In this document: positions 1-64,000 of the stretch, piece by piece
How positions within the stretch are numbered: the first letter of the stretch is position 1
How the letters are laid out: each line of letters starts with the position of its first letter
Source: Lachnospiraceae bacterium MC2017
GTDB lineage: Bacteria > Bacillota > Clostridia > Lachnospirales > Lachnospiraceae
Direction: 5' to 3'
Length of the DNA: 64,000 bases
Assembly: GCA_000701625.1 (NCBI GenBank)
Contig: JNJK01000008.1
Location: forward strand, 124,001-188,000
The notes under the pieces: generated by a model
Seen by the model: the letters and a program-made list of their open reading frames with translations, nothing else
What the model was told of the DNA's origin: nothing
Database searches by the model: none
Program-made: the position numbers and the translations under genes

Positions 1-14
1 AGAGATCTCATCAT
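1..14 (-). CDS. 5' end of next flagellar gene, probably hook protein FlgE (cut by window edge)
   Basis: An AGGAGG ribosome-binding site lies at 24-29 on the minus strand. Nine bases downstream of it come two adjacent ATG codons that open a frame reading M-M-R-S before the window ends. Firmicute hook proteins (FlgE) commonly begin with this tetrapeptide, and flgE follows flgD and the TIGR02530 gene in Bacillus and Clostridia fla/che operons. Only four codons are visible, so the call rests on the start signal, the four residues and the gene order. Confidence 0.5.
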
Positions 15-39
15 AAAGCAAATCCTCCTAAAGAGACTG

Positions 40-435
40 TCATGCTATAACAGCCCCATCAATATTTGAAAAGACCTGAGTCTTTGTATCGTTAGCATCC
101 ATGGCTGTTACAACCTTTTTACTTCCTGTATTTACGATAAACGCCAGGTTATCAACCATGACAAGCGAATCATTTATACCCTTCTCATTGGCTCTTTTGA
201 CTCCGTCATTAAGCCTCTCAAGCTGTCTCTCATCGAGAACTATATTCCGGTCCGACAGACGTTCAGCAGCGTGCTTTGTGAAAGTAACTCCCTGCTGCTT
301 TTCCGTAAGGATATCAGCAAAAGATCTGCTCTCCGTCGCCTTATTTTCATTCGCTCTGCCTGCTCCGGGACTACCGTTCAGATATCTTTGAGTTAACTCC
401 TCTATGGAAGGATACGTTCCGTTATTTATCTTCAT
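40..435 (-). CDS. TIGR02530-type flagellar operon protein
   Basis: This 131-residue protein resembles the small flagellar operon protein family TIGR02530, found between flgD and flgE in Clostridia and Bacilli. The conserved core is the C-terminal half: a F-T-K-H-A-A-E-R-L motif, a region rich in K/N/G, and a strand-rich tail containing VDNLAFIVNTGSKKVVTAMD. The biochemical role is not established; position suggests a part in hook assembly. It starts at an ATG with an AAGGAGC ribosome-binding site. The gap to the gene upstream is 36 bases, and only 25 bases separate it from the next start, so it is cotranscribed with the flagellar genes. Family assignment is by sequence pattern and position. 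Confidence 0.8.
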   Translation of the reverse strand: MKINNGTYPSIEELTQRYLNGSPGAGRANENKATESRSFADILTEKQQGVTFTKHAAERLSDRNIVLDERQLERLNDGVKRANEKGINDSLVMVDNLAFIVNTGSKKVVTAMDANDTKTQVFSNIDGAVIA

Positions 436-471
436 CTCGGTTCAGCTCCTTCTTCCCCGTGCCAGTTATGG

Positions 472-1125
472 TCAGCTGTCAAAAGAATATCCGTAGTTCT
501 TCATAACCTCAACATACTTGGCAACACCATTCTGGATATCAGCAGTAAGGAAAGACTTCTGATAATCACTCATAGCATTGTAGATCTTACTCATACTCTT
601 GATCTGCTCATAGTAGTCAGCTGCATTATCAGCATTTATAGCATTGACATTCGGAAGTTTTTCATATGCTGCCTTAAATTCACTTGCCAATGCAACAGCA
701 TCTGCATAGCTTGCATCCCATACCTTAGACACGGAATCAAGATCATAAAGATTATCATTAACGGATACCTTAACCTTTGATCCTGACATTGTTACAAAAT
801 CAACCTTTCCGGTTATCTGGGTAGTTACACCCGTTGCCGAATTTGTAGCATCAATAGTAACAAGATTTCCTACCATCGAGGTTGCTCTCTGCATCTCTGT
901 GGTCAGGCTTATATTCTGCATCTGCTCAAGCTGTGAAAATGTTGCGAGCTGTGAAACATACTCGGTATTATCCATCGGCTCCAGCGGATCCTGATACTTC
1001 ATCTGTGCAACAAGGAGCTGGAGAAACTGCTCCTTTTCAACCATCGAATTGCTCTTTTTTGAGCTTTCGGTTTCTGTCCCGGAATTTATTATCTGTCCGT
1101 CTTTAACTATTGCACTTGTAGCCAT
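472..1125 (-). CDS. flgD: Flagellar hook capping/scaffold protein FlgD
   Basis: FlgD caps the growing hook and is needed for FlgE polymerisation outside the cell. The N-terminal half (about residues 28-75) carries the family signature KEQFLQLLVAQMKYQDPLEPMDN followed by E-Y-V-S-Q-L-A-T-F-S-Q-L-E-Q-M, here split for length. A short beta-rich segment (about 95-135) matches the usual FlgD core. After this, about 80 residues (138-217) form a predicted helical extension rich in Asp, Ala, Tyr and Lys that I do not recognise from short Firmicute FlgD proteins. The start has an AAAGGAA ribosome-binding site. It is in line with fliK upstream (28-base gap) and the TIGR02530 gene downstream. Confidence 0.9.
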   Translation of the reverse strand: MATSAIVKDGQIINSGTETESSKKSNSMVEKEQFLQLLVAQMKYQDPLEPMDNTEYVSQLATFSQLEQMQNISLTTEMQRATSMVGNLVTIDATNSATGVTTQITGKVDFVTMSGSKVKVSVNDNLYDLDSVSKVWDASYADAVALASEFKAAYEKLPNVNAINADNAADYYEQIKSMSKIYNAMSDYQKSFLTADIQNGVAKYVEVMKNYGYSFDS

Positions 1126-1153
1126 ATATTTTTCCTTTCACGAATAATTCTTA

Positions 1154-2821
1154 CTAAGCCGTGAAGTCAATTCTGTTTCCATTCTGTCTCATGATCCTGC
1201 GGGCAAGAGCTTCGCTCTCATTTTCTTCACCGGTAACAAGGTCATCGGCTTCTTCTCCGCCATTATTGAGATTTATCCTTCTAAGTCTGGCACTTCTCTG
1301 TGCGTCATCAGTACTTTCAGAATTTTGACCCGGATGCTGGTCTCCCATGAGATTTCGTTCAAATTCATGGCTTGCCAGCGTGACTTCCACATGCTCTACC
1401 TTTATTCCCTGAGACTGAAGTGTTTCTCTCAGTTCTGCGACCTGTGCTTCAAGCGCTGTCTTTACGGCTGCGTTTTGAGCCATAAACTGTGCTGTTATAA
1501 CACCTGCCTTTGATTCGATATGAAGTGCCAGTTTTCCGAGTGATGCGGGATTGAGCTGCATCTCCATAGATGTTGATTCTGCATTGAGCGAGATCTTCAC
1601 CTGGCTCTCGATCTGGTTCATGATATCTCGAATCTGTTCATAGGTATCAGCATAAGATATTGTGGTTTCAGAAGCAGTTTCATTTACTGCGCTGTTAAGA
1701 TTCTGTTCGAAAAGATTTGAAGTACCCTGTGAAGTGCTCTGTTGGAATCCGTTCTCCAAGAATCCTTTGTTATCTGAACGATTTCCTGTTTTCGTTTCTT
1801 CAGGTACTGCAAAGCGGTTTTCCGTTACAGTTTTATCCTCTTCTTCTCTCTCAATGATCCTCTCCGGCTGACTGTCCGGTCTGACGATCTCCGAGGAAGT
1901 TTTTACGGTTTCCGCTGGGGTCCCTGCCGTATCATTATCCTCTTTAGAGAGTATCGGATTTTCTTTAATGTCCCTTTCAACTGCTTTTTTTGTGTCATCC
2001 TGTTTGTCTTCCGGGATTTCTTTCTCCCGGTTATCGATCACTACCACCTGCGGTTCTTCCTGTTTCGGAAGTTCAAATTTCTGTACAGGTTCTTCATTCA
2101 TCTGAGACTTTTCTGCGGGATTTTCATCTGTCTGTATCTGTGCTTCAAGTTCCTTAAGCATCCCTTCAAATTCTTCAGGAGTAAGATCCAGTTTCTGTAA
2201 AAGGTCTGCCACTGTTTCTCTCTGCACTGCCTGTAATTCTGTCACCACTGTGTAAAGTGATTCATCAGTTATAAGAGCTGCAAGATCTGTGTTCGAAAGT
2301 TCGGATACCAGTAAGGTCATATTCTCGGTCTTTAAAAGATCCATCACCGTCAGTCCCAGAACTTCCATCGCATTCTCGATATCTTCTTCTGAAACACCAA
2401 GCTTTTCTGCGATTTCTTCTTTTATCTTTCCGATCGCTTCCTGAACGGTGTCCCTTACATCATCCGGAATATTGTTTACCGGTGCTCCATCATCCAAAAC
2501 AGATTTTGTGTCTTTGTCGGTCACATCTGCTGATTTCTCTGCGTTCTTTGAGTCTGAACCATCCTTAGCCCGGGGATTATTCACTGCCTTACTTTTGTCA
2601 TCCTGATTCAGGTTATTCACCTGATCCGTCAGCTTCTTGCTTTCAGTCGATGGTTTCAGGTACGACTGCAATGATGCTTTGGACTGATCTGACGCCGCTC
2701 CTTTGAGAATATCTCCAAAGGACGCTCCAACTTCTTTTTCAACCTTTCCATTTACGGGAATGATCCCCGAAACGTCCACGGCTCCACGCAGAGTCTGCAG
2801 TCTGACATTTGCTGTTGTCAT
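1154..2821 (-). CDS. fliK: Flagellar hook-length control protein FliK
   Basis: FliK is the secreted molecular ruler that measures hook length and switches the export apparatus from hook to filament substrates. The call rests on the C-terminal Flg_hook domain (about residues 400-490): S-M-E-M-Q-L-N-P-A-S-L-G-K-L followed by the A-A-V-K-T-A-L-E-A-Q-V-A-E-L-R-E-T-L block. The long middle is a low-complexity Asp/Glu/Lys/Ser region, as usual for FliK. An open frame extends 26 codons further upstream, but GGAGG sits just before the ATG at 2821, so the start is placed there, giving 555 residues. It follows the motE-like gene across a 160-base gap that contains an intrinsic terminator, so its expression may be partly uncoupled from the genes upstream. 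Confidence 0.88.
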   Translation of the reverse strand: MTTANVRLQTLRGAVDVSGIIPVNGKVEKEVGASFGDILKGAASDQSKASLQSYLKPSTESKKLTDQVNNLNQDDKSKAVNNPRAKDGSDSKNAEKSADVTDKDTKSVLDDGAPVNNIPDDVRDTVQEAIGKIKEEIAEKLGVSEEDIENAMEVLGLTVMDLLKTENMTLLVSELSNTDLAALITDESLYTVVTELQAVQRETVADLLQKLDLTPEEFEGMLKELEAQIQTDENPAEKSQMNEEPVQKFELPKQEEPQVVVIDNREKEIPEDKQDDTKKAVERDIKENPILSKEDNDTAGTPAETVKTSSEIVRPDSQPERIIEREEEDKTVTENRFAVPEETKTGNRSDNKGFLENGFQQSTSQGTSNLFEQNLNSAVNETASETTISYADTYEQIRDIMNQIESQVKISLNAESTSMEMQLNPASLGKLALHIESKAGVITAQFMAQNAAVKTALEAQVAELRETLQSQGIKVEHVEVTLASHEFERNLMGDQHPGQNSESTDDAQRSARLRRINLNNGGEEADDLVTGEENESEALARRIMRQNGNRIDFTA

Positions 2822-2937
2822 CTGTTTCCTCCTTTCTCTTAAATTTTTAAGGTACAAGTAAAGAAATATTTTTCCTTTACTACCTTTTTTATCGGACAAG
2901 AGATCACGAATCTGAACCTTAGGAATAATTTTAACAA

Positions 2938-2970
2938 GTTAAAAACCGGAAGTCTTTAAAAGGCTTCCGG
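2938..2970 (-). terminator. Intrinsic terminator inside the flagellar operon
   Basis: Downstream of the motE-like stop, the minus strand has CCGGAAGCC paired with the complementary GGCTTCCGG type arm across a short A/T loop (2946-2970), then TTTTTAAC. The position between motE-like and fliK suggests partial termination that sets relative expression within the operon. The bases after the U-tract, AACTTGTT, resemble the recurring AACTTATAGGAA motif seen after other terminators in this window. Confidence 0.75.
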
Positions 2971-2982
2971 CTTATTATTTGT

Positions 2983-3903
2983 TTAGTTTGCACTATTGCC
3001 ACTTGTGGTTGAAAGATTTGCAAGCGATGATCCGCCCTTCCCCCCTGATGAGCTTGATGTCGATTCAGGTTCCATTATCTTTGTGACCTGTGCTGCCACG
3101 TCGGCATCCATGGCGCCAAGTATAGAGCCTCTCGCATCTGTTCCCATGTTCTGCAGAATCTTTGCAACAAGCGTCAGATTATTCGTCATGGTATTAAATA
3201 TACCTGCAGCTTCCTTTGCTTTCATTGACGAATATGCCTTTGCATATTCCTTAACCTGCTCGTCCTCCGCCTCCTTCTTCACAGCCTCTTTATACAGGAT
3301 CTGTGCATTTGTAGGATCTATCTCCTCGTAATACTTTCTGTACTCAGAAACAGAAGGAGCATTGTCATTAAATACTACTTCGTTATAAAACTCATCTTTG
3401 ATCTTCTCAAATTCAACCTGATTTGCTTCAAAAGTCTTGAGTCGCGCAACTTCTGCCTGCAGATCCTGGATCGTCTGATTCTGCATATTTGAATTTTTCT
3501 GAGCATCCGTAAGCTGATTCTCAAGTTCCTTTATGCGAGCCACCGCATCTTCCAGATTGTCATATCCTGCGGTTTCAGCGCCTTCTTCACCTATCCCGTT
3601 TTCACTGACTCCCGTATATCCCGGAAGTATCCTGTTTATCACAGGTACGTCCTTTAGTACCGGTGTCAATACTCCGGATCCAAATCCTCCCACATCGAGT
3701 TTAACCAGAAGTGCAAGGATAGCAAGCCAGATCAGGATTATGAAAATAGTCACGAGTACTACGGATAACGCACCGCTGTCGTCATCCTCTTCCTCTTCAG
3801 GCGCATTAGGATCACCATTTTTCTTTAACTTTTTATCTTCCTTCTTTTTTGACTTTTTCTTGTTTTCTTCTCCATTTTCAGGAGCATTACCCTTATCTGC
3901 CAT
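2983..3903 (-). CDS. MotE-like flagellar protein with one membrane segment (YlxF family)
   Basis: This 306-residue protein has a highly charged Lys/Glu/Asp N-terminus (1-45), one transmembrane segment (about 46-68), a coiled coil (about 118-160) and a C-terminal MgtE-N-like module (about 225-285) with K-A-K-E-A-A-G-I-F-N-T-M and M-D-A-D-V-A-A-Q-V-T-K-I-M. This layout matches MotE/YlxF, the flagellar protein between fliJ and fliK in Firmicutes, thought to be a chaperone for the stator protein MotC/MotB. It ends in a Ser/Gly-rich tail. The start has AGGGG eight bases upstream. A terminator follows the stop. Confidence 0.8.
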   Translation of the reverse strand: MADKGNAPENGEENKKKSKKKEDKKLKKNGDPNAPEEEEDDDSGALSVVLVTIFIILIWLAILALLVKLDVGGFGSGVLTPVLKDVPVINRILPGYTGVSENGIGEEGAETAGYDNLEDAVARIKELENQLTDAQKNSNMQNQTIQDLQAEVARLKTFEANQVEFEKIKDEFYNEVVFNDNAPSVSEYRKYYEEIDPTNAQILYKEAVKKEAEDEQVKEYAKAYSSMKAKEAAGIFNTMTNNLTLVAKILQNMGTDARGSILGAMDADVAAQVTKIMEPESTSSSSGGKGGSSLANLSTTSGNSAN

Positions 3904-3922
3904 TATACTCTACCCCTATTGC

Positions 3923-4387
3923 CTATCTGTCTTTTTCCCCTTTACGCGCTTCCAAGCCATATTTGAAACTCGTTAATTCATCGATCGCTTTGCTCTCCAC
4001 AGCCTCAACTTCCTGTAAAAATGCTCGAAATGCATGTTCACGAAGCTTTTCCTGCGCTTTTCTTTCCTTCATTACTTTTTCCAGTGCAGCTCTTTTATTC
4101 TCAAGCTCATCTTCTTCATGCTGTACAACTTTTTGCTGCTCTTCTATCCGGTACCCCATGCCCTCGATCCCTCGATCTGTCATACGCATATCCCGAACAT
4201 TCAGTTTCTCTGAACGTAGAACAGCAGCTTCTTCCCGCATTTCTTCTCTGAAATTTCTTAATTCCTGCTCTTTTTCCTGCGCTTTGGTTAGTTTCTTTCT
4301 CTGCAGTGCATAGTCCATCTTTGCCTGGGTTTCGAGTTTTTCCTTTAATTCCAGAATATTCTGCATTTTATAACGGAATTTAGCCAT
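3923..4387 (-). CDS. fliJ: Flagellar export chaperone FliJ
   Basis: FliJ is the coiled-coil central stalk that couples the FliI ATPase ring to the export gate and escorts chaperones. The 154 residues are nearly all predicted coiled coil, rich in Glu, Lys, Gln and Arg, opening with M-A-K-F-R-Y-K-M-Q-N-I-L-E-L-K, typical of the family. The length is close to the usual 145-150. It begins 5 bases after the fliI stop, consistent with translational coupling. Sequence identity within this family is low, so position next to fliI is the main support. Confidence 0.88.
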   Translation of the reverse strand: MAKFRYKMQNILELKEKLETQAKMDYALQRKKLTKAQEKEQELRNFREEMREEAAVLRSEKLNVRDMRMTDRGIEGMGYRIEEQQKVVQHEEDELENKRAALEKVMKERKAQEKLREHAFRAFLQEVEAVESKAIDELTSFKYGLEARKGEKDR

Positions 4388-4392
4388 CAGCC

Positions 4393-5736
4393 TCAGCTCC
4401 CGTCACCCGTGTCTTCCTCTTCTTCAAATACCTGATTTAAGAGGCTTAAGACCTCGTCAAAACTATACTTTGTTTCTACATCCTGTTGGAGAAAATCATT
4501 TATCTTATCGATCATCTTTATGGCATAATCGATCTTTTGATTTGATCCTCGCTGATAGGCTCCGATATTTATAAGATCTTCAGCCTCATGATAAGTAGCC
4601 ATTACAGATTTCATTTTTCCGGCCATGCTCTTATGATCTTTTGCAGCTATCTGGCTCATGCATCTGGATATGCTCTGGAGCACATCTATTGCAGGATAAT
4701 GATTTTGCTGCGCAAGTGCACGATTCAGCATTACATGTCCGTCAAGGATAGATCTGGCCGTATCTGTTATGGGTTCATTAAAATCGTCACCATCAACCAG
4801 TACCGTATATAGTCCTGTAATAGATCCCTTCGCTCCGTTTCCGGCTCTCTCGAGAAGTCTCGGCATCTCAGAATATACCGACGGTGGATAGCCTCGCGTC
4901 ACAGGCGGTTCTCCGCTCGCAAGACCGATCTCACGCTGAGCCATAGAAAAACGTGTGAGTGAATCCATCATGAGCAGTACATCTCTCCCCTGATCTCTGA
5001 AATACTCAGCGACAGCAGTTGCCGTCTTGGCTGCTTTATTTCGTACAAGGGCAGGTCTGTCCGATGTAGCTACTACTACAACCGACCTCTTCATGCCTTC
5101 CGGACCGAGATCCCGCTCGACAAATTCTCTAACTTCTCGTCCTCGCTCACCTATAAGAGCGATAACATTTATATCAGCCTTTGTATTACGGGCAAACATA
5201 CCCATAAGTGTACTCTTACCAACACCGGAACCTGCAAAGATCCCGACACGCTGTCCTTTTCCGACAGTCATCAGACCATCAACCGCCTTTACTCCCAGCG
5301 GAAGCACTTCATTTATGATCACGCGGTCCATTGGATCCGGGGGTGCCGCTTCTACAGGATATTCCAAGCCTGCATGCAGAACGGTTCCGTCTGTCGGGCG
5401 TCCCAATCCGTCAAGAGTCTTACCCAATAGCTCATCACCTACGGTTACGGTCAGCGGATGTCCCAGATTTTCCACTGTAGATCCGGCACCTATCCCCTCC
5501 GTGTCCTCATAAGGCATGAGCAGAGTCTTACTATCCTTAAATCCTACAACTTCCGCCAGGATCGGTTTCTTTCTTTCATCATCCGGCATTATCTGACATA
5601 GATCAGCAAGCTTTGCGTCAGGTCCCAGAGACTCGATGGTAAGACCAACAACATTGACCACTTTTCCAAGTTTTTTATAAAAGGTCAGTTCTTTAACCTT
5701 TGTATATTTCTTAAAATCAATGAAGTGCTGGATCAT
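4393..5736 (-). CDS. fliI: Flagellum-specific export ATPase FliI
   Basis: FliI hydrolyses ATP to promote protein export through the flagellar type III apparatus. The 447 residues show the F1-beta-like fold: N-terminal barrel, Walker A G-S-G-V-G-K-S-T (about 168-175), Walker B L-L-M-M-D-S-L-T-R and the family stretch R-E-I-G-L-A-S-G-E-P-P-V-T-R-G-Y-P-P-S-V. The C-terminal helical domain is complete. Length matches the family (430-450). It sits between fliH and fliJ, its usual partners. Confidence 0.96.
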   Translation of the reverse strand: MIQHFIDFKKYTKVKELTFYKKLGKVVNVVGLTIESLGPDAKLADLCQIMPDDERKKPILAEVVGFKDSKTLLMPYEDTEGIGAGSTVENLGHPLTVTVGDELLGKTLDGLGRPTDGTVLHAGLEYPVEAAPPDPMDRVIINEVLPLGVKAVDGLMTVGKGQRVGIFAGSGVGKSTLMGMFARNTKADINVIALIGERGREVREFVERDLGPEGMKRSVVVVATSDRPALVRNKAAKTATAVAEYFRDQGRDVLLMMDSLTRFSMAQREIGLASGEPPVTRGYPPSVYSEMPRLLERAGNGAKGSITGLYTVLVDGDDFNEPITDTARSILDGHVMLNRALAQQNHYPAIDVLQSISRCMSQIAAKDHKSMAGKMKSVMATYHEAEDLINIGAYQRGSNQKIDYAIKMIDKINDFLQQDVETKYSFDEVLSLLNQVFEEEEDTGDGS

Positions 5737-5752
5737 CAGACCTCCTGTTTCC

Positions 5753-6622
5753 TCAATCCTCTACGCTTTCAGACTTGGTATATGATAAAAGCCTAAGTTC
5801 TCTTTTCAATCCGGCAAGCTGAGTTTCAAGTGAACAATCAAAAATACCTCCGCCTGTCTCTATAAAGCACTCATTAGGTCTCAATGTCATATCTTCAACT
5901 ATTTCCGCTCCATCAGCTGCCGAAGCACCTGCAAGCAATTCTTTTTTTTGCATGGACACAAAACCATAATCTTCTTTTGATACATGTATTATGAAACTTG
6001 AATTTCCTTCAACTTTCCTGACCGCATCCTGTATCAGATAGAAGATCACATTCTTTGTATCGCCGAACCGTACATGAAAAATATGTTCATAAATATCTGT
6101 AAGAGTATCTATGAACATGGGTTCCAATTCTTCTATTTTTTTATCGTATTCTTCCTGAAGCTGTCTCTCTTTTGCGATAACTTCATTACGCATAGCTTCA
6201 ACTTCAGCCATACCGGCCTGATAGCCTTCGTTGTAACCCTTTTCATGCCCTTCCTTCTCTGCAAGAGCGCGGATCTGCTCAGCTTCAGCAGTAGCGGAAG
6301 AAACTATCTGTTCCGCCTCTGCCTGTGCTTCTTCTACGATCTCATCAGCGTCAGCCTTAGCCGATGCCAGAAGTTCCGCTGTTGATACAGCCGGTATTAC
6401 AGAGGAAGGTTCAGTATCACCTTCCTCATCACTGTCATGAACGAGCAGTTCAACTTTCTCCGCATTCAGCCCCAACGAAAACCCATCCGCATCTACAGAT
6501 TCTTCCTCCAGCTCAGCCGCCAGTTCCTGAATCCTGTCGGCCACCTGCTGATTGGAATCTATAACACGTCTCTCAGGCGATTCAACCATTACATATCTGC
6601 TTTTCAGTAAGTTATTAGACAA
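5753..6622 (-). CDS. fliH: Flagellar assembly protein FliH
   Basis: FliH binds and regulates FliI and links it to the C-ring. The protein has an acidic N-terminal half with an Ala/Glu-rich heptad region (about 88-135) and the FliH/HrpE C-terminal domain, including D-T-L-T-D-I-Y-E-H-I-F-H and an E-T-G-G-G-I-F-D-C motif. The start is a choice: a GTG at 6640 lies in fliG with no ribosome-binding site, while the TTG at 6622 has GGAGGAG nine bases upstream and gives M-S-N-N-L-L-K-S. I prefer TTG, which makes 289 residues. The TTG overlaps the fliG stop by 8 bases, indicating translational coupling. Confidence 0.85.
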   Translation of the reverse strand: MSNNLLKSRYVMVESPERRVIDSNQQVADRIQELAAELEEESVDADGFSLGLNAEKVELLVHDSDEEGDTEPSSVIPAVSTAELLASAKADADEIVEEAQAEAEQIVSSATAEAEQIRALAEKEGHEKGYNEGYQAGMAEVEAMRNEVIAKERQLQEEYDKKIEELEPMFIDTLTDIYEHIFHVRFGDTKNVIFYLIQDAVRKVEGNSSFIIHVSKEDYGFVSMQKKELLAGASAADGAEIVEDMTLRPNECFIETGGGIFDCSLETQLAGLKRELRLLSYTKSESVED

Positions 6623-7688
6623 CGATCTCGTCTCCTCCACCTCTGGAAATAACGATTTCTGCAGAATCTTCCAGCTTTCTTATGATATTTACGATCTTCT
6701 GCTGAGCTTCCTCTACATCCTTCATACGTACAGGACCCATGAAGTCCATATCTTCCTTGATCATAGCAGCCAGACGTTTTGACAGATTCTTGAATATAGC
6801 AGCCTGAACTTCTTCGTTCGAGCCCTTAAGTGCCAGAGCAAGGTCATTATTATCAACATCCCTAAGCACACGCTGGATAGCACGGTCGTCCAAAAGAAGG
6901 ATATCCTCGAACACGAACATCTTCTTTCTGATCTCGTCCGCAAGTTCGGGCTCGTCGATTTCGAGTGTTTCCATGATGTGCTTTTCAGTTGTTCTGTCAA
7001 CCGTATTGAGGATTTCAACGATAGCGTCAACACCACCGACGATCGTGTAATCCTGATTAACAAGCGATGACAGTTTGGATTCCAATGCCTTCTCCACTTC
7101 CTTTATTACATCCGGACTTGTCCGGTCCATCTTCGCGATACGTTTCGCTACCTCTGCCTGTTTATCAGGCGGCAGAGCACCTATCGTCATCGCCGATTGT
7201 CCAGGTGACAGATAGGACAAAATAAGCGCTATAGTCTGAGGATGCTCTTCCTGAATAAAGTTCAGTAGCTGCGAAGGATCTGTTTTCCTGATAAATTCGA
7301 AAGGCTTAACCTGAAGAGATGCAGTGAGCTTGGAAATAACATCGACAGCTTTCTCTGCACCGAGTGCCTGTTCCAAGAGCTCTTTCGCATAACCGATACC
7401 ACCTTCTGCAATATACTGCTGAGCAAGGCAGACCTGATAAAATTCATTTATCACATCTTCCTTAAGCTGAGGCGTAATCGACCTGGTATTGGCAATCTCA
7501 AGCGTCAACTCTTCGATTTCATCTTCTTTTAAATGCTTAAAGATCTTAGACGACTTCTCCGGTCCCAATGCTATCAGCAAAATTGCAGCTTTCTGCAATC
7601 CGGACAAATTCGCTGCAGCGCTGGACCTGGAAGGAGTTGGTGCACCTTTTGCAGCCTGTTCAGGCGCCTCATTTGCAGCATCTGGCAT
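6615..7688 (-). CDS. fliG: Flagellar motor switch protein FliG
   Basis: FliG is the rotor protein that contacts the stator and sets rotation direction. The family features are present: S-G-L-Q-K-A-A-I-L-L-I-A-L-G, the E-E-H-P-Q-T-I-A-L-I-L-S-Y-L motif in the middle domain, and the C-terminal torque helix with M-F-V-F-E-D-I-L-L-L-D-D and charged residues. The 357 residues include an Ala/Pro-rich N-terminal extension of about 25 that most Firmicute FliG proteins lack. The ATG has GGGGG upstream and lies 6 bases after the fliF stop. Confidence 0.96.
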   Translation of the reverse strand: MPDAANEAPEQAAKGAPTPSRSSAAANLSGLQKAAILLIALGPEKSSKIFKHLKEDEIEELTLEIANTRSITPQLKEDVINEFYQVCLAQQYIAEGGIGYAKELLEQALGAEKAVDVISKLTASLQVKPFEFIRKTDPSQLLNFIQEEHPQTIALILSYLSPGQSAMTIGALPPDKQAEVAKRIAKMDRTSPDVIKEVEKALESKLSSLVNQDYTIVGGVDAIVEILNTVDRTTEKHIMETLEIDEPELADEIRKKMFVFEDILLLDDRAIQRVLRDVDNNDLALALKGSNEEVQAAIFKNLSKRLAAMIKEDMDFMGPVRMKDVEEAQQKIVNIIRKLEDSAEIVISRGGGDEIVV

Positions 7689-7694
7689 ATACGA

Positions 7695-9302
7695 TTACCC
7701 CCAATCCTCGGACAGCCAGTTCCTTAATAGACTTGCGGCGGCTTCCGGGTTTTCATCTACAAACTTTTCAATCAAAACTCTTGCTTCAGATTTTTGTTCT
7801 TCCAGATCAATATCTTCCAATGCAGCCTCCTGCGAACTCTGGAGCAGATCATTAAGCTGTATCTCCTCCTGTGGCTGTTCTGCTGCTTTCTCTGCACGCA
7901 TGGAACGAAGTACTACAAACGCCAGTAATCCGAGGATCAGTACTATAAGACCGATCATCAGGATCATCTGCCATGACAAACCTGTCTTTTCGCTGTCGAT
8001 AAATACCGGTTCATCATATGCAACGATCTGTATATTTGCTACCGGAATTCCTGTTGCCTTTGATACGACACTGCTTACATCCTCATCAACTTCCGTTTTG
8101 AGTCTTTCACCGTTCTGAGCTTTGAACTCATCAAAGGTCATTCCATCCAGTTTCCCCTGCGCTTTGAGATCATCCTCGTTATAAATCACATAGCGGATCG
8201 CTGTAATACCGATCGATGATGAATCATACTGTATCGCACCGCCGGCTTCCTTCGTCTGCCTTATAGTTTCATTTGGCAGATAATCTCTGGAAGTTTCATC
8301 AGTAGTTGTTGTGGAACTACCATTATCGGCATATACATAAGTGTTATCACCATTTGTATCAGTACCCGGAACCTGACCGCTGGCATTTTCTGCTGTCTGG
8401 CTATAGGTATCCTGATGTGAAAGCACACCCTGATCCTGTCCGTCTGCCGGTGAATACAAATGCTCAGTAGTCTCAATATTACTCCAGTTAAGATTCAGAT
8501 TCGGTACTACCTGCACGTTGTCGTAGATTTTTGCTCCGACAAGAGCATCCCTTATCTCACTCCTGACCAGATCATCATATTTTTTCTTGTAGGAAAGTCT
8601 GTTTGACGCGCTTCCGGATGATGTTCCGTCATCTTCCCCCGCAAATAACATCGAACCATCCTGTGACATGATCACCACATTAGTCGTAGTATCATTTCCT
8701 ATGGCTGTTGCGATAAATTTTGCGAGTCCCGCTGCAACATCATCTGTCAGAGCAGTTTTATCTTTCACATCCAGCATTACACTGGCATAGGACTCCTGCT
8801 GCTCATTTAAGAGAGTTCCATCATTATCCGGAATACTTAAATTAACGGTGGCTTTATCGATATATTCCTGCTTTTCCAAATCTTCTGCGATGTGTTTTTC
8901 CAGATAGACCTGATATTTCTTTTGTTTATCAGCCTCTGTTGTGGAAAAGCCGCCACTGAACACATTTGCGATGTCATACCCTTCTGCGGTGATATTATTG
9001 GCACCCAGAAGGATATTTGCATCAGAAAGCTGCTTTTTATTGATCTGGATAGTAAGACCATCATCCGAGATCTTGTAATCCATTTTCTGATCTTCAAGCA
9101 ACCCCTTTATCTCAGCTGTTTCTTTTGTATTTTCTGCAATTGCCAGTACAACGTACTGCGGTGAAGTAAGTGCCCACACAAACACAGTAATAGCCACAAC
9201 GACAGCAGCTGCCACAGACACTATCAGCGTCTTCTGCTTGATTGAAAACTTATTCCACCATTCCTTCAGTCTCTCCAGTAATTTCCCCAAACGTTCCTGC
9301 AT
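7695..9302 (-). CDS. fliF: Flagellar MS-ring protein FliF
   Basis: FliF forms the membrane-embedded MS-ring around the export gate. The frame has an N-terminal membrane segment (V-S-V-A-A-A-V-V-V-A-I-T-V-F-V-W), the YscJ/FliF ring domain, a large periplasmic-type region, a second membrane segment (I-L-M-I-G-L-I-V-L-I-L-G) and a short cytoplasmic tail ending L-R-N-W-L that binds FliG. An upstream GTG at 9356 has its ribosome-binding site too close. The ATG at 9302 has GGGGG with a 7-base spacer and is preferred, giving 535 residues. Confidence 0.94.
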   Translation of the reverse strand: MQERLGKLLERLKEWWNKFSIKQKTLIVSVAAAVVVAITVFVWALTSPQYVVLAIAENTKETAEIKGLLEDQKMDYKISDDGLTIQINKKQLSDANILLGANNITAEGYDIANVFSGGFSTTEADKQKKYQVYLEKHIAEDLEKQEYIDKATVNLSIPDNDGTLLNEQQESYASVMLDVKDKTALTDDVAAGLAKFIATAIGNDTTTNVVIMSQDGSMLFAGEDDGTSSGSASNRLSYKKKYDDLVRSEIRDALVGAKIYDNVQVVPNLNLNWSNIETTEHLYSPADGQDQGVLSHQDTYSQTAENASGQVPGTDTNGDNTYVYADNGSSTTTTDETSRDYLPNETIRQTKEAGGAIQYDSSSIGITAIRYVIYNEDDLKAQGKLDGMTFDEFKAQNGERLKTEVDEDVSSVVSKATGIPVANIQIVAYDEPVFIDSEKTGLSWQMILMIGLIVLILGLLAFVVLRSMRAEKAAEQPQEEIQLNDLLQSSQEAALEDIDLEEQKSEARVLIEKFVDENPEAAASLLRNWLSEDWG

Positions 9303-9387
9303 CAGAAAGCCCCCGATTCCAATACTCAAACTGACAGGATTTAGGTCAGTGCTCACTCGCCCCTAAACACCGACATTCCTTACAAAA

Positions 9388-9696
9388 TCAAACCTGCATC
9401 TGCATGATCTCGCGATATGCTTCCATAAACTTGTCTCTTAGTGCAGTTGTATATGTAAGTGCTGCAGAAGCCTTTGCCTGTGCTATTGCCAGATCATGTG
9501 TATTCTCTGTAAGTCCCAGCGCAAGCTTTATTTCTTCATCTTCCTGCTCCTGCAGATAGGAATTTGTCTCATTGACCTGATTTACCGCTGCCTGCAAAAA
9601 GGAATTAAAGTTTCCGCTATCCTCAATCCTTGTATATGCAGGTGCCGCATTTTTAATAGCCTCAGAAGAAACGTTATATAATTTTGTTATATCCAA
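9388..9696 (-). CDS. fliE: Flagellar hook-basal body junction protein FliE
   Basis: FliE joins the MS-ring to the rod. The 102-residue length is normal. The C-terminal block D-L-A-I-A-Q-A-K-A-S-A-A-L-T-Y-T-T-A-L-R-D-K and the terminal E-A-Y-R-E-I-M-Q-M-Q are family hallmarks. Translation starts at TTG, with GAGGGG eight bases upstream. It lies between flgC and fliF, the standard order. Confidence 0.93.
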   Translation of the reverse strand: MDITKLYNVSSEAIKNAAPAYTRIEDSGNFNSFLQAAVNQVNETNSYLQEQEDEEIKLALGLTENTHDLAIAQAKASAALTYTTALRDKFMEAYREIMQMQV

Positions 9697-9738
9697 TTTT
9701 TATACCCCTCAAATATAAACCACGATTTTATGCTACCC

Positions 9739-10197
9739 TTAAGCCTGACCTATCGTAAGCCCCTTCTCTGCGATACTCTTGCTCGCATTAAACGCTGTCG
9801 CATTTGCTTCATACGCACGACTTGCGTCAATAAGATTGGTCATCTCCGTTATGGTATTTACATTCGGATAATGAACATAACCATTTTCATCTGCATCCGG
9901 ATGTGACGGATCATATACCATCTTGTAGTCGGTATGCGTATCCTCATATACGCCGCCAACCTTTACACCTGCCATTCCTGTACGATTATACTTACTCATA
10001 TTATTTGTCAGGACAGCATTAAAAGTGGCATGAGGATCATTTTTTTCCTCAAATGTCACTACCTTCCTTGTATATGGTCCACCGTTTCCCGTCCTTGTGG
10101 TGTTTGCGTTTGCGATATTTTCAGAAATGATATCCATCCGAAAACGTTCAGCCGTTAATCCGGATGTATTGATACTAAACACATCAAAAGCTCCCAT
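9739..10197 (-). CDS. flgC: Flagellar proximal rod protein FlgC
   Basis: FlgC is a proximal rod subunit. The N-terminus F-S-I-N-T-S-G-L-T-A-E-R-F-R-M-D-I-I-S-E and the N-I-A-N-A-N-T-T-R motif are the flagellar rod/hook signature. The C-terminus M-T-N-L-I-D-A-S-R-A-Y-E-A-N matches the rod family. The length of 152 is typical. The ATG has GAGGGG six bases upstream. It follows flgB by 69 bases. Confidence 0.95.
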   Translation of the reverse strand: MGAFDVFSINTSGLTAERFRMDIISENIANANTTRTGNGGPYTRKVVTFEEKNDPHATFNAVLTNNMSKYNRTGMAGVKVGGVYEDTHTDYKMVYDPSHPDADENGYVHYPNVNTITEMTNLIDASRAYEANATAFNASKSIAEKGLTIGQA

Positions 10198-10266
10198 AAA
10201 GCACCCCTCACTTTTTCTACCCTTGTTCTACCCTTTTGTCACTTTGATGTTTATCGAAGACTATGA

Positions 10267-10656
10267 TCACTTTGCAACCGTCTTAATATTACTAAACTCA
10301 GCATTTATGCTCTGTGTCAGTCCATTATATAGAGTTGTATTAGATGCGAGATGCGCACTCTCTGTTTCTATATCGACATTATTTCCGTCCAGACGATAGG
10401 AAAAATTCTCATGATCTGTAAAAACTGTTCCCTTAAGATGATCAAGTCTCACTGATCCAACCTTTTCGTCAAGACTCTTATATCTGGAATGTCTGAGTGC
10501 CTTCTCAAGATTTGCTGAAAAAGAAACGTCCTGGCGCTTATAGCCGGGCGTGTTGATATTGGCGAAGTTATTTGCTATCGCCTTGTTGCGCAGATATGAC
10601 GCATCAGCAGCCCTGTCCAGGACATTGATATAATCGTAAATATTTGTATTTATCAT
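10267..10656 (-). CDS. flgB: Flagellar proximal rod protein FlgB
   Basis: FlgB is the first rod protein and usually the first gene of the fla/che operon in Firmicutes, as here. The N-terminal block A-I-A-N-N-F-A-N-I-N-T-P-G-Y-K-R is diagnostic, and the C-terminus L-Y-N-G-L-T-Q-S-I-N-A-E-F matches the family. The open frame extends 13 codons upstream, but the ATG at 10656 with GGGGGG upstream gives the normal start M-I-N-T-N and 129 residues. Confidence 0.95.
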   Translation of the reverse strand: MINTNIYDYINVLDRAADASYLRNKAIANNFANINTPGYKRQDVSFSANLEKALRHSRYKSLDEKVGSVRLDHLKGTVFTDHENFSYRLDGNNVDIETESAHLASNTTLYNGLTQSINAEFSNIKTVAK

Positions 10657-10745
10657 ACGCTCACCCCCCGACTCCCTGCAGAAAAACTGAAGCAATAATT
10701 GCGTTCCCCAATACGCATTTAGTATACTTCAGAGTCTCAATTTCA

Positions 10746-10773
10746 ATTATAAGTATTTCAGGGTAGAAGTCAA
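10746..10773 (-). promoter_or_regulatory. Sigma-A-like promoter of the flagellar operon
   Basis: On the minus strand TTGACT (10768-10773) is separated by 16 bases from a perfect TATAAT (10746-10751). Transcription would begin near 10739, leaving a leader of about 83 bases before flgB. This is the only good promoter match ahead of flgB, and no sigma-28 consensus was seen there. It lies immediately beside an intergenic repeat. Confidence 0.65.
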
Positions 10774-10810
10774 CGGAATGAGGCGTTGCACCTCATTAAG
10801 AACATAGAAT

Positions 10811-10954
10811 CGTAACTGTTCACACGTAAACGGAGCATTTACTGCGGAGTTTACGACAAAGAAAGATGAATAGCCATTGGATTTTGCCATCGACGAAGTC
10901 GATTTTATTGCAAAATCCGTTACGTGAGCGAGCTGTAAGCGAGTGAACAGTAAC
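10811..10954. repeat. Family 1 structured intergenic repeat, copy A
   Basis: This 144-base unit is bounded by inverted ACTGTTCAC / GTGAACAGT ends. Inside it lie a hairpin with arms CGTAAAC / GTTTACG and a second with arms GGATTTTGC / GCAAAATCC capped by ATCGACGAAGTCGAT. Reverse-complemented, it aligns almost base for base with copy B (43455-43599), and its right two thirds with copy C (56019-56160). A 72-codon open frame across it (10747-10965) is a translation of the repeat. The sequence AACATAGAAT occurs on both sides (10801-10810 and 10952-10961), possibly a target duplication. Confidence 0.85.
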
Positions 10955-10960
10955 ATAGAA

Positions 10961-11026
10961 TCCAATGCACGCAGTGCATTTTTTAACTTAGAGGAATTTC
11001 AACTGAATTTCCTCTAAGTTAAAAAT
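10961..11026. repeat. Family 3 palindromic repeat after the codY terminator
   Basis: This 66-base block holds TGCAC-GCA-GTGCA and a long palindrome with 17-base arms around TTTTTAACTTAGAGGAA. A second copy sits at 30447-30512 after the rpoZ terminator, with the same order of parts: TCCA(A/T)TGCACGCAGTG, then the palindrome. Shorter half-copies follow the proB terminator and the terminator at 49081. On the minus strand the A-tract at its right edge is the U-tract of the codY terminator. Confidence 0.75.
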
Positions 11027-11049
11027 GGAGATGGGGTTAACCCATCTCC
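11021..11049 (-). terminator. codY intrinsic terminator overlapping the stop codon
   Basis: GGAGATGGG and CCCATCTCC (11027-11049) form a perfect 9-base stem whose loop contains the codY stop codon, followed on the minus strand by ATTTTT. A terminator stem that includes the last codons is compact but plausible. The sequence directly after it is the family 3 motif AACTTAGAGGAA. Confidence 0.8.
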
Positions 11050-11816
11050 GACTGCCATGAATGTGCTTCATCGTAAACATCATCATTTATGATCTTGATA
11101 TTTGTTCCGCGCATTCCTGCGGAGCGTGTCTCTATGATGCCTGCACTTTCGAGTTTCTTCATCGCATTAACTATGATAGAACGTGTGATCCCGATATTTT
11201 CTGCGATTCTGGAAGCAACGATAGTGCCCTCTTTACCATCAAGACTGTCAAGAACGTGTACTACAGCTTTAGCCTCTGAGTATGAAAGAGATGCAAATGC
11301 TGAACGAACAACCTTTTCCTTTCGATTCTCTTCTGCGTCTTCTTCACTAAGGGAACGGAGCATCTCAAGACCAACTACAGTTGTACCGTATTCACATACG
11401 ATGATATCTTCGATCGAATACATATCCGAAAGACGGCTTACAATAAGAGTTCCGAGTCGTCTTCCTGCGATAAAAATCGGAGCTACCAGTACATGATACT
11501 TTCCTGCAGTCTCCTGATCAAAACCTAAAGTCTGGAGATTAACATTTTCCTGCATGGAAAGGATTCCAAGAAGACGGTCATTAAGTGCACCGTTCAGGAA
11601 AGATCCGACTTTAACCTCAGGCAGAAGACAGCCTTCCTCGGATGTCTCTGCATCTTCTCCAAGCACCTTTCCCTTACGGCTGATGACCATTACATTTGCC
11701 GAAAGAAGATGGTGAAGAACTCCGCAAATATCTGAAAAAGCTACCTTTCCCTTTTTGTTCTGGTGCAGGAGTACATTTACATTTCTGATCCTGTCCAATA
11801 ATTCAACACTGCTCAT
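11037..11816 (-). CDS. codY: GTP- and branched-chain-amino-acid-sensing repressor CodY
   Basis: CodY represses nutrient-adaptation genes when GTP and branched-chain amino acids are plentiful. The 259 residues fit the family. The N-terminal GAF domain opens L-L-D-R-I-R-N-V-N-V-L-L-H-Q, and the C-terminal winged helix reads A-E-N-I-G-I-T-R-S-I-I-V-N-A then K-L-E-S-A-G-I-I-E-T-R-S, close to the Bacillus CodY recognition helix. It follows topA after a 25-base gap, in the common topA-codY order next to the flagellar operon. The start has AAAGGAT. Confidence 0.96.
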   Translation of the reverse strand: MSSVELLDRIRNVNVLLHQNKKGKVAFSDICGVLHHLLSANVMVISRKGKVLGEDAETSEEGCLLPEVKVGSFLNGALNDRLLGILSMQENVNLQTLGFDQETAGKYHVLVAPIFIAGRRLGTLIVSRLSDMYSIEDIIVCEYGTTVVGLEMLRSLSEEDAEENRKEKVVRSAFASLSYSEAKAVVHVLDSLDGKEGTIVASRIAENIGITRSIIVNAMKKLESAGIIETRSAGMRGTNIKIINDDVYDEAHSWQSEMG

Positions 11817-11841
11817 AATATCCTTTCAAACTCACTAAAAA

Positions 11842-13935
11842 CTACGCCTCCTGATCCTTACGATCGAGGACTTTCTTACATTCTTCATTGGTACATACAA
11901 GGCGGTTACCCTTTTCTACCATCATGGAACCGCAATCCGGACACTTAACTGCACTTGGCTTTGGCCAGCTCATAAAGTCACAGTCCGGGAATCCGATACA
12001 GCCATAATATCTCCTGCCCTTACGGGTCATCTTCATGACTATATCATTTCCGCACTTCGGACACGGAACATTGATCTTTTCAAAATACGGCTTGGTATTT
12101 CTGCATTCCGGGAAACCGGGACATGCAAGGAATTTACCATGCGGGCCATATTTTATTACCATATGGCGTCCGCAGTTCTCGCACACCACATCGGTTTCCT
12201 CATCCTGTATCTTCACTTCAGCGATTTCTTTTTCAGCTCTCTTAACAGCTTCATCGAGATCCGGATAGAAATTACGGATGATAGTTTTCCACTGTACCTT
12301 TCCTTCTTCCACCCCGTCAAGAAGTGTCTCGAAATTAGCTGTGAAATTCACATCAACGATACTCGGAAATGCATCTTTTAAGATGTTATCAACTGCACGA
12401 CCTATTTCTGTTACAAACAGGTTTTTCTGTTCCTTAGTAACATAACGGCGTGCAAGTATAGTCGTTATCGTAGGAGCATAGGTACTCGGTCTGCCTATAC
12501 CAAGTTCCTCAAGCGTACGAACGAGAGAAGCTTCGGTATAATGTGCCGGCGGCTGAGTAAAATGCTGCTTTTCTTCCATGTCGTTCAGAGAAAGTTCACT
12601 TTCCTTAGTGATATCTCCGACAAGAACATTGCCCTCTTCCTTTTCCTCATCCTTAACTGAATAAACTGACATAAATCCGTCAAATTTCAGCTTTGACGCA
12701 GAAACGGTAAATAAATACTTCTCACCTGCTTCAATCTTTACACTTACTGTACCGTACTTTGCCGGAGCCATCTGACTCGCTGCAAATCTCTTCCAGATAA
12801 GCTGATAAAGCCTGTACTGATCCCTTGAAAGGCTGTCCTTTACATCAAACGGGGTCCTGTTTATGTCTGTCGGACGTATTGCCTCATGAGCATCCTGAAT
12901 CCGTTCCTGACTCTTCTTTGCCTTTACAGGAGCCGCCAGAAACTCTTCACCATAATTCTCCTTGATATATTCCGCTGCAGCTGCAGTTGCTTCTTCGGAA
13001 ACACGAGTCGAATCTGTACGAAGATAGGATATCATACCTACAGTTCCGCTGCCCTTGATATCCACGCCTTCATACAACTGCTGAGCGATCCTCATCGTCT
13101 TCTGTGTTGAAAAGTTTAGAACAGAAGATGCTTCCTGCTGAAGTGTACTCGTTGTAAACGGTAGTGGCGCCTTCCTAACACGCTCTCCCTTTCGTACGTC
13201 AGTCACAACATAAGATGCCTTCTCACAGAACGCACGGATTTCATCAGCTTCCTGCTTATTATGGATCGTGATCTTTCCGTTCCTGTCTCCGGAAAACTTG
13301 GCTGTAATAGGTTTTTTCTCACCCTTTACATCAAGAATCGCATCCATAGTCCAATATTCATCCGGAATGAATGCCTCTATTTCATTTTCTCTCTCACAAA
13401 TGATGCGGAGAGCAACGGACTGTACTCGTCCTGCCGAAAGACCACGTTTTACCTTTGCCCAAAGAAGCGGCGATATTCCGTAGCCCACCATACGGTCAAG
13501 GACACGGCGTGCCTGCTGAGCATCTACAAGGTTCATATCAAGTTCACGAGATGCCTTGAGCGAATTTTTAACCGCAGTCTTCGTGATCTCATTAAAAGTG
13601 ATCCGCTCAACTTTTTTATCCGTAACTCCGGGCTCAAGCTTCAGAGCTTTCATCAGATGCCATGAAATAGCTTCTCCCTCACGGTCCGGGTCAGTTGCGA
13701 GAAAGATCTTATCTGCTTTTTTTACTTCTTTTCTGAGAGATGCAAGCAGCTCACCCTTTCCACGGATAGTGATGTACTTCGGCTCAAAGTCTTGCTCAAT
13801 ATCGATACCCATCTGGCTCTTTGGCAGGTCCCTTACGTGACCCATAGATGCCACAACCTGATAGGTGCTTCCTAAAAACTTTTTAATGGTCTTCACCTTC
13901 GCCGGTGACTCCACGATAACGAGATTCTTTGCCAT
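11842..13935 (-). CDS. topA: DNA topoisomerase I
   Basis: Type IA topoisomerase that relaxes negative supercoils by passing one strand through a transient break. The TOPRIM domain (V-I-V-E-S-P-A-K-V-K-T-I then D-P-D-R-E-G-E-A-I) is intact, and the active-site tyrosine lies in I-S-Y-L-R-T-D-S-T-R. Three C-terminal Cys4 zinc ribbons are visible (C-E-N-C, C-P-K-C and C-P-D-C starts). Length 697 is normal. The ATG overlaps the dprA stop as TAATG, so the two are translationally coupled. Confidence 0.97.
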   Translation of the reverse strand: MAKNLVIVESPAKVKTIKKFLGSTYQVVASMGHVRDLPKSQMGIDIEQDFEPKYITIRGKGELLASLRKEVKKADKIFLATDPDREGEAISWHLMKALKLEPGVTDKKVERITFNEITKTAVKNSLKASRELDMNLVDAQQARRVLDRMVGYGISPLLWAKVKRGLSAGRVQSVALRIICERENEIEAFIPDEYWTMDAILDVKGEKKPITAKFSGDRNGKITIHNKQEADEIRAFCEKASYVVTDVRKGERVRKAPLPFTTSTLQQEASSVLNFSTQKTMRIAQQLYEGVDIKGSGTVGMISYLRTDSTRVSEEATAAAAEYIKENYGEEFLAAPVKAKKSQERIQDAHEAIRPTDINRTPFDVKDSLSRDQYRLYQLIWKRFAASQMAPAKYGTVSVKIEAGEKYLFTVSASKLKFDGFMSVYSVKDEEKEEGNVLVGDITKESELSLNDMEEKQHFTQPPAHYTEASLVRTLEELGIGRPSTYAPTITTILARRYVTKEQKNLFVTEIGRAVDNILKDAFPSIVDVNFTANFETLLDGVEEGKVQWKTIIRNFYPDLDEAVKRAEKEIAEVKIQDEETDVVCENCGRHMVIKYGPHGKFLACPGFPECRNTKPYFEKINVPCPKCGNDIVMKMTRKGRRYYGCIGFPDCDFMSWPKPSAVKCPDCGSMMVEKGNRLVCTNEECKKVLDRKDQEA

Positions 13936-14843
13936 TACCCCTGACTCTTTCTGTAATAATTATTCTTCCCTGTTTCTGCAACAAGTCCCTTCAATATTAG
14001 CTGTAGCAGCGCCGGAAGGAGTTTCTGTACACTTAGATGTGTTGCATAGACAAGCTCATCCAGCGTTTTGGGATACAAATCCAAGCAACTATACACCATT
14101 TTTTCATCCTTTGCAAGACGGACTGTTTTTTCCATCCCGGTATTTTTCCCATTAACGAGAGACACTCCCATTAAATTTTCCGGATAAATCCCAAGCGCTT
14201 CCAGTATTATATCGGGCGAAAGTGCCGTTCCCGCACCGTCTGCTATTAATTTATTGCATCCGGCACTAAGCGGATCTGTAATGCGTCCCGGAACAGCATA
14301 CACATCTCTTCCCTGTTCCAGTGCCCTTTTTACGGTTATACCCGTACCTGACCTGATCCTTGACTCTACAACCAGCAGTATATCCGATAATCCGGAAATA
14401 ATCCTGTTTCTTGATGGAAAAAATTTTGCGACCGGCTGCGTTCCCGGCGGAAACTCACTTATGATCCCGCCTTTTTCCGGTATATGATAAAATAGATCAC
14501 TGTTTTCCTTAGGGTACAGCACATCTACTCCACACCCCAATATCGCAAAGGTCGGATGACCTGCTTCCATAGCTGCCCTCTGACTTACTCCGTCTATTCC
14601 GCGTGCCATACCACTCACGATCTGTACTCCTGCATCCGACAAACAGGCTGCGAAATATTTTGCTGTACTGATGCCATACTGCGATGCATTTCTGCTGCCT
14701 ATGATACCGACCGTAGGCCGCTCAGGGTCAGGCAGATTTCCTCTTATATAAAGGACGTCCGGGCAATTAGGAATTTCCCGGAGTCTGTCAGGAAATTCCT
14801 TATCAAGTGGTGTTATACATCTTATATCACTGTTCCTGTCCAC
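13935..14843 (-). CDS. dprA: DNA-processing protein DprA
   Basis: DprA loads RecA on incoming single-stranded DNA during natural transformation. The Rossmann core shows I-G-S-R-N-A-S-Q-Y-G, V-S-G-M-A-R-G-I-D and F-F-P-S-R-N-R-I-I-S-G-L-S. A C-terminal winged-helix (DML1-like) segment follows. At 302 residues it lacks the N-terminal SAM-like extension of longer DprA proteins. The start is GTG at 14843, inside the comM stop region (17-base overlap), with no strong ribosome-binding site, suggesting coupling to comM. The motif S-G-T-G-I-T replaces the usual S-G-(S/A)-L-I-T. Confidence 0.93.
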   Translation of the reverse strand: MDRNSDIRCITPLDKEFPDRLREIPNCPDVLYIRGNLPDPERPTVGIIGSRNASQYGISTAKYFAACLSDAGVQIVSGMARGIDGVSQRAAMEAGHPTFAILGCGVDVLYPKENSDLFYHIPEKGGIISEFPPGTQPVAKFFPSRNRIISGLSDILLVVESRIRSGTGITVKRALEQGRDVYAVPGRITDPLSAGCNKLIADGAGTALSPDIILEALGIYPENLMGVSLVNGKNTGMEKTVRLAKDEKMVYSCLDLYPKTLDELVYATHLSVQKLLPALLQLILKGLVAETGKNNYYRKSQG

Positions 14844-16377
14844 CCCAGTACCTCCTGTCTATCGCTCTGTAACCGACCGCCTCAGCTATATGCTGCACTT
14901 TTATGTTGTCCTGATGATCCAGATCTGCGATCGTCCTTGCACACTTAAGTATCCTGTGATATGCCCTGGCACTTAATCCCATCTTCCTGAAAGCATTTTC
15001 CATAAATCTTTCTTCCTTGATCCCTATACTGCAATATTTTCGTATGTCCGATGATCTTAAGTCAGAATTAAATCTTAACGCGCTTCCCTTAAAACGCTTT
15101 TTTTGTATCAGAGCAGCTTCCTCAACTCTCTGTCTTATTGTTTCAGAATCCTCAGGTGTCGGCATCCGGTCCGCATGTGCCAGTTCTTCAAAACTAACTT
15201 CTCTTGCCTCAACACATATATCTATACGATCTAAAAGCGGTCTGCTGATCCTGGACAGATAACTATGCACTTCGTTTTCCGAACAGGTGCATCTGCTCCT
15301 ATCAGGATAATAGCCACATTTACACGGATTAAGAGCGGTCGCCAACAGGAAGTCTGCAGGGAATGTATATGTTCCGTTTACCCGCGAGATACATATCTTC
15401 CTGTCTTCTAACGGCTGCCTCAATATCTCGATCGTTTTACGGTCAAACTCAGGCAGCTCGTCGAGAAATAGCACTCCGCGATGAGCGAGGCTTATCTGAC
15501 CCGGACGAGGTACTTTTCCACCTCCGCTTAATGACACCGCAGATGCCGTATGATGAGGACTAACAAACGGTCTCTCCGTCTTTAACCCATCCGCTCCAAG
15601 AAGACCTGATACACTGTATATCTCCGATATTTCCAGACATTCCTCCGGCGAAAGAGCCGGAAGTATTGACGGAAGGCACTTAGCCATCATGCTCTTTCCA
15701 CTTCCCGGAGGGCCTATCATCATGATATTGTGCATACCACTCACAGCAACTTCCATTGCTCGTCTTACTACAATCTGTCCCTGAACGGACGAAAAATCAT
15801 CCATACTGTCTGCCCTGTTCGTCAGGCTTTCCTCCACAGAAAATACCGTCGGGGCAATCTTTTCCTCTCCCGTAAGATATTCTACAAACTGCCTCAGAGT
15901 ACTGATGCCTATCACTTCGATCCCGTCTACAGCGCCCCCTTCTTTTGCATTTTCTTTCGGAAGGATAAATCTTTTATACCTGCTTTCTTTAGCTTTCCTC
16001 GCCATCGGAAGTATCCCGTTCACTCGTCTGACTTCTCCCGACAAGCTCACTTCTCCGGCAACCACTGTATTATCTAATTCTTTTTGATCTACTACCCCCA
16101 TCGCACATAAAAGTGATGCTGCGACTGCCAGATCAAATGAAGTTCCGCTTTTTTTCTGATCTGCAGGTGACAGATTAACCGTGATACGTCTCGGCGGTAT
16201 TAGAAAACCGCTATTCTTTAGCGCGGTTCTAATCCTCTCCCTTGATTCCCTTACTTCACTTCCAAGGAATCCGACCATTTCAAATACAGGAAGTCCACCC
16301 TCTGACAGATCTGTCTCCGCCAGGACTTCCTGTACTGCCATACCGTTAATGGCCATGGTGTGAATACTACTGAACAA
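14827..16377 (-). CDS. comM: YifB/ComM family Mg-chelatase-like AAA+ helicase
   Basis: ComM is a hexameric AAA+ branch-migration helicase that helps recombination in natural transformation. The 516 residues show an N-terminal Lon-like domain, Walker A G-P-P-G-S-G-K-S, Walker B G-V-L-F-L-D-E-L-P-E-F and the zinc-type C-K-C-G-Y-Y insert with C-T-C. The start is TTG at 16377 with AAAGGAG seven bases upstream. It is first in a comM-dprA-topA-codY unit with a consensus-like promoter at 16585-16613. Confidence 0.94.
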   Translation of the reverse strand: MFSSIHTMAINGMAVQEVLAETDLSEGGLPVFEMVGFLGSEVRESRERIRTALKNSGFLIPPRRITVNLSPADQKKSGTSFDLAVAASLLCAMGVVDQKELDNTVVAGEVSLSGEVRRVNGILPMARKAKESRYKRFILPKENAKEGGAVDGIEVIGISTLRQFVEYLTGEEKIAPTVFSVEESLTNRADSMDDFSSVQGQIVVRRAMEVAVSGMHNIMMIGPPGSGKSMMAKCLPSILPALSPEECLEISEIYSVSGLLGADGLKTERPFVSPHHTASAVSLSGGGKVPRPGQISLAHRGVLFLDELPEFDRKTIEILRQPLEDRKICISRVNGTYTFPADFLLATALNPCKCGYYPDRSRCTCSENEVHSYLSRISRPLLDRIDICVEAREVSFEELAHADRMPTPEDSETIRQRVEEAALIQKKRFKGSALRFNSDLRSSDIRKYCSIGIKEERFMENAFRKMGLSARAYHRILKCARTIADLDHQDNIKVQHIAEAVGYRAIDRRYWGGQEQ

Positions 16378-16401
16378 ATTAAAACTCCTTTCACGTATTA
16401 A

Positions 16402-16480
16402 ATGTTGTAATGGTCAAAAGAACTTTTGCCCATTCCTTATGACACGAATTACTTCGTTGTTGATGTAACTCACGCAATTA
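16402..16480. repeat. Degenerate copy of the 55865-56210 composite repeat
   Basis: The left part (ATGGTCAAAAGAACTTTTGCCCATT) read in pieces matches the GGGTCAAAAG ... TTTTGCCCC palindrome at the right end of the composite element. The right part (ACACGAATTACTTCG ... TGTAACTCACGCAATT) matches the GATAACACGAATTGCTTCG module found at 26053 and 54734. It lies in the leader of the comM operon. Confidence 0.6.
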
Positions 16481-16549
16481 TAAAAAGTGAATATCCTGGC
16501 AGAACTGCCAAAGAATACCGATCAGAGAAGAACCCCTGCGGTTTAAGAT

Positions 16550-16583
16550 AATTCGCGGAAACCCCATCAGGATTTCCGCGAAT
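16550..16583. repeat. Perfect 11-base inverted repeat in the comM leader
   Basis: ATTCGCGGAAA and TTTCCGCGAAT flank an 11-base loop. No U-tract follows on either strand, so it is not a normal terminator. The predicted start of the comM transcript falls within it, so it could form only partly in the RNA or act as a DNA site. Confidence 0.7.
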
Positions 16584-16584
16584 T

Positions 16585-16613
16585 AGATTAACGTGCTTTT
16601 TATTTATTGTCAA
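16585..16613 (-). promoter_or_regulatory. Promoter of the comM-dprA-topA-codY unit
   Basis: TTGACA (16608-16613) is followed after 17 bases by TAATCT (16585-16590) on the minus strand, a near-consensus sigma-A promoter. It lies between the pilT stop and comM, leaving a leader of about 200 bases that contains the inverted repeat and the degenerate composite repeat. Confidence 0.65.
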
Positions 16614-16624
16614 GACTTGCTGCA

Positions 16625-17677
16625 TTACCCTATAACTTTTAACAGAGCTTCCTGATCACTCGCAGCCTGAAGTGCTTCGTTTCTCGGTATTAACCCCTTT
16701 TTGTAAAGGTCCAGCACAGACTCATCCATTGTGATCATTCCTTTGTCATGACTATTTTTCATTAGATCAAATAGTGAATATATATCCCCGTGCCGGATTA
16801 TCTCTCGAACCTGATTATCAACCAGAAGGATCTCATATGCCGGGATACGTTCTCCCTCTGTAGAGACCAGCAGCTGCCTTGATATCGTGGCTTTGAGTGC
16901 ATTCGCTATCCGGTTTCTGGCCTGTATACGCTGCTGTTCCGGGAACAAGTCTACCAGATTTTCCACTGTCTCCACTGCACTCAGAGTATACATGGACGAA
17001 AAAACCAGACGTCCCGTCTCCGCAGCCATAAGCGCCTGACGCACCTCAGTAGAATTTGTCAACTGACTTATCTCCAGCACATCCGGATCCTGCCTTAGTG
17101 CCGCTGCCATGGCTGTTTCATAATCTTTAACATCGAGACCGATCTCACGCTGGTTAACTATGGACATTTTATGCGCATGAAGATACTCGATCGGATCCTC
17201 AAGTGTAATGATATTGCAGGCTCTTGTGGCATTTATCCTGTCTACCATAGATGCGATCACCGTAGACTTACCGGATCCCGATGGTCCCGTAACAAGTACC
17301 AGACCTCTTTTTTCCTCACAAAGATCCATCACTTCTTTCGGGATATTAAGAGTTTCCGCATCAGGTATCTTCATATCCACGAGACGAAGTGTCAGTGATA
17401 TACTGCCTCTTTGCTTATAGGCATTTACGCGAAATCTTCCGGCTTCCGGTATAGACACAGAAAGGTCTATTTCTCCATCTTCATCAAATTTTTCCCGCTG
17501 TTCCGGATTCATGAGGTTCAGCAGGACTTCCAGTGTATCCGACGGCGTCATACGCGGGAACTTTGTATTAACAAGTTCGCCGTGTATCCTGAATTTCGGA
17601 AAAGCTCCTACACTGATATGTACGTCAGACGCATGTTCCACTGATGCCTGATGAAGCAATGCATATATGTCAAGCAT
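16625..17677 (-). CDS. pilT: Divergent PilT-family retraction ATPase
   Basis: PilT ATPases power type IV pilus retraction. The 350 residues have the N-terminal PAS-like domain, a good Walker A (G-P-S-G-S-G-K-S-T) and the Asp box (T-L-E-D-P-I-E-Y). Two catalytic features are altered. Where PilT has V-G-E-M-R-D after D-P-D-V, this protein reads L-E-I-S-Q-L-T-N, losing the Walker B Glu and the following Arg-Asp. The His box T-L-H-T-N-S-A is S-M-Y-T-L-S-A. ATP may be bound but hydrolysis is doubtful. No pilin or other pil genes are nearby; it is last in a unit with two c-di-GMP-type proteins (3-base gap), suggesting a regulatory role. The start has AGGAG. Confidence 0.8.
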   Translation of the reverse strand: MLDIYALLHQASVEHASDVHISVGAFPKFRIHGELVNTKFPRMTPSDTLEVLLNLMNPEQREKFDEDGEIDLSVSIPEAGRFRVNAYKQRGSISLTLRLVDMKIPDAETLNIPKEVMDLCEEKRGLVLVTGPSGSGKSTVIASMVDRINATRACNIITLEDPIEYLHAHKMSIVNQREIGLDVKDYETAMAAALRQDPDVLEISQLTNSTEVRQALMAAETGRLVFSSMYTLSAVETVENLVDLFPEQQRIQARNRIANALKATISRQLLVSTEGERIPAYEILLVDNQVREIIRHGDIYSLFDLMKNSHDKGMITMDESVLDLYKKGLIPRNEALQAASDQEALLKVIG

Positions 17678-17680
17678 ACC

Positions 17681-18793
17681 TTAACTCCTGCCTTTCCTTA
17701 CATATCCTGCTTCTCTAAGTGTCGAGTCATCGATTATACATCGGTTATCCATGGTCTTCATTACATCTTTAATACCCAGGGTACCGTATATCAGTTTTTG
17801 TGACAGGTCTATTATCGTATTATCCGAAAAAGTAAGTACGCAGGGTCTCAGCATATCTTCTTCATTCTCAGTGATGACCAGTCCCTTTTCACCGTTAGTG
17901 AGCTCGATCGTTGCCCCCGGAACGAGTATATTTATACTGTGCACCAATGCATTCGTGGTAGTTGCATCATAAAACTCCGGGTGATCGATCAGATCCCTGA
18001 TAGCGCTTATTTCCGAGCTTGGTTCTCTGTAATCATTCATTGCCGTCATCATATCAAAGGTATCTGCTATCATAAGGATCTTTGCAGCATTTACGATCTT
18101 TGCTCCCTTATCTACATTTCCTTTCCTGATATCGTTAAGGGAACGAAAGCTTTGCTGACATATCCTTTTTATGGACGGAGAAGAAGAAAAGGCTTCGTCA
18201 AAGAGCTTAAAACCTGCTGATTCATATCTTGATATCTTGTCCTGTCCTTCTTCCTCTTTTGCCGCCTTTCCCTGCAGTTCCGGAGGTATATCGATTTTTC
18301 CGATATCATGGACCAGTGCCGCTGTTATCAGATCATTTTGTTCAGCGATCTTTATATTCATCTGATGGCCTATCATGGCACTTAAAATCGCCACATTAAG
18401 GGCATGCTTATACCAGGTATCCTCTGCACTTCGTAGTGACTGGACAAAATTTATCTTGTGATCGAGACGTCCGTAGTTTTTCATTATTCTACTTACAAGT
18501 CCCGGTAAAGCCTCCGGCTTTTTTCCGTCTTTGATGGCTTTCCATTCATCCTTTATCACAAAGGTTGACATCATCTGAAAGCGCTCAAATTCAAGGTCCT
18601 CCTCCGAAATAGGAGGAACCGGCTCCGCAGGTTCCAATATATATAAACCTATGATTCCAAAATTACGTACACTTTCTATGCCCTGATGAGTGAGCTTTGA
18701 ATTTCTGTCATACAAAAGTACGCCTTTTTTATCATATATTGGCTTTGCAAGGCGCATTCCGGTTTTAAGCTTTTCCTGCTTCACAAAGATCAT
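17681..18793 (-). CDS. HD-GYP-like protein lacking the GYP motif
   Basis: This 370-residue protein has an N-terminal domain (K-L-K-T-G-M-R-L-A-K-P-I-Y-D) like that preceding HD-GYP domains, and a C-terminal HD domain with a His, A-A-L-V-H-D-I-G-K-I-D-I-P and the later A-D-T-F-D-M-M-T-A. HD-GYP proteins hydrolyse c-di-GMP, but the H-H-E-x-x-D-G-x-G-Y-P segment is replaced by Q-Q-S-F-R-S-L-N-D-I-R-K-G-N, so activity is uncertain. The open frame extends nine codons to a TTG without a ribosome-binding site. The ATG at 18793 with AAGGGG is preferred. It lies between the EAL gene and pilT. Confidence 0.75.
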   Translation of the reverse strand: MIFVKQEKLKTGMRLAKPIYDKKGVLLYDRNSKLTHQGIESVRNFGIIGLYILEPAEPVPPISEEDLEFERFQMMSTFVIKDEWKAIKDGKKPEALPGLVSRIMKNYGRLDHKINFVQSLRSAEDTWYKHALNVAILSAMIGHQMNIKIAEQNDLITAALVHDIGKIDIPPELQGKAAKEEEGQDKISRYESAGFKLFDEAFSSSPSIKRICQQSFRSLNDIRKGNVDKGAKIVNAAKILMIADTFDMMTAMNDYREPSSEISAIRDLIDHPEFYDATTTNALVHSINILVPGATIELTNGEKGLVITENEEDMLRPCVLTFSDNTIIDLSQKLIYGTLGIKDVMKTMDNRCIIDDSTLREAGYVRKGRS

Positions 18794-18838
18794 AGTTTTA
18801 CTACCCCTTCTTTCCCCCAAAACATGATCTGCAATCCA

Positions 18839-21800
18839 TCACTTCAGCAACTCTTTAAACTGATCTGCAGGTACGGGTTTTGAATAATAATATCCCTGCG
18901 CAATATCACAGTTCGCTTCTCTTAGAAATTCCACCTGTTCCTTCGTCTCTACTCCCTCGGCAACCACTACCATTCCCAGCTGCTTTGACATGGTGATCGC
19001 ATTTTCTATTATGATCCTTCCGCGCTTAGTCGCCATTATCTCATCTACAAAATACCTGTCGATCTTTATCACATCTACAGGAGCTTCTCTAAGCATATTG
19101 AGAGAAGAATATCCCGATCCAAAGTCATCCATTTCAATCACAAAGCCTAATTCTTTTAATTCACCCATCGTTCTGTAGAGCTCATTTACATCTTCAGTGA
19201 ATAGAGTCTCTGTGATCTCCAGATGAATCAACCTATTGTCAATACCATATTTTTTTGTAAGTCCCGTTAGTTTATCAAGGAGATCTGTATGACTTACATG
19301 AAATCTTGAGACATTTACAGAAATCGGAATTTCATAGCCTTCTTTAGATAATTCCGATACAAATTTTGCTGCGCACTCCCACATGTATTCATCAAGCTTC
19401 TTTATAAACCCATTGCTTTCAAAGTACGGCAAAAACTCTCCCGGCATCCTAAGCCCGTTAGACGGGTGCTGCCAGCGAACCAACGCTTCCGCACTACATA
19501 TTTTCCCGGTTCCCAGATCCACCTTTGGCTGCAGGAACATGACAAACTCATGCTCTGTAAGTGCTCTCTGCATCTCGCTCTCCATCTGAGCGACCTTCCT
19601 CTGATGCAGGCGTATGCTGTCGTCATATACAGAAACATTGGACAATTTATTGCCCTTAATTTCTCTCTTTGCTATCCTTGCGCGGTCGCACATGAGACGT
19701 ATCGGAATTTCCCTGTCATCAACCTTATATATTCCGAAGCACAGCGTCGAACCGCAGCGTTTCGCTTCTTCAAACTGAAAACTTTCACTAAGTTCGGTAA
19801 CATATTTCAGGATATCATTATCCTCATCAAATTCTACCAACACGGAAAACATGTCCGCTTCGTAACGGCTCGCTATTCCGTCTTTATGAAGCGATGCCTG
19901 TATCAGCTTTCCGGCATATTCAAGGCACCTGTTTCCTGTCTCTACTCCAAAGCGGTCATTAATGATCCTAAAATGTTCTATATCCATAGCTATAATAGCA
20001 AAATTACGCTCAGGATACATTTTCAGCCGATTACTTACATTACGATAAAAGGCTTCTGCGTTAAAAAGCCTCGTTAATTCATCATAGTCTGCCCTAAATT
20101 CCAGTTCTTTCTTTACTTCCATTTCAGAGTTAACATCCTGCAAAATACCCGTAACCCGTGAAAGCTGGTTATTTAGACCATTAAGAGTCTGTACTGTGAT
20201 CCTGAACCATCTGGCTATACCAAATTTATTTAAGAGCCTCACTACTACTTCATGCGTATCCGGTTCGCGCTTCACACTCTTTAAGAATTTTCTGAAGCTG
20301 TCACAGTCCTCCTGCACCGGCTTCAAGCCTGACAACATAGACCACTCATTTTCTTTCATCTCCGGAGTGACCGTAAACATATTCTCAAAAGTCGTGCAAA
20401 TATAATAATCCCTTTTCAGCACATCATATTCAAAGACATAGATACCTGTCAGTTCGTTTACATGCTCATATCTCTCATTATCTCTCGCAAGCTCGCTCAT
20501 AAATGTGCTGTTATCAAGCATTGCTCTGTAACGGGACTCCAGGAGATTATTTCTATCCAGATCCTTTTTCAGCTCATTAATATCCGTTGCCATTAAGAAT
20601 ATTTTTTCTATTCCACCCTCATTTCGACTGTCTATACTTACAGTGGTACTGATACTATACCAATGCCAGCTGCCATCCTGATGTATAAAACGGATATGCT
20701 TACGCATACGCCTTTTATCTTTTCTGACCGCTTCTCTTAAATATCCAGGATCAGTTACATATAGAAATTCCCCGCGATCCCTATAATGAACTACATGATC
20801 CAGGAAATATTTCCTAAGTCCCAGATAATCCGTGAGCTGTTCTGACATGACAGCCATCACATTTTTTTCCTGTAAACGGACACATGAATTCTCTGCAAGA
20901 TCTATCTCCCACACCAGATCTGCTGTCTCGCTTAAAGCTATGTCAAAATTTTTGCGACTTCTTATAAGTTCAATTTTTTCTTTTTCGGGATCGACCCGTT
21001 GAAGTACTACAAGCCAAACACCATTCTTCCCTCCGGAAACGTGATAAATTCTGGCCTTTTTTGCTCTTCCTGTATTTCCGAGCCACACTTCTGCAAATCT
21101 ATTCTGCAAACTGTCAGGATCCTCTCCCGAGATCCACGAATCATCCTCTTCTCCGGGCACTTCCAACCTTATATCATCAAGGAGCTCCGGTTCCATATGC
21201 TTCATGTACGAATTCATATATATGATCCGACCATTGGTGTCCATTGCATAGGCTTCTGAAGGCAAAGCATCCAGTATGCTCCTGATGCGCTCCACATGAG
21301 TCATCTCCTGCGGTTCTGATATAAGAGTATCCAGATCCCTGATCTCCGTATCATAAACCGAATAAGAATTTGCCTTACTATCAATCGAATGTAATAGCGC
21401 TTTCTCCGCTTTTTCAAACATCATTTTAAATCCCGGTTTTGCCCCTGCAGGTTCAACCGCGATTCCAATATTTATAACAGAGTCATCTGCAACCCTATAG
21501 TTTATCCATAGATTTCCTACTGCGCGTATAAGATAAGATGCCTTGTCATATACAATTTCTCTGTCATTTATATTACGCATGCATACGACAAATCTATTTT
21601 CATCTGCACGTCCGATCACATCATACGAGCGAAGTGACCGCCTAAAGATCCTGGCGATCTCGAGAACCGCCCTGTCCACCTGCTCTTTACCATTTCGGTT
21701 AAGTAATGTACAGTAATCCGTCAGTTCCACATACATCACGTTATAGATTGCCGATTCTGTACAGTCAGAATAAGCTTCTCTTATCTTTGCTTCAGCATTT

Positions 21801-22183
21801 GAAGCACTGTCAAGTCCGGTGAGAATGTCCACTTTTTCTGAAATCTTACATGTATCCTCATCAGACAACTTTGTATAAGTTCCATATAAAAGTGCAGGAC
21901 GATTGTTTTCGTCAAGGATAGTCTTTCCGGTGACGCTGTACCAACAGAATTTTCCTTCAAAGTCCATGCATCTGAAGAATTCCTGTGTTTCATTTATATT
22001 ATATAAAATGGGATGAAAAAACATGATAGCCCGCTTTAGATCATCGGGGCAGATTTTCCCCGCGAGCTCCAGAGATTCACTGAAATCCATTATCCGTACC
22101 TGACACGGAATATATTTCACAACATTTCTCGAAAAGTTCATGACATCAGACTGGATGTCATACTCAAATACGATTGCCTCCAT
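18839..22183 (-). CDS. Multi-PAS GGDEF/EAL protein, probable c-di-GMP phosphodiesterase
   Basis: The 1114 residues comprise an N-terminal PAS-like domain (1-120), a GGDEF-like domain (about 135-265), three PAS-like domains (about 300-690), a second GGDEF-like domain (about 700-850) and a C-terminal EAL domain (about 870-1114). Both GGDEF signatures are lost (R-A-D-E-N and Y-E-A-D-M), so cyclase activity is unlikely. The EAL domain keeps S-A-E-A-L-V-R-W, the D-D-F-G-S-G-Y-S-S loop, V-I-K-I-D-R and the V-V-A-E-G-V-E glutamate, so it should hydrolyse c-di-GMP. There is no membrane segment; it is a cytoplasmic sensor. It heads a unit with the HD-GYP-like protein and PilT. The start has GAGGGG. 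Confidence 0.88.
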   Translation of the reverse strand: MEAIVFEYDIQSDVMNFSRNVVKYIPCQVRIMDFSESLELAGKICPDDLKRAIMFFHPILYNINETQEFFRCMDFEGKFCWYSVTGKTILDENNRPALLYGTYTKLSDEDTCKISEKVDILTGLDSASNAEAKIREAYSDCTESAIYNVMYVELTDYCTLLNRNGKEQVDRAVLEIARIFRRSLRSYDVIGRADENRFVVCMRNINDREIVYDKASYLIRAVGNLWINYRVADDSVINIGIAVEPAGAKPGFKMMFEKAEKALLHSIDSKANSYSVYDTEIRDLDTLISEPQEMTHVERIRSILDALPSEAYAMDTNGRIIYMNSYMKHMEPELLDDIRLEVPGEEDDSWISGEDPDSLQNRFAEVWLGNTGRAKKARIYHVSGGKNGVWLVVLQRVDPEKEKIELIRSRKNFDIALSETADLVWEIDLAENSCVRLQEKNVMAVMSEQLTDYLGLRKYFLDHVVHYRDRGEFLYVTDPGYLREAVRKDKRRMRKHIRFIHQDGSWHWYSISTTVSIDSRNEGGIEKIFLMATDINELKKDLDRNNLLESRYRAMLDNSTFMSELARDNERYEHVNELTGIYVFEYDVLKRDYYICTTFENMFTVTPEMKENEWSMLSGLKPVQEDCDSFRKFLKSVKREPDTHEVVVRLLNKFGIARWFRITVQTLNGLNNQLSRVTGILQDVNSEMEVKKELEFRADYDELTRLFNAEAFYRNVSNRLKMYPERNFAIIAMDIEHFRIINDRFGVETGNRCLEYAGKLIQASLHKDGIASRYEADMFSVLVEFDEDNDILKYVTELSESFQFEEAKRCGSTLCFGIYKVDDREIPIRLMCDRARIAKREIKGNKLSNVSVYDDSIRLHQRKVAQMESEMQRALTEHEFVMFLQPKVDLGTGKICSAEALVRWQHPSNGLRMPGEFLPYFESNGFIKKLDEYMWECAAKFVSELSKEGYEIPISVNVSRFHVSHTDLLDKLTGLTKKYGIDNRLIHLEITETLFTEDVNELYRTMGELKELGFVIEMDDFGSGYSSLNMLREAPVDVIKIDRYFVDEIMATKRGRIIIENAITMSKQLGMVVVAEGVETKEQVEFLREANCDIAQGYYYSKPVPADQFKELLK

Positions 22184-22239
22184 GTACTACCCCTCATAAA
22201 CAAGTACCCCAAAAATACATCTGTACACAGTTTGACTAT

Positions 22240-22268
22240 ATTCTAGCAATTCGCATTTTTTTTAACAA
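22240..22268 (-). promoter_or_regulatory. Promoter of the EAL/HD-GYP-like/pilT unit
   Basis: TTGTTA (22263-22268) and TAGAAT (22240-22245) are separated by 17 bases on the minus strand. The leader to the ATG at 22183 is about 50 bases. This is the best match in the gap after hemW. Confidence 0.5.
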
Positions 22269-22301
22269 TAGATTGACAATTTGTTTTATTAAATGTGCAC
22301 C

Positions 22302-23435
22302 TTAGTATAGGTACTCACTCATAAGAATATTGGAAACTTCAAGACCTTCGTCTGTATATGAATATCGTTCCCCTTCATGGATCAAATATCCATCCTTTTC
22401 CTGCTTCTCAAGTACTTTTCCAAAAACTTCCGTAATGTCATGTCCAAAATTTCTGTAAAAATCAGTCGATGACACACCCGCACAGGTTCTGAGTCCAAGG
22501 AACATAAACTCTTCCATTGCATCCCTTACAGTAAGAAAGAAATCGTCTTCACGTGTTTTTCCGGGATGCTCCATGTAGGTTGCATAAGATCTTATATTTG
22601 TAAATCTGTGATCACCGATAAGAGATGCCGCTCCCGGTCCAAAACCTCTGTAATCACCTCTGTTCCAATACACAAGATTATGTCTGCACTCATATCCGTC
22701 TCTTGCATAATTGGAAATTTCATACCTATTGTACCCGCACTCAGATAAAAGATCACGAACCATTCTATCTGTCTCAGTTACAGACTCCTCTGACGGCAGA
22801 TCAAGCTCTCCCTTTTCATACTTCGAATAAAACAGCGTTCCGGGTTCAACAATGAGTGAATATACCGAAATATGCTCCGGCTTAAGTGACAATACACCCT
22901 CAAGCGAATCTCTGAATTTTTTGGCAGACTGCCCCGGAATGGATGACATCAGGTCTACGCTTACATTTTTAAATCCCGCTTCCCTGACTTCATGATAAGT
23001 CTTCTTAAAATCCTCCGCCGTATGAATACGCCCAAGAAGGCTCAGTTCCTCATCATTAAGAGACTGGCATCCTATACTGAGCCTGTTTATTCCGCATTCC
23101 CTGTAGATACCCAAAGCATCTTTTTGCAGAGTTCCGGGATTCATCTCCATCGATATCTCTGCGTTTTCTGCAAAATAATACTTCTTTCTCAGAGAATCCA
23201 TGATCGCTGCAATCAAACGAGGCGGAACCCTCGAAGGTGTTCCGCCGCCAATATAAACAGTCTGCACTTCATACCGCAGTCCACTTTCCTCCGCTTCCTC
23301 GATCTCACTAAGGACAGCAGAGAGGTAATGTTCCATTTCTTCTTCCGTTCCTGAGAAGGACAAGAAATCACAATAACTGCATTTTTTTACACAAAATGGA
23401 ATATGAACATATATCGATAATGGAGACTTTTTCAT
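22302..23435 (-). CDS. hemW: Radical SAM heme chaperone HemW (former coproporphyrinogen oxidase-like)
   Basis: HemW is a radical-SAM protein that binds and inserts heme; it lacks coproporphyrinogen dehydrogenase activity. The cluster motif is C-V-K-K-C-S-Y-C, followed by the family pattern V-Y-I-G-G-G-T-P-S, E-M-N-P-G-T and S-I-G-C-Q-S. A C-terminal winged helix is present. The open frame extends to 23471, but the ATG at 23435 (M-K-K-S-P-L-S-I-Y-V-H-I-P-F) with GAGGAAA upstream gives the usual start and 377 residues. It follows lepA by 7 bases, a very common pairing in Clostridia. Confidence 0.94.
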   Translation of the reverse strand: MKKSPLSIYVHIPFCVKKCSYCDFLSFSGTEEEMEHYLSAVLSEIEEAEESGLRYEVQTVYIGGGTPSRVPPRLIAAIMDSLRKKYYFAENAEISMEMNPGTLQKDALGIYRECGINRLSIGCQSLNDEELSLLGRIHTAEDFKKTYHEVREAGFKNVSVDLMSSIPGQSAKKFRDSLEGVLSLKPEHISVYSLIVEPGTLFYSKYEKGELDLPSEESVTETDRMVRDLLSECGYNRYEISNYARDGYECRHNLVYWNRGDYRGFGPGAASLIGDHRFTNIRSYATYMEHPGKTREDDFFLTVRDAMEEFMFLGLRTCAGVSSTDFYRNFGHDITEVFGKVLEKQEKDGYLIHEGERYSYTDEGLEVSNILMSEYLY

Positions 23436-23442
23436 GTTTTCC

Positions 23443-25251
23443 TCAATTATCAGAATCCAGCTTAAGTACACTTAAGAATGCTTCCTTCGGAACTTCTACG
23501 GTTCCTATTGAACGCATCTTCTTCTTTCCTTCTTTCTGCTTTTCAAGCAGCTTCTTCTTTCTGGATATATCACCACCGTAACACTTTGCAAGTACGTCCT
23601 TGCGAACCGCACGAACTGTCTCACGGGCAATTACTTTTCCACTGACTGCCGCCTGAATAGGGATTTCAAAAAGATGTCTTGGTATCTCATCCTTGAGCTT
23701 CTCGCACATCTTCCTTCCTCTCTCATATGCACTATCCTTAAATACTATGAAAGAAAGGGCATCGACATATTCCTTATTTATCAGTATATCCAGCTTAACG
23801 AGTTCCGAAGTTCTATATTCTTTCATCTCGTAATCAAAAGAAGCATAACCTCTTGAACGACTCTTTAATGCATCAAAGAAATCGTAGATGATCTCATTAA
23901 GCGGCAGATCGTACTTAAGGAGTACACGTGTAGTCTCGATATAATCCATTCCTGTCTGGATTCCGCGTCTCTCCTGGCAAAGACCGATAATAGCACCGAG
24001 ATACTCTGTATTCACCATAATTTCGGCAGATACTATAGGTTCCTCCATATGCTCTATCTCAGATGGATCCGGCAGATTTGCAGGATTAGTAAGATCCATC
24101 TCTGTTCCATCAGTCTTAAATACCTTATATACTACACCCGGAGCAGTCGTTACCAGATCAAGATCATACTCTCTCTCCAGTCTCTCCTGAATGATATCGA
24201 GATGGAGAAGGCCCAGAAATCCGCAACGGAATCCAAAACCAAGTGCCGCTGATGTCTCCGGCTCAAAAGTCAGTGAAGCATCATTAAGCTGCAGCTTCTC
24301 AAGTGCATCACGAAGATCCGGATAACGGGCAGAATCAGCAGGATAGATTCCGCAATAAACCATGGAATTGACCTTTCTGTATCCGGGAAGTGCCTCTTCA
24401 CAGGGAGTAACTGCACTTGTCACAGTATCACCCACTCTTGTTTCCTTAAGATCCTTTATGGAAGCTGTAAAGTATCCAACCATGCCAGCCTCCAGGCTGT
24501 CGCAAGGGATAAATCTGCCTGCTCCGAAGTAACCTACCTCAACTACTTCATTTTCGCTTCCGGTAGCCATAAAACGCACCTTGTCGCCCTTCTTGATCGA
24601 GCCATCCATGATACGCATGAATACTATTACTCCACGATACGGATCATAAAGCGAGTCAAAGATAAGTGCTTTTAGAGGCTTATTCACATCTCCCGAAGGT
24701 GCAGGAATCTTATGTACGATCTCCTCAAGGACTTCCTCTATTCCAATACCGTTCTTTGCGGAAATTCGCGGAGCATCCATTGCTTCGATACCGATCACAT
24801 CCTCTATTTCCTGCGCAACTCTCTCAGGCTCTGCACTAGGAAGATCTATCTTATTTATAACAGGAAATACGTCCAGATCATGATCCAGTGCAAGATATAC
24901 ATTTGCCAGTGTCTGAGCCTCAATTCCCTGAGCAGCGTCTACAATGAGGATAGCACCGTCGCAGGCTGCAAGTGCCCTTGATACTTCATAGTTGAAATCC
25001 ACATGGCCCGGTGTATCGATCAGATTAAAGATGTACTCTTCACCGTTTTTTGCCTGATAAACTGTACGTACAGCCTGAGACTTGATCGTTATGCCACGTT
25101 CTCTTTCAAGTTCCATGTTATCCAGAACCTGCTCCTGCATCTCACGCTCTGTAAGGAGTCCTGTTTTCTCAATTATCCGGTCCGCCAGTGTGGACTTTCC
25201 ATGGTCAATATGTGCGATGATACAAAAATTTCTGATGTGATCCTGCTGCAT
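23443..25251 (-). CDS. lepA: Elongation factor 4 (LepA)
   Basis: LepA is a ribosome-bound GTPase that aids translation initiation and back-translocation. G-domain motifs are [17 protein letters not shown] and N-K-I-D-L. The C-terminal LepA-specific domain carries [23 protein letters not shown], broken by hyphens. The upstream frame reaches 25302, but the ATG at 25251 with GAGGAG gives 602 residues, the normal length. Confidence 0.96.
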
Positions 25252-25303
25252 CCTTTGCTCCTCTATACTTATGATGTTAAGTATTTTTATCCCTGTCATC
25301 ATG

Positions 25304-25546
25304 TTATTCCGGAAATTCTACCATAACATACCATCCACCTCCGTCACCTACGCGGACGGATTTTACCGTACCATGAAGTTCTTTCAGCGCTTCCTGCTTT
25401 CTGAAATTACCGGACATGGCTATTGCCGGAATGATCGTATAATAAACTACGAGCCCTCCCTGGAGTTCAGATTTTTCTACCTCAACCTCTGTTCCGGGTT
25501 TGATGTGCTCGTACTCGATTTCCATCTTAAATTCCATCTCTCTCAT
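25304..25546 (-). CDS. Small protein of unknown function between rpsT and lepA
   Basis: I do not recognise this 80-residue product. It is acidic at the N-terminus ([15 protein letters not shown]), has a hydrophobic centre ([14 protein letters not shown]) and a Gly-rich C-terminal strand region ([13 protein letters not shown]). It could be a small soluble beta-type protein. AAAGAGG lies 11 bases before the ATG. It begins just after the rpsT terminator and ends 52 bases before lepA, so it may be read with lepA. Coding-like composition and tight placement favour a real gene. Confidence 0.6.
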
Positions 25547-25572
25547 GGATTTTTTCGCCTCTTTAATTACGA

Positions 25573-25613
25573 AAAAAGCTCCAACGGTATAGAGGGATAC
25601 CGCCGAAGCTTTT
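25573..25613 (-). terminator. rpsT intrinsic terminator
   Basis: On the minus strand AAGCTTCGGCGGTAT pairs imperfectly with ATACCGTTGGAGCTT around CCCTCT, then TTTTTT. It lies 27 bases after the rpsT stop. Confidence 0.85.
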
Positions 25614-25639
25614 GTTTACTCATGCATTCTAAAAATGAC

Positions 25640-25903
25640 TTATGCCATCTTGTTTACTGCCTTTGTAAGACGGGAAACCTTTCTGGAAGCTGTACACTTG
25701 TGATAAACTCCCTTAGAACCAGCCTTCTCAATAGCAGAGATTGCATTCTTAAGTGCTGCATCTGCAGCTGCTTTATCGTTAGAGTCGATAGCTGCGTATA
25801 CCTTCTTTACAGCGGTCTTTACGCCAGACTTCTCAGCCTTGTTAAGCTCTGCTCTCTTTGCGCTAGTAAGAACTCTTTTCTTTGCAGATTTGATGTTTGC
25901 CAA
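25640..25903 (-). CDS. rpsT: 30S ribosomal protein bS20
   Basis: bS20 binds 16S rRNA in the body of the small subunit. The 87 residues are Lys/Ala rich, with M-A-N-I-K-S-A-K-K-R-V and K-G-V-Y-H-K-C-T-A-S-R-K-V-S-R-L, typical of the family. The start is TTG with GGAGG eight bases upstream. A UUG start is also known for E. coli rpsT, where it takes part in autoregulation. It is monocistronic, with its own promoter and terminator. Confidence 0.97.
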   Translation of the reverse strand: MANIKSAKKRVLTSAKRAELNKAEKSGVKTAVKKVYAAIDSNDKAAADAALKNAISAIEKAGSKGVYHKCTASRKVSRLTKAVNKMA

Positions 25904-25994
25904 TTTGATTACCTCCTATCCTCGAAATTTTAATTTATTCACGTTGCTTTTTCCGAGGCCTGACACTTGGCACAGGGTTTATGCATACTTGAAA

Positions 25995-26023
25995 AATATA
26001 ATTTAAAATTTCGAATCTGTCAA
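25995..26023 (-). promoter_or_regulatory. rpsT promoter
   Basis: TTGACA (26018-26023), a 17-base spacer and TATATT (25995-26000) on the minus strand make a near-perfect sigma-A promoter. The leader of about 85 bases ends with CCTCG ... CGAGG arms, the second arm lying just before the ribosome-binding site, so S20 autoregulation is possible. Confidence 0.8.
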
Positions 26024-26052
26024 TACTTTTTTACGCTTTCTGATGATACTCT

Positions 26053-26122
26053 CTGATAACACGAATTGCTTCGCTGATGATGCAGCTCCCGCTATTCTAA
26101 AACACTCGCATTCCGCGTAATT
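26053..26122. repeat. Composite-repeat module between rpsT and mgtE
   Basis: GATAACACGAATTGCTTCG ... AAAACACTCGCATTCCGCG and GTAATTACGCTAC align, reverse-complemented, with 55936-56018 of the composite element at about 80 percent by eye. The module abuts the mgtE stop codon at 26126. Confidence 0.7.
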
Positions 26123-26125
26123 ACG

Positions 26126-27469
26126 CTACATAACTATATGCAGCATATGGATCGCGAACTGGAAATAGATCGTGAGTGTTACTGCATCGATTATTGTTGT
26201 GAGCATCGGTGATGCCATTACCGCAGGATCAAACCCCAGTTTTCTCGCACACATCGGAAGCGCACAACCTACGAGGTTTGCAGATATCACCGCACCTATC
26301 ATTGTAAGACATACTACAGCTGCTACAGTCGCAGAAATCTTATCAACTATCTGAAGCTTTATAAAATTAGCAAAAGCCAACGTCAGACCGCAGATAAGTG
26401 CTGTTATGAATTCCTTGCCAAGAACCTTTCCCAGATCCTTAAATTCTATCTCTCTAAGAGAGAGCGCACGGATAACAGTTGTGGATGCCTGTGAGCCACA
26501 GTTTCCTCCTGTGTCCATAAGCATCGGTATATAAGCCGTAAGAACCAGATATGATCCGAGAGCCGCTTCATAGCTCGTAATGATCTTTCCGGTAAATGTA
26601 GCAGATACCATAAGTAAGAGAAGCCACCCTATCCTCTTTTTGAAGAGCTTAGGCGGAGTCATCTTATCATAAGGCTCATCCGTAGGGATGATAGCTGCCA
26701 TCTTCTGGATATCCTCTGTTGCCTCTTCCTGAATGATGTCCACAACGTCATCAACCGTGATGATACCTACGAGACGCTTCTCCGAATCAACTACCGGAAT
26801 AGAAACAAAGTCATATTTACTGATCACACGTGCAACATCTTCCTGGTCAGTAAGAGTTTCAACAGAGATAACATTTTCTTCCATGATATCTCTTATAAGC
26901 GTTTCCGGCTTACTTAATATCAGTGCACGAAGTGCCACGATACCGATAAGTTTTCTCTGATTATCAAGAACATAACAGGTATTAATAGTCTCTCTGTCAA
27001 TACCCGTCCGACGAATCTTATCAAGTGCATCCGCAACAGAAAGATCCTCTCTCAGATCCACAAACTCCACAGTCATTACAGAACCTGCAGAATCCTCCGG
27101 AAATTTAAGAAGATGATTGATATCCCTTCTTGTTTCCGCATTAGCATTTGATAAAAGTTTTTTTACAACGGATGCCGGCATTTCTTCCATCAGATCCGCA
27201 GCATCATCAGCCATCAGGTTGTTGATAATGTTTGTAGCCTCGGCATCCGTCAGGGATGTAATGATCTCCTGTTCTACATCTGTTGACAGATACGCAAAAA
27301 CATCCGCAGCCATATCCTTCGGCAACAGCCTGAATACACGCAGCTGATTTTCTCTTGAAAGCTCTTCTAGAAGTGCCGCTATATCCGCCTCATTCAAATC
27401 CTGAAGACGAACTCTGAGTTCGTTGTATCTCTTCTCATCAATTAATACCTGAGCCTCTTCTGGTCTCAT
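26126..27469 (-). CDS. mgtE: Magnesium transporter MgtE
   Basis: MgtE is a dimeric Mg2+ channel gated by cytosolic Mg2+. The 447 residues show the superhelical N domain (about 1-125), two CBS domains (about 130-250) and a five-helix membrane domain (about 280-447). The pore signature P-M-L-M-D-T-G-G-N-C-G-S-Q-A-S-T is intact. Its own promoter and a long structured leader with a possible leader peptide precede it. The start has GAGGGAGGG. Confidence 0.95.
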   Translation of the reverse strand: MRPEEAQVLIDEKRYNELRVRLQDLNEADIAALLEELSRENQLRVFRLLPKDMAADVFAYLSTDVEQEIITSLTDAEATNIINNLMADDAADLMEEMPASVVKKLLSNANAETRRDINHLLKFPEDSAGSVMTVEFVDLREDLSVADALDKIRRTGIDRETINTCYVLDNQRKLIGIVALRALILSKPETLIRDIMEENVISVETLTDQEDVARVISKYDFVSIPVVDSEKRLVGIITVDDVVDIIQEEATEDIQKMAAIIPTDEPYDKMTPPKLFKKRIGWLLLLMVSATFTGKIITSYEAALGSYLVLTAYIPMLMDTGGNCGSQASTTVIRALSLREIEFKDLGKVLGKEFITALICGLTLAFANFIKLQIVDKISATVAAVVCLTMIGAVISANLVGCALPMCARKLGFDPAVMASPMLTTIIDAVTLTIYFQFAIHMLHIVM

Positions 27470-27493
27470 AACGAATCCCTCCCTCTCCGCCTG

Positions 27494-27575
27494 CAGAATG
27501 GGGAGGCATACGAAAGAGACGGAAGATCACTTCCGGTATTCCAAAATCGCTCTGCAGGCGGTATTACTATTCATT
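27494..27575 (-). promoter_or_regulatory. Large hairpin in the mgtE leader
   Basis: On the minus strand CCGCCTGCAGA pairs perfectly with TCTGCAGGCGG over 11 bases, enclosing about 55 bases that contain a smaller CCGGAA / TTCCG hairpin. The 3' arm ends a few bases before the mgtE ribosome-binding site. The stop codon of a 32-codon upstream frame lies in the inner hairpin. It does not match the M-box (ykoK) consensus. Confidence 0.6.
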
Positions 27576-27625
27576 TTTTCAGTTTTGTTTGCATGTATCC
27601 ACGATCGTTCAGGAACATCTGACAT
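27527..27625 (-). CDS. Candidate mgtE leader peptide (32 residues)
   Basis: ATG at 27625 has AGGTGG six bases upstream and opens a frame reading M-S-D-V-P-E-R-S-W-I-H and ending I-L-E-Y-R-K. It stops inside the leader hairpin. It could be a regulatory leader peptide whose translation changes folding of the mgtE leader, comparable in principle to MgtL of Salmonella. Support is limited to the start signal, the position and the overlap with the hairpin. Confidence 0.35.
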   Translation of the reverse strand: MSDVPERSWIHANKTEKMNSNTACRAILEYRK

Positions 27626-27653
27626 GAATAACCACCTGCCTTTCCGAATGATA

Positions 27654-27682
27654 ATGTTAATCCTAACTTCAAAAAAAAGCAA
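27654..27682 (-). promoter_or_regulatory. Probable mgtE promoter
   Basis: TTGCTT (27677-27682), a 17-base spacer and TAACAT (27654-27659) lie just after the cinA stop. The implied leader is about 180 bases and includes the upstream frame and hairpin. Confidence 0.4.
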
Positions 27683-27685
27683 TCT

Positions 27686-28453
27686 TCAAATCTTGCTGAA
27701 TGTTACTTCCGAGAAATATTGAAGAAGACAAAGCCTGAGAAGTGACAGAGCCTCCGTAACAGCCTGCTCGCGAATAGACTGACGATCACCGTCGAAATCA
27801 AATTCTTTTACAACAGTCTTTTTATGAACACAACATGCGATAAACACAAGTCCCACCGGCTCTGTTCCGGAACCGTCATCAGGACCTGCATAGCCTGTGA
27901 TCGCTATACTGCAATCAGCCTTTGCTGCCACGCATGCACCTTTAGCCATTTCCTTTGCTGTTGCCTCGCTCACAGCAGTATATTTCTCAAGAGTACGTCT
28001 ATGAACGCCGAGATACTTTCTCTTCGCCCTGTCAGAATAGGTGATAAACCCCTCTTTCAAAATATCCGATGTTCCCGGAACATTTACAAGACGACCTGTA
28101 AACAGCCCACCTGTACAACTTTCTGCTGTCGTGATCGTAAAGTGATTTTCTCGCAGAAGACGAACAACGGAATTCTCAAGATTTTCATTCTCATCCGTTG
28201 TATATATCATCTCCCCAAGGCGGGATTTTATTTCCTTGACTACAGGTTTCAGCACTTTTTTAGCACTCTTTTCCTCTGTTGCCTCTGCCGTGAGCTTCAG
28301 ATGAACTTCACCATTTTTCTCACTGATCTCAGCCGAGGGATTCCCTGACTGTATCAGATCCGAAATAGTATCACTGATCTTTTCCGGATCAATTCCGACG
28401 AGCTTCATTAATGCTTCTGCGCTTTTTTCTTCCAGGTTTTTCTCATCAGCCAT
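27686..28453 (-). CDS. cinA: CinA-type nicotinamide-nucleotide amidohydrolase without the N-terminal domain
   Basis: The C-terminal 160 residues are the CinA/PncC deamidase domain, which converts NMN to nicotinate mononucleotide: T-T-A-E-S-C-T-G-G-L-F-T-G-R-L, V-S-E-A-T-A-K-E-M-A-K-G and I-A-I-T-G-Y-A-G-P-D-D-G-S. Full CinA has an N-terminal molybdopterin-binding-like domain of about 170 residues. Here it is replaced by a short region (1-95), of which residues 50-95 resemble the CinA linker/KH region. The start has AAGGAG. It follows pgsA by 66 bases, as cinA often does in Firmicutes. Confidence 0.88.
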   Translation of the reverse strand: MADEKNLEEKSAEALMKLVGIDPEKISDTISDLIQSGNPSAEISEKNGEVHLKLTAEATEEKSAKKVLKPVVKEIKSRLGEMIYTTDENENLENSVVRLLRENHFTITTAESCTGGLFTGRLVNVPGTSDILKEGFITYSDRAKRKYLGVHRRTLEKYTAVSEATAKEMAKGACVAAKADCSIAITGYAGPDDGSGTEPVGLVFIACCVHKKTVVKEFDFDGDRQSIREQAVTEALSLLRLCLLQYFSEVTFSKI

Positions 28454-28519
28454 TTTATTGCTCCTTATAAAGTCTTAACCGCGCACTAATATCAAATTGT
28501 GATCTTAAACAACAGATGA

Positions 28520-29062
28520 TCAATCTGTGTCCTTCATTACATCCTTATTCTGAACCAGATAAACTCCGAGAGAAATAATCGTCAGGATAACAGCGATCCA
28601 CTTAAATGCCTCTGTGATCATCTGCACTGCGCCGATCTTTATATCCGCAACCACCAGACAGATCATGACCATCTGAGCAGCTGTCTTGAACTTTCCCCAG
28701 TAATTTGCAGCAATGACCTTACCCTGTTCCACTGCAACAAGACGAAATCCGCTTATTACGAAGTCTCTTGCAACTATGACGATTACCATCCATGCCGGGA
28801 TCTTTCCCATAGCTGTGAGACAGATAAGTGCAGAACACACAAGCATCTTATCTGCCAGCGGGTCCATGAATTTTCCGAAATTTGTGACAAGATTATATTT
28901 ACGGGCGATCTTTCCATCGAGCATGTCCGTAAGACTGGCAATGATAAAGATTGCTAATGCGATCCAATTGGACATTTCTCCTGCGCAGTTCGTCATTAAC
29001 ACTGCAATAAAGAATGGAATCAGTATTACCCGGAATACTGTCAGTTTATTTGGCAAATTCAT
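28520..29062 (-). CDS. pgsA: CDP-diacylglycerol-glycerol-3-phosphate 3-phosphatidyltransferase
   Basis: PgsA makes phosphatidylglycerol phosphate from CDP-diacylglycerol and glycerol-3-phosphate in the membrane. The CDP-alcohol phosphotransferase motif is complete: D-M-L-D-G-K-I-A-R-K-Y-N-L-V-T-N-F-G-K-F then M-D-P-L-A-D-K. Length 180 and several membrane helices fit the family. It starts 15 bases after rimO, with GGAGG. Confidence 0.95.
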   Translation of the reverse strand: MNLPNKLTVFRVILIPFFIAVLMTNCAGEMSNWIALAIFIIASLTDMLDGKIARKYNLVTNFGKFMDPLADKMLVCSALICLTAMGKIPAWMVIVIVARDFVISGFRLVAVEQGKVIAANYWGKFKTAAQMVMICLVVADIKIGAVQMITEAFKWIAVILTIISLGVYLVQNKDVMKDTD

Positions 29063-29077
29063 TTTCTATTTCCTCCC

Positions 29078-30415
29078 TTAATCTGATATCGGTTCTCCGA
29101 TAAGATCATATTCATTCGATCCTGTGATCTCAACTTTTATGAAATCACCGGTCATAAGCTCTCCACTGATATTTTCATCTCTGACAAATACATATCCGTC
29201 AACACCGGGGCAGTCCCTGTAACTCCTGCCGATATATACATGGTCTTCCGGAATCCTGCCTTCAATGATTATATCCATTGTCCTGCCTATCTCATTTTCA
29301 GCATTTTCAAAAGCGATACTCTGCTGAAGTTCCATTATTTCATTTCTGCGGCGTTCTTTGACCTCTTCCTCTACCTGATCGGCAAATTTAACCGCCGGAG
29401 TTCCTTCTTCCGGAGAATATGTGAAGTCACCAAGTCTGTCAAAACGCATTTCTTCAACAAATTTCAAAAGTTCTTTATGATCTTCTTCCGTTTCTCCAGG
29501 AAAGCCTGAAATAAGGGTAGTTCTAAGTGCAATATCAGGGATCTCTTCACGAAGAGTTTTGATAATGCGTACAAGATCATCATGTGAAGTCCTGCGTCCC
29601 ATAGATTTAAGCACATGGTCAGAAGCATGCTGTATCGGAAGATCAAGATAATGGCATATCTTCGATTCTTCCTTCATGACCTGTATAAGTTCGGGTGTGA
29701 TCTCCTCAGGATAACAGTAAAGGATACGGATCCATCTAAAGCCATCGATCTCACACAAACGATGCAGCAGTTCCGGAAGCATCTTTTTGCCGTAAATATC
29801 TACTCCGTAAAGAGTTGTTTCCTGTGCAACAAGAATAAGTTCTTTGACACCTTTATCTGCCAGTTCCCTTGCATCCTTTAAGAGACTCTCCATAGGAATA
29901 CTTCTGAAGGAACCTCGCACATACGGGATAATGCAGTAAGTGCATCGCTTATCGCACCCCTCTGCAATCTTAAGGTATTCATAATCACCTTCTGTAGTTA
30001 TACTACGCTCGGCTTCCGGATTAGCAAGACGATCGATATCCTCACGAATGTCAATCTTTTTACCCTTAAGTACCTCGTCCACAGCATCTGTGATCTTATC
30101 AAAAGCTGTTGTTCCGACAATGGCATCCACTTCAGGGATTTCCTCATGGATCTCATCTGCATAACGCTGTGCCAGGCAACCTGCAACTACGATACACTTA
30201 AGTTTTCCGGCTTTTTTTAATTCAGAAACCTCAAGTATAGCGTCGATACTTTCCTGCTTTGCATCATTTACAAAACAGCACGAATTAATAACAGCCACAT
30301 CGGCCTCATTCTCTTCATCTGTAAACTCATATCCTCTGTCGCGAAGGAGCGCGATCATCTTTTCAGAGTCAACCAGATTCTTATCACAGCCAAGTGAAAT
30401 AAAAAATATTTTCAA
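29078..30415 (-). CDS. rimO: Ribosomal protein uS12 methylthiotransferase RimO
   Basis: RimO methylthiolates an Asp of ribosomal protein uS12 by radical SAM chemistry. The UPF0004 domain has three conserved Cys (S-L-G-C-D-K-N, S-C-C-F, V-A-G-C). The radical SAM cluster is C-D-K-R-C-T-Y-C-I-I-P. A C-terminal TRAM domain is present. Translation starts at TTG with AGAGG six bases upstream. Length 445 is normal. Confidence 0.95.
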   Translation of the reverse strand: MKIFFISLGCDKNLVDSEKMIALLRDRGYEFTDEENEADVAVINSCCFVNDAKQESIDAILEVSELKKAGKLKCIVVAGCLAQRYADEIHEEIPEVDAIVGTTAFDKITDAVDEVLKGKKIDIREDIDRLANPEAERSITTEGDYEYLKIAEGCDKRCTYCIIPYVRGSFRSIPMESLLKDARELADKGVKELILVAQETTLYGVDIYGKKMLPELLHRLCEIDGFRWIRILYCYPEEITPELIQVMKEESKICHYLDLPIQHASDHVLKSMGRRTSHDDLVRIIKTLREEIPDIALRTTLISGFPGETEEDHKELLKFVEEMRFDRLGDFTYSPEEGTPAVKFADQVEEEVKERRRNEIMELQQSIAFENAENEIGRTMDIIIEGRIPEDHVYIGRSYRDCPGVDGYVFVRDENISGELMTGDFIKVEITGSNEYDLIGEPISD

Positions 30416-30446
30416 ATCTTACCTCTTTCTATCCGCGCGTGTCACA

Positions 30447-30512
30447 TCCATTGCACGCAGTGGATTTTTCAACCCATAGGAATTCCAACGATATTTCCCA
30501 TAAGTTAAAAAA
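30447..30512. repeat. Family 3 palindromic repeat after the rpoZ terminator
   Basis: This second full copy of the family 3 block has TCCATTGCACGCAGTGG and then a palindrome around TTTTTcAACCCATAGGAA with TTTCCCATAAGTTAAAAAA as the other arm. The order and spacing match 10961-11026. Its right edge is the U-tract of the rpoZ terminator. Confidence 0.7.
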
Positions 30513-30539
30513 GGAGAAACAGTACAAGACTGCTTCTCC
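30507..30539 (-). terminator. rpoZ intrinsic terminator
   Basis: GGAGAAGCAGT and ACTGTTTCTCC pair with one mismatch on the minus strand, followed by TTTTTT and then AACTTATGGGAA. It separates rpoZ from rimO by terminating or attenuating transcription. Confidence 0.75.
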
Positions 30540-30585
30540 CTTTAAGCCCTGATATCATCGGGGAAAAGTTTCTCTCCAAAGACGA

Positions 30586-30831
30586 TCAGTCCTCTTCGTC
30601 CTCATCTTTGCTGGCAATTTTGAGTTTTCCCTGATACAGCTCATCAATTGCAACAGAAAGGGGTTTTCTAGCCTTAGGATCAACCATAGGCGCACTTCCG
30701 CCGATAAGCTGACGTGCTCTCTTAGCTGTAGCCAGCACGATCGAATAACGGCTGTTTACAATCGGAGCCTCTCCCTCCTGAACTTCCGAATTAACAACTT
30801 CCATCAGATCACTATAGGATGGATGTAACAT
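30586..30831 (-). CDS. rpoZ: RNA polymerase omega subunit
   Basis: Omega stabilises RNA polymerase assembly. The 81 residues show M-L-H-P-S-Y-S-D-L, the core N-S-R-Y-S-I-V-L-A-T-A-K-R-A-R-Q-L and K-P-L-S-V-A-I-D-E-L, all typical. The gmk-rpoZ order is conserved in Firmicutes. The C-terminus is acidic. Confidence 0.95.
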   Translation of the reverse strand: MLHPSYSDLMEVVNSEVQEGEAPIVNSRYSIVLATAKRARQLIGGSAPMVDPKARKPLSVAIDELYQGKLKIASKDEDEED

Positions 30832-30878
30832 AGATGCCTCTCTTTCTTAACACCATTAAACTGCTAAATGTACGTTTA

Positions 30879-31499
30879 TCAGATCTCTCTGAGCCCCGCA
30901 CGAACCTCATTTATGAAATCGGCCTGTCTGGAAGGCGTATAACGCGACGCCTCGATCATTCCATTGAGCCGTTTCGTACAATCTTCTACAACATCGTTCA
31001 CAACGATAAAATCATAATTTTCTATCCCCTCTGATTCCTGGATCGCACGCTTCATACGCATATCGATCACTTCAGGGGTCTCTGTTCCACGTCCTACAAG
31101 ACGACGCTTAAGTTCCGCTGCACTCGGAGGCATGATGAATACCAATAAAGCTTCGGGGAATTTCTTTTTGATCTGCATAGCTCCCTGAATCTCTATTTCA
31201 AGAACGACATTTTTTCCTTCCTGAAGCTGTCTTTCTACAAAAGCCTTGGGCGTGCCGTAATAATTGCCTACATACTCTGCATGCTCTATCAGTTCATCGT
31301 TCTTTATCATTTCTTCAAATTCCTCGCGGGACTTAAAGAAATAATTGACTCCATCTACTTCACCCGGTCTGGGATTTCTGGAAGTAGCTGATACGGAAAG
31401 TGCATAATTATCATATTCTGATACAAGCTGCTTCATGATAGTTCCCTTGCCTGCTCCGGCAAATCCGGAAACCACCACCAGAATACCTTTCTGAATCAC
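30879..31499 (-). CDS. gmk: Guanylate kinase
   Basis: Converts GMP to GDP with ATP. The P-loop reads S-G-F-A-G-A-G-K-G-T (the usual P is replaced by F-A), followed by S-V-S-A-T-S-R-N-P-R-P-G-E and D-G-V-N-Y-F-F, the GMP-binding region. Length 206 is normal. The start is GTG with AAAAGGAG five bases upstream. It lies between remA and rpoZ. Confidence 0.96.
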   Translation of the reverse strand: MIQKGILVVVSGFAGAGKGTIMKQLVSEYDNYALSVSATSRNPRPGEVDGVNYFFKSREEFEEMIKNDELIEHAEYVGNYYGTPKAFVERQLQEGKNVVLEIEIQGAMQIKKKFPEALLVFIMPPSAAELKRRLVGRGTETPEVIDMRMKRAIQESEGIENYDFIVVNDVVEDCTKRLNGMIEASRYTPSRQADFINEVRAGLREI

Positions 31500-31514
31500 T
31501 TTAACTCCTTTTTG

Positions 31515-31766
31515 TTACTTTTCCTCTGTTTTTTCCCTGAACCGCTCAAGCAGCGTATCAGGTGTCAGTGCTGAAAAAACAAGCTGACCATTTTCCAATA
31601 TGATACAGGCCTTGATCTTTCGTCCATGTGTCGCGTCAATGGCAGTCCCACTTTTCTTTGCATTTTGCATGAGACGCTTTGCAGGCGCAGAATCAGGCAT
31701 TATGATCGCTGTGATCTTTTCAGCATTTACGATATTACCAAAACCAATATTAAATAGTTTACTCAA
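31515..31766 (-). CDS. remA: RemA family DNA-binding regulator (DUF370)
   Basis: RemA activates extracellular matrix and osmoprotection genes in Bacillus as a ring-forming DNA-binding protein. The core reads F-N-I-G-F-G-N-I-V-N-A-E-K-I, D-S-A-P-A-K-R and D-A-T-H-G-R-K, characteristic of the family. The frame continues upstream to 31796, but the TTG at 31766 gives the usual M-x-K-L-x-N-I-G start and 83 residues. That TTG overlaps the yicC stop (TTGAGTAA), so translation is probably coupled to yicC. Confidence 0.9.
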   Translation of the reverse strand: MSKLFNIGFGNIVNAEKITAIIMPDSAPAKRLMQNAKKSGTAIDATHGRKIKACIILENGQLVFSALTPDTLLERFREKTEEK

Positions 31767-32637
31767 TATTCTGTATCTGCTCTCTGACCTTCTCAATTCC
31801 GGTCTTTAAATCAATAGCTGCATCGCTGACCGCCAGATCATTTGCCTTGCTCAAAGTTGTATTTGCCTCACGGTTCATCTCCTGAGCAATAAAATCAAGT
31901 CGTCGGCCTATCGTTCCGCCATCGGTAATTGCCTTTCTCATACTATTGATATGACTCTTCAGACGTACTATTTCTTCATCCACACATATTCTGTCGGCAA
32001 AAATCGTCACTTCCTGAATAAGACGTGCCTCATCGACCTGTGCATCTCCAAGAAGATCCTCGACCTTCTCTCTGAGCTTGCGTCTGTACTCCTCAACTAC
32101 CTCAGGAGATCTCTGCTCTACAAAAGCCACCTGCTCTTTCATATCATCAAGCTTTGAGATCAGATCCCTACTGAGATTTTCTCCCTCTGCCTTTCTGGTA
32201 CGGACAACCTGCTCACAGGCTTTACGAATACACTTCTGAAGTTCTCTCCAAATAGCATCTTCATCTATTTCTGCTGACTCAGCAGTAAAAACATCAGGAT
32301 AACGTGACAGTCCAGAGATCCTCACATCATTTTCCATTCCAAACTCTTCAGCCATCTGCTGAAGGTAACGGTAATAATCATGAGCAACCGCACTATTATA
32401 ACGAATAGTCTCTGTATTACCGTCCATGCTTTCAAATGAAATGAAGACATCGACCTTTCCTCTCTCCATATATTCCTTAAGGAGAGTACGAATAGCACCC
32501 TCAAAGGGAGCCAACACCTTTGGCATTTTTATGCCTACTTCAAGATAACGGTGGTTAACGGTCTTGATTTCAACAGAATACCGTCTTCCTTCACCCTCTG
32601 TCTCGGCTCTGCCGAAACCGGTCATGCTCTTAATCAA
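31759..32637 (-). CDS. yicC: YicC family endoribonuclease
   Basis: YicC proteins are RNases first linked to stationary-phase survival. The N-terminus M-I-K-S-M-T-G-F-G-R-A is the family hallmark and fixes the TTG start at 32637 (AAGGA nine bases upstream). The N-terminal YicC domain and the C-terminal DUF1732 domain (G-G-T-I-G-R-R-L-D-F-I-A-Q-E-M-N-R-E-A-N-T, hyphenated) are complete. Length 292 is normal. It begins the yicC-remA-gmk-rpoZ unit. Confidence 0.95.
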   Translation of the reverse strand: MIKSMTGFGRAETEGEGRRYSVEIKTVNHRYLEVGIKMPKVLAPFEGAIRTLLKEYMERGKVDVFISFESMDGNTETIRYNSAVAHDYYRYLQQMAEEFGMENDVRISGLSRYPDVFTAESAEIDEDAIWRELQKCIRKACEQVVRTRKAEGENLSRDLISKLDDMKEQVAFVEQRSPEVVEEYRRKLREKVEDLLGDAQVDEARLIQEVTIFADRICVDEEIVRLKSHINSMRKAITDGGTIGRRLDFIAQEMNREANTTLSKANDLAVSDAAIDLKTGIEKVREQIQNIE

Positions 32638-32671
32638 TTCTAAGAATCCTTTCTTCCCCTCAGGATACTTG

Positions 32672-32718
32672 AAAAAACCGAACAGAACAGGCCATGGTTC
32701 CTACCATAGCCTGTTCTT
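32672..32718 (-). terminator. Terminator after leuA, inside the yicC leader
   Basis: AGAACAGGCTATGGT and ACCATGGCCTGTTCT pair around AGGA with one mismatch on the minus strand. GTTCGG and TTTTTT follow. It terminates leuA transcripts, but it also lies downstream of a consensus promoter (32735-32763) for yicC, so it may act as an attenuator for that unit. Confidence 0.75.
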
Positions 32719-32734
32719 CTACACAGTTATTATA

Positions 32735-32763
32735 ATTATAAACAATCCCCGGCCCGCCTGCAA
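32735..32763 (-). promoter_or_regulatory. Promoter of the yicC-remA-gmk-rpoZ unit
   Basis: TTGCAG (32758-32763), a 17-base spacer and a perfect TATAAT (32735-32740) on the minus strand. Transcription would begin near 32728, about 10 bases before the terminator hairpin, so the promoter and the leuA terminator are intertwined. Confidence 0.65.
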
Positions 32764-32765
32764 GC

Positions 32766-34757
32766 TTATCTTTTTGAGTTGCGATACTGAACCGGTGTCA
32801 TCTCATATCTTTTCTTAAACTGACGATTGAAATGTTCAACGCTTGGATATCCTACATTTTCCGCAACCTTCTCAACTTTCATATTTCCGTTTCTGAGAAG
32901 GGTGCAGGCTTTTTTAAGTCGTATCTTCTGCACATTTTCACTGAAGGTTGCACCGCTCTTTTCCTTAATATATTTAGAAAGATACGGCTTTGACAGGAAA
33001 AATTCTCTCGAAAGATCGTCAAGCGTCACCGACAAATAGTTTTCCTGAATATAGTTTACGATTTCCGTAATACGCTGATCCTTATCATTTCTATTATCAC
33101 GGATAGCTTCGAGTTGGTTTACTGCTACTATAAGAGCATTGATGGATGATGTGATGATATCCTCATCAATTCCAACGCCCCAGTAGTGCTTTCCGTTAGC
33201 TGTGATGCCAACATATGTGCAAGCCTTACTGGATGAGCCATGGCTCAGTGCATGCTCTTCGTAAGTAGTAAGCTCATAACTGATATCAAAGTAGGACTTT
33301 ATCGCATTGCTTACTGCATCCAGACGACCATTTCCGTTTGCCGCCACGATAACATCTTTTCCATTTCTGGATATCGTAGCTTTAACAAGGATACCATCGA
33401 TCTGCTCAAAGTGGCATTCTTTAATAGTAAACACACCATCATTATGAACATATTTATCTTCAAAAATATGATATACACGCTCCGGCGAAAGCTCTGAATG
33501 CTCTCTGTCAGAAATTCCCTTAACTGTGTATCCCACATCTTCCTGCATTGTCTTCGGAATCTGCAGGCCGTAGTTCTGCTTAAGGATAAAGCTTACGCCA
33601 CCCTTTCCTGACTGTGAATTGATACGGATGACATCTCCGTCATACTCACGACCAAGATCCTTTGGATCAACCGGCAGATACGGCACGCTCCAGGGGCGAT
33701 CCATATGTGACTTCCTCCATGCAAATCCCTTGGCGATAGCATCCTGATGAGAACCCGAAAAAGCTGTAAACACAAGCTGTCCGGCATACGGCTGTCTTGC
33801 AGGTATCTCCATTCTGGTAAGTTTCTCATATATAGCTCCGATCTCATTGATGTGTGAGAAATCAAGCTTTGAATCAACCCCGTGAGTAAACATATTCATG
33901 GCAAGTGTTACGATATCAACATTACCTGTTCTCTCACCATTTCCGAAAAGTGTTCCCTCTATTCTGTCAGCACCTGCAAGCATTCCAAGCTCTGCATCAG
34001 ATATACCGCATCCTCTGTCGTTATGAGGATGAAGCGAAAGTGTCACTGCATTTCTGTATTTCAGACTGTTGCTTATATATTCTACCTGTGTGGCAAATAC
34101 ATGCGGCATGGCATTTTCAACGGTTGTCGGTATATTGATGATAACCTTATTTTCTTCTTTCGGCTGCCATACGTCGAGAACCGCGTTACATACATCTACT
34201 GCATACTCAACCTCTGTTCCCGGAAAACTCTCCGGAGAATACTCAAAGGAAAAATTACCCTTTGTCTCATCAGCAAGTTTCTTTAAGAGTTTTGCTCCAT
34301 CAATAGCGATCTGCTTGATATCCTCTTTATTCTTCTTGAACACCTGCTCTCTCTGAGCGACCGAAGTTGAGTTATAAAGATGAATGATAGCTCTGGGAGC
34401 ACCTTCTACCGCTTCAAAGGTCTTACGGATGATATGATCTCTCGCCTGAGTCAGAACCTGAAGTGTTACATCATCCGGAACCATCTTTTTCTCAATAAGA
34501 GTTCTTGCGAACTTATACTCAGTTTCCGATGCAGCAGGGAAACCAATTTCTATCTCCTTAAATCCGATGTCAACAAGCATACGGAAGAAATCAAGTTTCT
34601 CTTCAAGACTCATCGGTTCGATAAGTGCCTGATTTCCGTCTCTAAGATCTACGCTGCACCAGATAGGAGCCTTCTCTATATGATCCTTCTTTACCCAATT
34701 GTAAGTAGGATTTTTCGGCATAAAATATTGAATGGCATACTTGTTTTCATCGTACAT
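32766..34757 (-). CDS. leuA: 2-isopropylmalate synthase fused to an AraC-type DNA-binding domain
   Basis: LeuA condenses acetyl-CoA with 2-oxoisovalerate, the first step of leucine synthesis, and is inhibited by leucine. Residues 1-350 are the HMGL-like TIM barrel (V-D-L-R-D-G-N-Q-A, L-H-P-H-N-D-R-G-C-G metal site) of the long LeuA type. Residues about 370-550 cover the linker and the LeuA_dimer allosteric domain (V-A-A-N-G-N-G-R-L-D-A). The reading frame then continues without a break into about 100 residues (562-663) of an AraC/XylS double helix-turn-helix: L-S-R-E-F-F-L-S-K-P-Y-L-S-K-Y-I and V-A-E-N-V-G-Y-P-S-V-E-H-F-N-R-Q-F-K-K, ending P-V-Q-Y-R. This suggests an enzyme that also senses leucine and binds DNA. 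It stands alone; leuB, leuC and leuD are not in the window. Confidence 0.92.
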   Translation of the reverse strand: MYDENKYAIQYFMPKNPTYNWVKKDHIEKAPIWCSVDLRDGNQALIEPMSLEEKLDFFRMLVDIGFKEIEIGFPAASETEYKFARTLIEKKMVPDDVTLQVLTQARDHIIRKTFEAVEGAPRAIIHLYNSTSVAQREQVFKKNKEDIKQIAIDGAKLLKKLADETKGNFSFEYSPESFPGTEVEYAVDVCNAVLDVWQPKEENKVIINIPTTVENAMPHVFATQVEYISNSLKYRNAVTLSLHPHNDRGCGISDAELGMLAGADRIEGTLFGNGERTGNVDIVTLAMNMFTHGVDSKLDFSHINEIGAIYEKLTRMEIPARQPYAGQLVFTAFSGSHQDAIAKGFAWRKSHMDRPWSVPYLPVDPKDLGREYDGDVIRINSQSGKGGVSFILKQNYGLQIPKTMQEDVGYTVKGISDREHSELSPERVYHIFEDKYVHNDGVFTIKECHFEQIDGILVKATISRNGKDVIVAANGNGRLDAVSNAIKSYFDISYELTTYEEHALSHGSSSKACTYVGITANGKHYWGVGIDEDIITSSINALIVAVNQLEAIRDNRNDKDQRITEIVNYIQENYLSVTLDDLSREFFLSKPYLSKYIKEKSGATFSENVQKIRLKKACTLLRNGNMKVEKVAENVGYPSVEHFNRQFKKRYEMTPVQYRNSKR

Positions 34758-34816
34758 AACTGCTTCGACCTCCTTAGAAGCAAAACCGTCAACTTTTTTG
34801 ATGTATGTTATGTTAT

Positions 34817-34836
34817 CACTTTAACCGCATAAAGTG
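34817..34836. promoter_or_regulatory. Palindrome upstream of leuA, candidate operator
   Basis: CACTTTA and TAAAGTG, perfect 7-base arms, flank ACCGCA 60 bases before the leuA ATG. On the minus strand TTTATG and TAACAT, 17 bases apart, overlap it as a weak promoter. It is a candidate site for the AraC domain of the LeuA fusion or for another regulator. No T-box features were seen in this 303-base gap, which is otherwise A/T-rich with no other gene. Confidence 0.4.
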
Positions 34837-34994
34837 TAGGGACAATTTTAATATGTTGTATTGATCTTTCTTAATGCAAATATGTCTGCAATGTTTTTTA
34901 TCGACAGTATCTAAGCCATTTTTTACCCATGATTCATTTTTTTGAACATGAAAATTTAAATCAATAATTAATTACAAAAATAAGTGAACAAAGA

Positions 34995-35009
34995 CTCTTC
35001 CTATAAGTC
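34995..35009 (-). repeat. Post-terminator motif after proB
   Basis: The minus strand reads GACTTATAGGAAGAG immediately after the proB terminator U-tract. The same AACTTATAGGAA-like sequence follows the U-tracts of the codY, rpoZ, motE-like and 49081 terminators. Confidence 0.5.
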
Positions 35010-35044
35010 AAAAAAGCTTTCCTTTTCAAAACGAAAAGGAAAGC
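35010..35044 (-). terminator. proB intrinsic terminator
   Basis: GCTTTCCTTTTC and GAAAAGGAAAGC form a perfect 12-base stem with loop GTTTT, followed by TTTTTTG on the minus strand. Confidence 0.9.
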
Positions 35045-35060
35045 CCATAAAACTATTTCT

Positions 35061-35858
35061 TTATCTATTCCCCTTAAAAAGAGTTCCGACCTTTTTCCCC
35101 TCTACTATATCATAGAGTGCTTCAGGCCTTTCTCCATTAGTCACGATAACACTTATACCCTGGCCTGTCGCAAGATCTGCTGCCTGGATCTTTGTCCTCA
35201 TGCCGCCGGTGCCTCTCCTTGAACCTGCGCCACCTGCAAGTTCATACAGACTGTCATCAATCTTTTCTATCCTGTCGATCAGCTTAGCATCCTTGTAAAG
35301 ACGCGGATCCTTATCAAAGAATCCATCAATATCAGAAAAAATAACAAGTATGTCCGCCTGACAGAGAACAGAAACCACTGCCGACAACATATCGTTATCA
35401 CCAAATAATCTGTCTGCCGACTCAATCTCCGTATAACTAACCGAGTCGTTTTCATTAACTATCGGGATGATCCCCTGCTCTAAAAGAGCATTAAATGTAT
35501 TTGTAAGATTTTCCTTCTTTTCTTCCTGTCTGATATCCTCAGCATTCAGAAGAATCTGTGCGACTGTCTTATCATAATAACCAAAGAACTTATCATAGAG
35601 AAACATATTCTCGCACTGTCCGACCGCTGCCGCCGCCTGTTTCATCCTCATGGTAGTAGGCCGCTCCGGAAGTCTCATTTTATTTGTACCAACTGCGATC
35701 GCTCCTGAGGATACCAGAACAACTTCATTTCCCATATTCTGTATATCCGAAAGAACCAGTGCCAGCTTTTCCATTCTGCGTAGATTGCTGTGTCCAAGCT
35801 CATTTGTAAGCGTGGACGTACCAACCTTTACCACAATACGTCTTCTCTTAAGTCCCAT
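35061..35858 (-). CDS. proB: Glutamate 5-kinase (short form without PUA domain)
   Basis: ProB phosphorylates glutamate in the first step of proline synthesis. The amino-acid kinase fold is complete: V-V-K-V-G-T-S-T-L-T, V-S-S-G-A-I-A-V-G, N-E-N-D-S-V and the G-G-M-R-T-K-I-Q-A-A motif. At 265 residues it lacks the C-terminal PUA domain of longer ProB proteins, as in several Firmicutes. proA is not adjacent. The ribosome-binding site AGGAGG is 12 bases from the ATG, a long spacer. A TATAAT with a TGG extension lies near 35950. Confidence 0.93.
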   Translation of the reverse strand: MGLKRRRIVVKVGTSTLTNELGHSNLRRMEKLALVLSDIQNMGNEVVLVSSGAIAVGTNKMRLPERPTTMRMKQAAAAVGQCENMFLYDKFFGYYDKTVAQILLNAEDIRQEEKKENLTNTFNALLEQGIIPIVNENDSVSYTEIESADRLFGDNDMLSAVVSVLCQADILVIFSDIDGFFDKDPRLYKDAKLIDRIEKIDDSLYELAGGAGSRRGTGGMRTKIQAADLATGQGISVIVTNGERPEALYDIVEGKKVGTLFKGNR

Positions 35859-35949
35859 CGTCCAATCATGCCTCCTATATAAACATCCGTCAGAATATGA
35901 CTAATTGTTTTCGGATTTTCGCTTTTCACGCGCATAAACAGACTGATTA

Positions 35950-35955
35950 TACCAT
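35950..35955 (-). promoter_or_regulatory. proB extended -10 element
   Basis: TATGG-TATAAT on the minus strand, with only a weak TTCTGC at the -35 position 17 bases upstream. An extended -10 could compensate. The position is approximate to a few bases. Confidence 0.4.
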
Positions 35956-35992
35956 AGAGCGCAGCACCGCAGAATGATATTATTTACTGATC

Positions 35993-36763
35993 TTACTGAA
36001 GTTTTTTCATCTTTCGTGCTTCAAAGAAATCTCTTATCTGCGCCAAAAGTTCATCTCTGGTCATGGATTTAAGTAAATACCCGTCAGGTTTTAGCCCTAC
36101 AACCTTCAGCACACTCTCTCTGTCCCCTTTTCCGGTCAGGAACATGACCGGTATCGAACTGGTCGATGCATCATCGCGTATCATCTTAAGAACCTGTGGT
36201 CCGCTGGTTACAGGCATTTCATAATCTAAAAGGATCAGATCCGGTGTATTATTTGCCAAATACGTGATAGCGCGCATTCCCGAGTTTGCCATAGTTACCT
36301 TATATGGGCCTGTCAGCCACTCCTTCATAAGCTTAAGGAACATAACATCATCATCTACGATCATGATAGACTTTTTCTCTGATTCCTCAGAGTTTACTTC
36401 TATCACCGCATTTAGTTTTTCTATAAGATCTCTCACATTAAGCGGTCGCAAAAACCTGCTGGTAACGATCTGAGGTGTAGCTTTCCTGTCAAAGTCAAAA
36501 AATTCATCATTGCTTCCTATGATAAACAGGAGCTTACCCTTTTCAAGTACCACTTCTTTCAGATAATCCAATGTATCCTGAATTTCTTCAATATAATCTC
36601 CCAGATAGAAAACGATCATATCGACAAGTTCGATCTTTCCCGAAAGATCCTCAACATCCGGCAGTGCAGGTACCACTTCATATCCAGCCTCCTCCAGATT
36701 GGAGGTAATAGCTCCCACCATGAAGGTAGAACCCTTGCTGATAAGGATTATCTTCTTCTCCAT
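35993..36763 (-). CDS. Two-receiver response regulator (pseudo-receiver plus receiver)
   Basis: The 256 residues contain two receiver-like domains and no output domain. The N-terminal domain (1-120) begins I-I-L-I-S-K-G-S-T-F but lacks the acidic pocket and phospho-acceptor Asp (V-D-M-I-V-F-Y-L-G-D), so it is a pseudo-receiver. The C-terminal domain (about 130-250) has I-M-I-V-D-D-D-V, acceptor Asp in L-I-L-L-D-Y-E-M-P and the T/K switch residues (F-L-T-G-K-G). It probably acts by protein contacts. The ATG at 36763 with AAGGAG is preferred over the one at 36781. The hybrid kinase gene lies 155 bases downstream of its start region on the same strand. Confidence 0.82.
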   Translation of the reverse strand: MEKKIILISKGSTFMVGAITSNLEEAGYEVVPALPDVEDLSGKIELVDMIVFYLGDYIEEIQDTLDYLKEVVLEKGKLLFIIGSNDEFFDFDRKATPQIVTSRFLRPLNVRDLIEKLNAVIEVNSEESEKKSIMIVDDDVMFLKLMKEWLTGPYKVTMANSGMRAITYLANNTPDLILLDYEMPVTSGPQVLKMIRDDASTSSIPVMFLTGKGDRESVLKVVGLKPDGYLLKSMTRDELLAQIRDFFEARKMKKLQ

Positions 36764-36781
36764 TGCCTGCTCCTTCCCCAT

Positions 36782-36936
36782 TATCCATTCAAAAGGTAAC
36801 TGCTCAGTCCCCTTTGGGTCTGACAGCTACGGTAACCCGTAATTAAAGATTTGCTTCGCAAATGACTGGTTACCATCATATTATTCACACTTTCGTACGC
36901 CCTCAGCAGCCATGTGCTTCGGCCTGTTCCAGCTAA
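36782..36936. other. Gap with hairpins between regulator and hybrid kinase
   Basis: The stretch contains ATTTGCTTCGCAAAT, a perfect hairpin, enclosed by GGTAACC ... GGTTACC arms (36830-36875 region). The start GGTAACTGCTCAG faintly recalls the ends of family 1 repeats. No open frame or clear terminator was seen. Confidence 0.4.
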
Positions 36937-39900
36937 TCACTTTAATAGTTCTTCTACTGCATCCCAGTCAAATTCAGACACCTTTTTCCTGAGTGCAATG
37001 ATCTTTTGCTGTTCTTTATCAGGTATACGATATTTCATAATCGACTGTATCAAAAAATCAATACTGTCATAATCCAACGCTTCCATACATTCCTTTATGG
37101 ATCCGTATGCTTCGTCCAGCGCCGACTGCGGAATTTCCGCCTTTGACGGATCGTTCATCTCTGCTTTCCATTCTGCTGTATCATCATGAATGAACGGAGC
37201 CAGAATATCCAGATACTTTTCGTATTCATTTAAAAGCACCGGTGTCTTTTCTCCAATCTCTGCGTCATCTATAGCCCCGTCAACACTGGCGTTTTCCAGT
37301 TCTTCCGCCATTTTAGACAGTTCCGATGCGCCTATCATCCTTGCAGTACTTTTTAACGAATGAACCTTTATATTATAATTATGAAAATCTTCCCTCTCAT
37401 AAAATAATCGGATATTTTTTATATTTTCTGATATGTTATCTGCAAAAAGTTGTAACGCTTTCATAAAATCTTCTGCAGACCCTGTATTACGTATACCTGT
37501 TCTATGATCGATCCCATTAAGTTCTGTAATCCACGGCTCCAGTTTCGCTATTTCATCAACGTCCTGCGACTCGTCTGCCTGTATTATTTCAACCTTTTCA
37601 GGCGGAAGCAGACCTATCATCGCCCGTTCTAACCTGGCGCTATCTATAGGCTTCGTCATGTAGTCTACAAAACCTGCACTTATATAGTTTTCTCTTGCAC
37701 CGGAAATAGCATTTGCCGTGAGCGCCACAACCGGTGTTTCCTGATTAGGATGCCCATGATCTTTCCTTATAAGAGCCAATGTTTCCATACCGTCCAGTTC
37801 CGGCATCCTGTGATCCAGAAAGATTATGTCATACCGTTTCTCCCGGATCATCTTTAAGCATTGCCTTCCGCTTGTAGCAGTATCGATCTTAACCCCTGTT
37901 TTCTTAAGAAGTCCACGCACTACCGTAAGGTTCATTTCCGTGTCATCCACTACCAGTATCTCTGCCTTAGGAGCCCTGAAACTCTCCTGATAACGTGGCT
38001 GATCATTTAATGTCCTGTCAAAACTTAGAGAAATGTCACCGACCGCTTCCCAACTATTAACCAACTGGGGAACCGAAAAATGAAAGTTCGATCCCTCTCC
38101 ATAAACACTTTCTAATTCCAACTTACTGTCCATAAGCCCCAGCAATTTCTGAGTAATGCTCATTCCGAGGCCGGTTCCCTCTATCGTTCGGTTCTTTTCT
38201 TCCTCTATTCTCTCAAAAGGAGCAAAAAGTTTCTGAACATCCTCCTCCTTTATACCGGCTCCGGTATCCTTAACAGAGATTTTCAGATCGACGCTTTCCT
38301 CACTCTTTTTTTCATATCTTATACAAAGTGTTACACTTCCTTTCTCCGTATATTTGACCGCATTTGTAAGTATGTTTAATACAACCTGCTTCAGCCGTAT
38401 CTCATCTCCTCGAAGAAGATGCGGCATCTCAGGATCTACATCTACGATAAGTTCAAGCTTCTTAGCATCAACCTTACTCCTGATCATATTTACGAGATCA
38501 TTTACAACCGAACTCAGCTCATAATCAACCGGGATTATCTCCATTTTTCCCGCCTCAATCTTTGAAAAATCAAGTATATCATTTATGAGACCGAGAAGTG
38601 TTTTTCCTGCACTTTGTATATTTTTTGCATATCTGAGTATAGTCTGATCTTCAGACTCACGAAGGATCATTTCATCCATTCCAAGCACTGCATTTATCGG
38701 AGTTCGGATCTCATGAGACATATTGGACAAGAAACTCGTTTTTGCATCATTGGCTGCCTTTGCGATCCTAAGCTCGTTTTCAAGAAGAACCTGTTTTTCC
38801 TTATCCGCTATATAAGTCAATAGTTCTGATGCAGTCTTGTCGATCGCGTGATACAGTGACTCTACTTCATCACCGGTCTTTACTTCCAATGCATGTATCT
38901 TTGCAAGACTCTCACGCCGTTCTTCATCACTGTTATACGCCAGCTGATCCATAGCAGAGGCAACACCAAGAATCGGACGGACGATCTTTCTCTGTGCATA
39001 TGCATCTATGATGACAACCAGTACCATCTCAACCATAAGAAGAGAGAAGATCATCTGCAGATAAAACGAAAACTGATTTTTCAGAGTATTTAATACTCTG
39101 TGCGCTTCTTCTACCTCATCCCCTTCTTCAACATTCATTGATCTTGACTGATCTATAAGTGCCTGTTTTAGTTCATCGATCCTTGTGCGTGCGTCAGGCG
39201 ACAATCCATCCGATAATCTCTGCAAAGCCTCAATCTTTGCCATTATTTCAGCTTCGGTTTCTTTTGATGGTTTGTAAGAACTATCCTCTTCCGAACTGGG
39301 ATTCAGGTATGCACTTCTCCACTCCTCATACGTCAGATTACCAATTCTGCTGCTCCCATCCGTTTTCCAAAAATCCAGCTGCAGAGAGATCGTACCGTTC
39401 ATCGTATTTACAATGAGGATATTAACGAATATCACGGATGCTATCATCATAGTCGTTGCAGTAACCAGAATGATCGTTGTTATCCTGCGGCGAAGCGATC
39501 CATGTGCACTGTCAAATATATTCTTTTCTACGTGCTTTCTGAGATTTTCATCCTTTATATAATGCTGACTGTTTCCAAAAAAGAGCAGGATCCGATCTGG
39601 GGCATATTTATAAAAAAGAAGTATCAGAAAAACTGCAAGAAGAACCCCGGGGATTATACGCCCGAAAGATCTGATCATCCCTGTAAAAACAGCTGCAACG
39701 CCCTTGTCTCCGACATACGATTCCGCAGCATAGACTACAAACATAAACAATTCTTCTACACTGGTGATAAGTATGATATATCCAATAACTCCGTAAACCG
39801 TCCTAAACCACCCTTTTGCAGAAAAAATCGATGCCAGCATACAAATAAGCAGCAAAAAAACGCCTTTTCCGACTCCTGCCCCCGTAGTTATGGCAAGAAT

Positions 39901-40110
39901 GAAATAAGACATTAAAGTGACCGCTGCCCCTTGAAAGCCTCCGCAGATAGATGACACCAGAAGTGTTCCGGTAAACTGCACCCTTAAAAGACCGTCACTC
40001 TGAAACATAAATACCAGATTCAAAACGAGACCGGCTGCACAGATTACACTCATCCAAAAAGCTCTGTCCGTATCATATTTTATCCAATTTAGGATCCTCG
40101 TTCTTTTCAT
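36937..40110 (-). CDS. Membrane hybrid histidine kinase with receiver and HPt domains
   Basis: The 1057 residues contain an N-terminal bundle of membrane helices (about 15-190), another helix pair bracketing an extracellular loop (about 212-370), a HAMP/linker coiled coil, HisKA with F-L-S-N-M-S-H-E-I-R-T-P-I-N (about 460), HATPase with N and G boxes (N-A-V-K-Y-T, G-T-G-L-G-M-S), a receiver with D-I-I-F-L-D-H-R-M-P, and a C-terminal HPt domain with H-S-L-K-S-T-A-R-M-I-G-A. It can run a full internal phosphorelay, probably ending on the neighbouring two-receiver regulator. The signal is unknown. The start has GAGAGG. Confidence 0.9.
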   Translation of the reverse strand: MKRTRILNWIKYDTDRAFWMSVICAAGLVLNLVFMFQSDGLLRVQFTGTLLVSSICGGFQGAAVTLMSYFILAITTGAGVGKGVFLLLICMLASIFSAKGWFRTVYGVIGYIILITSVEELFMFVVYAAESYVGDKGVAAVFTGMIRSFGRIIPGVLLAVFLILLFYKYAPDRILLFFGNSQHYIKDENLRKHVEKNIFDSAHGSLRRRITTIILVTATTMMIASVIFVNILIVNTMNGTISLQLDFWKTDGSSRIGNLTYEEWRSAYLNPSSEEDSSYKPSKETEAEIMAKIEALQRLSDGLSPDARTRIDELKQALIDQSRSMNVEEGDEVEEAHRVLNTLKNQFSFYLQMIFSLLMVEMVLVVIIDAYAQRKIVRPILGVASAMDQLAYNSDEERRESLAKIHALEVKTGDEVESLYHAIDKTASELLTYIADKEKQVLLENELRIAKAANDAKTSFLSNMSHEIRTPINAVLGMDEMILRESEDQTILRYAKNIQSAGKTLLGLINDILDFSKIEAGKMEIIPVDYELSSVVNDLVNMIRSKVDAKKLELIVDVDPEMPHLLRGDEIRLKQVVLNILTNAVKYTEKGSVTLCIRYEKKSEESVDLKISVKDTGAGIKEEDVQKLFAPFERIEEEKNRTIEGTGLGMSITQKLLGLMDSKLELESVYGEGSNFHFSVPQLVNSWEAVGDISLSFDRTLNDQPRYQESFRAPKAEILVVDDTEMNLTVVRGLLKKTGVKIDTATSGRQCLKMIREKRYDIIFLDHRMPELDGMETLALIRKDHGHPNQETPVVALTANAISGARENYISAGFVDYMTKPIDSARLERAMIGLLPPEKVEIIQADESQDVDEIAKLEPWITELNGIDHRTGIRNTGSAEDFMKALQLFADNISENIKNIRLFYEREDFHNYNIKVHSLKSTARMIGASELSKMAEELENASVDGAIDDAEIGEKTPVLLNEYEKYLDILAPFIHDDTAEWKAEMNDPSKAEIPQSALDEAYGSIKECMEALDYDSIDFLIQSIMKYRIPDKEQQKIIALRKKVSEFDWDAVEELLK

Positions 40111-40181
40111 CCTTAAAGCTACCTCTCTTCTATTTTATGAAAAGAATCCGTTTAGGTTTTTTATCGGCATTTCTTTATTCA

Positions 40182-40264
40182 CAAAAAAGAGATGCCGCAA
40201 AACGTTCTCACGTTTTACAGCATCAAAATGATTAACAACACATTGTTCTTAATCGCAAACCCTC
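40182..40264 (-). ncRNA. Candidate short RNA or attenuated leader ahead of the hybrid kinase
   Basis: On the minus strand TATAAT (40271-40276) is followed by about 83 bases holding an AACAA / TTGTT hairpin (near 40233-40253) and then a terminator: GATGC-x-x-x-AAAACG paired with CGTTTT-x-x-x-GCATC (40192-40224) plus TCTTTTTT. No gene lies upstream to be terminated, so this is either a short RNA or a leader attenuator for the kinase gene 70 bases further on. The -35 element is poor. Confidence 0.35.
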
Positions 40265-40427
40265 GCCCTTATTATAGTTAGGCATTTTGCTTTATTTTTT
40301 CCCGAGTTTCATTTTCCTGTTTGTGCATTATATTATTTTATATCCGCAAATTTTCGATTATATGTTGCATCTTGCCCAATTGTATGATAAGGTAAACACA
40401 GTTGAATGAATTGCCACCTGAGACGAG

Positions 40428-40488
40428 AGAACATGGCGACCCCAAGCAGTTTTTCTAAACTGCCCTAAGTGTATTGCTATGTTCTTTT
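40428..40488 (+). terminator. Branched terminator in the glpP leader
   Basis: AGAACAT and ATGTTCT (40428-40434, 40479-40485) form the base of a branched hairpin with an inner GCAGTTT / AAACTGC stem (40446-40463), followed by TTTTATT. It lies 50 bases before glpP. A second pairing TTGCCAC (40411-40417) with GTGGCAA (40503-40509) would enclose it. It is a probable target for antitermination by GlpP itself. Confidence 0.55.
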
Positions 40489-40539
40489 ATTATGCAATAA
40501 CAGTGGCAAAATCAAAAAATTGTACATTAGGAGTCGCGC

Positions 40540-42652
<2,113 letters not shown>

Positions 42653-42691
42653 TTTAATTAGGACAAAATTGAATAATTAGGGAGGGTACTT

Positions 42692-43420
42692 ATGGATATG
42701 AAAATATTTTTAGCTGAGCTTATCGGTACTGCAATGCTTGTAATGCTCGGTGATGGTGTTTGCTGTAATATCTCACTTAATAAGTCCGGAATGAAGGGCG
42801 GAAATACCGTTCATATCGGTATCGGCTGGGGACTCGCAGTTCTGCTTCCTGCTTTCTGCTTTGGTGCAGCATCAGGAGCACACTTCAATCCCTCTGTAAC
42901 AATAGCACTCGCTGTAAACGGAAGTGTTTCATGGAGTCTCGTTCCATGCTACATCATTGCACAGCTTCTCGGAGGTTTCATCGGTGCGGCGATCCTGATC
43001 GTTATGTACAATGATCAGCTTAAAGCTACCCCTGAAGCAGCTGTAAAGCGCGGATGTTTCTGCACAGGACCGTCCTCCAGAAATACAGCACTCAATTTCC
43101 TTTCCGAGTGCATCTGCGGATTCTTCCTGATGTTCACTATCCTCGGTATCGGTCAGGTTGTTGACTGCTCAGACGTAGGCGGAAAGTTCCTGGTATTCGC
43201 TCTCATCATGTCCATCGGTCTTTCATTTGGAGGACTTACAGGATACGCAATGAACGCAGCCAGAGATACAGCACCTCGTCTTGCATACGCTCTCCTTTGC
43301 CCGGGCGAAAGAGATGCCGACTGGGGTTACGCATGGATCCCCGCTCTCGCTCCTATCGTTGGAACAGTCCTCGCAGCACTTCTCTACGGCGGACTCATTT
43401 CAGCAGGTGTATTCCACTGA
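42692..43420 (+). CDS. glpF: Glycerol uptake facilitator (aquaglyceroporin)
   Basis: GlpF is a membrane channel for glycerol. The 242 residues have six helices and two half-helices. The first pore motif reads H-F-N-P-S-V-T instead of NPA, and the second reads M-N-A-A-R-D-T-A-P-R instead of N-P-A-R-D. The Arg and Asp after the second motif, which mark glycerol facilitators, are kept. It follows glpK by 39 bases with GGGAGG. The family 1 repeat begins just after the stop. Confidence 0.93.
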   Translation: MDMKIFLAELIGTAMLVMLGDGVCCNISLNKSGMKGGNTVHIGIGWGLAVLLPAFCFGAASGAHFNPSVTIALAVNGSVSWSLVPCYIIAQLLGGFIGAAILIVMYNDQLKATPEAAVKRGCFCTGPSSRNTALNFLSECICGFFLMFTILGIGQVVDCSDVGGKFLVFALIMSIGLSFGGLTGYAMNAARDTAPRLAYALLCPGERDADWGYAWIPALAPIVGTVLAALLYGGLISAGVFH

Positions 43421-43454
43421 TCAGGCTATTCCATTATGCGGAAGCGGGAAATTC

Positions 43455-43599
43455 GTTACTGTTCACTCGCTTTCAGCTCGCTCACGTAACGGATTTTGCC
43501 AATTAAATCGCCTGCGGCGATGGGCAAAATCCAATGACTATTCATCTTTCTTGTCCGTAAACTCCGCAGTAAATGCTCCGTTTACGTGTGAACAGTTAC
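43455..43599. repeat. Family 1 structured intergenic repeat, copy B
   Basis: This 145-base unit is the reverse complement of copy A with about 90 percent identity by eye. Its ends GTTACTGTTCAC and GTGAACAGTTAC are inverted. The outer palindrome extends further here (CATTATGCGGAA at 43432-43443 and TTCCGCATAATG at 43605-43616). The apical hairpin reads ATCGCC ... GGCGAT where copy A has ATCGAC ... GTCGAT, a compensatory change. Confidence 0.85.
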
Positions 43600-43695
43600 G
43601 GAAATTCCGCATAATGCTTAGCAAATACAAAATGCACAATTATCTTCTATACACAGGGTATTTCTAAATAGTTACAAAAAAATTTACTTTACACA

Positions 43696-43724
43696 TTTAC
43701 AAACAGGGTATAGGGTTTTATATT
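43696..43724 (+). promoter_or_regulatory. Promoter of the glycerol-3-phosphate dehydrogenase unit
   Basis: TTTACA (43696-43701), a 17-base spacer and TATATT (43719-43724). The leader to the first start codon at 43989 is about 260 bases. Confidence 0.55.
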
Positions 43725-43755
43725 TAAATTAACTAAATAAGATAATGATGCAGAG

Positions 43756-43810
43756 AAGGAGTCATCGATCAACACGCGGGGAGCGTGTCTGATTGGTGAC
43801 TCCTTTTTTT
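43756..43810 (+). terminator. Leader terminator of the glycerol-3-phosphate dehydrogenase unit
   Basis: AAGGAGTCA and TGACTCCTT form the base of a hairpin with an inner ACACGC / GCGTGT stem, followed by seven T. It lies about 25 bases after the predicted start of transcription, in the leader rather than after a gene, which suits antitermination by GlpP. A second long stem (near 43847-43916, CCGGATA with TATCCGG) follows it. Confidence 0.75.
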
Positions 43811-43988
43811 CAATTTTAACGAATCCGCGTTTCCTCTATGAAGGCCGGATAAATATTTCCCTGAACATCCGATAAAAGCAATAGAGCAATAAAAAGAGAG
43901 ACATCTATCCGGACTTCACTATCAAATTTCCGTCAATACAACAAATCATTTACGATAAACACAAGGTAAGAGAAAGGAGCAACAACAA

Positions 43989-45443
43989 ATGACATACGAT
44001 GTGATCATCATCGGAGCAGGCGTCAGCGGAGCAGCTTCCGCAAGAGAACTCTCCAGATATAAACTGAACGTCTGTGTACTGGAAAAAGCCGAGGACGTTT
44101 GCGCCGGCACAAGTAAAGCAAACAGCGCCATAATCCACGCAGGCTTCGATGCCCCCGAAGGATCTCTGATGGCAAAACTCAACGTAGAAGGCAACGAAAT
44201 GATGGACGAGCTTGCAAAAGACCTCGATATCCCTTTCAAGAGAAACGGTTCGCTCGTTGTCTGCATCCACAAAGAAGAACTTGACGGTCTTAAAGACCTT
44301 TATAACAGAGGTGTTGCAAACGGAGTAAAAGATCTGAAGATCTTATCACGTGAAGAAGTCCTGGAACTTGAGCCAAACCTTTCAGATAACGTTGAAGGCG
44401 CACTCTACGCTCCCACCGGCGGTATCGTATGTCCCTTCATCCTGAATATCGCCATGGCAGAAAATGCCTATGTAAATGGAGTTGATTTCCGTTTCAATAC
44501 AGAAGTCGAATCACTAAAACGTGAAGATGACGGTCTCTGGCACATCCGCACAAACAACGGCGAATACACAGCAAAATACGTTGTAAACGCAGCCGGTGTC
44601 CATGCAGATGTATTCCACAACATGGTTTCTGCTGACAAGATCCACATCACTCCAAGACGCGGTGATTATTGCCTACTCGATAAAGAAATGGGCTCACACG
44701 TAACCCACACGATTTTCCCTCAGCCCACAAAGCTCGGAAAAGGAGTTCTGGTATCTCCTACAGTTCACGGAAATCTCATTGTTGGACCTACCGCCATCGA
44801 CATCGATGATAAAGAAGCCACAGCTACCACTCAGGAAGGAATTGATGACCTTATTTCAAAGGCCTCTCTTCACGTAAAGGATCTGCCGGTGGCACGAAAG
44901 GTTATCACCAGCTTCGCCGGTCTCCGCGCTCACGAAGACCACCACGAATTTATCATCAAAGAACTACCCGATGCTCCTCACTTTATCGATTGCGCAGGAA
45001 TCGAATCCCCCGGGCTCACTTCCAGTCCTGCTATCGGAAAGATGGTCGCAGACATTATCTATGACCTTGAAAGACCTGAAAAGAAAGAAAACTGGAACGG
45101 CAAGAGAAAAGGCATCATAGATCCAAAGACCATGACTATAGAAGAAAGAAACGAACTTATAAAGAAGAACCCCGCATACGGCAATATCATTTGTCGCTGC
45201 GAATCCATCTCAGAGGGAGAAATATTAGATGCCATTCACCGTCCTCTCGGTGCACGTTCACTTGACGGTGTAAAGAGACGCACCCGTGCAGGAATGGGAA
45301 GATGTCAGGCTGGTTTCTGCAGTCCACGTGTGATGGAGATCATAAACAGAGAACTCGGTATCCCTATGGAAAAGATCACAAAGAGCGGCGGCAGTTCAAA
45401 TATTGTTCTTGAGCGCACTAAGGCCATGAAAGGAGACGAATAA
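43989..45443 (+). CDS. glpA: Anaerobic glycerol-3-phosphate dehydrogenase, GlpA-like FAD subunit
   Basis: The FAD-dependent DAO domain (I-I-I-G-A-G-V-S-G-A-A-S-A-R-E-L) occupies residues 1-370. A C-terminal BFD-like [2Fe-2S] domain has I-C-R-C-E and C-Q-A-G-F-C, as in GlpA. It would oxidise glycerol-3-phosphate to dihydroxyacetone phosphate. The three-gene set with the two following genes is the standard clostridial arrangement. L-2-hydroxyglutarate oxidase-type activity is an alternative for this family, but the glp neighbours argue against it. Its stop overlaps the next start (TAATG). Confidence 0.88.
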   Translation: MTYDVIIIGAGVSGAASARELSRYKLNVCVLEKAEDVCAGTSKANSAIIHAGFDAPEGSLMAKLNVEGNEMMDELAKDLDIPFKRNGSLVVCIHKEELDGLKDLYNRGVANGVKDLKILSREEVLELEPNLSDNVEGALYAPTGGIVCPFILNIAMAENAYVNGVDFRFNTEVESLKREDDGLWHIRTNNGEYTAKYVVNAAGVHADVFHNMVSADKIHITPRRGDYCLLDKEMGSHVTHTIFPQPTKLGKGVLVSPTVHGNLIVGPTAIDIDDKEATATTQEGIDDLISKASLHVKDLPVARKVITSFAGLRAHEDHHEFIIKELPDAPHFIDCAGIESPGLTSSPAIGKMVADIIYDLERPEKKENWNGKRKGIIDPKTMTIEERNELIKKNPAYGNIICRCESISEGEILDAIHRPLGARSLDGVKRRTRAGMGRCQAGFCSPRVMEIINRELGIPMEKITKSGGSSNIVLERTKAMKGDE

Positions 45444-46708
45444 TGTTATCTTACGATATTGTCATAATCGGCGGCGGACCGGCAGGTCTCGCAGCTGCAG
45501 CCGCAGCCAAAAAAGCAGGCACAGACAGCATCCTGATCCTGGAACGTGATCATGAACTCGGCGGCATCCTGAATCAGTGCATCCATAACGGTTTCGGTCT
45601 CCACACCTTTAAGGAAGAACTAACAGGCCCTGAGTATGCTTACCGCTTTGAAAAAGAAGTATACGACCTCGGAATCGAATATAAACTAAACACAATGGTC
45701 ATGGATATCTCCTCAGACCGTATAGTAACCGCAATGAACCGGACAGACGGCATGATTCAAATAAAGGCCGGTGCTATTGTTCTGGCCATGGGATGCCGGG
45801 AACGTCCGAGAGGAGCCCTTAATACTCCGGGTTACCGCCCTGCCGGAATTTTCTCCGCAGGCACTGCCCAGAGACTTGTAAATATAGAAGGCTATCTCCC
45901 CGGACGTGAAGTCGTTATCTTAGGTTCTGGTGATATCGGTCTCATCATGGCACGCCGTATGACTCTTGAAGGCGCAAAGGTAAAGGTAGTTGCAGAAGTA
46001 ATGCCCTATTCCGGAGGATTAAAGAGAAATATCGTACAGTGCCTTGACGATTACGGTATCCCTCTTAAACTCTCACACACAGTCATCGATATTGAAGGTA
46101 AAGAAAGAGTTACCGCTGTAACCATCGCAGAAGTAGGTCCCGACCGTAAACCGATTCCGGGCACAGAAGAACGCTACACCTGTGATACTCTTCTCCTCTC
46201 CGTAGGACTCATCCCTGAGAACGAGCTCTCAAGAAGCGCCGGTGTCGAAATGAATCCGGTCACCAACGGACCTGTAGTAAACGAGAGCCTTGAAACCAGC
46301 ATTCCCGGTGTATTCGCATGCGGAAATGTTCTTCACGTTCATGACCTCGTAGACTACGTTTCGGAAGAAGCAAAGAGAGCCGGTGAAAACGCCGCCAAAT
46401 ACGTACAGGCCGACGGCCGTAAAGCCGATGGTGAAGAAATACAAATCATCGCAACCGAAGGAGCACGATACACTGTTCCGTCAACCATAAACGTAAACCG
46501 CATGGATGATCTGCTTACAGTCAGATTCCGTGTAGGTGCAGTTTATCAGGATTCCTACGTAAGCGTATACTTTAATGACGAAAGAGTCATGCACAATAAA
46601 AAACGCGTACTCGCTCCCGGCGAAATGGAGAATGTTATCCTGCAAAAAACAAAAATCAAAGATTTTAAGGACTTAAAAACTATCACTGTAAAGATTGAAA
46701 AGGACTGA
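45443..46708 (+). CDS. NAD(P)/FAD-dependent oxidoreductase, partner of GlpA-like subunit
   Basis: The 421 residues have two dinucleotide-binding motifs: I-I-G-G-G-P-A-G-L-A-A-A-A-A-A near the N-terminus and V-I-L-G-S-G-D-I-G-L-I-M-A-R in the middle. A C-R-E-R-P-R-G-A motif lies between them. It resembles the small sarcosine/thioredoxin-reductase-like subunits that accompany GlpA in Clostridia and probably passes electrons to or from NAD(P). It overlaps the previous stop by one base. Confidence 0.85.
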   Translation: MLSYDIVIIGGGPAGLAAAAAAKKAGTDSILILERDHELGGILNQCIHNGFGLHTFKEELTGPEYAYRFEKEVYDLGIEYKLNTMVMDISSDRIVTAMNRTDGMIQIKAGAIVLAMGCRERPRGALNTPGYRPAGIFSAGTAQRLVNIEGYLPGREVVILGSGDIGLIMARRMTLEGAKVKVVAEVMPYSGGLKRNIVQCLDDYGIPLKLSHTVIDIEGKERVTAVTIAEVGPDRKPIPGTEERYTCDTLLLSVGLIPENELSRSAGVEMNPVTNGPVVNESLETSIPGVFACGNVLHVHDLVDYVSEEAKRAGENAAKYVQADGRKADGEEIQIIATEGARYTVPSTINVNRMDDLLTVRFRVGAVYQDSYVSVYFNDERVMHNKKRVLAPGEMENVILQKTKIKDFKDLKTITVKIEKD

Positions 46709-46737
46709 TGCCCTTAGGGAAGAAAGGAGCTATACAA

Positions 46738-47103
46738 ATGGAAACAAGAGAATTAACCTGTATCGGCTGCCCTATGGGCTGCCTCCTCACAGTTGAGATC
46801 GATAAAGGCGAAGTAACAAGCGTCACAGGCAATACCTGTCCGAACGGTGAGCGCTACGCAAAGAAAGAGGTTACAAACCCTACCAGGATCGTAACCAGTA
46901 CCGTAGTCATCCGTAACGGCGACAAACCCAGACTCTCAGTAAAGACCAAGTCCGATATCCCGAAGAGCAAGATCTTTGATGTCATGAAGGAAATCGACGC
47001 TGCACGTATCGATGCCCCCAAAAAGATCGGTGACATCATCATTGAAAACGTCGCAGGTACTGGGGTTCCGGTGATTGCTACGCGGAATGTTGAGATTAAG
47101 TGA
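46738..47103 (+). CDS. DUF1667 protein, third subunit of the GlpA-like complex
   Basis: The 121 residues have an N-terminal cysteine cluster (C-I-G-C-P-M-G-C, then T-C-P-N-G-E-R-Y-A) that may bind a metal or an Fe-S cluster. DUF1667 proteins regularly follow the two oxidoreductases of the anaerobic glycerol-3-phosphate dehydrogenase in Clostridia. The open frame extends 10 codons upstream into the previous gene, but AAAGGAG precedes the ATG at 46738. Confidence 0.88.
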   Translation: METRELTCIGCPMGCLLTVEIDKGEVTSVTGNTCPNGERYAKKEVTNPTRIVTSTVVIRNGDKPRLSVKTKSDIPKSKIFDVMKEIDAARIDAPKKIGDIIIENVAGTGVPVIATRNVEIK

Positions 47104-47151
47104 AGCTGCGTTATAAATAATTATTGTCGGAGTTTAAAACCTAAGTGCCGA

Positions 47152-47331
47152 GCGGATAAGTATATCCTGAAACAATTAGCCGGCAGCACTTAGTGAACAC
47201 ACTGTCCGAATAGGTAATTTAGGATAACTGTTTGAGACGCGAAGCGTCGAGTTTAGACTAAATTACCGTGTTTATGAGGGCAGTGCGTGAGCTTAGTACT
47301 GTCCGAGCCGTTGAAGGATATATGTATCCGC
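47152..47331 (+). repeat. Family 2 structured element, copy 1
   Basis: GCGGATAAGTATATCCT and its near-complement AGGATATATGTATCCGC close a 180-base unit. Inside, AACAATTAGCCGGCAGCACTTA, quoted here in parts as AACAATTAGCCGG and CAGCACTTA, is identical to copy 2. A GGTAATTTA / TAAATTACC stem capped by GACGC / GCGTC is the central hairpin. Copy 2 (63732-63915) keeps all these stems with different bases. No protein-coding role is likely, although an open frame crosses it. Confidence 0.85.
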
Positions 47332-47452
47332 GCGACACGTCACTATGTCACCCCCACATTAAAATTCATCAAATCGCACAAAAAAATATTAATAAAAAAT
47401 TCATATTTATACTTTCCTTTTTTAAGATTTTGTATTAGAATCTCTCAAGAAG

Positions 47453-47536
47453 TACGGGCAGGCATCCGAGGATGGACATCAAAGATCTTCGCTTAGCCTG
47501 CCAGTATTATGCCACAAAGGCATATACAACCCGTTT
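47453..47536 (+). promoter_or_regulatory. Structured uraA leader
   Basis: GGGCAGGC pairs with GCCTGCC (47457-47464, 47495-47502) around an ATCCGAGGAT hairpin. A second hairpin ATGCC-ACAAA-GGCAT follows (47509-47523). ACGGG at the 5' edge can also pair with CCCGT near 47530, before the ribosome-binding site. A weak promoter (TAGAAT at 47436-47441) precedes it. It does not match PyrR-binding or purine riboswitch consensus that I know. Confidence 0.45.
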
Positions 47537-47554
47537 TAACCTAAGGAGGAAAAT

Positions 47555-49048
47555 ATGAATCTGAAAAAGAAAGGCAACATCACGATCGGCGATCAGCCCA
47601 TCTATGATGCAACCGTCCTCGGAGCAGGAAGAATGACAGCACTTGGTATCCAGCACATGTTTGCTATGTTTGGTTCCACTGTTCTTGTTCCCGTTCTCAC
47701 CGGTCTTTCCGTTTCAACAACACTGTTATTTGCCGGAATCGGTACTTTACTTTTCCATCTCATTTCTAAGCGTAAAGTTCCCGCATTTCTTGGTTCTTCT
47801 TTCGCATTTCTTGCAGGCTATGCTGCTATCGCTCCCAATAAAGAGCCAGAACTTCTCCCCTATGCATGTTTCGGTGTTGCTATCGCCGGTCTTCTTTATC
47901 TCATTCTCGCAGCTCTATTTAAAGCATTTGGTGCAAAAAGAGTAATGCAGTTTTTCCCTCCGGTCGTAACCGGTCCTATCATTATTGCAATCGGTCTTAA
48001 TCTTTCCCAGTCAGCAGTTGATAATTGTTCCACTCATTGGTGGGTTGCACTTGTAGCTATCGCTATCATCGTGATCTGCAATATCTGGGGTCGTGGAATG
48101 ATAAAGATCGTACCTATCATCTGCGGTGTCGTAGGTTCTTATCTCGCAGCTACCGCTGCAGGTATCATCGATTTCACTCCGGTTGCCGAAGCAGCATGGA
48201 TCGGCAGTCCTCTTGATATGAGCCGCACTGTTTTCTCTATTTTCACAAGCGGAAATACAAACACAGCGCTTCTCATTACATCAATCTTCACCATTGTTCC
48301 CATCGCATTTGCAACAATGATGGAGCATATCGGTGATGTATCCGCTATTTCTTCTACAGTTGGTGAAAACTTCATCAAAGATCCCGGTCTCCACAGAACA
48401 CTTACAGGTGACGGTGTCGCAACAGCAGTAGCATCCCTTTTTGGAGCACCTGCAAACACAACTTACGGCGAAAATACCGGTGTTCTCACTCTGACCCGCG
48501 TATACGATCCTAAGGTAATCCGCCTTGCAGCATGCTTTGCGATCCTTATGTCCTTCTGCCCGAAGTTCTCTGCTATCATCGAAGTAATGCCGGCAGCTAC
48601 AATGGGTGGTATCTCCCTCGTACTCTACGGAATGATCTCAGCAGTAGGTGTAAGAAACGTAGTTGAAAACAAGGTAGACTTCAGCAAGAGCCGCAACGTT
48701 ATCATCGCAGCACTTATCCTTGTTCTTTCTATCGGTATCAACTACTCAGCAGCTGGAAGCATCTCCTTCACAGTAGGAACTGCAACCATCAGTCTCTCCG
48801 GACTTGCTATCGGTTCTCTCGTAGGAATCATCATGAACGCTGCTCTTCCCGGAAAGGATTATAGCTTCGAAAACGAAGAGCCTGTTGATACAGGTGTTGA
48901 GTTTGAGCTTGTTCAGGGCAAGACACTTACAGAGGAAAACGCAGAAAAATATGGCTCACCTGTAAAGGCAGCCATCAATTCCGTGATTTCCGAAAAAGAA
49001 GCATCTACAGACAAAACAAGCACAACTTCTGCTGACAGCAGAGCTTAA
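47555..49048 (+). CDS. uraA: Uracil permease (NCS2 family)
   Basis: UraA imports uracil with protons. The 497 residues have about 14 membrane segments, the N-terminal G-I-Q-H-M-F-A-M-F-G-S-T motif and the substrate loop N-T-T-Y-G-E-N-T-G-V-L, which matches the UraA rather than the purine branch. A hydrophilic C-terminal tail of about 60 residues is longer than in E. coli UraA. The start has AAGGAGG. Confidence 0.92.
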   Translation: MNLKKKGNITIGDQPIYDATVLGAGRMTALGIQHMFAMFGSTVLVPVLTGLSVSTTLLFAGIGTLLFHLISKRKVPAFLGSSFAFLAGYAAIAPNKEPELLPYACFGVAIAGLLYLILAALFKAFGAKRVMQFFPPVVTGPIIIAIGLNLSQSAVDNCSTHWWVALVAIAIIVICNIWGRGMIKIVPIICGVVGSYLAATAAGIIDFTPVAEAAWIGSPLDMSRTVFSIFTSGNTNTALLITSIFTIVPIAFATMMEHIGDVSAISSTVGENFIKDPGLHRTLTGDGVATAVASLFGAPANTTYGENTGVLTLTRVYDPKVIRLAACFAILMSFCPKFSAIIEVMPAATMGGISLVLYGMISAVGVRNVVENKVDFSKSRNVIIAALILVLSIGINYSAAGSISFTVGTATISLSGLAIGSLVGIIMNAALPGKDYSFENEEPVDTGVEFELVQGKTLTEENAEKYGSPVKAAINSVISEKEASTDKTSTTSADSRA

Positions 49049-49062
49049 AACAATAACGGAAT

Positions 49063-49074
49063 TTCTTATAAGTT
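49063..49074 (-). repeat. Post-terminator motif after the 49081 terminator
   Basis: The minus strand reads AACTTATAAGAA immediately after the minus-strand U-tract of the terminator at 49081-49107, one of five such motif occurrences in the window. Confidence 0.45.
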
Positions 49075-49116
49075 AAAAAGCTCCTCCATGTTTTGATGCA
49101 TGGAGGAACTTTTTTT
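49075..49116. terminator. Bidirectional terminator between uraA and the PNPOx-like gene
   Basis: TCCTCCATG and CATGGAGGA form a perfect 9-base stem (49082-49107). ACTTTTTTT follows on the plus strand, and CTTTTT on the minus strand, so it can serve both convergent genes. Confidence 0.88.
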
Positions 49117-49119
49117 GCT

Positions 49120-49521
49120 TTAGAAGTTTATCGTTTCCGGAGCTGCTGTAAAGCTTGAGAAGGTTGCAGTTGCATTCTTTATGTAATATACAGCTGTGTT
49201 TCCGTCGCCGGGTGTGTACATATTTTTCAATGAAGGATATGCTTCGAGCATTGCTTCCTGTGGCTCGATCCTCTCATCATATACAAGCTCTCCAGATACT
49301 CTGAGCCAGTCTGCACCTTTGCATGCGCATATCTCGAACTTCGGATTTTTCTCTATCTGATGAGCTACATCTTTCTTGAGACCTGTCTGAATATAAACCT
49401 TTCCCTCAAAAAGAAGAGATGTTCCGAAAGGACGAACTCGCGGCTGATCATTATCTACCGTTGCGAGATAATAGGTCTTTGCTTCACTAAGGTACTGATT
49501 AACTCTTTCTGCTCCTGTCAT
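49120..49521 (-). CDS. Pyridoxamine 5'-phosphate oxidase-like flavin-binding protein
   Basis: The 133 residues fit the split-barrel PNPOx-like fold: Y-Y-L-A-T-V-D-N-D-Q-P-R-V-R-P-F-G, then G-K-V-Y-I-Q-T-G-L-K-K-D-V-A and F-E-I-C-A-C-K. These proteins bind FMN, F420 or heme and often reduce small molecules; the substrate cannot be told. It is monocistronic. The start has AAGGAGG. Confidence 0.85.
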   Translation of the reverse strand: MTGAERVNQYLSEAKTYYLATVDNDQPRVRPFGTSLLFEGKVYIQTGLKKDVAHQIEKNPKFEICACKGADWLRVSGELVYDERIEPQEAMLEAYPSLKNMYTPGDGNTAVYYIKNATATFSSFTAAPETINF

Positions 49522-49673
49522 ATCATTTCCTCCTTAAATGTTTTCGGATGTCCTGTAAGATAGTTTACAACTCATAGGATTTGATTATATTGTGTAAAAT
49601 CTATTATATCACTTTTCTTTCCGATTTCAACATCAAACATTTAAACAATATCATTTCCGAAATGAGTTATAAT

Positions 49674-49716
49674 GTGACAATAGGGACAAAATTGCTTTTG
49701 ACCCTTACATCATTTA
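49674..49716. repeat. Fragment of the composite repeat
   Basis: GGGACAAAATTGCTTTTGACCC and TTACATCATTT, read in parts, match the right end of the composite element (56177-56214). The palindromic core is GGG-x-CAAAA ... CTTTTGACCC. It lies just before the DUF3048 gene. Confidence 0.65.
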
Positions 49717-49746
49717 AACAAAAAATTGTAAAATCTGGGAGGTCTC

Positions 49747-51627
49747 ATGAAATCTTTACGAACAATGTGTAGTGCATTTTTATGCACAGTTCTCACAACA
49801 GGGCTTTTATGTACTTCTGCCTTTACTAATGTTTCCTATGGTGCAGTTGTCAGGAACACCGTTTTTACCACAACTGCGTCGATGTCTTCTGCTCTTGGTA
49901 CTACGGATAAGACCATGTGGAATCCGTCTTTCCTTACAGAAGTCGAAAATACTTACTGGAGTTTCGCTCCTTCTAACATGCTCGGAAGTACAGAAATCAC
50001 TCTCGACATGGCAAAGAATAACTACAGAAATCTCGAAATGCTTCTGGACAACGGCTACACCATGAGCTACTCTACTCTTTCTTCTTACTGTGATGAGTAT
50101 CTGGCAAAGAAAAACGGCTCACCGGATGCATTCTATAACATTCTTCATAGCTGTCTCGGAAATCCATATCTCACAGGACGTCCTGAAGCAACTGTTACAG
50201 CGACGACTTATAACGGTCGAGACTATTCTAAAGTTTTTGATGCTGCCTATTATCTGTCAGCTCATCCTGAACTTGTTGCCAGTATCGGTAATAACCCTGC
50301 CGAGCTTTTACGCCATTTTGTTGAAACAGGTATCGCAAAGGGTGAAGTTGGAAATGCTTCCTTTAACGTTGCTACCTACGCAGCAAGCCTGGATGCTTCC
50401 GTATTAAATACGCAGCTTTCTTCTGCATCCTACAAGGCTCTCGGAACCGGTAAACCTGCTCCTACCGGCAAGTACAGCTATTCATGGGCTAACTACTATG
50501 GTAGATATCTCGGACACTATACAGCAGGTGCACTGACACAAAGTAATACGTCTTCTTCAAAAACAAGTTCTCAGACTGTTGGTACCGATGACGATATTGA
50601 TTCCATGATGCTTGACGGTGCTGAAGATAATTCCGCTGCCACTCCAAAGAATGTTGTTGGTACATACTCTGAAACCAGCAGCAAGAGTGTTTACACAAAT
50701 GAAACCGTTACATCAACTCAGGCAAATCTCCGACCTCTTGCCGTTATGATGCCAACGGATAAAGCTGCTCAGCCTTCTTATGGCATCAGTCAGGCCGATA
50801 TCCTCTATGAGATCATGGAGGAAGGCGGTATTTCCCGTCAGATGGCTATCATCCCAAACTGGACAGGACTTTCGAGAATAGGCAATTTAAGAAGCTGCCG
50901 ACTTTATTATATCTATGCTGCAAAGGAATGGGATCCGATCCTTATCCACTTCGGAGGCGTTGCCTACATGAAGGGCGTAATAAATGGTCCTGACATGAAC
51001 AATATCTCCGGAACTTATGAATATGGTGTAGGCGGAAAAGCTCCGGGTGCCGGACAGTTTTTCAGAAGTAATGACAGAACCGCACCGCACAATGCTTATA
51101 TCTCAGCATCAGGTGTGCAGAAGGCCTGCGTGCAGCAGGGTTACTCAACAAACCTTAGAGCAGGCTACTATAATTCAAAGCACTTTACTTTTGCTGATGG
51201 CGTAAATACTCTTTCAGATGCTCCGGGGGCACAGAGCGCGACAAATATCGACCTCTCTGAAATCTTCCCTTACAGCAAGAGTAAATTCACCTACAACGCT
51301 TCTCAGGGAGTTTATTATAAGAGTATCCACGGTGGTGCTCAGACAGATGCCATTAACGGAAAACAGATTTCCTTTGCTAATGTCATCATCCAGAACACAA
51401 AGTGGAAGCAGCTTGATAAGAAGGGATATCTCGGATTCACAATGATAGACTCGACAGAAGACGGCTACTACTTCACAAAAGGAAAATGCATCCACATCAC
51501 CTGGAAAAAGACAGGTGACTATGCGCCTACCAAGTACTACGACGACGCAGGAAATGAAATAAAACTCAACACCGGTAAAACTTATATCGGTATCGCCCAA
51601 AAGGGGAAATCGCCTAAATTCAGCTAA
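49747..51627 (+). CDS. Secreted DUF3048 protein (YerB family)
   Basis: A signal peptide (M-K-S-L-R-T-M ... T-T-G-L-L-C-T-S-A-F) starts this 626-residue protein. About residues 155-210 contain an A-Y-Y-L-S-A-H-P-E-L / H-F-V-E-T-G-I-A-K-G-E module, seen in several clostridial surface proteins. A Ser/Thr-rich linker (about 255-320) follows. The C-terminal 290 residues are DUF3048: L-R-P-L-A-V-M-M, I-L-Y-E-I-M-E-E-G-G-I-S-R, G-N-L-R-S-C-R and K-Y-Y-D-D-A-G-N-E-I. The function of DUF3048 is unknown; a cell-envelope role is likely. GGGAGG precedes the ATG. Confidence 0.85.
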   Translation: MKSLRTMCSAFLCTVLTTGLLCTSAFTNVSYGAVVRNTVFTTTASMSSALGTTDKTMWNPSFLTEVENTYWSFAPSNMLGSTEITLDMAKNNYRNLEMLLDNGYTMSYSTLSSYCDEYLAKKNGSPDAFYNILHSCLGNPYLTGRPEATVTATTYNGRDYSKVFDAAYYLSAHPELVASIGNNPAELLRHFVETGIAKGEVGNASFNVATYAASLDASVLNTQLSSASYKALGTGKPAPTGKYSYSWANYYGRYLGHYTAGALTQSNTSSSKTSSQTVGTDDDIDSMMLDGAEDNSAATPKNVVGTYSETSSKSVYTNETVTSTQANLRPLAVMMPTDKAAQPSYGISQADILYEIMEEGGISRQMAIIPNWTGLSRIGNLRSCRLYYIYAAKEWDPILIHFGGVAYMKGVINGPDMNNISGTYEYGVGGKAPGAGQFFRSNDRTAPHNAYISASGVQKACVQQGYSTNLRAGYYNSKHFTFADGVNTLSDAPGAQSATNIDLSEIFPYSKSKFTYNASQGVYYKSIHGGAQTDAINGKQISFANVIIQNTKWKQLDKKGYLGFTMIDSTEDGYYFTKGKCIHITWKKTGDYAPTKYYDDAGNEIKLNTGKTYIGIAQKGKSPKFS

Positions 51628-51670
51628 ACCCAAAGGATTCCGGCTTTAATTGAATAAAGACAAATATAAT

Positions 51671-51701
51671 TAAGACGGTTCATCAAATGAGAACCGTCTT
51701 A
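51671..51701. terminator. Bidirectional terminator between DUF3048 gene and lysA
   Basis: TAAGACGGTTC and GAACCGTCTTA form an 11-base stem, flanked by AATTAA / TTAATT on either side. It serves the convergent genes. Confidence 0.8.
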
Positions 51702-51725
51702 ATTACTATATATCAGTATTGATCG

Positions 51726-53021
51726 TCAGATAAAGTCCGGTACAACGTTGTTCTGGATGATCTGCTCAGGAGTCTGTGGCTTTACGAGCCAGTCACTCTT
51801 TCCATCCTTTACAAGGACAACACCCGGGATCGGATTATTATTGTAGTTTGATGCCATTGAGTAGCCGTAAGCACCGGTAGAGAAAGTGGCGAGAATATCG
51901 CCTGCTTCTACACCTGCAGGAATCTTAAAGTCAGTTAAGATAATGTCACCTGACTCGCAGCATTTACCACATACGGTAACTGTCTCAGTTGCCTCTTCGT
52001 CAGCCTTATTAGCGATAATTGCATCGTATTCAGCCTGATACAGGGCTACGCGGATATTGTCGCCCATTCCGCCGTCGATAGAGACATACTTGCGTAATCC
52101 AGGGATGTCTTTTATCTGACCTACAGTATAGAGGGTAATTCCTGCCTCAGCTACGATACTGCGCCCGGGTTCAATAACTGCTGCGGGGCGTTCGATGCCG
52201 ATCTCTGCGGAACGCTTTTCAAGCTCATCCATAAGCGGGTCAAGAAAGAAGCTGTAGGGCTTACGTACTTCGTCTGTGTACTTTACACCATAACCTCCGC
52301 CGAAATTAACCTCACGGATTGCAACACCAAATTTTTCCTTGATCTTTGCTGCGTGATCCATTACCACGTCAAGAGCCTTGATGAATGCATCGTTCTCAAA
52401 AAGCTGTGAACCGATATGCATGTGGAGACCAAGGAACTCGATCCATGTAGAATCAATAGCCTGTTTAACAACCGGAAGGAAAATATCGTCATCAAGAGGG
52501 ATTCCAAACTTGGAATCCTTTTTTCCTGTTACAATGTAGTCGTGGGTGCTTGCTGCCACACCAGGGGTGATACGGATTATCACATTAACTTTTTTCTGAT
52601 ATTTTTCGGCAGCAGCCTCTATGAGAGGAAGCTCCTGGAGTCCGTCCACGATAAAACGTCCAACGCCATAACGAACAGCTTCATCGATCTCAGCGGGTAG
52701 CTTGTTGTTTCCGTTAAACTCAATTCTCTCAGCGGGGAAGCCTGCTTTTTCAGCAGCAATAAGTTCGCCTAGAGAAACGATATCTATGCTGATGCCGTTC
52801 TTATCACAGATCTTATACATACCGACGGTACAAAATGCCTTTGATGCATAAGCTACACGGGTATTGGGGTACTTGTCTGTGAAATCCCGTTTCAGCTCAT
52901 TAAAACGGCTTTCGATATCGGTCTGAGACATGACATAGATAGGTGTGCCGTATTTCCTGGCGAGTTCTACCGTATCACATCCGTCAAAAAAGAGTCTTCC
53001 GTTTTTAATTTCTCTGATCAT
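51726..53021 (-). CDS. lysA: Diaminopimelate decarboxylase
   Basis: LysA removes carbon dioxide from meso-diaminopimelate to give lysine, using PLP. The PLP lysine is in V-A-Y-A-S-K-A-F. The H-I-G-S-Q and F-G-G-G-Y-G phosphate-binding motifs and the C-C-E-S-G-D substrate motif (C-G-K-C-C-E-S-G-D) are intact. Length 431 is normal. The start has GGAGG. TTGATA and TACGAT 18 bases apart (53060-53089) are a possible promoter. Confidence 0.96.
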   Translation of the reverse strand: MIREIKNGRLFFDGCDTVELARKYGTPIYVMSQTDIESRFNELKRDFTDKYPNTRVAYASKAFCTVGMYKICDKNGISIDIVSLGELIAAEKAGFPAERIEFNGNNKLPAEIDEAVRYGVGRFIVDGLQELPLIEAAAEKYQKKVNVIIRITPGVAASTHDYIVTGKKDSKFGIPLDDDIFLPVVKQAIDSTWIEFLGLHMHIGSQLFENDAFIKALDVVMDHAAKIKEKFGVAIREVNFGGGYGVKYTDEVRKPYSFFLDPLMDELEKRSAEIGIERPAAVIEPGRSIVAEAGITLYTVGQIKDIPGLRKYVSIDGGMGDNIRVALYQAEYDAIIANKADEEATETVTVCGKCCESGDIILTDFKIPAGVEAGDILATFSTGAYGYSMASNYNNNPIPGVVLVKDGKSDWLVKPQTPEQIIQNNVVPDFI

Positions 53022-53059
53022 TTTTAACCTCCGGAATAATAAAAAAGACGAAATAATTT

Positions 53060-53089
53060 ATCGTATTAAAGCGTTAAATTTGTTATCAA
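53060..53089 (-). promoter_or_regulatory. Possible lysA promoter
   Basis: TTGATA (53084-53089), an 18-base spacer and TACGAT (53060-53065) on the minus strand, 40 bases before the lysA start. No lysine riboswitch sequence was recognised in the short leader. Confidence 0.35.
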
Positions 53090-53239
53090 ATGGTAACACA
53101 TTTAATAAAAAATGAAAACAATTTTTTGAAAAATGTAGATTTTTAATTAGAAACAATATTTTAATCTTGTAGTGATCAGGTGTTATGGGATAAACTAAGC
53201 TGTGTATTAAATCGCGTACAAATAAGCAAAAAGATGACA

Positions 53240-53307
53240 GGAAGAGCATGCAGCTTCCACGCTCGCGCGGTGAGTCCGCCAAAGTCGGATTCTTTATTCT
53301 ATGGAAG
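53240..53307 (+). promoter_or_regulatory. Switch-like structured leader of the amidase gene
   Basis: Three segments can pair in two exclusive ways: GGAAG (53240-53244) with CTTCC (53254-53258), or CTTCCA (53254-53259) with TGGAAG (53302-53307). A separate hairpin GAGTCCG / CGGATTC (53272-53292) is followed by TTTATTCT, a weak terminator. It does not match the c-di-AMP (ydaO) or c-di-GMP consensus I know. A 44-codon frame starting at 53235 crosses it and ends directly before the amidase ATG. Confidence 0.4.
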
Positions 53308-53368
53308 ACGCGAAAAAAGACCCGTAAACAAAGGGGAACAGCATATTAATAAAGGAGATATCAGGTAA

Positions 53369-54250
53369 ATGATGAAGTTTGTAAAGGCCTTTTTGGCCAC
53401 AGTAGCATTAGGCGTATTTAGTATGGGAGTTTCTGCTCAGGCAGCGACTGTTGTGATTGATCCGGGACACGGTGGAGCAGGACTTGAGGGTGTCGGAGCA
53501 GTTTATGCACCTTATATAGAAAAGGCACTTACAATGGATGTGGCTACAAAGCTCTGTGATGAGCTTAATGCGTCCGGTATTTCAACATCCATGACACGTA
53601 CTACAGATACAGCACTTTCTCTTGCAGACAGAGCTGCGAAAGCAAAGAGTGAGGGCGCAAAGCTCTTAGTCAGCATTCACTTTAATGCATCAGGCCCGCA
53701 CGATAAGTCAGGTACAGAAGTATGGTCTTCCATGGCAGGAAATCACTATAAAGTAGGTTCAGAGTGCGGAAATCAGATTCTTGCAAATATCTCAGCACTT
53801 GGCCTTTCCAATAAGGGAGTAAAGGTCAGAGGTGGTTCAAGAGGCGATTACTACGGAGTTATCCGCTATGGTGTAGCACAGGGTATCCCTACGATCATCG
53901 TAGAGCACTGCTTCATAGATAACGCTTACGACAGATCGATCCTTGAAAGTAAGGGAACGGCAGCATTCGCTCATGCAGATGCAGTAGGTATCTCAACATT
54001 CCTTGGAAGCGCAACGGGTCAGGCTCTTGTAAATGGAACACTTGATGTATCACCTGCAACAGCAGTAGCAGCAGTTCCTACAACGACCAGCGTAGCATCA
54101 GCAAGTCTCCAGGCAAACTTCTCAGCATCTGACTGGCAGTGGCTCTTAAGTCAGTGGGCATACACAGGAAATGCAGAGGCAATGATCAGCCAGGTACCGT
54201 TAGCTGATCTCCAGAGTCTTGTAAACGAACATAATAAAGGTAATATCTGA
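53369..54250 (+). CDS. Secreted N-acetylmuramoyl-L-alanine amidase (Amidase_3)
   Basis: A signal peptide (cut after about A-Q-A-A) leads the 293-residue protein. The zinc amidase domain (about 27-210) has V-I-D-P-G-H-G-G, a Glu in Y-I-E-K-A-L, S-I-H-F-N-A and the catalytic Glu in I-V-E-H-C-F-I-D-N. It cleaves the bond between muramic acid and the peptide stem in peptidoglycan. The C-terminal 50 residues (S-A-S-D-W-Q-W-L-L-S-Q-W) are an unrecognised extension. AAAGGAG lies 11 bases before the first ATG of an ATGATG pair. Confidence 0.93.
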   Translation: MMKFVKAFLATVALGVFSMGVSAQAATVVIDPGHGGAGLEGVGAVYAPYIEKALTMDVATKLCDELNASGISTSMTRTTDTALSLADRAAKAKSEGAKLLVSIHFNASGPHDKSGTEVWSSMAGNHYKVGSECGNQILANISALGLSNKGVKVRGGSRGDYYGVIRYGVAQGIPTIIVEHCFIDNAYDRSILESKGTAAFAHADAVGISTFLGSATGQALVNGTLDVSPATAVAAVPTTTSVASASLQANFSASDWQWLLSQWAYTGNAEAMISQVPLADLQSLVNEHNKGNI

Positions 54251-54275
54251 TAAAGATCATAATTGTTTTTTGTTC

Positions 54276-54310
54276 GAGTCCGTCCTGATAAAACAGGGCG
54301 GACTCATTTT
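54276..54310 (+). terminator. Amidase gene terminator
   Basis: GAGTCCGTCCTG and CAGGGCGGACTC pair over 12 bases (one G-U) around ATAAAA, followed by ATTTT. Confidence 0.85.
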
Positions 54311-54372
54311 GATAGTATCATGATATTGGCGTTAAAAACCTGTTAATATCGTTCAACAATTATTGTCTTTGA

Positions 54373-54702
54373 TTATTTCATGAGCTTCTGCAACACCGTT
54401 ACAAGTTCATCTATCGATTCATCTTTTCCCGCACGTATATCTGTTGCCACACAGGTTCTTATGTGCTCTGCAAGAAGGCACTTATTAAAACTGTTTAATG
54501 CCGCATTTACTGCAGATACCTGAATCAGAATATCCGGACAGTATGCGTCATTTTCCAGCATATTTTCGATGCCACGTATCTGTCCTTCGATTCGTTTCAG
54601 CCGGTTCATCATTTTCTTTATTTCCTGCTCAGACCGCTCTTTTTTTCTGTTAGAGCAGTGCTCACAGTGCATTTCTTCAGCCATTTCCATCTTCTCTTCC
54701 AT
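54373..54702 (-). CDS. csoR: CsoR-family copper-sensing repressor
   Basis: CsoR releases DNA on binding Cu(I). The 109 residues are all-helical with the Cys-His-Cys metal set: A-Y-C-P-D, E-H-I-R-T-C. The core motif R-L-K-R-I-E-G-Q-I-R-G-I is present. An N-terminal extension carries M-H-C-E-H-C-S, possibly a second metal site. It follows the HMA gene by 83 bases that hold a repeat. Two CsoR-like operators lie at the promoter of the unit. The start has AGGAG. Confidence 0.9.
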   Translation of the reverse strand: MEEKMEMAEEMHCEHCSNRKKERSEQEIKKMMNRLKRIEGQIRGIENMLENDAYCPDILIQVSAVNAALNSFNKCLLAEHIRTCVATDIRAGKDESIDELVTVLQKLMK

Positions 54703-54733
54703 AATTTCTCCTATAGCACAAATTTACGTAGTT

Positions 54734-54783
54734 ACATGATAACACGAATTGCTCTGTCACCAATGTAGCTCACGCAATTCTAT
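54734..54783. repeat. Composite-repeat module between csoR and the HMA gene
   Basis: GATAACACGAATTGCTCTG ... TGTAGCTCACGCAATTCTA matches the module at 26053 and 16438, with a perfect GAATTGC / GCAATTC inverted pair. Confidence 0.65.
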
Positions 54784-54785
54784 CA

Positions 54786-55133
54786 TTATAAAAGCGTATA
54801 CCCTGCGTCCTCAATTACCTTGCGAAATTCCTCCCGGGATATCTCGCGGCTCATACGGATCACAGCCTCTGATCTCTTTAGATTAACTTTTGCAGCCGCA
54901 CCGTCTATCTTATTTAACGCATTCTGAACACGTACTCTGCAATTATCACAGTGCATACCCTCTATCTTAAGAACCTCTTTTCCTATTTCAGGCTTGTCGA
55001 GTTTCTTTTTATCCTCAATGATACCACTGCCTCCGCCGCAGCAGCCTCCTTCGCCCTTCATATGCTTTATCGCCTCACGCGCCGCAAAGATCACTATCAG
55101 CGCAATGATAACTACAATAATTATGTTAGCCAT
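54786..55133 (-). CDS. FeoB-associated-type Cys-rich membrane segment fused to an HMA copper-binding domain
   Basis: Residues 1-20 form one membrane helix, followed by a G-G-C-C-G-G-G motif like small FeoB-associated Cys-rich proteins. Residues 50-115 are a heavy-metal-associated domain with G-M-H-C-D-N-C, as in CopZ chaperones. It would hold Cu(I) at the membrane. No copper-exporting P-type ATPase is in the window. It lies two bases after the GAGGAGG-linked 48-residue gene and before csoR. Confidence 0.85.
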   Translation of the reverse strand: MANIIIVVIIALIVIFAAREAIKHMKGEGGCCGGGSGIIEDKKKLDKPEIGKEVLKIEGMHCDNCRVRVQNALNKIDGAAAKVNLKRSEAVIRMSREISREEFRKVIEDAGYTLL

Positions 55134-55145
55134 TTGTCAGCCTCC

Positions 55146-55292
55146 TCAATCCTGAAAATCTTTATTTTCTTTATTTTTTTTGAAAAAATTTATGACCAGC
55201 TTTTTTAATTCCATCACTCCGATAAATGCAAAATATATCAAAAGAAATACTGCAACTACCAGAAGAAACATCCTGATATCTCCGTTTCCCAT
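55146..55292 (-). CDS. 48-residue single-pass membrane protein
   Basis: This short frame starts M-G-N-G-D-I-R-M-F-L-L-V-V-A-V and ends N-K-E-N-K-D-F-Q-D. Residues 8-28 make one membrane helix, and the tail is Lys/Glu rich. AAAGGAC precedes the ATG, and the stop overlaps the ribosome-binding site of the next gene. It is the first gene after the CsoR-type promoter, so a metal-linked role is likely. I do not recognise a family. Confidence 0.6.
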   Translation of the reverse strand: MGNGDIRMFLLVVAVFLLIYFAFIGVMELKKLVINFFKKNKENKDFQD

Positions 55293-55342
55293 TATTTGTC
55301 CTTTCTCGTCACAATTAGACGACGCAAATCTTATCTGCGCTC

Positions 55343-55371
55343 ATAATATACCCCCTCACGGTATGTGTCAA
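55343..55371 (-). promoter_or_regulatory. Promoter of the csoR unit
   Basis: TTGACA (55366-55371), a 17-base spacer and TATTAT (55343-55348) on the minus strand. A CsoR-like operator fills the spacer. Confidence 0.8.
55348..55364. promoter_or_regulatory. CsoR-like operator 1
   Basis: ATACC-GTGAG-G-GGGTAT on the minus strand, matching the known CsoR pattern of inverted TACC/GGTA arms with a G-tract. It lies between the -35 and -10 elements, where binding would block RNA polymerase. Confidence 0.65.
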
Positions 55372-55379
55372 CATTTATT

Positions 55380-55396
55380 TTACCCCTGCCAGGTAT
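55380..55396. promoter_or_regulatory. CsoR-like operator 2
   Basis: ATACC-TGGCA-GGGGTAA on the minus strand, with the same arms and spacing as operator 1, 32 bases (three helical turns) upstream. Confidence 0.55.
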
Positions 55397-55617
55397 ATCA
55401 CAACAACGTGCTCTGATTTCCCAAAAAATTATGAATTATTTATTAAACAATCAATTTTCCTCTTCCATTATTGTCAAAAATGAAGCATAATTATACTGCA
55501 CATAAATGGGCTACAGGTTTAGGGTTGCCAGGGAGCTCGTGCAGAAGTATAAATATATCGTGTCTGTTGCGGTGTTGAACAGATACACAATTATCATTAA
55601 TTGGGGAGATGATAAAC

Positions 55618-55806
55618 ATGACTAAGAATCTGATCGATTTTCAGACTCATAAGTCATCAGAGGGATTCACAGATGTGATAAGCATGATAAAGAGTTTTGG
55701 TTTCACTGCTCATCACTACCACAAAAACGAGACTGGTCGCTACGGCGCCGATAAGAGTCCTAAAAAACTGATGACGTCGAAAAATCAAAAAAGAAGGCTT
55801 GCATAA
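55618..55806 (+). CDS. Small protein of unknown function
   Basis: I do not recognise this 62-residue product. It begins M-T-K-N-L-I-D-F-Q-T-H-K and contains G-F-T-A-H-H-Y-H-K-N-E-T-G-R-Y-G, a His/Tyr/Gly-rich centre, and ends in a basic K-N-Q-K-R-R-L-A. An ATG at 55609 is too near the GGGGAG site; the ATG at 55618 is preferred. A TTGTCA ... TATACT promoter-like pair lies near 55478-55505, and a terminator follows. The strong flanking signals favour a real single-gene unit. The 110-base leader holds a GTGTCTGTT / AACAGATACAC hairpin. Confidence 0.65.
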   Translation: MTKNLIDFQTHKSSEGFTDVISMIKSFGFTAHHYHKNETGRYGADKSPKKLMTSKNQKRRLA

Positions 55807-55827
55807 TTAAATACAAGCCTATCAAGG

Positions 55828-55853
55828 ACTGCCGCTTAACTGCGGCAGTTTTT
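55828..55853 (+). terminator. Terminator of the 62-residue gene
   Basis: ACTGCCGC and GCGGCAGT form an 8-base stem with loop TTAACT, then TTTTT. Confidence 0.88.
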
Positions 55854-55864
55854 CTTAATTTTTA

Positions 55865-56210
55865 TGATGTCAGGGTCAAAAGGTCAAAATCCGATTGTGC
55901 TTGCACAAAGAGGATTGAGACCTTGGGACCCGCAAAACACGAGCAAGTAGCGTTATTACGCGGAATGCGAGTGTTTTAGGATTGCGGGAATTGCGTAGCA
56001 ATGAAGCAATCCGTGTTATTGTTCAGACGCAACCGGAGCACTACGCTGCGTAGGTTGCGACCAAGAAAGATGAAAAACCATTGGATTTTGCCCATCGCCG
56101 AAGGCGATTTAATTGGCAAAATCCGTTACGTGAGCGAGCTGGAAGCGAGTGAACAGTAACCAATCCGTGACATCAGTAAGGGGCAAAATTTACTTTTGAC
56201 CCTTACATCA
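55865..56210. mobile_element. Composite non-coding element with terminal inverted repeats
   Basis: TGATGTCAGGGTCAAAAG (55865-55882) and CTTTTGACCCTTACATCA (56193-56210) are inverted with 17 of 18 matches, enclosing 346 bases. It contains a GATAACACG-type module (55936-56018) and a family 1 repeat (56019-56160). There is no reading frame for a transposase, so it resembles a MITE carrying other repeats. Parts of it recur at 16402, 26053, 49674 and 54734. It lies 3 bases before the eno stop codon. Confidence 0.65.
56019..56160. repeat. Family 1 structured intergenic repeat, copy C
   Basis: In the same orientation as copy A. The first hairpin arms are CGCAACC / GGTTGCG where copy A has CGTAAAC / GTTTACG, two compensated base pairs. 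The second hairpin and the GAGCGAGCTG ... GTGAACAGTAAC end are nearly identical to copy A. Confidence 0.85.
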
Positions 56211-56213
56211 TTT

Positions 56214-57545
<1,332 letters not shown>

Positions 57546-57557
57546 CTAACCCAATTC

Positions 57558-57586
57558 ATTTTATTATGACGCATATTTACTGTCAA
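57558..57586 (-). promoter_or_regulatory. eno promoter
   Basis: TTGACA (57581-57586), a 17-base spacer and TAAAAT (57558-57563) on the minus strand, 43 bases before the ATG. Confidence 0.75.
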
Positions 57587-57644
57587 CATCGCGACTGCGA
57601 TTTTGAGCTTAATGAAAAAAGCTGTCAATATTTATTCAGAAACA

Positions 57645-57684
57645 GAAAAAGCCCACGATCACCTTTTACGATGACCATGGACTT
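57645..57684 (-). terminator. Purine permease gene terminator
   Basis: AAGTCCATGGTCATC and GGTGATCGTGGGCTT pair throughout (several G-U) around GTAAAA, followed by TTTTT on the minus strand. Confidence 0.8.
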
Positions 57685-57716
57685 AGTTTTCTGTTTAGAT
57701 TATCAATTGAATTACA

Positions 57717-59105
57717 TTACTGGAAGTTTGTTACCAGTGCTGCGATCCTGAGTGCAAAGAGTACAAATACAACCCACATTATCGGGCTTACGTCCTTTGC
57801 CTTACCTTCAAATACCTTGATCACAACCCAGAAAAGGATTGCAAACATGATACCTGTTGCGATGGAATAGCAAAGCGGCATCATGAGCATTGCGAGATAT
57901 GCACCTACTGTATCGGCGATATCACCCTCAAAGTCGATCTGCTTTGCGCTGGATACCATCAGCATACCAACGTACATAAGAGCCGGAGCTGTGGCAAATC
58001 CAGGGATAGCAAGGAAAATCGGTGAAAGCACGATAGATACCAGGAACATGATACCTGTAACACATGCTGTAAGACCGGTTCTTCCTCCTGCTGCTACACC
58101 TGCAGAGGACTCTACAAAGGAAGTAATCGTAGATGTACCAAGGCATGCACCTGCAACTGTTCCTATTGCATCAGAGAGAAGAACCTTTCCTACTCTCGGA
58201 AGCTTGCCTTCTTTATCAAGAAGTCCTGCCTTATCAGCGACAGCCACTACTGTTCCTACAGTGTCAAAAAGGTCAACATAGAGGAATGAGAATACGATTG
58301 CGATAAACTGTACAAAATGTCCGGGTGCGAGCGCCCATGCAAAATTGAACTTAAATGCTGTATTTGCAAGACCTGCCACCTGAAGACCTGCTGAAAAATC
58401 AGGCATAAGGCTGTAAACACCTGCGTCAGGATTAACTACATACCATCCGGTCTTCTCAGCAAAGATACCAAGTACCCATGTAACGATGATGCCGATAAGA
58501 ACAGCACCCTTAACATTTTTCTTTGCAAGAACAACAATAAGCGCAAATCCAATGAGTGCCAGTGCAACTTCCGGTCTTGCGAAACTGCCGAGACCGATAG
58601 TCGTGGAACCGTCATCACCGTGTGTGAATGTCACGATTCCAGCGCCCTGAAGCGCAATATATGCAACAAAAAGACCGATACCTGCAGAAATACCGTTCTT
58701 AAGATTCTGAGGTATACCATTTACCATTGCCTCACGGACTTTGAAAACAGAAAGGATCAGGAAAATGATACCTTCACAAAGAACCGCCGTAAGAGCGATA
58801 GTAAACGGATCAGCTTCTCCTGCAAGCTCACCTAAACAAACCGTGTAGGCAAAATAAGCGTTAAGTCCCAGACCTGCTGAAAGAGCGATCGGGTAATTTG
58901 CAAGGAAAGCCATTACAAAGGTAGCAAGCGCAGAAGCAAGAGCTGTTGCCATGAATACGCCGCCGCGGTCCATAACAGAACCAAGAATGTTGGGGTTTAC
59001 GGCCAGAATATAGGCCATTGTCAGAAAGGTTGTGAGACCGGCGATAACTTCGCGTCTTACATCAGTGCCGTTCTCCTGAAGTTTAAAACATTTCTCCAGC
59101 ATCAA
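57717..59105 (-). CDS. AzgA-type purine permease (NCS2 guanine/hypoxanthine/adenine branch)
   Basis: The 462 residues match the AzgA/PbuG group: V-R-R-E-V-I-A-G-L-T-T-F-L-T-M-A-Y-I at the N-terminus, L-S-A-G-L-G-L-N-A-Y-F, and F-V-E-S-S-A-G-V-A-A-G-G-R-T-G-L-T, the usual signature. It imports purine bases with protons. It is single, with its own promoter (59256-59284), a structured leader and a terminator. The start is an ATGATG pair with GGAGAA. Confidence 0.92.
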   Translation of the reverse strand: MMLEKCFKLQENGTDVRREVIAGLTTFLTMAYILAVNPNILGSVMDRGGVFMATALASALATFVMAFLANYPIALSAGLGLNAYFAYTVCLGELAGEADPFTIALTAVLCEGIIFLILSVFKVREAMVNGIPQNLKNGISAGIGLFVAYIALQGAGIVTFTHGDDGSTTIGLGSFARPEVALALIGFALIVVLAKKNVKGAVLIGIIVTWVLGIFAEKTGWYVVNPDAGVYSLMPDFSAGLQVAGLANTAFKFNFAWALAPGHFVQFIAIVFSFLYVDLFDTVGTVVAVADKAGLLDKEGKLPRVGKVLLSDAIGTVAGACLGTSTITSFVESSAGVAAGGRTGLTACVTGIMFLVSIVLSPIFLAIPGFATAPALMYVGMLMVSSAKQIDFEGDIADTVGAYLAMLMMPLCYSIATGIMFAILFWVVIKVFEGKAKDVSPIMWVVFVLFALRIAALVTNFQ

Positions 59106-59109
59106 AAAT

Positions 59110-59222
59110 TCTCCTATCCGGAACGTCTCCCGGCTTGGCGAAAGCTCTCCTGCCTTACGCTCAACGCCTTAGGCGGCCTGAGGCCGCCTGTTATCTGCGG
59201 CGTTCCTGCACAGATAACATAC
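59110..59222 (-). promoter_or_regulatory. Switch-like structured leader of the purine permease gene
   Basis: In the minus-strand leader GTTATCTG pairs with CAGATAAC and AGGCGGCC with GGCCGCCT. Alternative pairings exist: AACGCC with GGCGTT, and GGAACG with CGTTCC near the ribosome-binding site. These share bases, so they exclude one another. The sequence does not match the purine (guanine/adenine) riboswitch core. Confidence 0.45.
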
Positions 59223-59255
59223 CCACTTGCATCATTTATGACACAATACATCAAC

Positions 59256-59284
59256 ATTATGTAGATACGTTATCAGTGTGTCAA
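59256..59284 (-). promoter_or_regulatory. Purine permease promoter
   Basis: TTGACA (59279-59284), a 17-base spacer and CATAAT (59256-59261) on the minus strand; leader of about 145 bases. Confidence 0.65.
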
Positions 59285-59311
59285 GGAAAAAACTTAATGA
59301 ATTTTTAAGAA

Positions 59312-60238
59312 TTATAATTCCTTTTCTCTAAGTCCCATGAGAAGGGCTTCTGTACGGATCCTGTCAGCTATACCCATAGAAAATGCTGCTGCACTTCCCG
59401 CTGCGATACCCATGAGAAATGCATTATGATAGTCTGTTTCACTTCCGGATAATCCTGTAAGAAAACCTGCCACCATCGAGTCTCCGGAGCCAACAGTATT
59501 GACTACATTTCCTTCAGGAGCGGGCATAGAGTACTCTTCTCCGCTGTCAGTAACCAGTACAGCTCCGTCTCCCCCAAGTGATACGAGCACGTTTCTTGCT
59601 CCCTGTTCCTGCAGCTTTTTAGCATATTTCAATGCATCGTCTCTGTTATTTATCTTTGTGTGGAAAAGTTCCTGAAGCTCATCTCTGTTTGGCTTTACGA
59701 GAAACGGCTTGTACGGAATCAGTTCTCTAAGATATGATCCACCTGTATCCAATACGATACGGCAGCCGTCCTCCTGTGCTACTGCATCGAGGATCCTTCT
59801 GTAACTGTCTCTCGGCATGGATACCGGAACACTTCCTGAAAGCACCAGCGTATCCGTGGGCTCAAGATCACGTATTTTGTCAATAAGGCGATCCAGATCT
59901 CTCGGCGTCATTGACGGTCCCTGACCATTGATCTCTGTTTCACCATTATCAGCCAGTACCTTTACATTTATACGTGAGCATCCGCCCTTCAACTCTATAA
60001 AGTCATTTGCAACACCTTCATTCTTGAGTCTTCGCCCGATTTCCTCTCCTGTAAAACCTGCCAAAAAACCAAGAGCAGTACTCTTAACCCCGAATCGTTT
60101 CAGAACCACGGAAACATTTATGCCCTTTCCTCCCGGCATGATCACTTCATTATCCGTTCTGTTTAGTGCCCTGCTCTTAAAATCCGCTACCGACACTACG
60201 TAGTCCAACGATGGATTAAGTGTTACAGTGTAGATCAT
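59312..60238 (-). CDS. pfkB: 1-phosphofructokinase family sugar kinase
   Basis: PfkB-family kinases such as FruK phosphorylate fructose-1-phosphate or tagatose-6-phosphate. The 308 residues contain M-P-G-G-K-G-I-N-V-S and the catalytic N-T-V-G-S-G-D-S-M-V-A-G-F. The M-I-Y-T-V-T-L-N-P-S-L-D start is typical, with GAGGAG before the ATG at 60238; the longer frame to 60301 overlaps the kinase gene and is less likely. No fructose PTS genes are adjacent, so the exact substrate is uncertain. Confidence 0.92.
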   Translation of the reverse strand: MIYTVTLNPSLDYVVSVADFKSRALNRTDNEVIMPGGKGINVSVVLKRFGVKSTALGFLAGFTGEEIGRRLKNEGVANDFIELKGGCSRINVKVLADNGETEINGQGPSMTPRDLDRLIDKIRDLEPTDTLVLSGSVPVSMPRDSYRRILDAVAQEDGCRIVLDTGGSYLRELIPYKPFLVKPNRDELQELFHTKINNRDDALKYAKKLQEQGARNVLVSLGGDGAVLVTDSGEEYSMPAPEGNVVNTVGSGDSMVAGFLTGLSGSETDYHNAFLMGIAAGSAAAFSMGIADRIRTEALLMGLREKEL

Positions 60239-60261
60239 TTTTGATAAATCTCCTCTCAAAA

Positions 60262-61557
60262 TCATAGAATAATCGTAAACATTATAATACCATCTTTCCA
60301 TCCAACGGAAATCTTTCCTTTGAGTGTGGAAACGATTTCCTGCGCCATGGAAAGACCTATGCCGAATCCCTTTTTTGCGCTGTTATGTGACTGATCGGCT
60401 CTAAAAAAACGGTCAAAGAAACGTGAATAATCAGCATCTGCTCCTGCAGCATAATTATTTAGGAATCTAAGCTTTACCCTCTTTCCTCTGTGTGAAAGAA
60501 CAGCTCTGACTTCCCCGCCCTCATCGCAGTATTTTACCGCATTATCCATCATAATGGATATAAGTTCCTGCACCAGATTTTTATCGCTCATGAGCTCAAT
60601 CCCCGATTCTGCCGTGAGTTCCAGTTTTTTTCCATCATTTTCAAGGATCGGTCTGAAAGATTCCGTAGTTTCTGTAAAGATATCCGATATATTCAGTTTT
60701 TCTATGACGATATTTGTATCATCTTCTTCCATTCGAGCGAGCCGGATAAGGTTATTTACAAGCATGGACAGCCTCTTTACCTGATTTAACGTACTTATCG
60801 TCCACTCATTTTCGCCATTCATCATCTGGATAACTTCTGTATTGGCCGAGATAATGGCTAACGGTGTCTTTAATTCATGTCCCGCATTCGTGACAAATTG
60901 TTTCTGTTTCTCAAAGCTCTGTATCACAGGAGCAATAGCTCTCTTTGAAAGTACTACCACCAGGATAAATACAATGAAATACGCTGCAAGTCCTATTCCA
61001 GCCGACAGTTTCATTGTATTTTTAAGTCTCTCATCCTCATTTGTATAGTCCAGAAAAACAACTAGCGTATTTCCATTTTCTTGTTTTGACACTTTATACA
61101 CATAACTCATGCTCCAAAATTTTCGCTTATCCTTATTGAGGCGTTTCCGCTCAAATATCTGATAAGCAATAGTGTCATTATCGTCAGCTCTTATATAGCC
61201 AATAGAATGATTTGAAGCTATCGCTGCTTTCGCATATTCCTCAGCACCTTCCTCATCCACCGACGATATATGGTTCATTTCCATATCCTGTACTTTTCCG
61301 TCCGCATCCAATATCACACTAAAATACCTGGTCGCATAAGGGAATTCTGCCGTAATGTATGAATAAAGCTTATATTCGATATCATCAAAGGAAGGCAGTT
61401 CACCGGAGTTTGCGCTGATAAGGTCCAGTTTTGCACGCACTTCATTAGTCATCTGGTAAACAGAGATCAGGTTTATAAGTCCAAGAACCACCAGCATAAC
61501 TGCCAGTAGAGATCCCATTGCGATAAAGATAAATTTCCGCTGCAGCCTCTGTATCAT
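60262..61557 (-). CDS. Two-component sensor histidine kinase
   Basis: The 431 residues have a membrane helix at about 10-32, an extracellular domain (about 33-175), a second helix (about 182-205), HisKA with the His in N-A-G-H-E-L-K-T-P-L, N box M-D-N-A-V-K-Y and G box G-I-G-L-S-M-A. It pairs with the OmpR-type regulator 18 bases upstream. The signal is unknown; adjacent murI suggests, but does not prove, an envelope link. AAGGGG precedes the ATG. Confidence 0.93.
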   Translation of the reverse strand: MIQRLQRKFIFIAMGSLLAVMLVVLGLINLISVYQMTNEVRAKLDLISANSGELPSFDDIEYKLYSYITAEFPYATRYFSVILDADGKVQDMEMNHISSVDEEGAEEYAKAAIASNHSIGYIRADDNDTIAYQIFERKRLNKDKRKFWSMSYVYKVSKQENGNTLVVFLDYTNEDERLKNTMKLSAGIGLAAYFIVFILVVVLSKRAIAPVIQSFEKQKQFVTNAGHELKTPLAIISANTEVIQMMNGENEWTISTLNQVKRLSMLVNNLIRLARMEEDDTNIVIEKLNISDIFTETTESFRPILENDGKKLELTAESGIELMSDKNLVQELISIMMDNAVKYCDEGGEVRAVLSHRGKRVKLRFLNNYAAGADADYSRFFDRFFRADQSHNSAKKGFGIGLSMAQEIVSTLKGKISVGWKDGIIMFTIIL

Positions 61558-61575
61558 CCGACCACCCCTTACTGC

Positions 61576-62241
61576 TTATTCTTGAACCAGGATAAATGAA
61601 CCATTCTTTTCTCCTGTTATGAACACGTCTGCACTGACAGATTCGAGCTTTTTCCGGAGAAAAGATACATACATCCATACGACTTCCTCCGTAACATCCT
61701 TATCATCTTTCCATATATGTTCAAAAATTGTTTGCGTAGACAGTTCTTTTCCGGGATTACGCATAAAGAAAGTCATTAGTTCCGCCTCTTTACTTGCAAG
61801 ACGTATGGAATTTGTACACGACAGTTCCTGTTTTTCTATATCAAGCTTTACATTTCCAAATACCAATGGTCCCTGTGTTTTTTCGGTATCTCTGGTCAGT
61901 ACACGAATGCGTGCCAGAAGTTCCTTCATTGCAAAAGGCTTCGTAAGGTAATCGTTCGCGCCTGCATCCAGACCTTCCACACGATTTTCAACTTCTGCCT
62001 TTGCCGTGAGCATGAGTACAGGCGTATTATCTCCCGCTGCTCTCATTTCTCTGAGTACCTGCATCCCATCTTTTTTTGGCATCATGATATCGAGAACCGC
62101 TACGTCAAAAACATGTTCACTGAGTTCCGCAGAAGCCTGCTCTCCGTCAAATACCTGTATGACATCATATCCCTGCAGTGTTATAACCGCTGCCAGTGCT
62201 CTTGCTAATTCTTTTTCATCTTCTGCCAATAAAAGTTTCAT
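61576..62241 (-). CDS. OmpR/PhoB-type response regulator
   Basis: The 221 residues have a receiver (1-120) with E-D-E, the acceptor Asp in V-A-V-L-D-I-M-M-P-K, T and K switch residues (L-T-A-K, L-T-K-P-F), and a C-terminal winged helix (about 128-221) ending K-N-G-S-F. The recognition region is E-E-V-V-W-M-Y-V-S-F-L-R-K-K-L. It starts 2 bases after the alarmone synthetase gene. Confidence 0.94.
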   Translation of the reverse strand: MKLLLAEDEKELARALAAVITLQGYDVIQVFDGEQASAELSEHVFDVAVLDIMMPKKDGMQVLREMRAAGDNTPVLMLTAKAEVENRVEGLDAGANDYLTKPFAMKELLARIRVLTRDTEKTQGPLVFGNVKLDIEKQELSCTNSIRLASKEAELMTFFMRNPGKELSTQTIFEHIWKDDKDVTEEVVWMYVSFLRKKLESVSADVFITGEKNGSFILVQE

Positions 62242-62243
62242 GA

Positions 62244-62864
62244 TCAGTTGTCCTCCCGGATCAGATCTCGTATCGTCTGCATTGATACGTCCGTAGATGC
62301 CATCTCATCTGCACATCTCTTTAATTCTGATACTATGAGTTCTGTATTACTTATATTTTTCTTATATTTAAGCTGATGTTCCAATGCCGCCCATGAATCC
62401 ATGGCTATTGTGCGAAGCTGTATCTCCGCATAAAATTTTCCCGGATTATTACCGTCTATATCTGTGTATGGTGCTTCAACAAGCAATATCATGTGATAGC
62501 TTCTATAACCGTTGGGTTTTACATTTTTTACGTAGTCTTTTTCATTTACGACCTGAACACCTGGAAATGATCGGATTAGTTCTACATTTCTATATATGTC
62601 GTCACGAAAAGCGCACACTACTCGTATTCCAATCGCATCATACAGCTCACGTAAAGCCGAATCAGGCGTTTCCGGAAGTCCTCGTCTGCGGCATTTTTCC
62701 CGCATACTGTCTTCTTCCTTTATTCGGGCAATGAGATGCTCAACGAGCTTTATTCCTGTTTTCTTTTTTTCTTCTGAGGAATATTGCTTGATCTTTCCCT
62801 TAAGATCATCAAGCACGTGCTGCAATGATTCTTTACATCCTCCATAGATCCCGTTTTCTGCCAT
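62244..62864 (-). CDS. Small alarmone synthetase (RelA/SpoT synthetase domain)
   Basis: The 206 residues are a stand-alone synthetase domain of the RelQ/YjbM type that makes (p)ppGpp. Family features are G-I-R-V-V-C-A-F-R-D-D-I-Y, N-G-Y-R-S-Y-H and E-I-Q-L-R-T-I-A-M-D-S-W-A-A-L-E-H. The open frame reaches a TTG at 62888 inside murI, but the ATG at 62864 has CAGGAG ten bases upstream. Confidence 0.9.
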   Translation of the reverse strand: MAENGIYGGCKESLQHVLDDLKGKIKQYSSEEKKKTGIKLVEHLIARIKEEDSMREKCRRRGLPETPDSALRELYDAIGIRVVCAFRDDIYRNVELIRSFPGVQVVNEKDYVKNVKPNGYRSYHMILLVEAPYTDIDGNNPGKFYAEIQLRTIAMDSWAALEHQLKYKKNISNTELIVSELKRCADEMASTDVSMQTIRDLIREDN

Positions 62865-62880
62865 ATTTTCGTATCTCCTG

Positions 62881-63684
62881 TTAATCAACCGGCATTTTCA
62901 GAAGTTTCTCGCTTCTCTTTATCATTTCTTCTGTTCCAGAGGAATTTATTATTTTTATGGTACCTTTTCTGCCGTTTTTTTCTCTTAATAATCCCTTTTC
63001 TTCGAGCCGTCTCATAAGCTCTTTGCTGGTTCCGACGCTCCCGTCAATGATATTTACTGACGGATTATTGAGAAATGCTCTGAGATGAGGCCGTACAAAT
63101 GGATAGTGGGTACATCCCAGAACTATTGTTTCCAGATTTTCAGATAAATAAGGCACCAGATGTTCTTCAAAGTATTTATCGAGGTCATCCCCGTTCAGGT
63201 CTCCTTCTTCTACAAATTCCATAAGACCTGCACAGGGAATGGATACTATTTCTTTGTCTCCACGATATTTATCAAGCAATTTGTGGTATTTTTCCTGAGC
63301 GATCGTCATGGGAGTTGCCATTACCACGATCTGTCCTCCATGATTATCTTCTACTGCCGGCTTTATCGCAGGTTCGATTCCGACTATAGGAAGATCGGTA
63401 TATTTTTCTCTAAGCAGTCTTACTGCTGCGCTGGTTGCTGTATTACATGCAACTGCAAGACCTTTGATTCCCATATCGAGAAGTTTCTCTACTACATCAA
63501 AAGTTAATCTTCTTATTTCTTCCTGTGGTTTCGTTCCATAGGGTGCATTTGCTGAATCGCCGTAATAAATAAAGTCTTCTTCCGGCATGATTCGTACTGC
63601 CTGCTGCAATACGCTTAAACCGCCCAGACCTGAGTCCATAAATCCTATAGGCAGGTCTTCTGTAATCTTGATATGTTCCATCAT
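62881..63684 (-). CDS. murI: Glutamate racemase
   Basis: MurI supplies D-glutamate for peptidoglycan. Both catalytic Cys are present (V-A-C-N-T-A-T-S-A and V-L-G-C-T-H-Y-P-F-V), with the substrate Asp-Ser in F-M-D-S-G-L-G-G-L-S. Length is about 267 residues. The frame opens with TTG at 63693, but the ATG pair at 63684/63681 with GGAG upstream is preferred. It is first in the unit murI-alarmone synthetase-regulator-kinase. Confidence 0.95.
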   Translation of the reverse strand: MMEHIKITEDLPIGFMDSGLGGLSVLQQAVRIMPEEDFIYYGDSANAPYGTKPQEEIRRLTFDVVEKLLDMGIKGLAVACNTATSAAVRLLREKYTDLPIVGIEPAIKPAVEDNHGGQIVVMATPMTIAQEKYHKLLDKYRGDKEIVSIPCAGLMEFVEEGDLNGDDLDKYFEEHLVPYLSENLETIVLGCTHYPFVRPHLRAFLNNPSVNIIDGSVGTSKELMRRLEEKGLLREKNGRKGTIKIINSSGTEEMIKRSEKLLKMPVD

Positions 63685-63731
63685 AAACTCCAAAAGTGTC
63701 TTAAATATGAAATCTGCAATTTTACGTGTGT

Positions 63732-63915
63732 ATTGTATAAGTAACTCTTGTCACGGCTCGGACAGACACTAAGCTCATGCACTGTCCTCATAACCACGGA
63801 AATTTGTGCGAAACTCGCAGCATACGCTGCTCAAACAGTTCGCGCAAATTTCCTATTCGGACAGCACATTTGCTAAGTGCTGCCGGCTAATTGTTCCAAG
63901 AGTTACTTATACAAT
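63732..63915 (-). repeat. Family 2 structured element, copy 2
   Basis: A perfect 19-base inverted pair, ATTGTATAAGTAACTCTTG and its complement, closes a 184-base unit. Read on the minus strand it aligns throughout with copy 1 (47152-47331). The central stem here is GGAAATTTG / CAAATTTCC with cap GCAGC / GCTGC, where copy 1 has GGTAATTTA / TAAATTACC and GACGC / GCGTC. It lies upstream of murI, and no other gene is seen to the window edge at 64000. Confidence 0.88.
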
Positions 63916-64000
63916 CCACACTCACACTTCAACAAAGTGCAATTTTTCGACTTTTTTTGCAGACACTTAATCATACGTCTTGAGTACTTCACATTTCAAG

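Follow-up and report, generated by a model that had tools for sequence, protein, structure and literature searches.

A 2-isopropylmalate synthase fused to an AraC-type DNA-binding domain in Lachnospiraceae and a candidate operator in front of its gene

Enzymes which also act as regulators are known from several systems, and PutA, BirA and NadR are bifunctional proteins of this kind. In BzdR, as described in PMC3602430, a shikimate-kinase-like domain is placed on a helix-turn-helix (HTH) and the kinase-like part is without detectable kinase activity. All four possess an enzyme or enzyme-like part and a DNA-binding domain in one chain, as does the LeuA-AraC fusion described here. The fusion differs from them in that it concerns the first step of leucine synthesis, carries an AraC-type DNA-binding domain and contains a built-in end-product domain. 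LeuA2/yeast-type enzymes, represented by LeuA of M. tuberculosis (1SR9), share with the fusion the catalytic, IPMS_D2 and LeuA_dimer domains and the catalytic residues, but the 1SR9 chain (644 aa) stops at the end of the allosteric domain while the fusion continues into an AraC domain. AraC/XylS regulators with an N-terminal cupin sensor have the same C-terminal double HTH as the fusion; their sensor part is the cupin, whereas in the fusion this place is taken by a whole biosynthetic enzyme which brings an allosteric domain of its own. T-box control also acts on leuA, but it is an RNA leader which senses tRNA. No description of a LeuA-AraC fusion or of its operator was found in the accessible parts of the open-licence literature, those of PMC9026213, PMC3602430 and PMC4941109 included. 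The pair of LeuA and AraC domains may well be present in automatic annotations. Enzyme-regulator fusions as such are known, and what is new here is the candidate 39-bp operator before the fused leuA.

The fusion gene was studied in a window of 64,000 nucleotides, which is the whole stretch of DNA analysed. The features of the locus are as follows.

32766..34757, (-) strand: LeuA-AraC fusion ORF of 663 aa, with ATG start and no internal stop
33837..34667, (-) strand: HMGL-like catalytic domain, residues 31-307 (Pfam PF00682, 226.9 bits; catalytic residues aligned to 1SR9)
33579..33776, (-) strand: IPMS_D2 post-catalytic domain, residues 328-393 (Pfam PF22615, 110.4 bits)
33111..33494, (-) strand: LeuA allosteric domain (LeuA_dimer), residues 422-549 (Pfam PF08502, 91.2 bits)
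33075..33110, (-) strand: variable linker, residues 550-561 (within the stretch 550-575, which has the lowest conservation of five compared)
32769..33074, (-) strand: AraC double helix-turn-helix, residues 562-663 (Pfam HTH_18 at 582-660, PF12833/PF00165 family pair, and conservation)
34769..34775, (-) strand: ribosome-binding site AAGGAGG (from the sequence)
34788..34802, (-) strand: ATCAA-N5-TTGAC in the presumed 5' leader (alignment; conserved in the own clade)
34810..34818, (-) strand: extended -10 TGATAACAT, 18 bp after the operator candidate
34837..34875, (-) strand: 39-bp operator candidate ATTAAGAAAGATCAATACAACATATTAAAATTGTCCCTA (upstream alignment and PWM, 33.9 bits; the window locus is among the PWM training loci)

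As judged from its sequence, the protein is a complete LeuA2-type 2-isopropylmalate synthase with an allosteric domain and an AraC HTH in one chain. Pfam places the domains in the order HMGL-like, IPMS_D2, LeuA_dimer and HTH_18/HTH_AraC, with 69.4 bits for HTH_18 (582-660) and 49.2 bits for HTH_AraC (621-660), and all domain scores lie above the gathering scores. The NCBIfam model NF002991/PRK03739 (LeuA2) gave 796.8 bits against a cut-off of 455, and the yeast-type equivalog TIGR00970 gave 658.6 bits, below its cut-off of 697.4. The unbroken passage from LeuA into AraC claimed by the first-pass annotation is confirmed by the ORF of 663 aa without internal stop and by the Pfam order. Its coordinates and domain reading were also right, with residue 582 as the start of the Pfam HTH and about 562 as that of the conserved region. 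A stop or frameshift near the junction did not appear in close relatives, as the same unbroken ORF is present in L038 (a MAG, 99.7% identity) and L009 (93%), and these agreeing genomes rule out an assembly artefact as the source of the fusion. A search of the own genome gave 24 matches, among which the LeuA part is covered by the fusion alone and the other 23 represent the AraC part. The ATCAA half of the leader element (34788-34802) is found in Butyrivibrio too, and the full ATCAA-N5-TTGAC element is a possible extra binding site. Elsewhere in the window, a Clostridiales-1 RNA was found at 55865-56021 on the (+) strand (Rfam RF01699, 118.1 bits).

Residue conservation was analyzed in both halves of the protein. 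The residues of M. tuberculosis LeuA (1SR9) which we take to be catalytic or metal-binding map to R39, D40, E176, H243, H245, N279, H337 and Y360; all eight are invariant in 30 fusions, and the enzyme half appears intact. Residues 592-598 and 640-648, presumed from knowledge of the AraC family to be the DNA-contacting recognition helices, show little or no variation at most positions. The first-pass annotation had asked whether such residues are lost in all homologues; they are not, the presumed recognition helices being kept across the 30 fusions. Mean consensus frequencies are 0.88 for the catalytic domain, 0.80 for the HTH, 0.77 for the allosteric domain and 0.58 for the linker. The median dN/dS was calculated after removal of pairs with saturated or tiny dS, which kept 96 of 231 Butyrivibrio pairs. 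It is 0.012 for the HTH and 0.030 for the enzyme in Butyrivibrio (96 pairs), 0.020 and 0.027 in the own clade (5 pairs), 0.054 and 0.059 in Sporomusaceae (6 pairs), and 0.049 and 0.040 as well as 0.049 and 0.029 in two further sets of 2 pairs each. By these ratios, the HTH is under purifying selection.

A LeuA match is present in 365 of the 397 genomes of the own family (Lachnospiraceae). The spread of the LeuA plus AraC architecture in this family, which the first-pass annotation had left to be mapped, covers at least 89 of the 397 genomes, in which, among the matches listed, the alignment runs through query residue 660 or beyond. Among the best 80 of at least 542 relatives with C-terminal alignment, 76 loci carry a full-length fused ORF with a stop. 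The other four are L040 and L087, both cut by contig ends, L044, whose stop is missing at a contig end, and L063, which has an early stop. Within the same best 80, the fusion is held in the family by Butyrivibrio, Roseburia, Agathobacter, Acetitomaculum and other Lachnospiraceae, and outside the family by Sporomusa, a Pelosinus MAG and a Peptococcaceae MAG; B. proteoclasticus P18 and B. hungatei XBD2006 are among the Butyrivibrio with the full-length form. In an order-level search of 392 genomes, every match below 1e-50 fell within the own family, and the best match in any other family (3.1e-31) covered the HTH only. In one genome with the same genus label, G079, the search gave a distant unfused LeuA (L147, ~50% identity) and did not find a fusion.

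The fused leuA is preceded by an AT-rich element of 39 bp with the consensus ATTAAAATAnATCAAnnAAAntGATTAAATTTnnCACTA, in which ATCAA and ATTAA are the strongest parts. In the upstream alignment of the own clade the block is conserved in 13 of 14 loci, with L115 as the exception, and it was found again in 19 Butyrivibrio-group loci. A 39-bp PWM was built from 49 sites of these two groups, three of them second matches in one locus, and then run on the remaining loci; since the training sites were picked by pattern, the counts free of circularity are the held-out ones only. With a threshold of at least 18 bits within 900 bp, the operator was detected in 98 of 107 fused loci (the table holds 107 of 110 loci, L040, L063 and L087 having been dropped). 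The training groups account for 48 of 52 loci and the held-out fused loci for 50 of 55, or 47 of 50 distinct upstream regions, where the held-out L038 is a near copy of the window locus. The held-out misses are L012 and L115, which share one upstream region, L027 and L100, which share another, and L034, which is weak; those of the training groups are L042, L061, L076 and L083. Judged by eye only, L027/L100, L042, L061, L076 and L083, all below 18 bits, resemble operators with indels of 1-2 nt. Among 37 unfused leuA loci the operator was found in none within 400 bp (best -5.1 bits), and no site of 12 bits or more was found anywhere in these loci, whose upstream part spans 350 bp in L136, ~1 kb in L157 and L159 and more than 1.4 kb in the other 34. 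The split locus L151 retains the operator (31.4 bits) and the diverged split L158 retains it in part (7.6 bits). The fusions of Sporomusa, Pelosinus and the Peptococcaceae MAG carry the same operator.

The position of the operator relative to the promoter is also conserved. In 76 of the 98 loci the operator is followed at 18 bp by an extended -10 matching TGnTAnn[ACT]T, and in 18 loci at 17 bp; one of the other four has it at 13 bp and three are without it, while shuffled tails match anywhere in 3. For the 50 held-out sites the spacing is 18 bp in 47, 17 bp in 2 and without extended -10 in 1. A good -35 was not seen by eye, and the 3' end of the operator falls at about the presumed -35 position. 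An operator end at -35 together with an extended -10 is the geometry of AraC-type activators, and the extended -10 without a good -35 makes activation the most likely mode. Acetitomaculum ruminis (L012/L115, one genome represented twice) has an intact fusion with no clear operator, along with TTGACA at -35 and a T-box.

No T-box was found in the window at gathering score, and T-box control of the window leuA was rejected on this basis. There are 19 fused loci with an operator 412-825 bp upstream, and a T-box is situated between operator and leuA in 12 of the 12 of them which were scanned. Three further fused loci in the same scan were L115, with a T-box and no clear operator, and L027 and L034, which are without T-box. 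A T-box is present in 13 of 17 unfused close relatives and absent from two splits and one cut fusion included in that scan; it was found in 0 of 20 fused loci with a close operator and in 0 of 20 distant unfused loci. Taken together, the T-box scans and operator counts indicate that what stays constant in the fusion is the protein site, with the T-box as an optional layer.

A pattern search of 76 genomes was made. It found sites in 26 of the 37 fused genomes, in 1 of the 37 unfused ones and in neither of the 2 split ones, and the reversed-pattern control gave 1 match in the 76. By position, a site lies upstream of leuA in all 26 fused genomes with a match; second sites were seen in G207, at leuC, and in G141, in the same upstream region as the first. 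The own genome has no match with this pattern, and its leuA site was found with a different one. A wide regulon was not seen there, as the own genome holds the leuA site and one 3-mismatch site before a 133-aa ORF, the good site being at leuA alone. It has two leuC-like genes (L236 3027-6046, in G000:C35) with 44% and 42% identity to Butyrivibrio LeuC, and the gene between them is presumably leuD-like; no operator was found within 600 bp of either leuC-like gene.

The genus of G207 was taken as Butyrivibrio because its LeuA nests among Butyrivibrio rows. Among 61 genomes of this genus 49 have a match; the sites number 75, and 9 were obtained with the pattern reversed. From the 75, 49 distinct sites in 50 loci were checked, 20 of these loci having been picked mostly for looking unlike leuA sites. 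Of the checked sites, 26 lie upstream of leuC at a distance of 103-164 bp, no two of them in the same genome, and 16 stand before leuA; 8 of the 50 loci were given to neither gene, one site being found in two of these. L263, one of the eight, is probably a leuA site at a contig end. In G207, leuC is followed by a gene which we take to be leuD-like. B. hungatei and B. proteoclasticus have sites at both leuA and leuC, and they may be two of the 61 genomes. A leuC site was found in none of 27 other fused (own included), 17 unfused and 2 split genomes, in a test made without G377 and without the additional leuC-like gene of G308 and of G085; with the 27 other fused genomes lacking it, more than one target is seen in Butyrivibrio only. 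A site at leuA is present in five Sporomusaceae genomes and in UBA5318; four other matches there carry 2 mismatches each and equal the reversed-pattern count (four). In Lachnospiraceae MA2020, a second operator-like site (L350 1060-1098) lies ~150 bp before an HMGL-like gene, which we take to resemble Re-citrate synthase; the genes after it are presumably GntR-like and isocitrate-dehydrogenase-like. Two other operator-like sites, both with 2 mismatches and seen in one genome each, are at L302 (G760), presumably before a transporter-like gene, and at L297 (G758), presumably ahead of a small ORF accompanied by a CstA-like gene.

The variation of the HTH was compared with that of the site. In a clade whose first HTH carries E590, AATCA or AATCC stands near the operator 3' end in 9 of 9 members against 0 of 89 others; as the match is confined to one clade, it may represent one event. 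The LeuA tree offers 3-4 independent fused/unfused contrasts, in which the operator goes with the HTH in 2.2 on average, against it in 0 and shows no difference in 0.8, a number on which a sign test cannot reach significance.

On balance, the fusion is likely to be a working 2-isopropylmalate synthase and at the same time a transcription factor for leucine synthesis which binds its own promoter, probably as an activator and with leucine as the likely signal. An enzyme and leucine-responsive regulator had been proposed by the first-pass annotation. The one-chain architecture and the company of HTH and operator at the own promoter (in Butyrivibrio at leuC too) favour the proposal, and these features, together with conservation and spacing, are seen in the sequences themselves. 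DNA binding, the sign of activation and the gating by leucine are parts of it which we infer. LeuA is a dimer. The dimer would present two C-terminal AraC domains to the 39-bp site, and the bound site would reach the -35 of the leuA promoter and, in Butyrivibrio, that of the leuC promoter. At a promoter without a good -35 the AraC domains may contact polymerase, by which leuA (and leuC in Butyrivibrio) would be activated. Leucine at the allosteric domain, which adjoins the HTH, would inhibit the enzyme and release or re-set the DNA-binding part; without leucine the enzyme would run and the HTH activate, and with leucine both would stop.

Other readings of the same features differ in sign, in signal or in the role of the HTH. 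The same bifunctional protein may act as a repressor, leucine-bound LeuA-AraC blocking its own promoter, since a protein at the operator 3' end near -35 could also block polymerase. We hold this unlikely, because the extended -10 and the lack of a good -35 by eye are as found in activator-dependent promoters and the operator is situated upstream of the -10 and the presumed start. A modest chance is given to a signal other than leucine, namely the substrate 2-ketoisovalerate or the product 2-isopropylmalate in the active site. The intact catalytic residues agree with such a signal, and in yeast 2-isopropylmalate is the co-activator of Leu3, but the HTH is attached behind the allosteric domain and not behind the barrel.

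It is quite improbable that another regulator of the leucine genes binds the 39-bp site while the fused HTH does something else or nothing. The HTH of Acetitomaculum without a clear site would fit this, but site and HTH otherwise occur together (held-out 50/55 fused against 0/37 unfused), the split L151, whose HTH is intact, keeps its site of 31.4 bits, and the Sporomusaceae fusions carry the site too. That the HTH plays no part in regulation and is a passive tail, as its loss in some lineages might suggest, seems very improbable, because its dN/dS of 0.012-0.054 in five sets is about that of the enzyme (0.027-0.059) and operator and spacing are conserved. An activator responding to leucine remains the preferred reading. 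If true, it would mean that common gut and rumen bacteria possess a leucine regulator which is easily overlooked because it is sited in an enzyme, and that an allosteric enzyme has been turned into a transcription factor in nature. The leucine-binding domain, the AraC domain and the candidate operator could also serve as a biosensor.

To understand the history of the fusion, phylogenetic trees of both parts were constructed. The LeuA tree without HTH columns had 118 rows, with L040, L044, L063, L087, L148, L149 and four fifths of the L051-L088 rows left out. On it the fused label needs 4 changes against 33 with shuffled labels, and one gain and three losses suffice. A second LeuA tree (70 rows, quick method, G692 pair included) gave 6 changes, at least 2 of them on well-supported branches. 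The trees point to an old fusion which was mostly inherited and lost several times. In the 118-row tree the Sporomusa, Pelosinus and Peptococcaceae rows nest inside the Lachnospiraceae rows, which suggests transfer. In the HTH tree (68 rows, 104 columns), the fused HTHs and that of the split L151 form one clade (95/93), and L158 and L304 are positioned next to it (83/91), apart from 30 other AraC domains.

L304 is the nearest stand-alone relative of the HTH that was found. It is an AraC gene with a cupin-type sensor (AraC_binding and HTH_18) in the genome G692, directly behind an unfused leuA and starting 4 nt past its stop. In the 70-row LeuA tree the G692 pair is on a long branch, so the placement of its LeuA is unsure. 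Before this leuA, a weak operator-like stretch was placed by eye 18 bp ahead of TGATAGTAT; it scores 0.65 bits and is the second best in its 6 kb. The tree position of L304 and its adjacency to leuA make a neighbouring AraC gene with lost sensor a plausible source, as seen in one genome on a long branch. A fuller scenario is put forward tentatively: an AraC gene adjacent to leuA may have lost its cupin sensor and its DNA-binding part joined the allosteric domain, so that the enzyme would take the place of the sensor and one leucine pocket would set flux and expression, and gene and operator may then have moved into Sporomusaceae. An apparent intermediate (a separate AraC gene beside leuA), splits, losses and a likely transfer are all represented. 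The arrangement at L309 (G692:C4), an unfused leuA directly followed by a cupin-type AraC gene, is possibly ancestor-like, with a T-box-like sequence seen by eye upstream.

HTH relics were searched behind 41 unfused or split leuA genes, and clear ones on the same strand were present in L151 and L158 only. In L151 (G061), an out-of-frame HTH with 72-76% identity to the fused ones follows leuA; the operator is retained, and the HTH is possibly a separate small gene. L158 (G078) has a run of eight A near the leuA end and then an out-of-frame HTH, 51-52% identical to the fused ones, which may represent genuine slippage, a fusion in decay or an error of the assembly. Behind leuA in L144 there is an AraC-like gene on the opposite strand, and L140 shows a weak antisense match.
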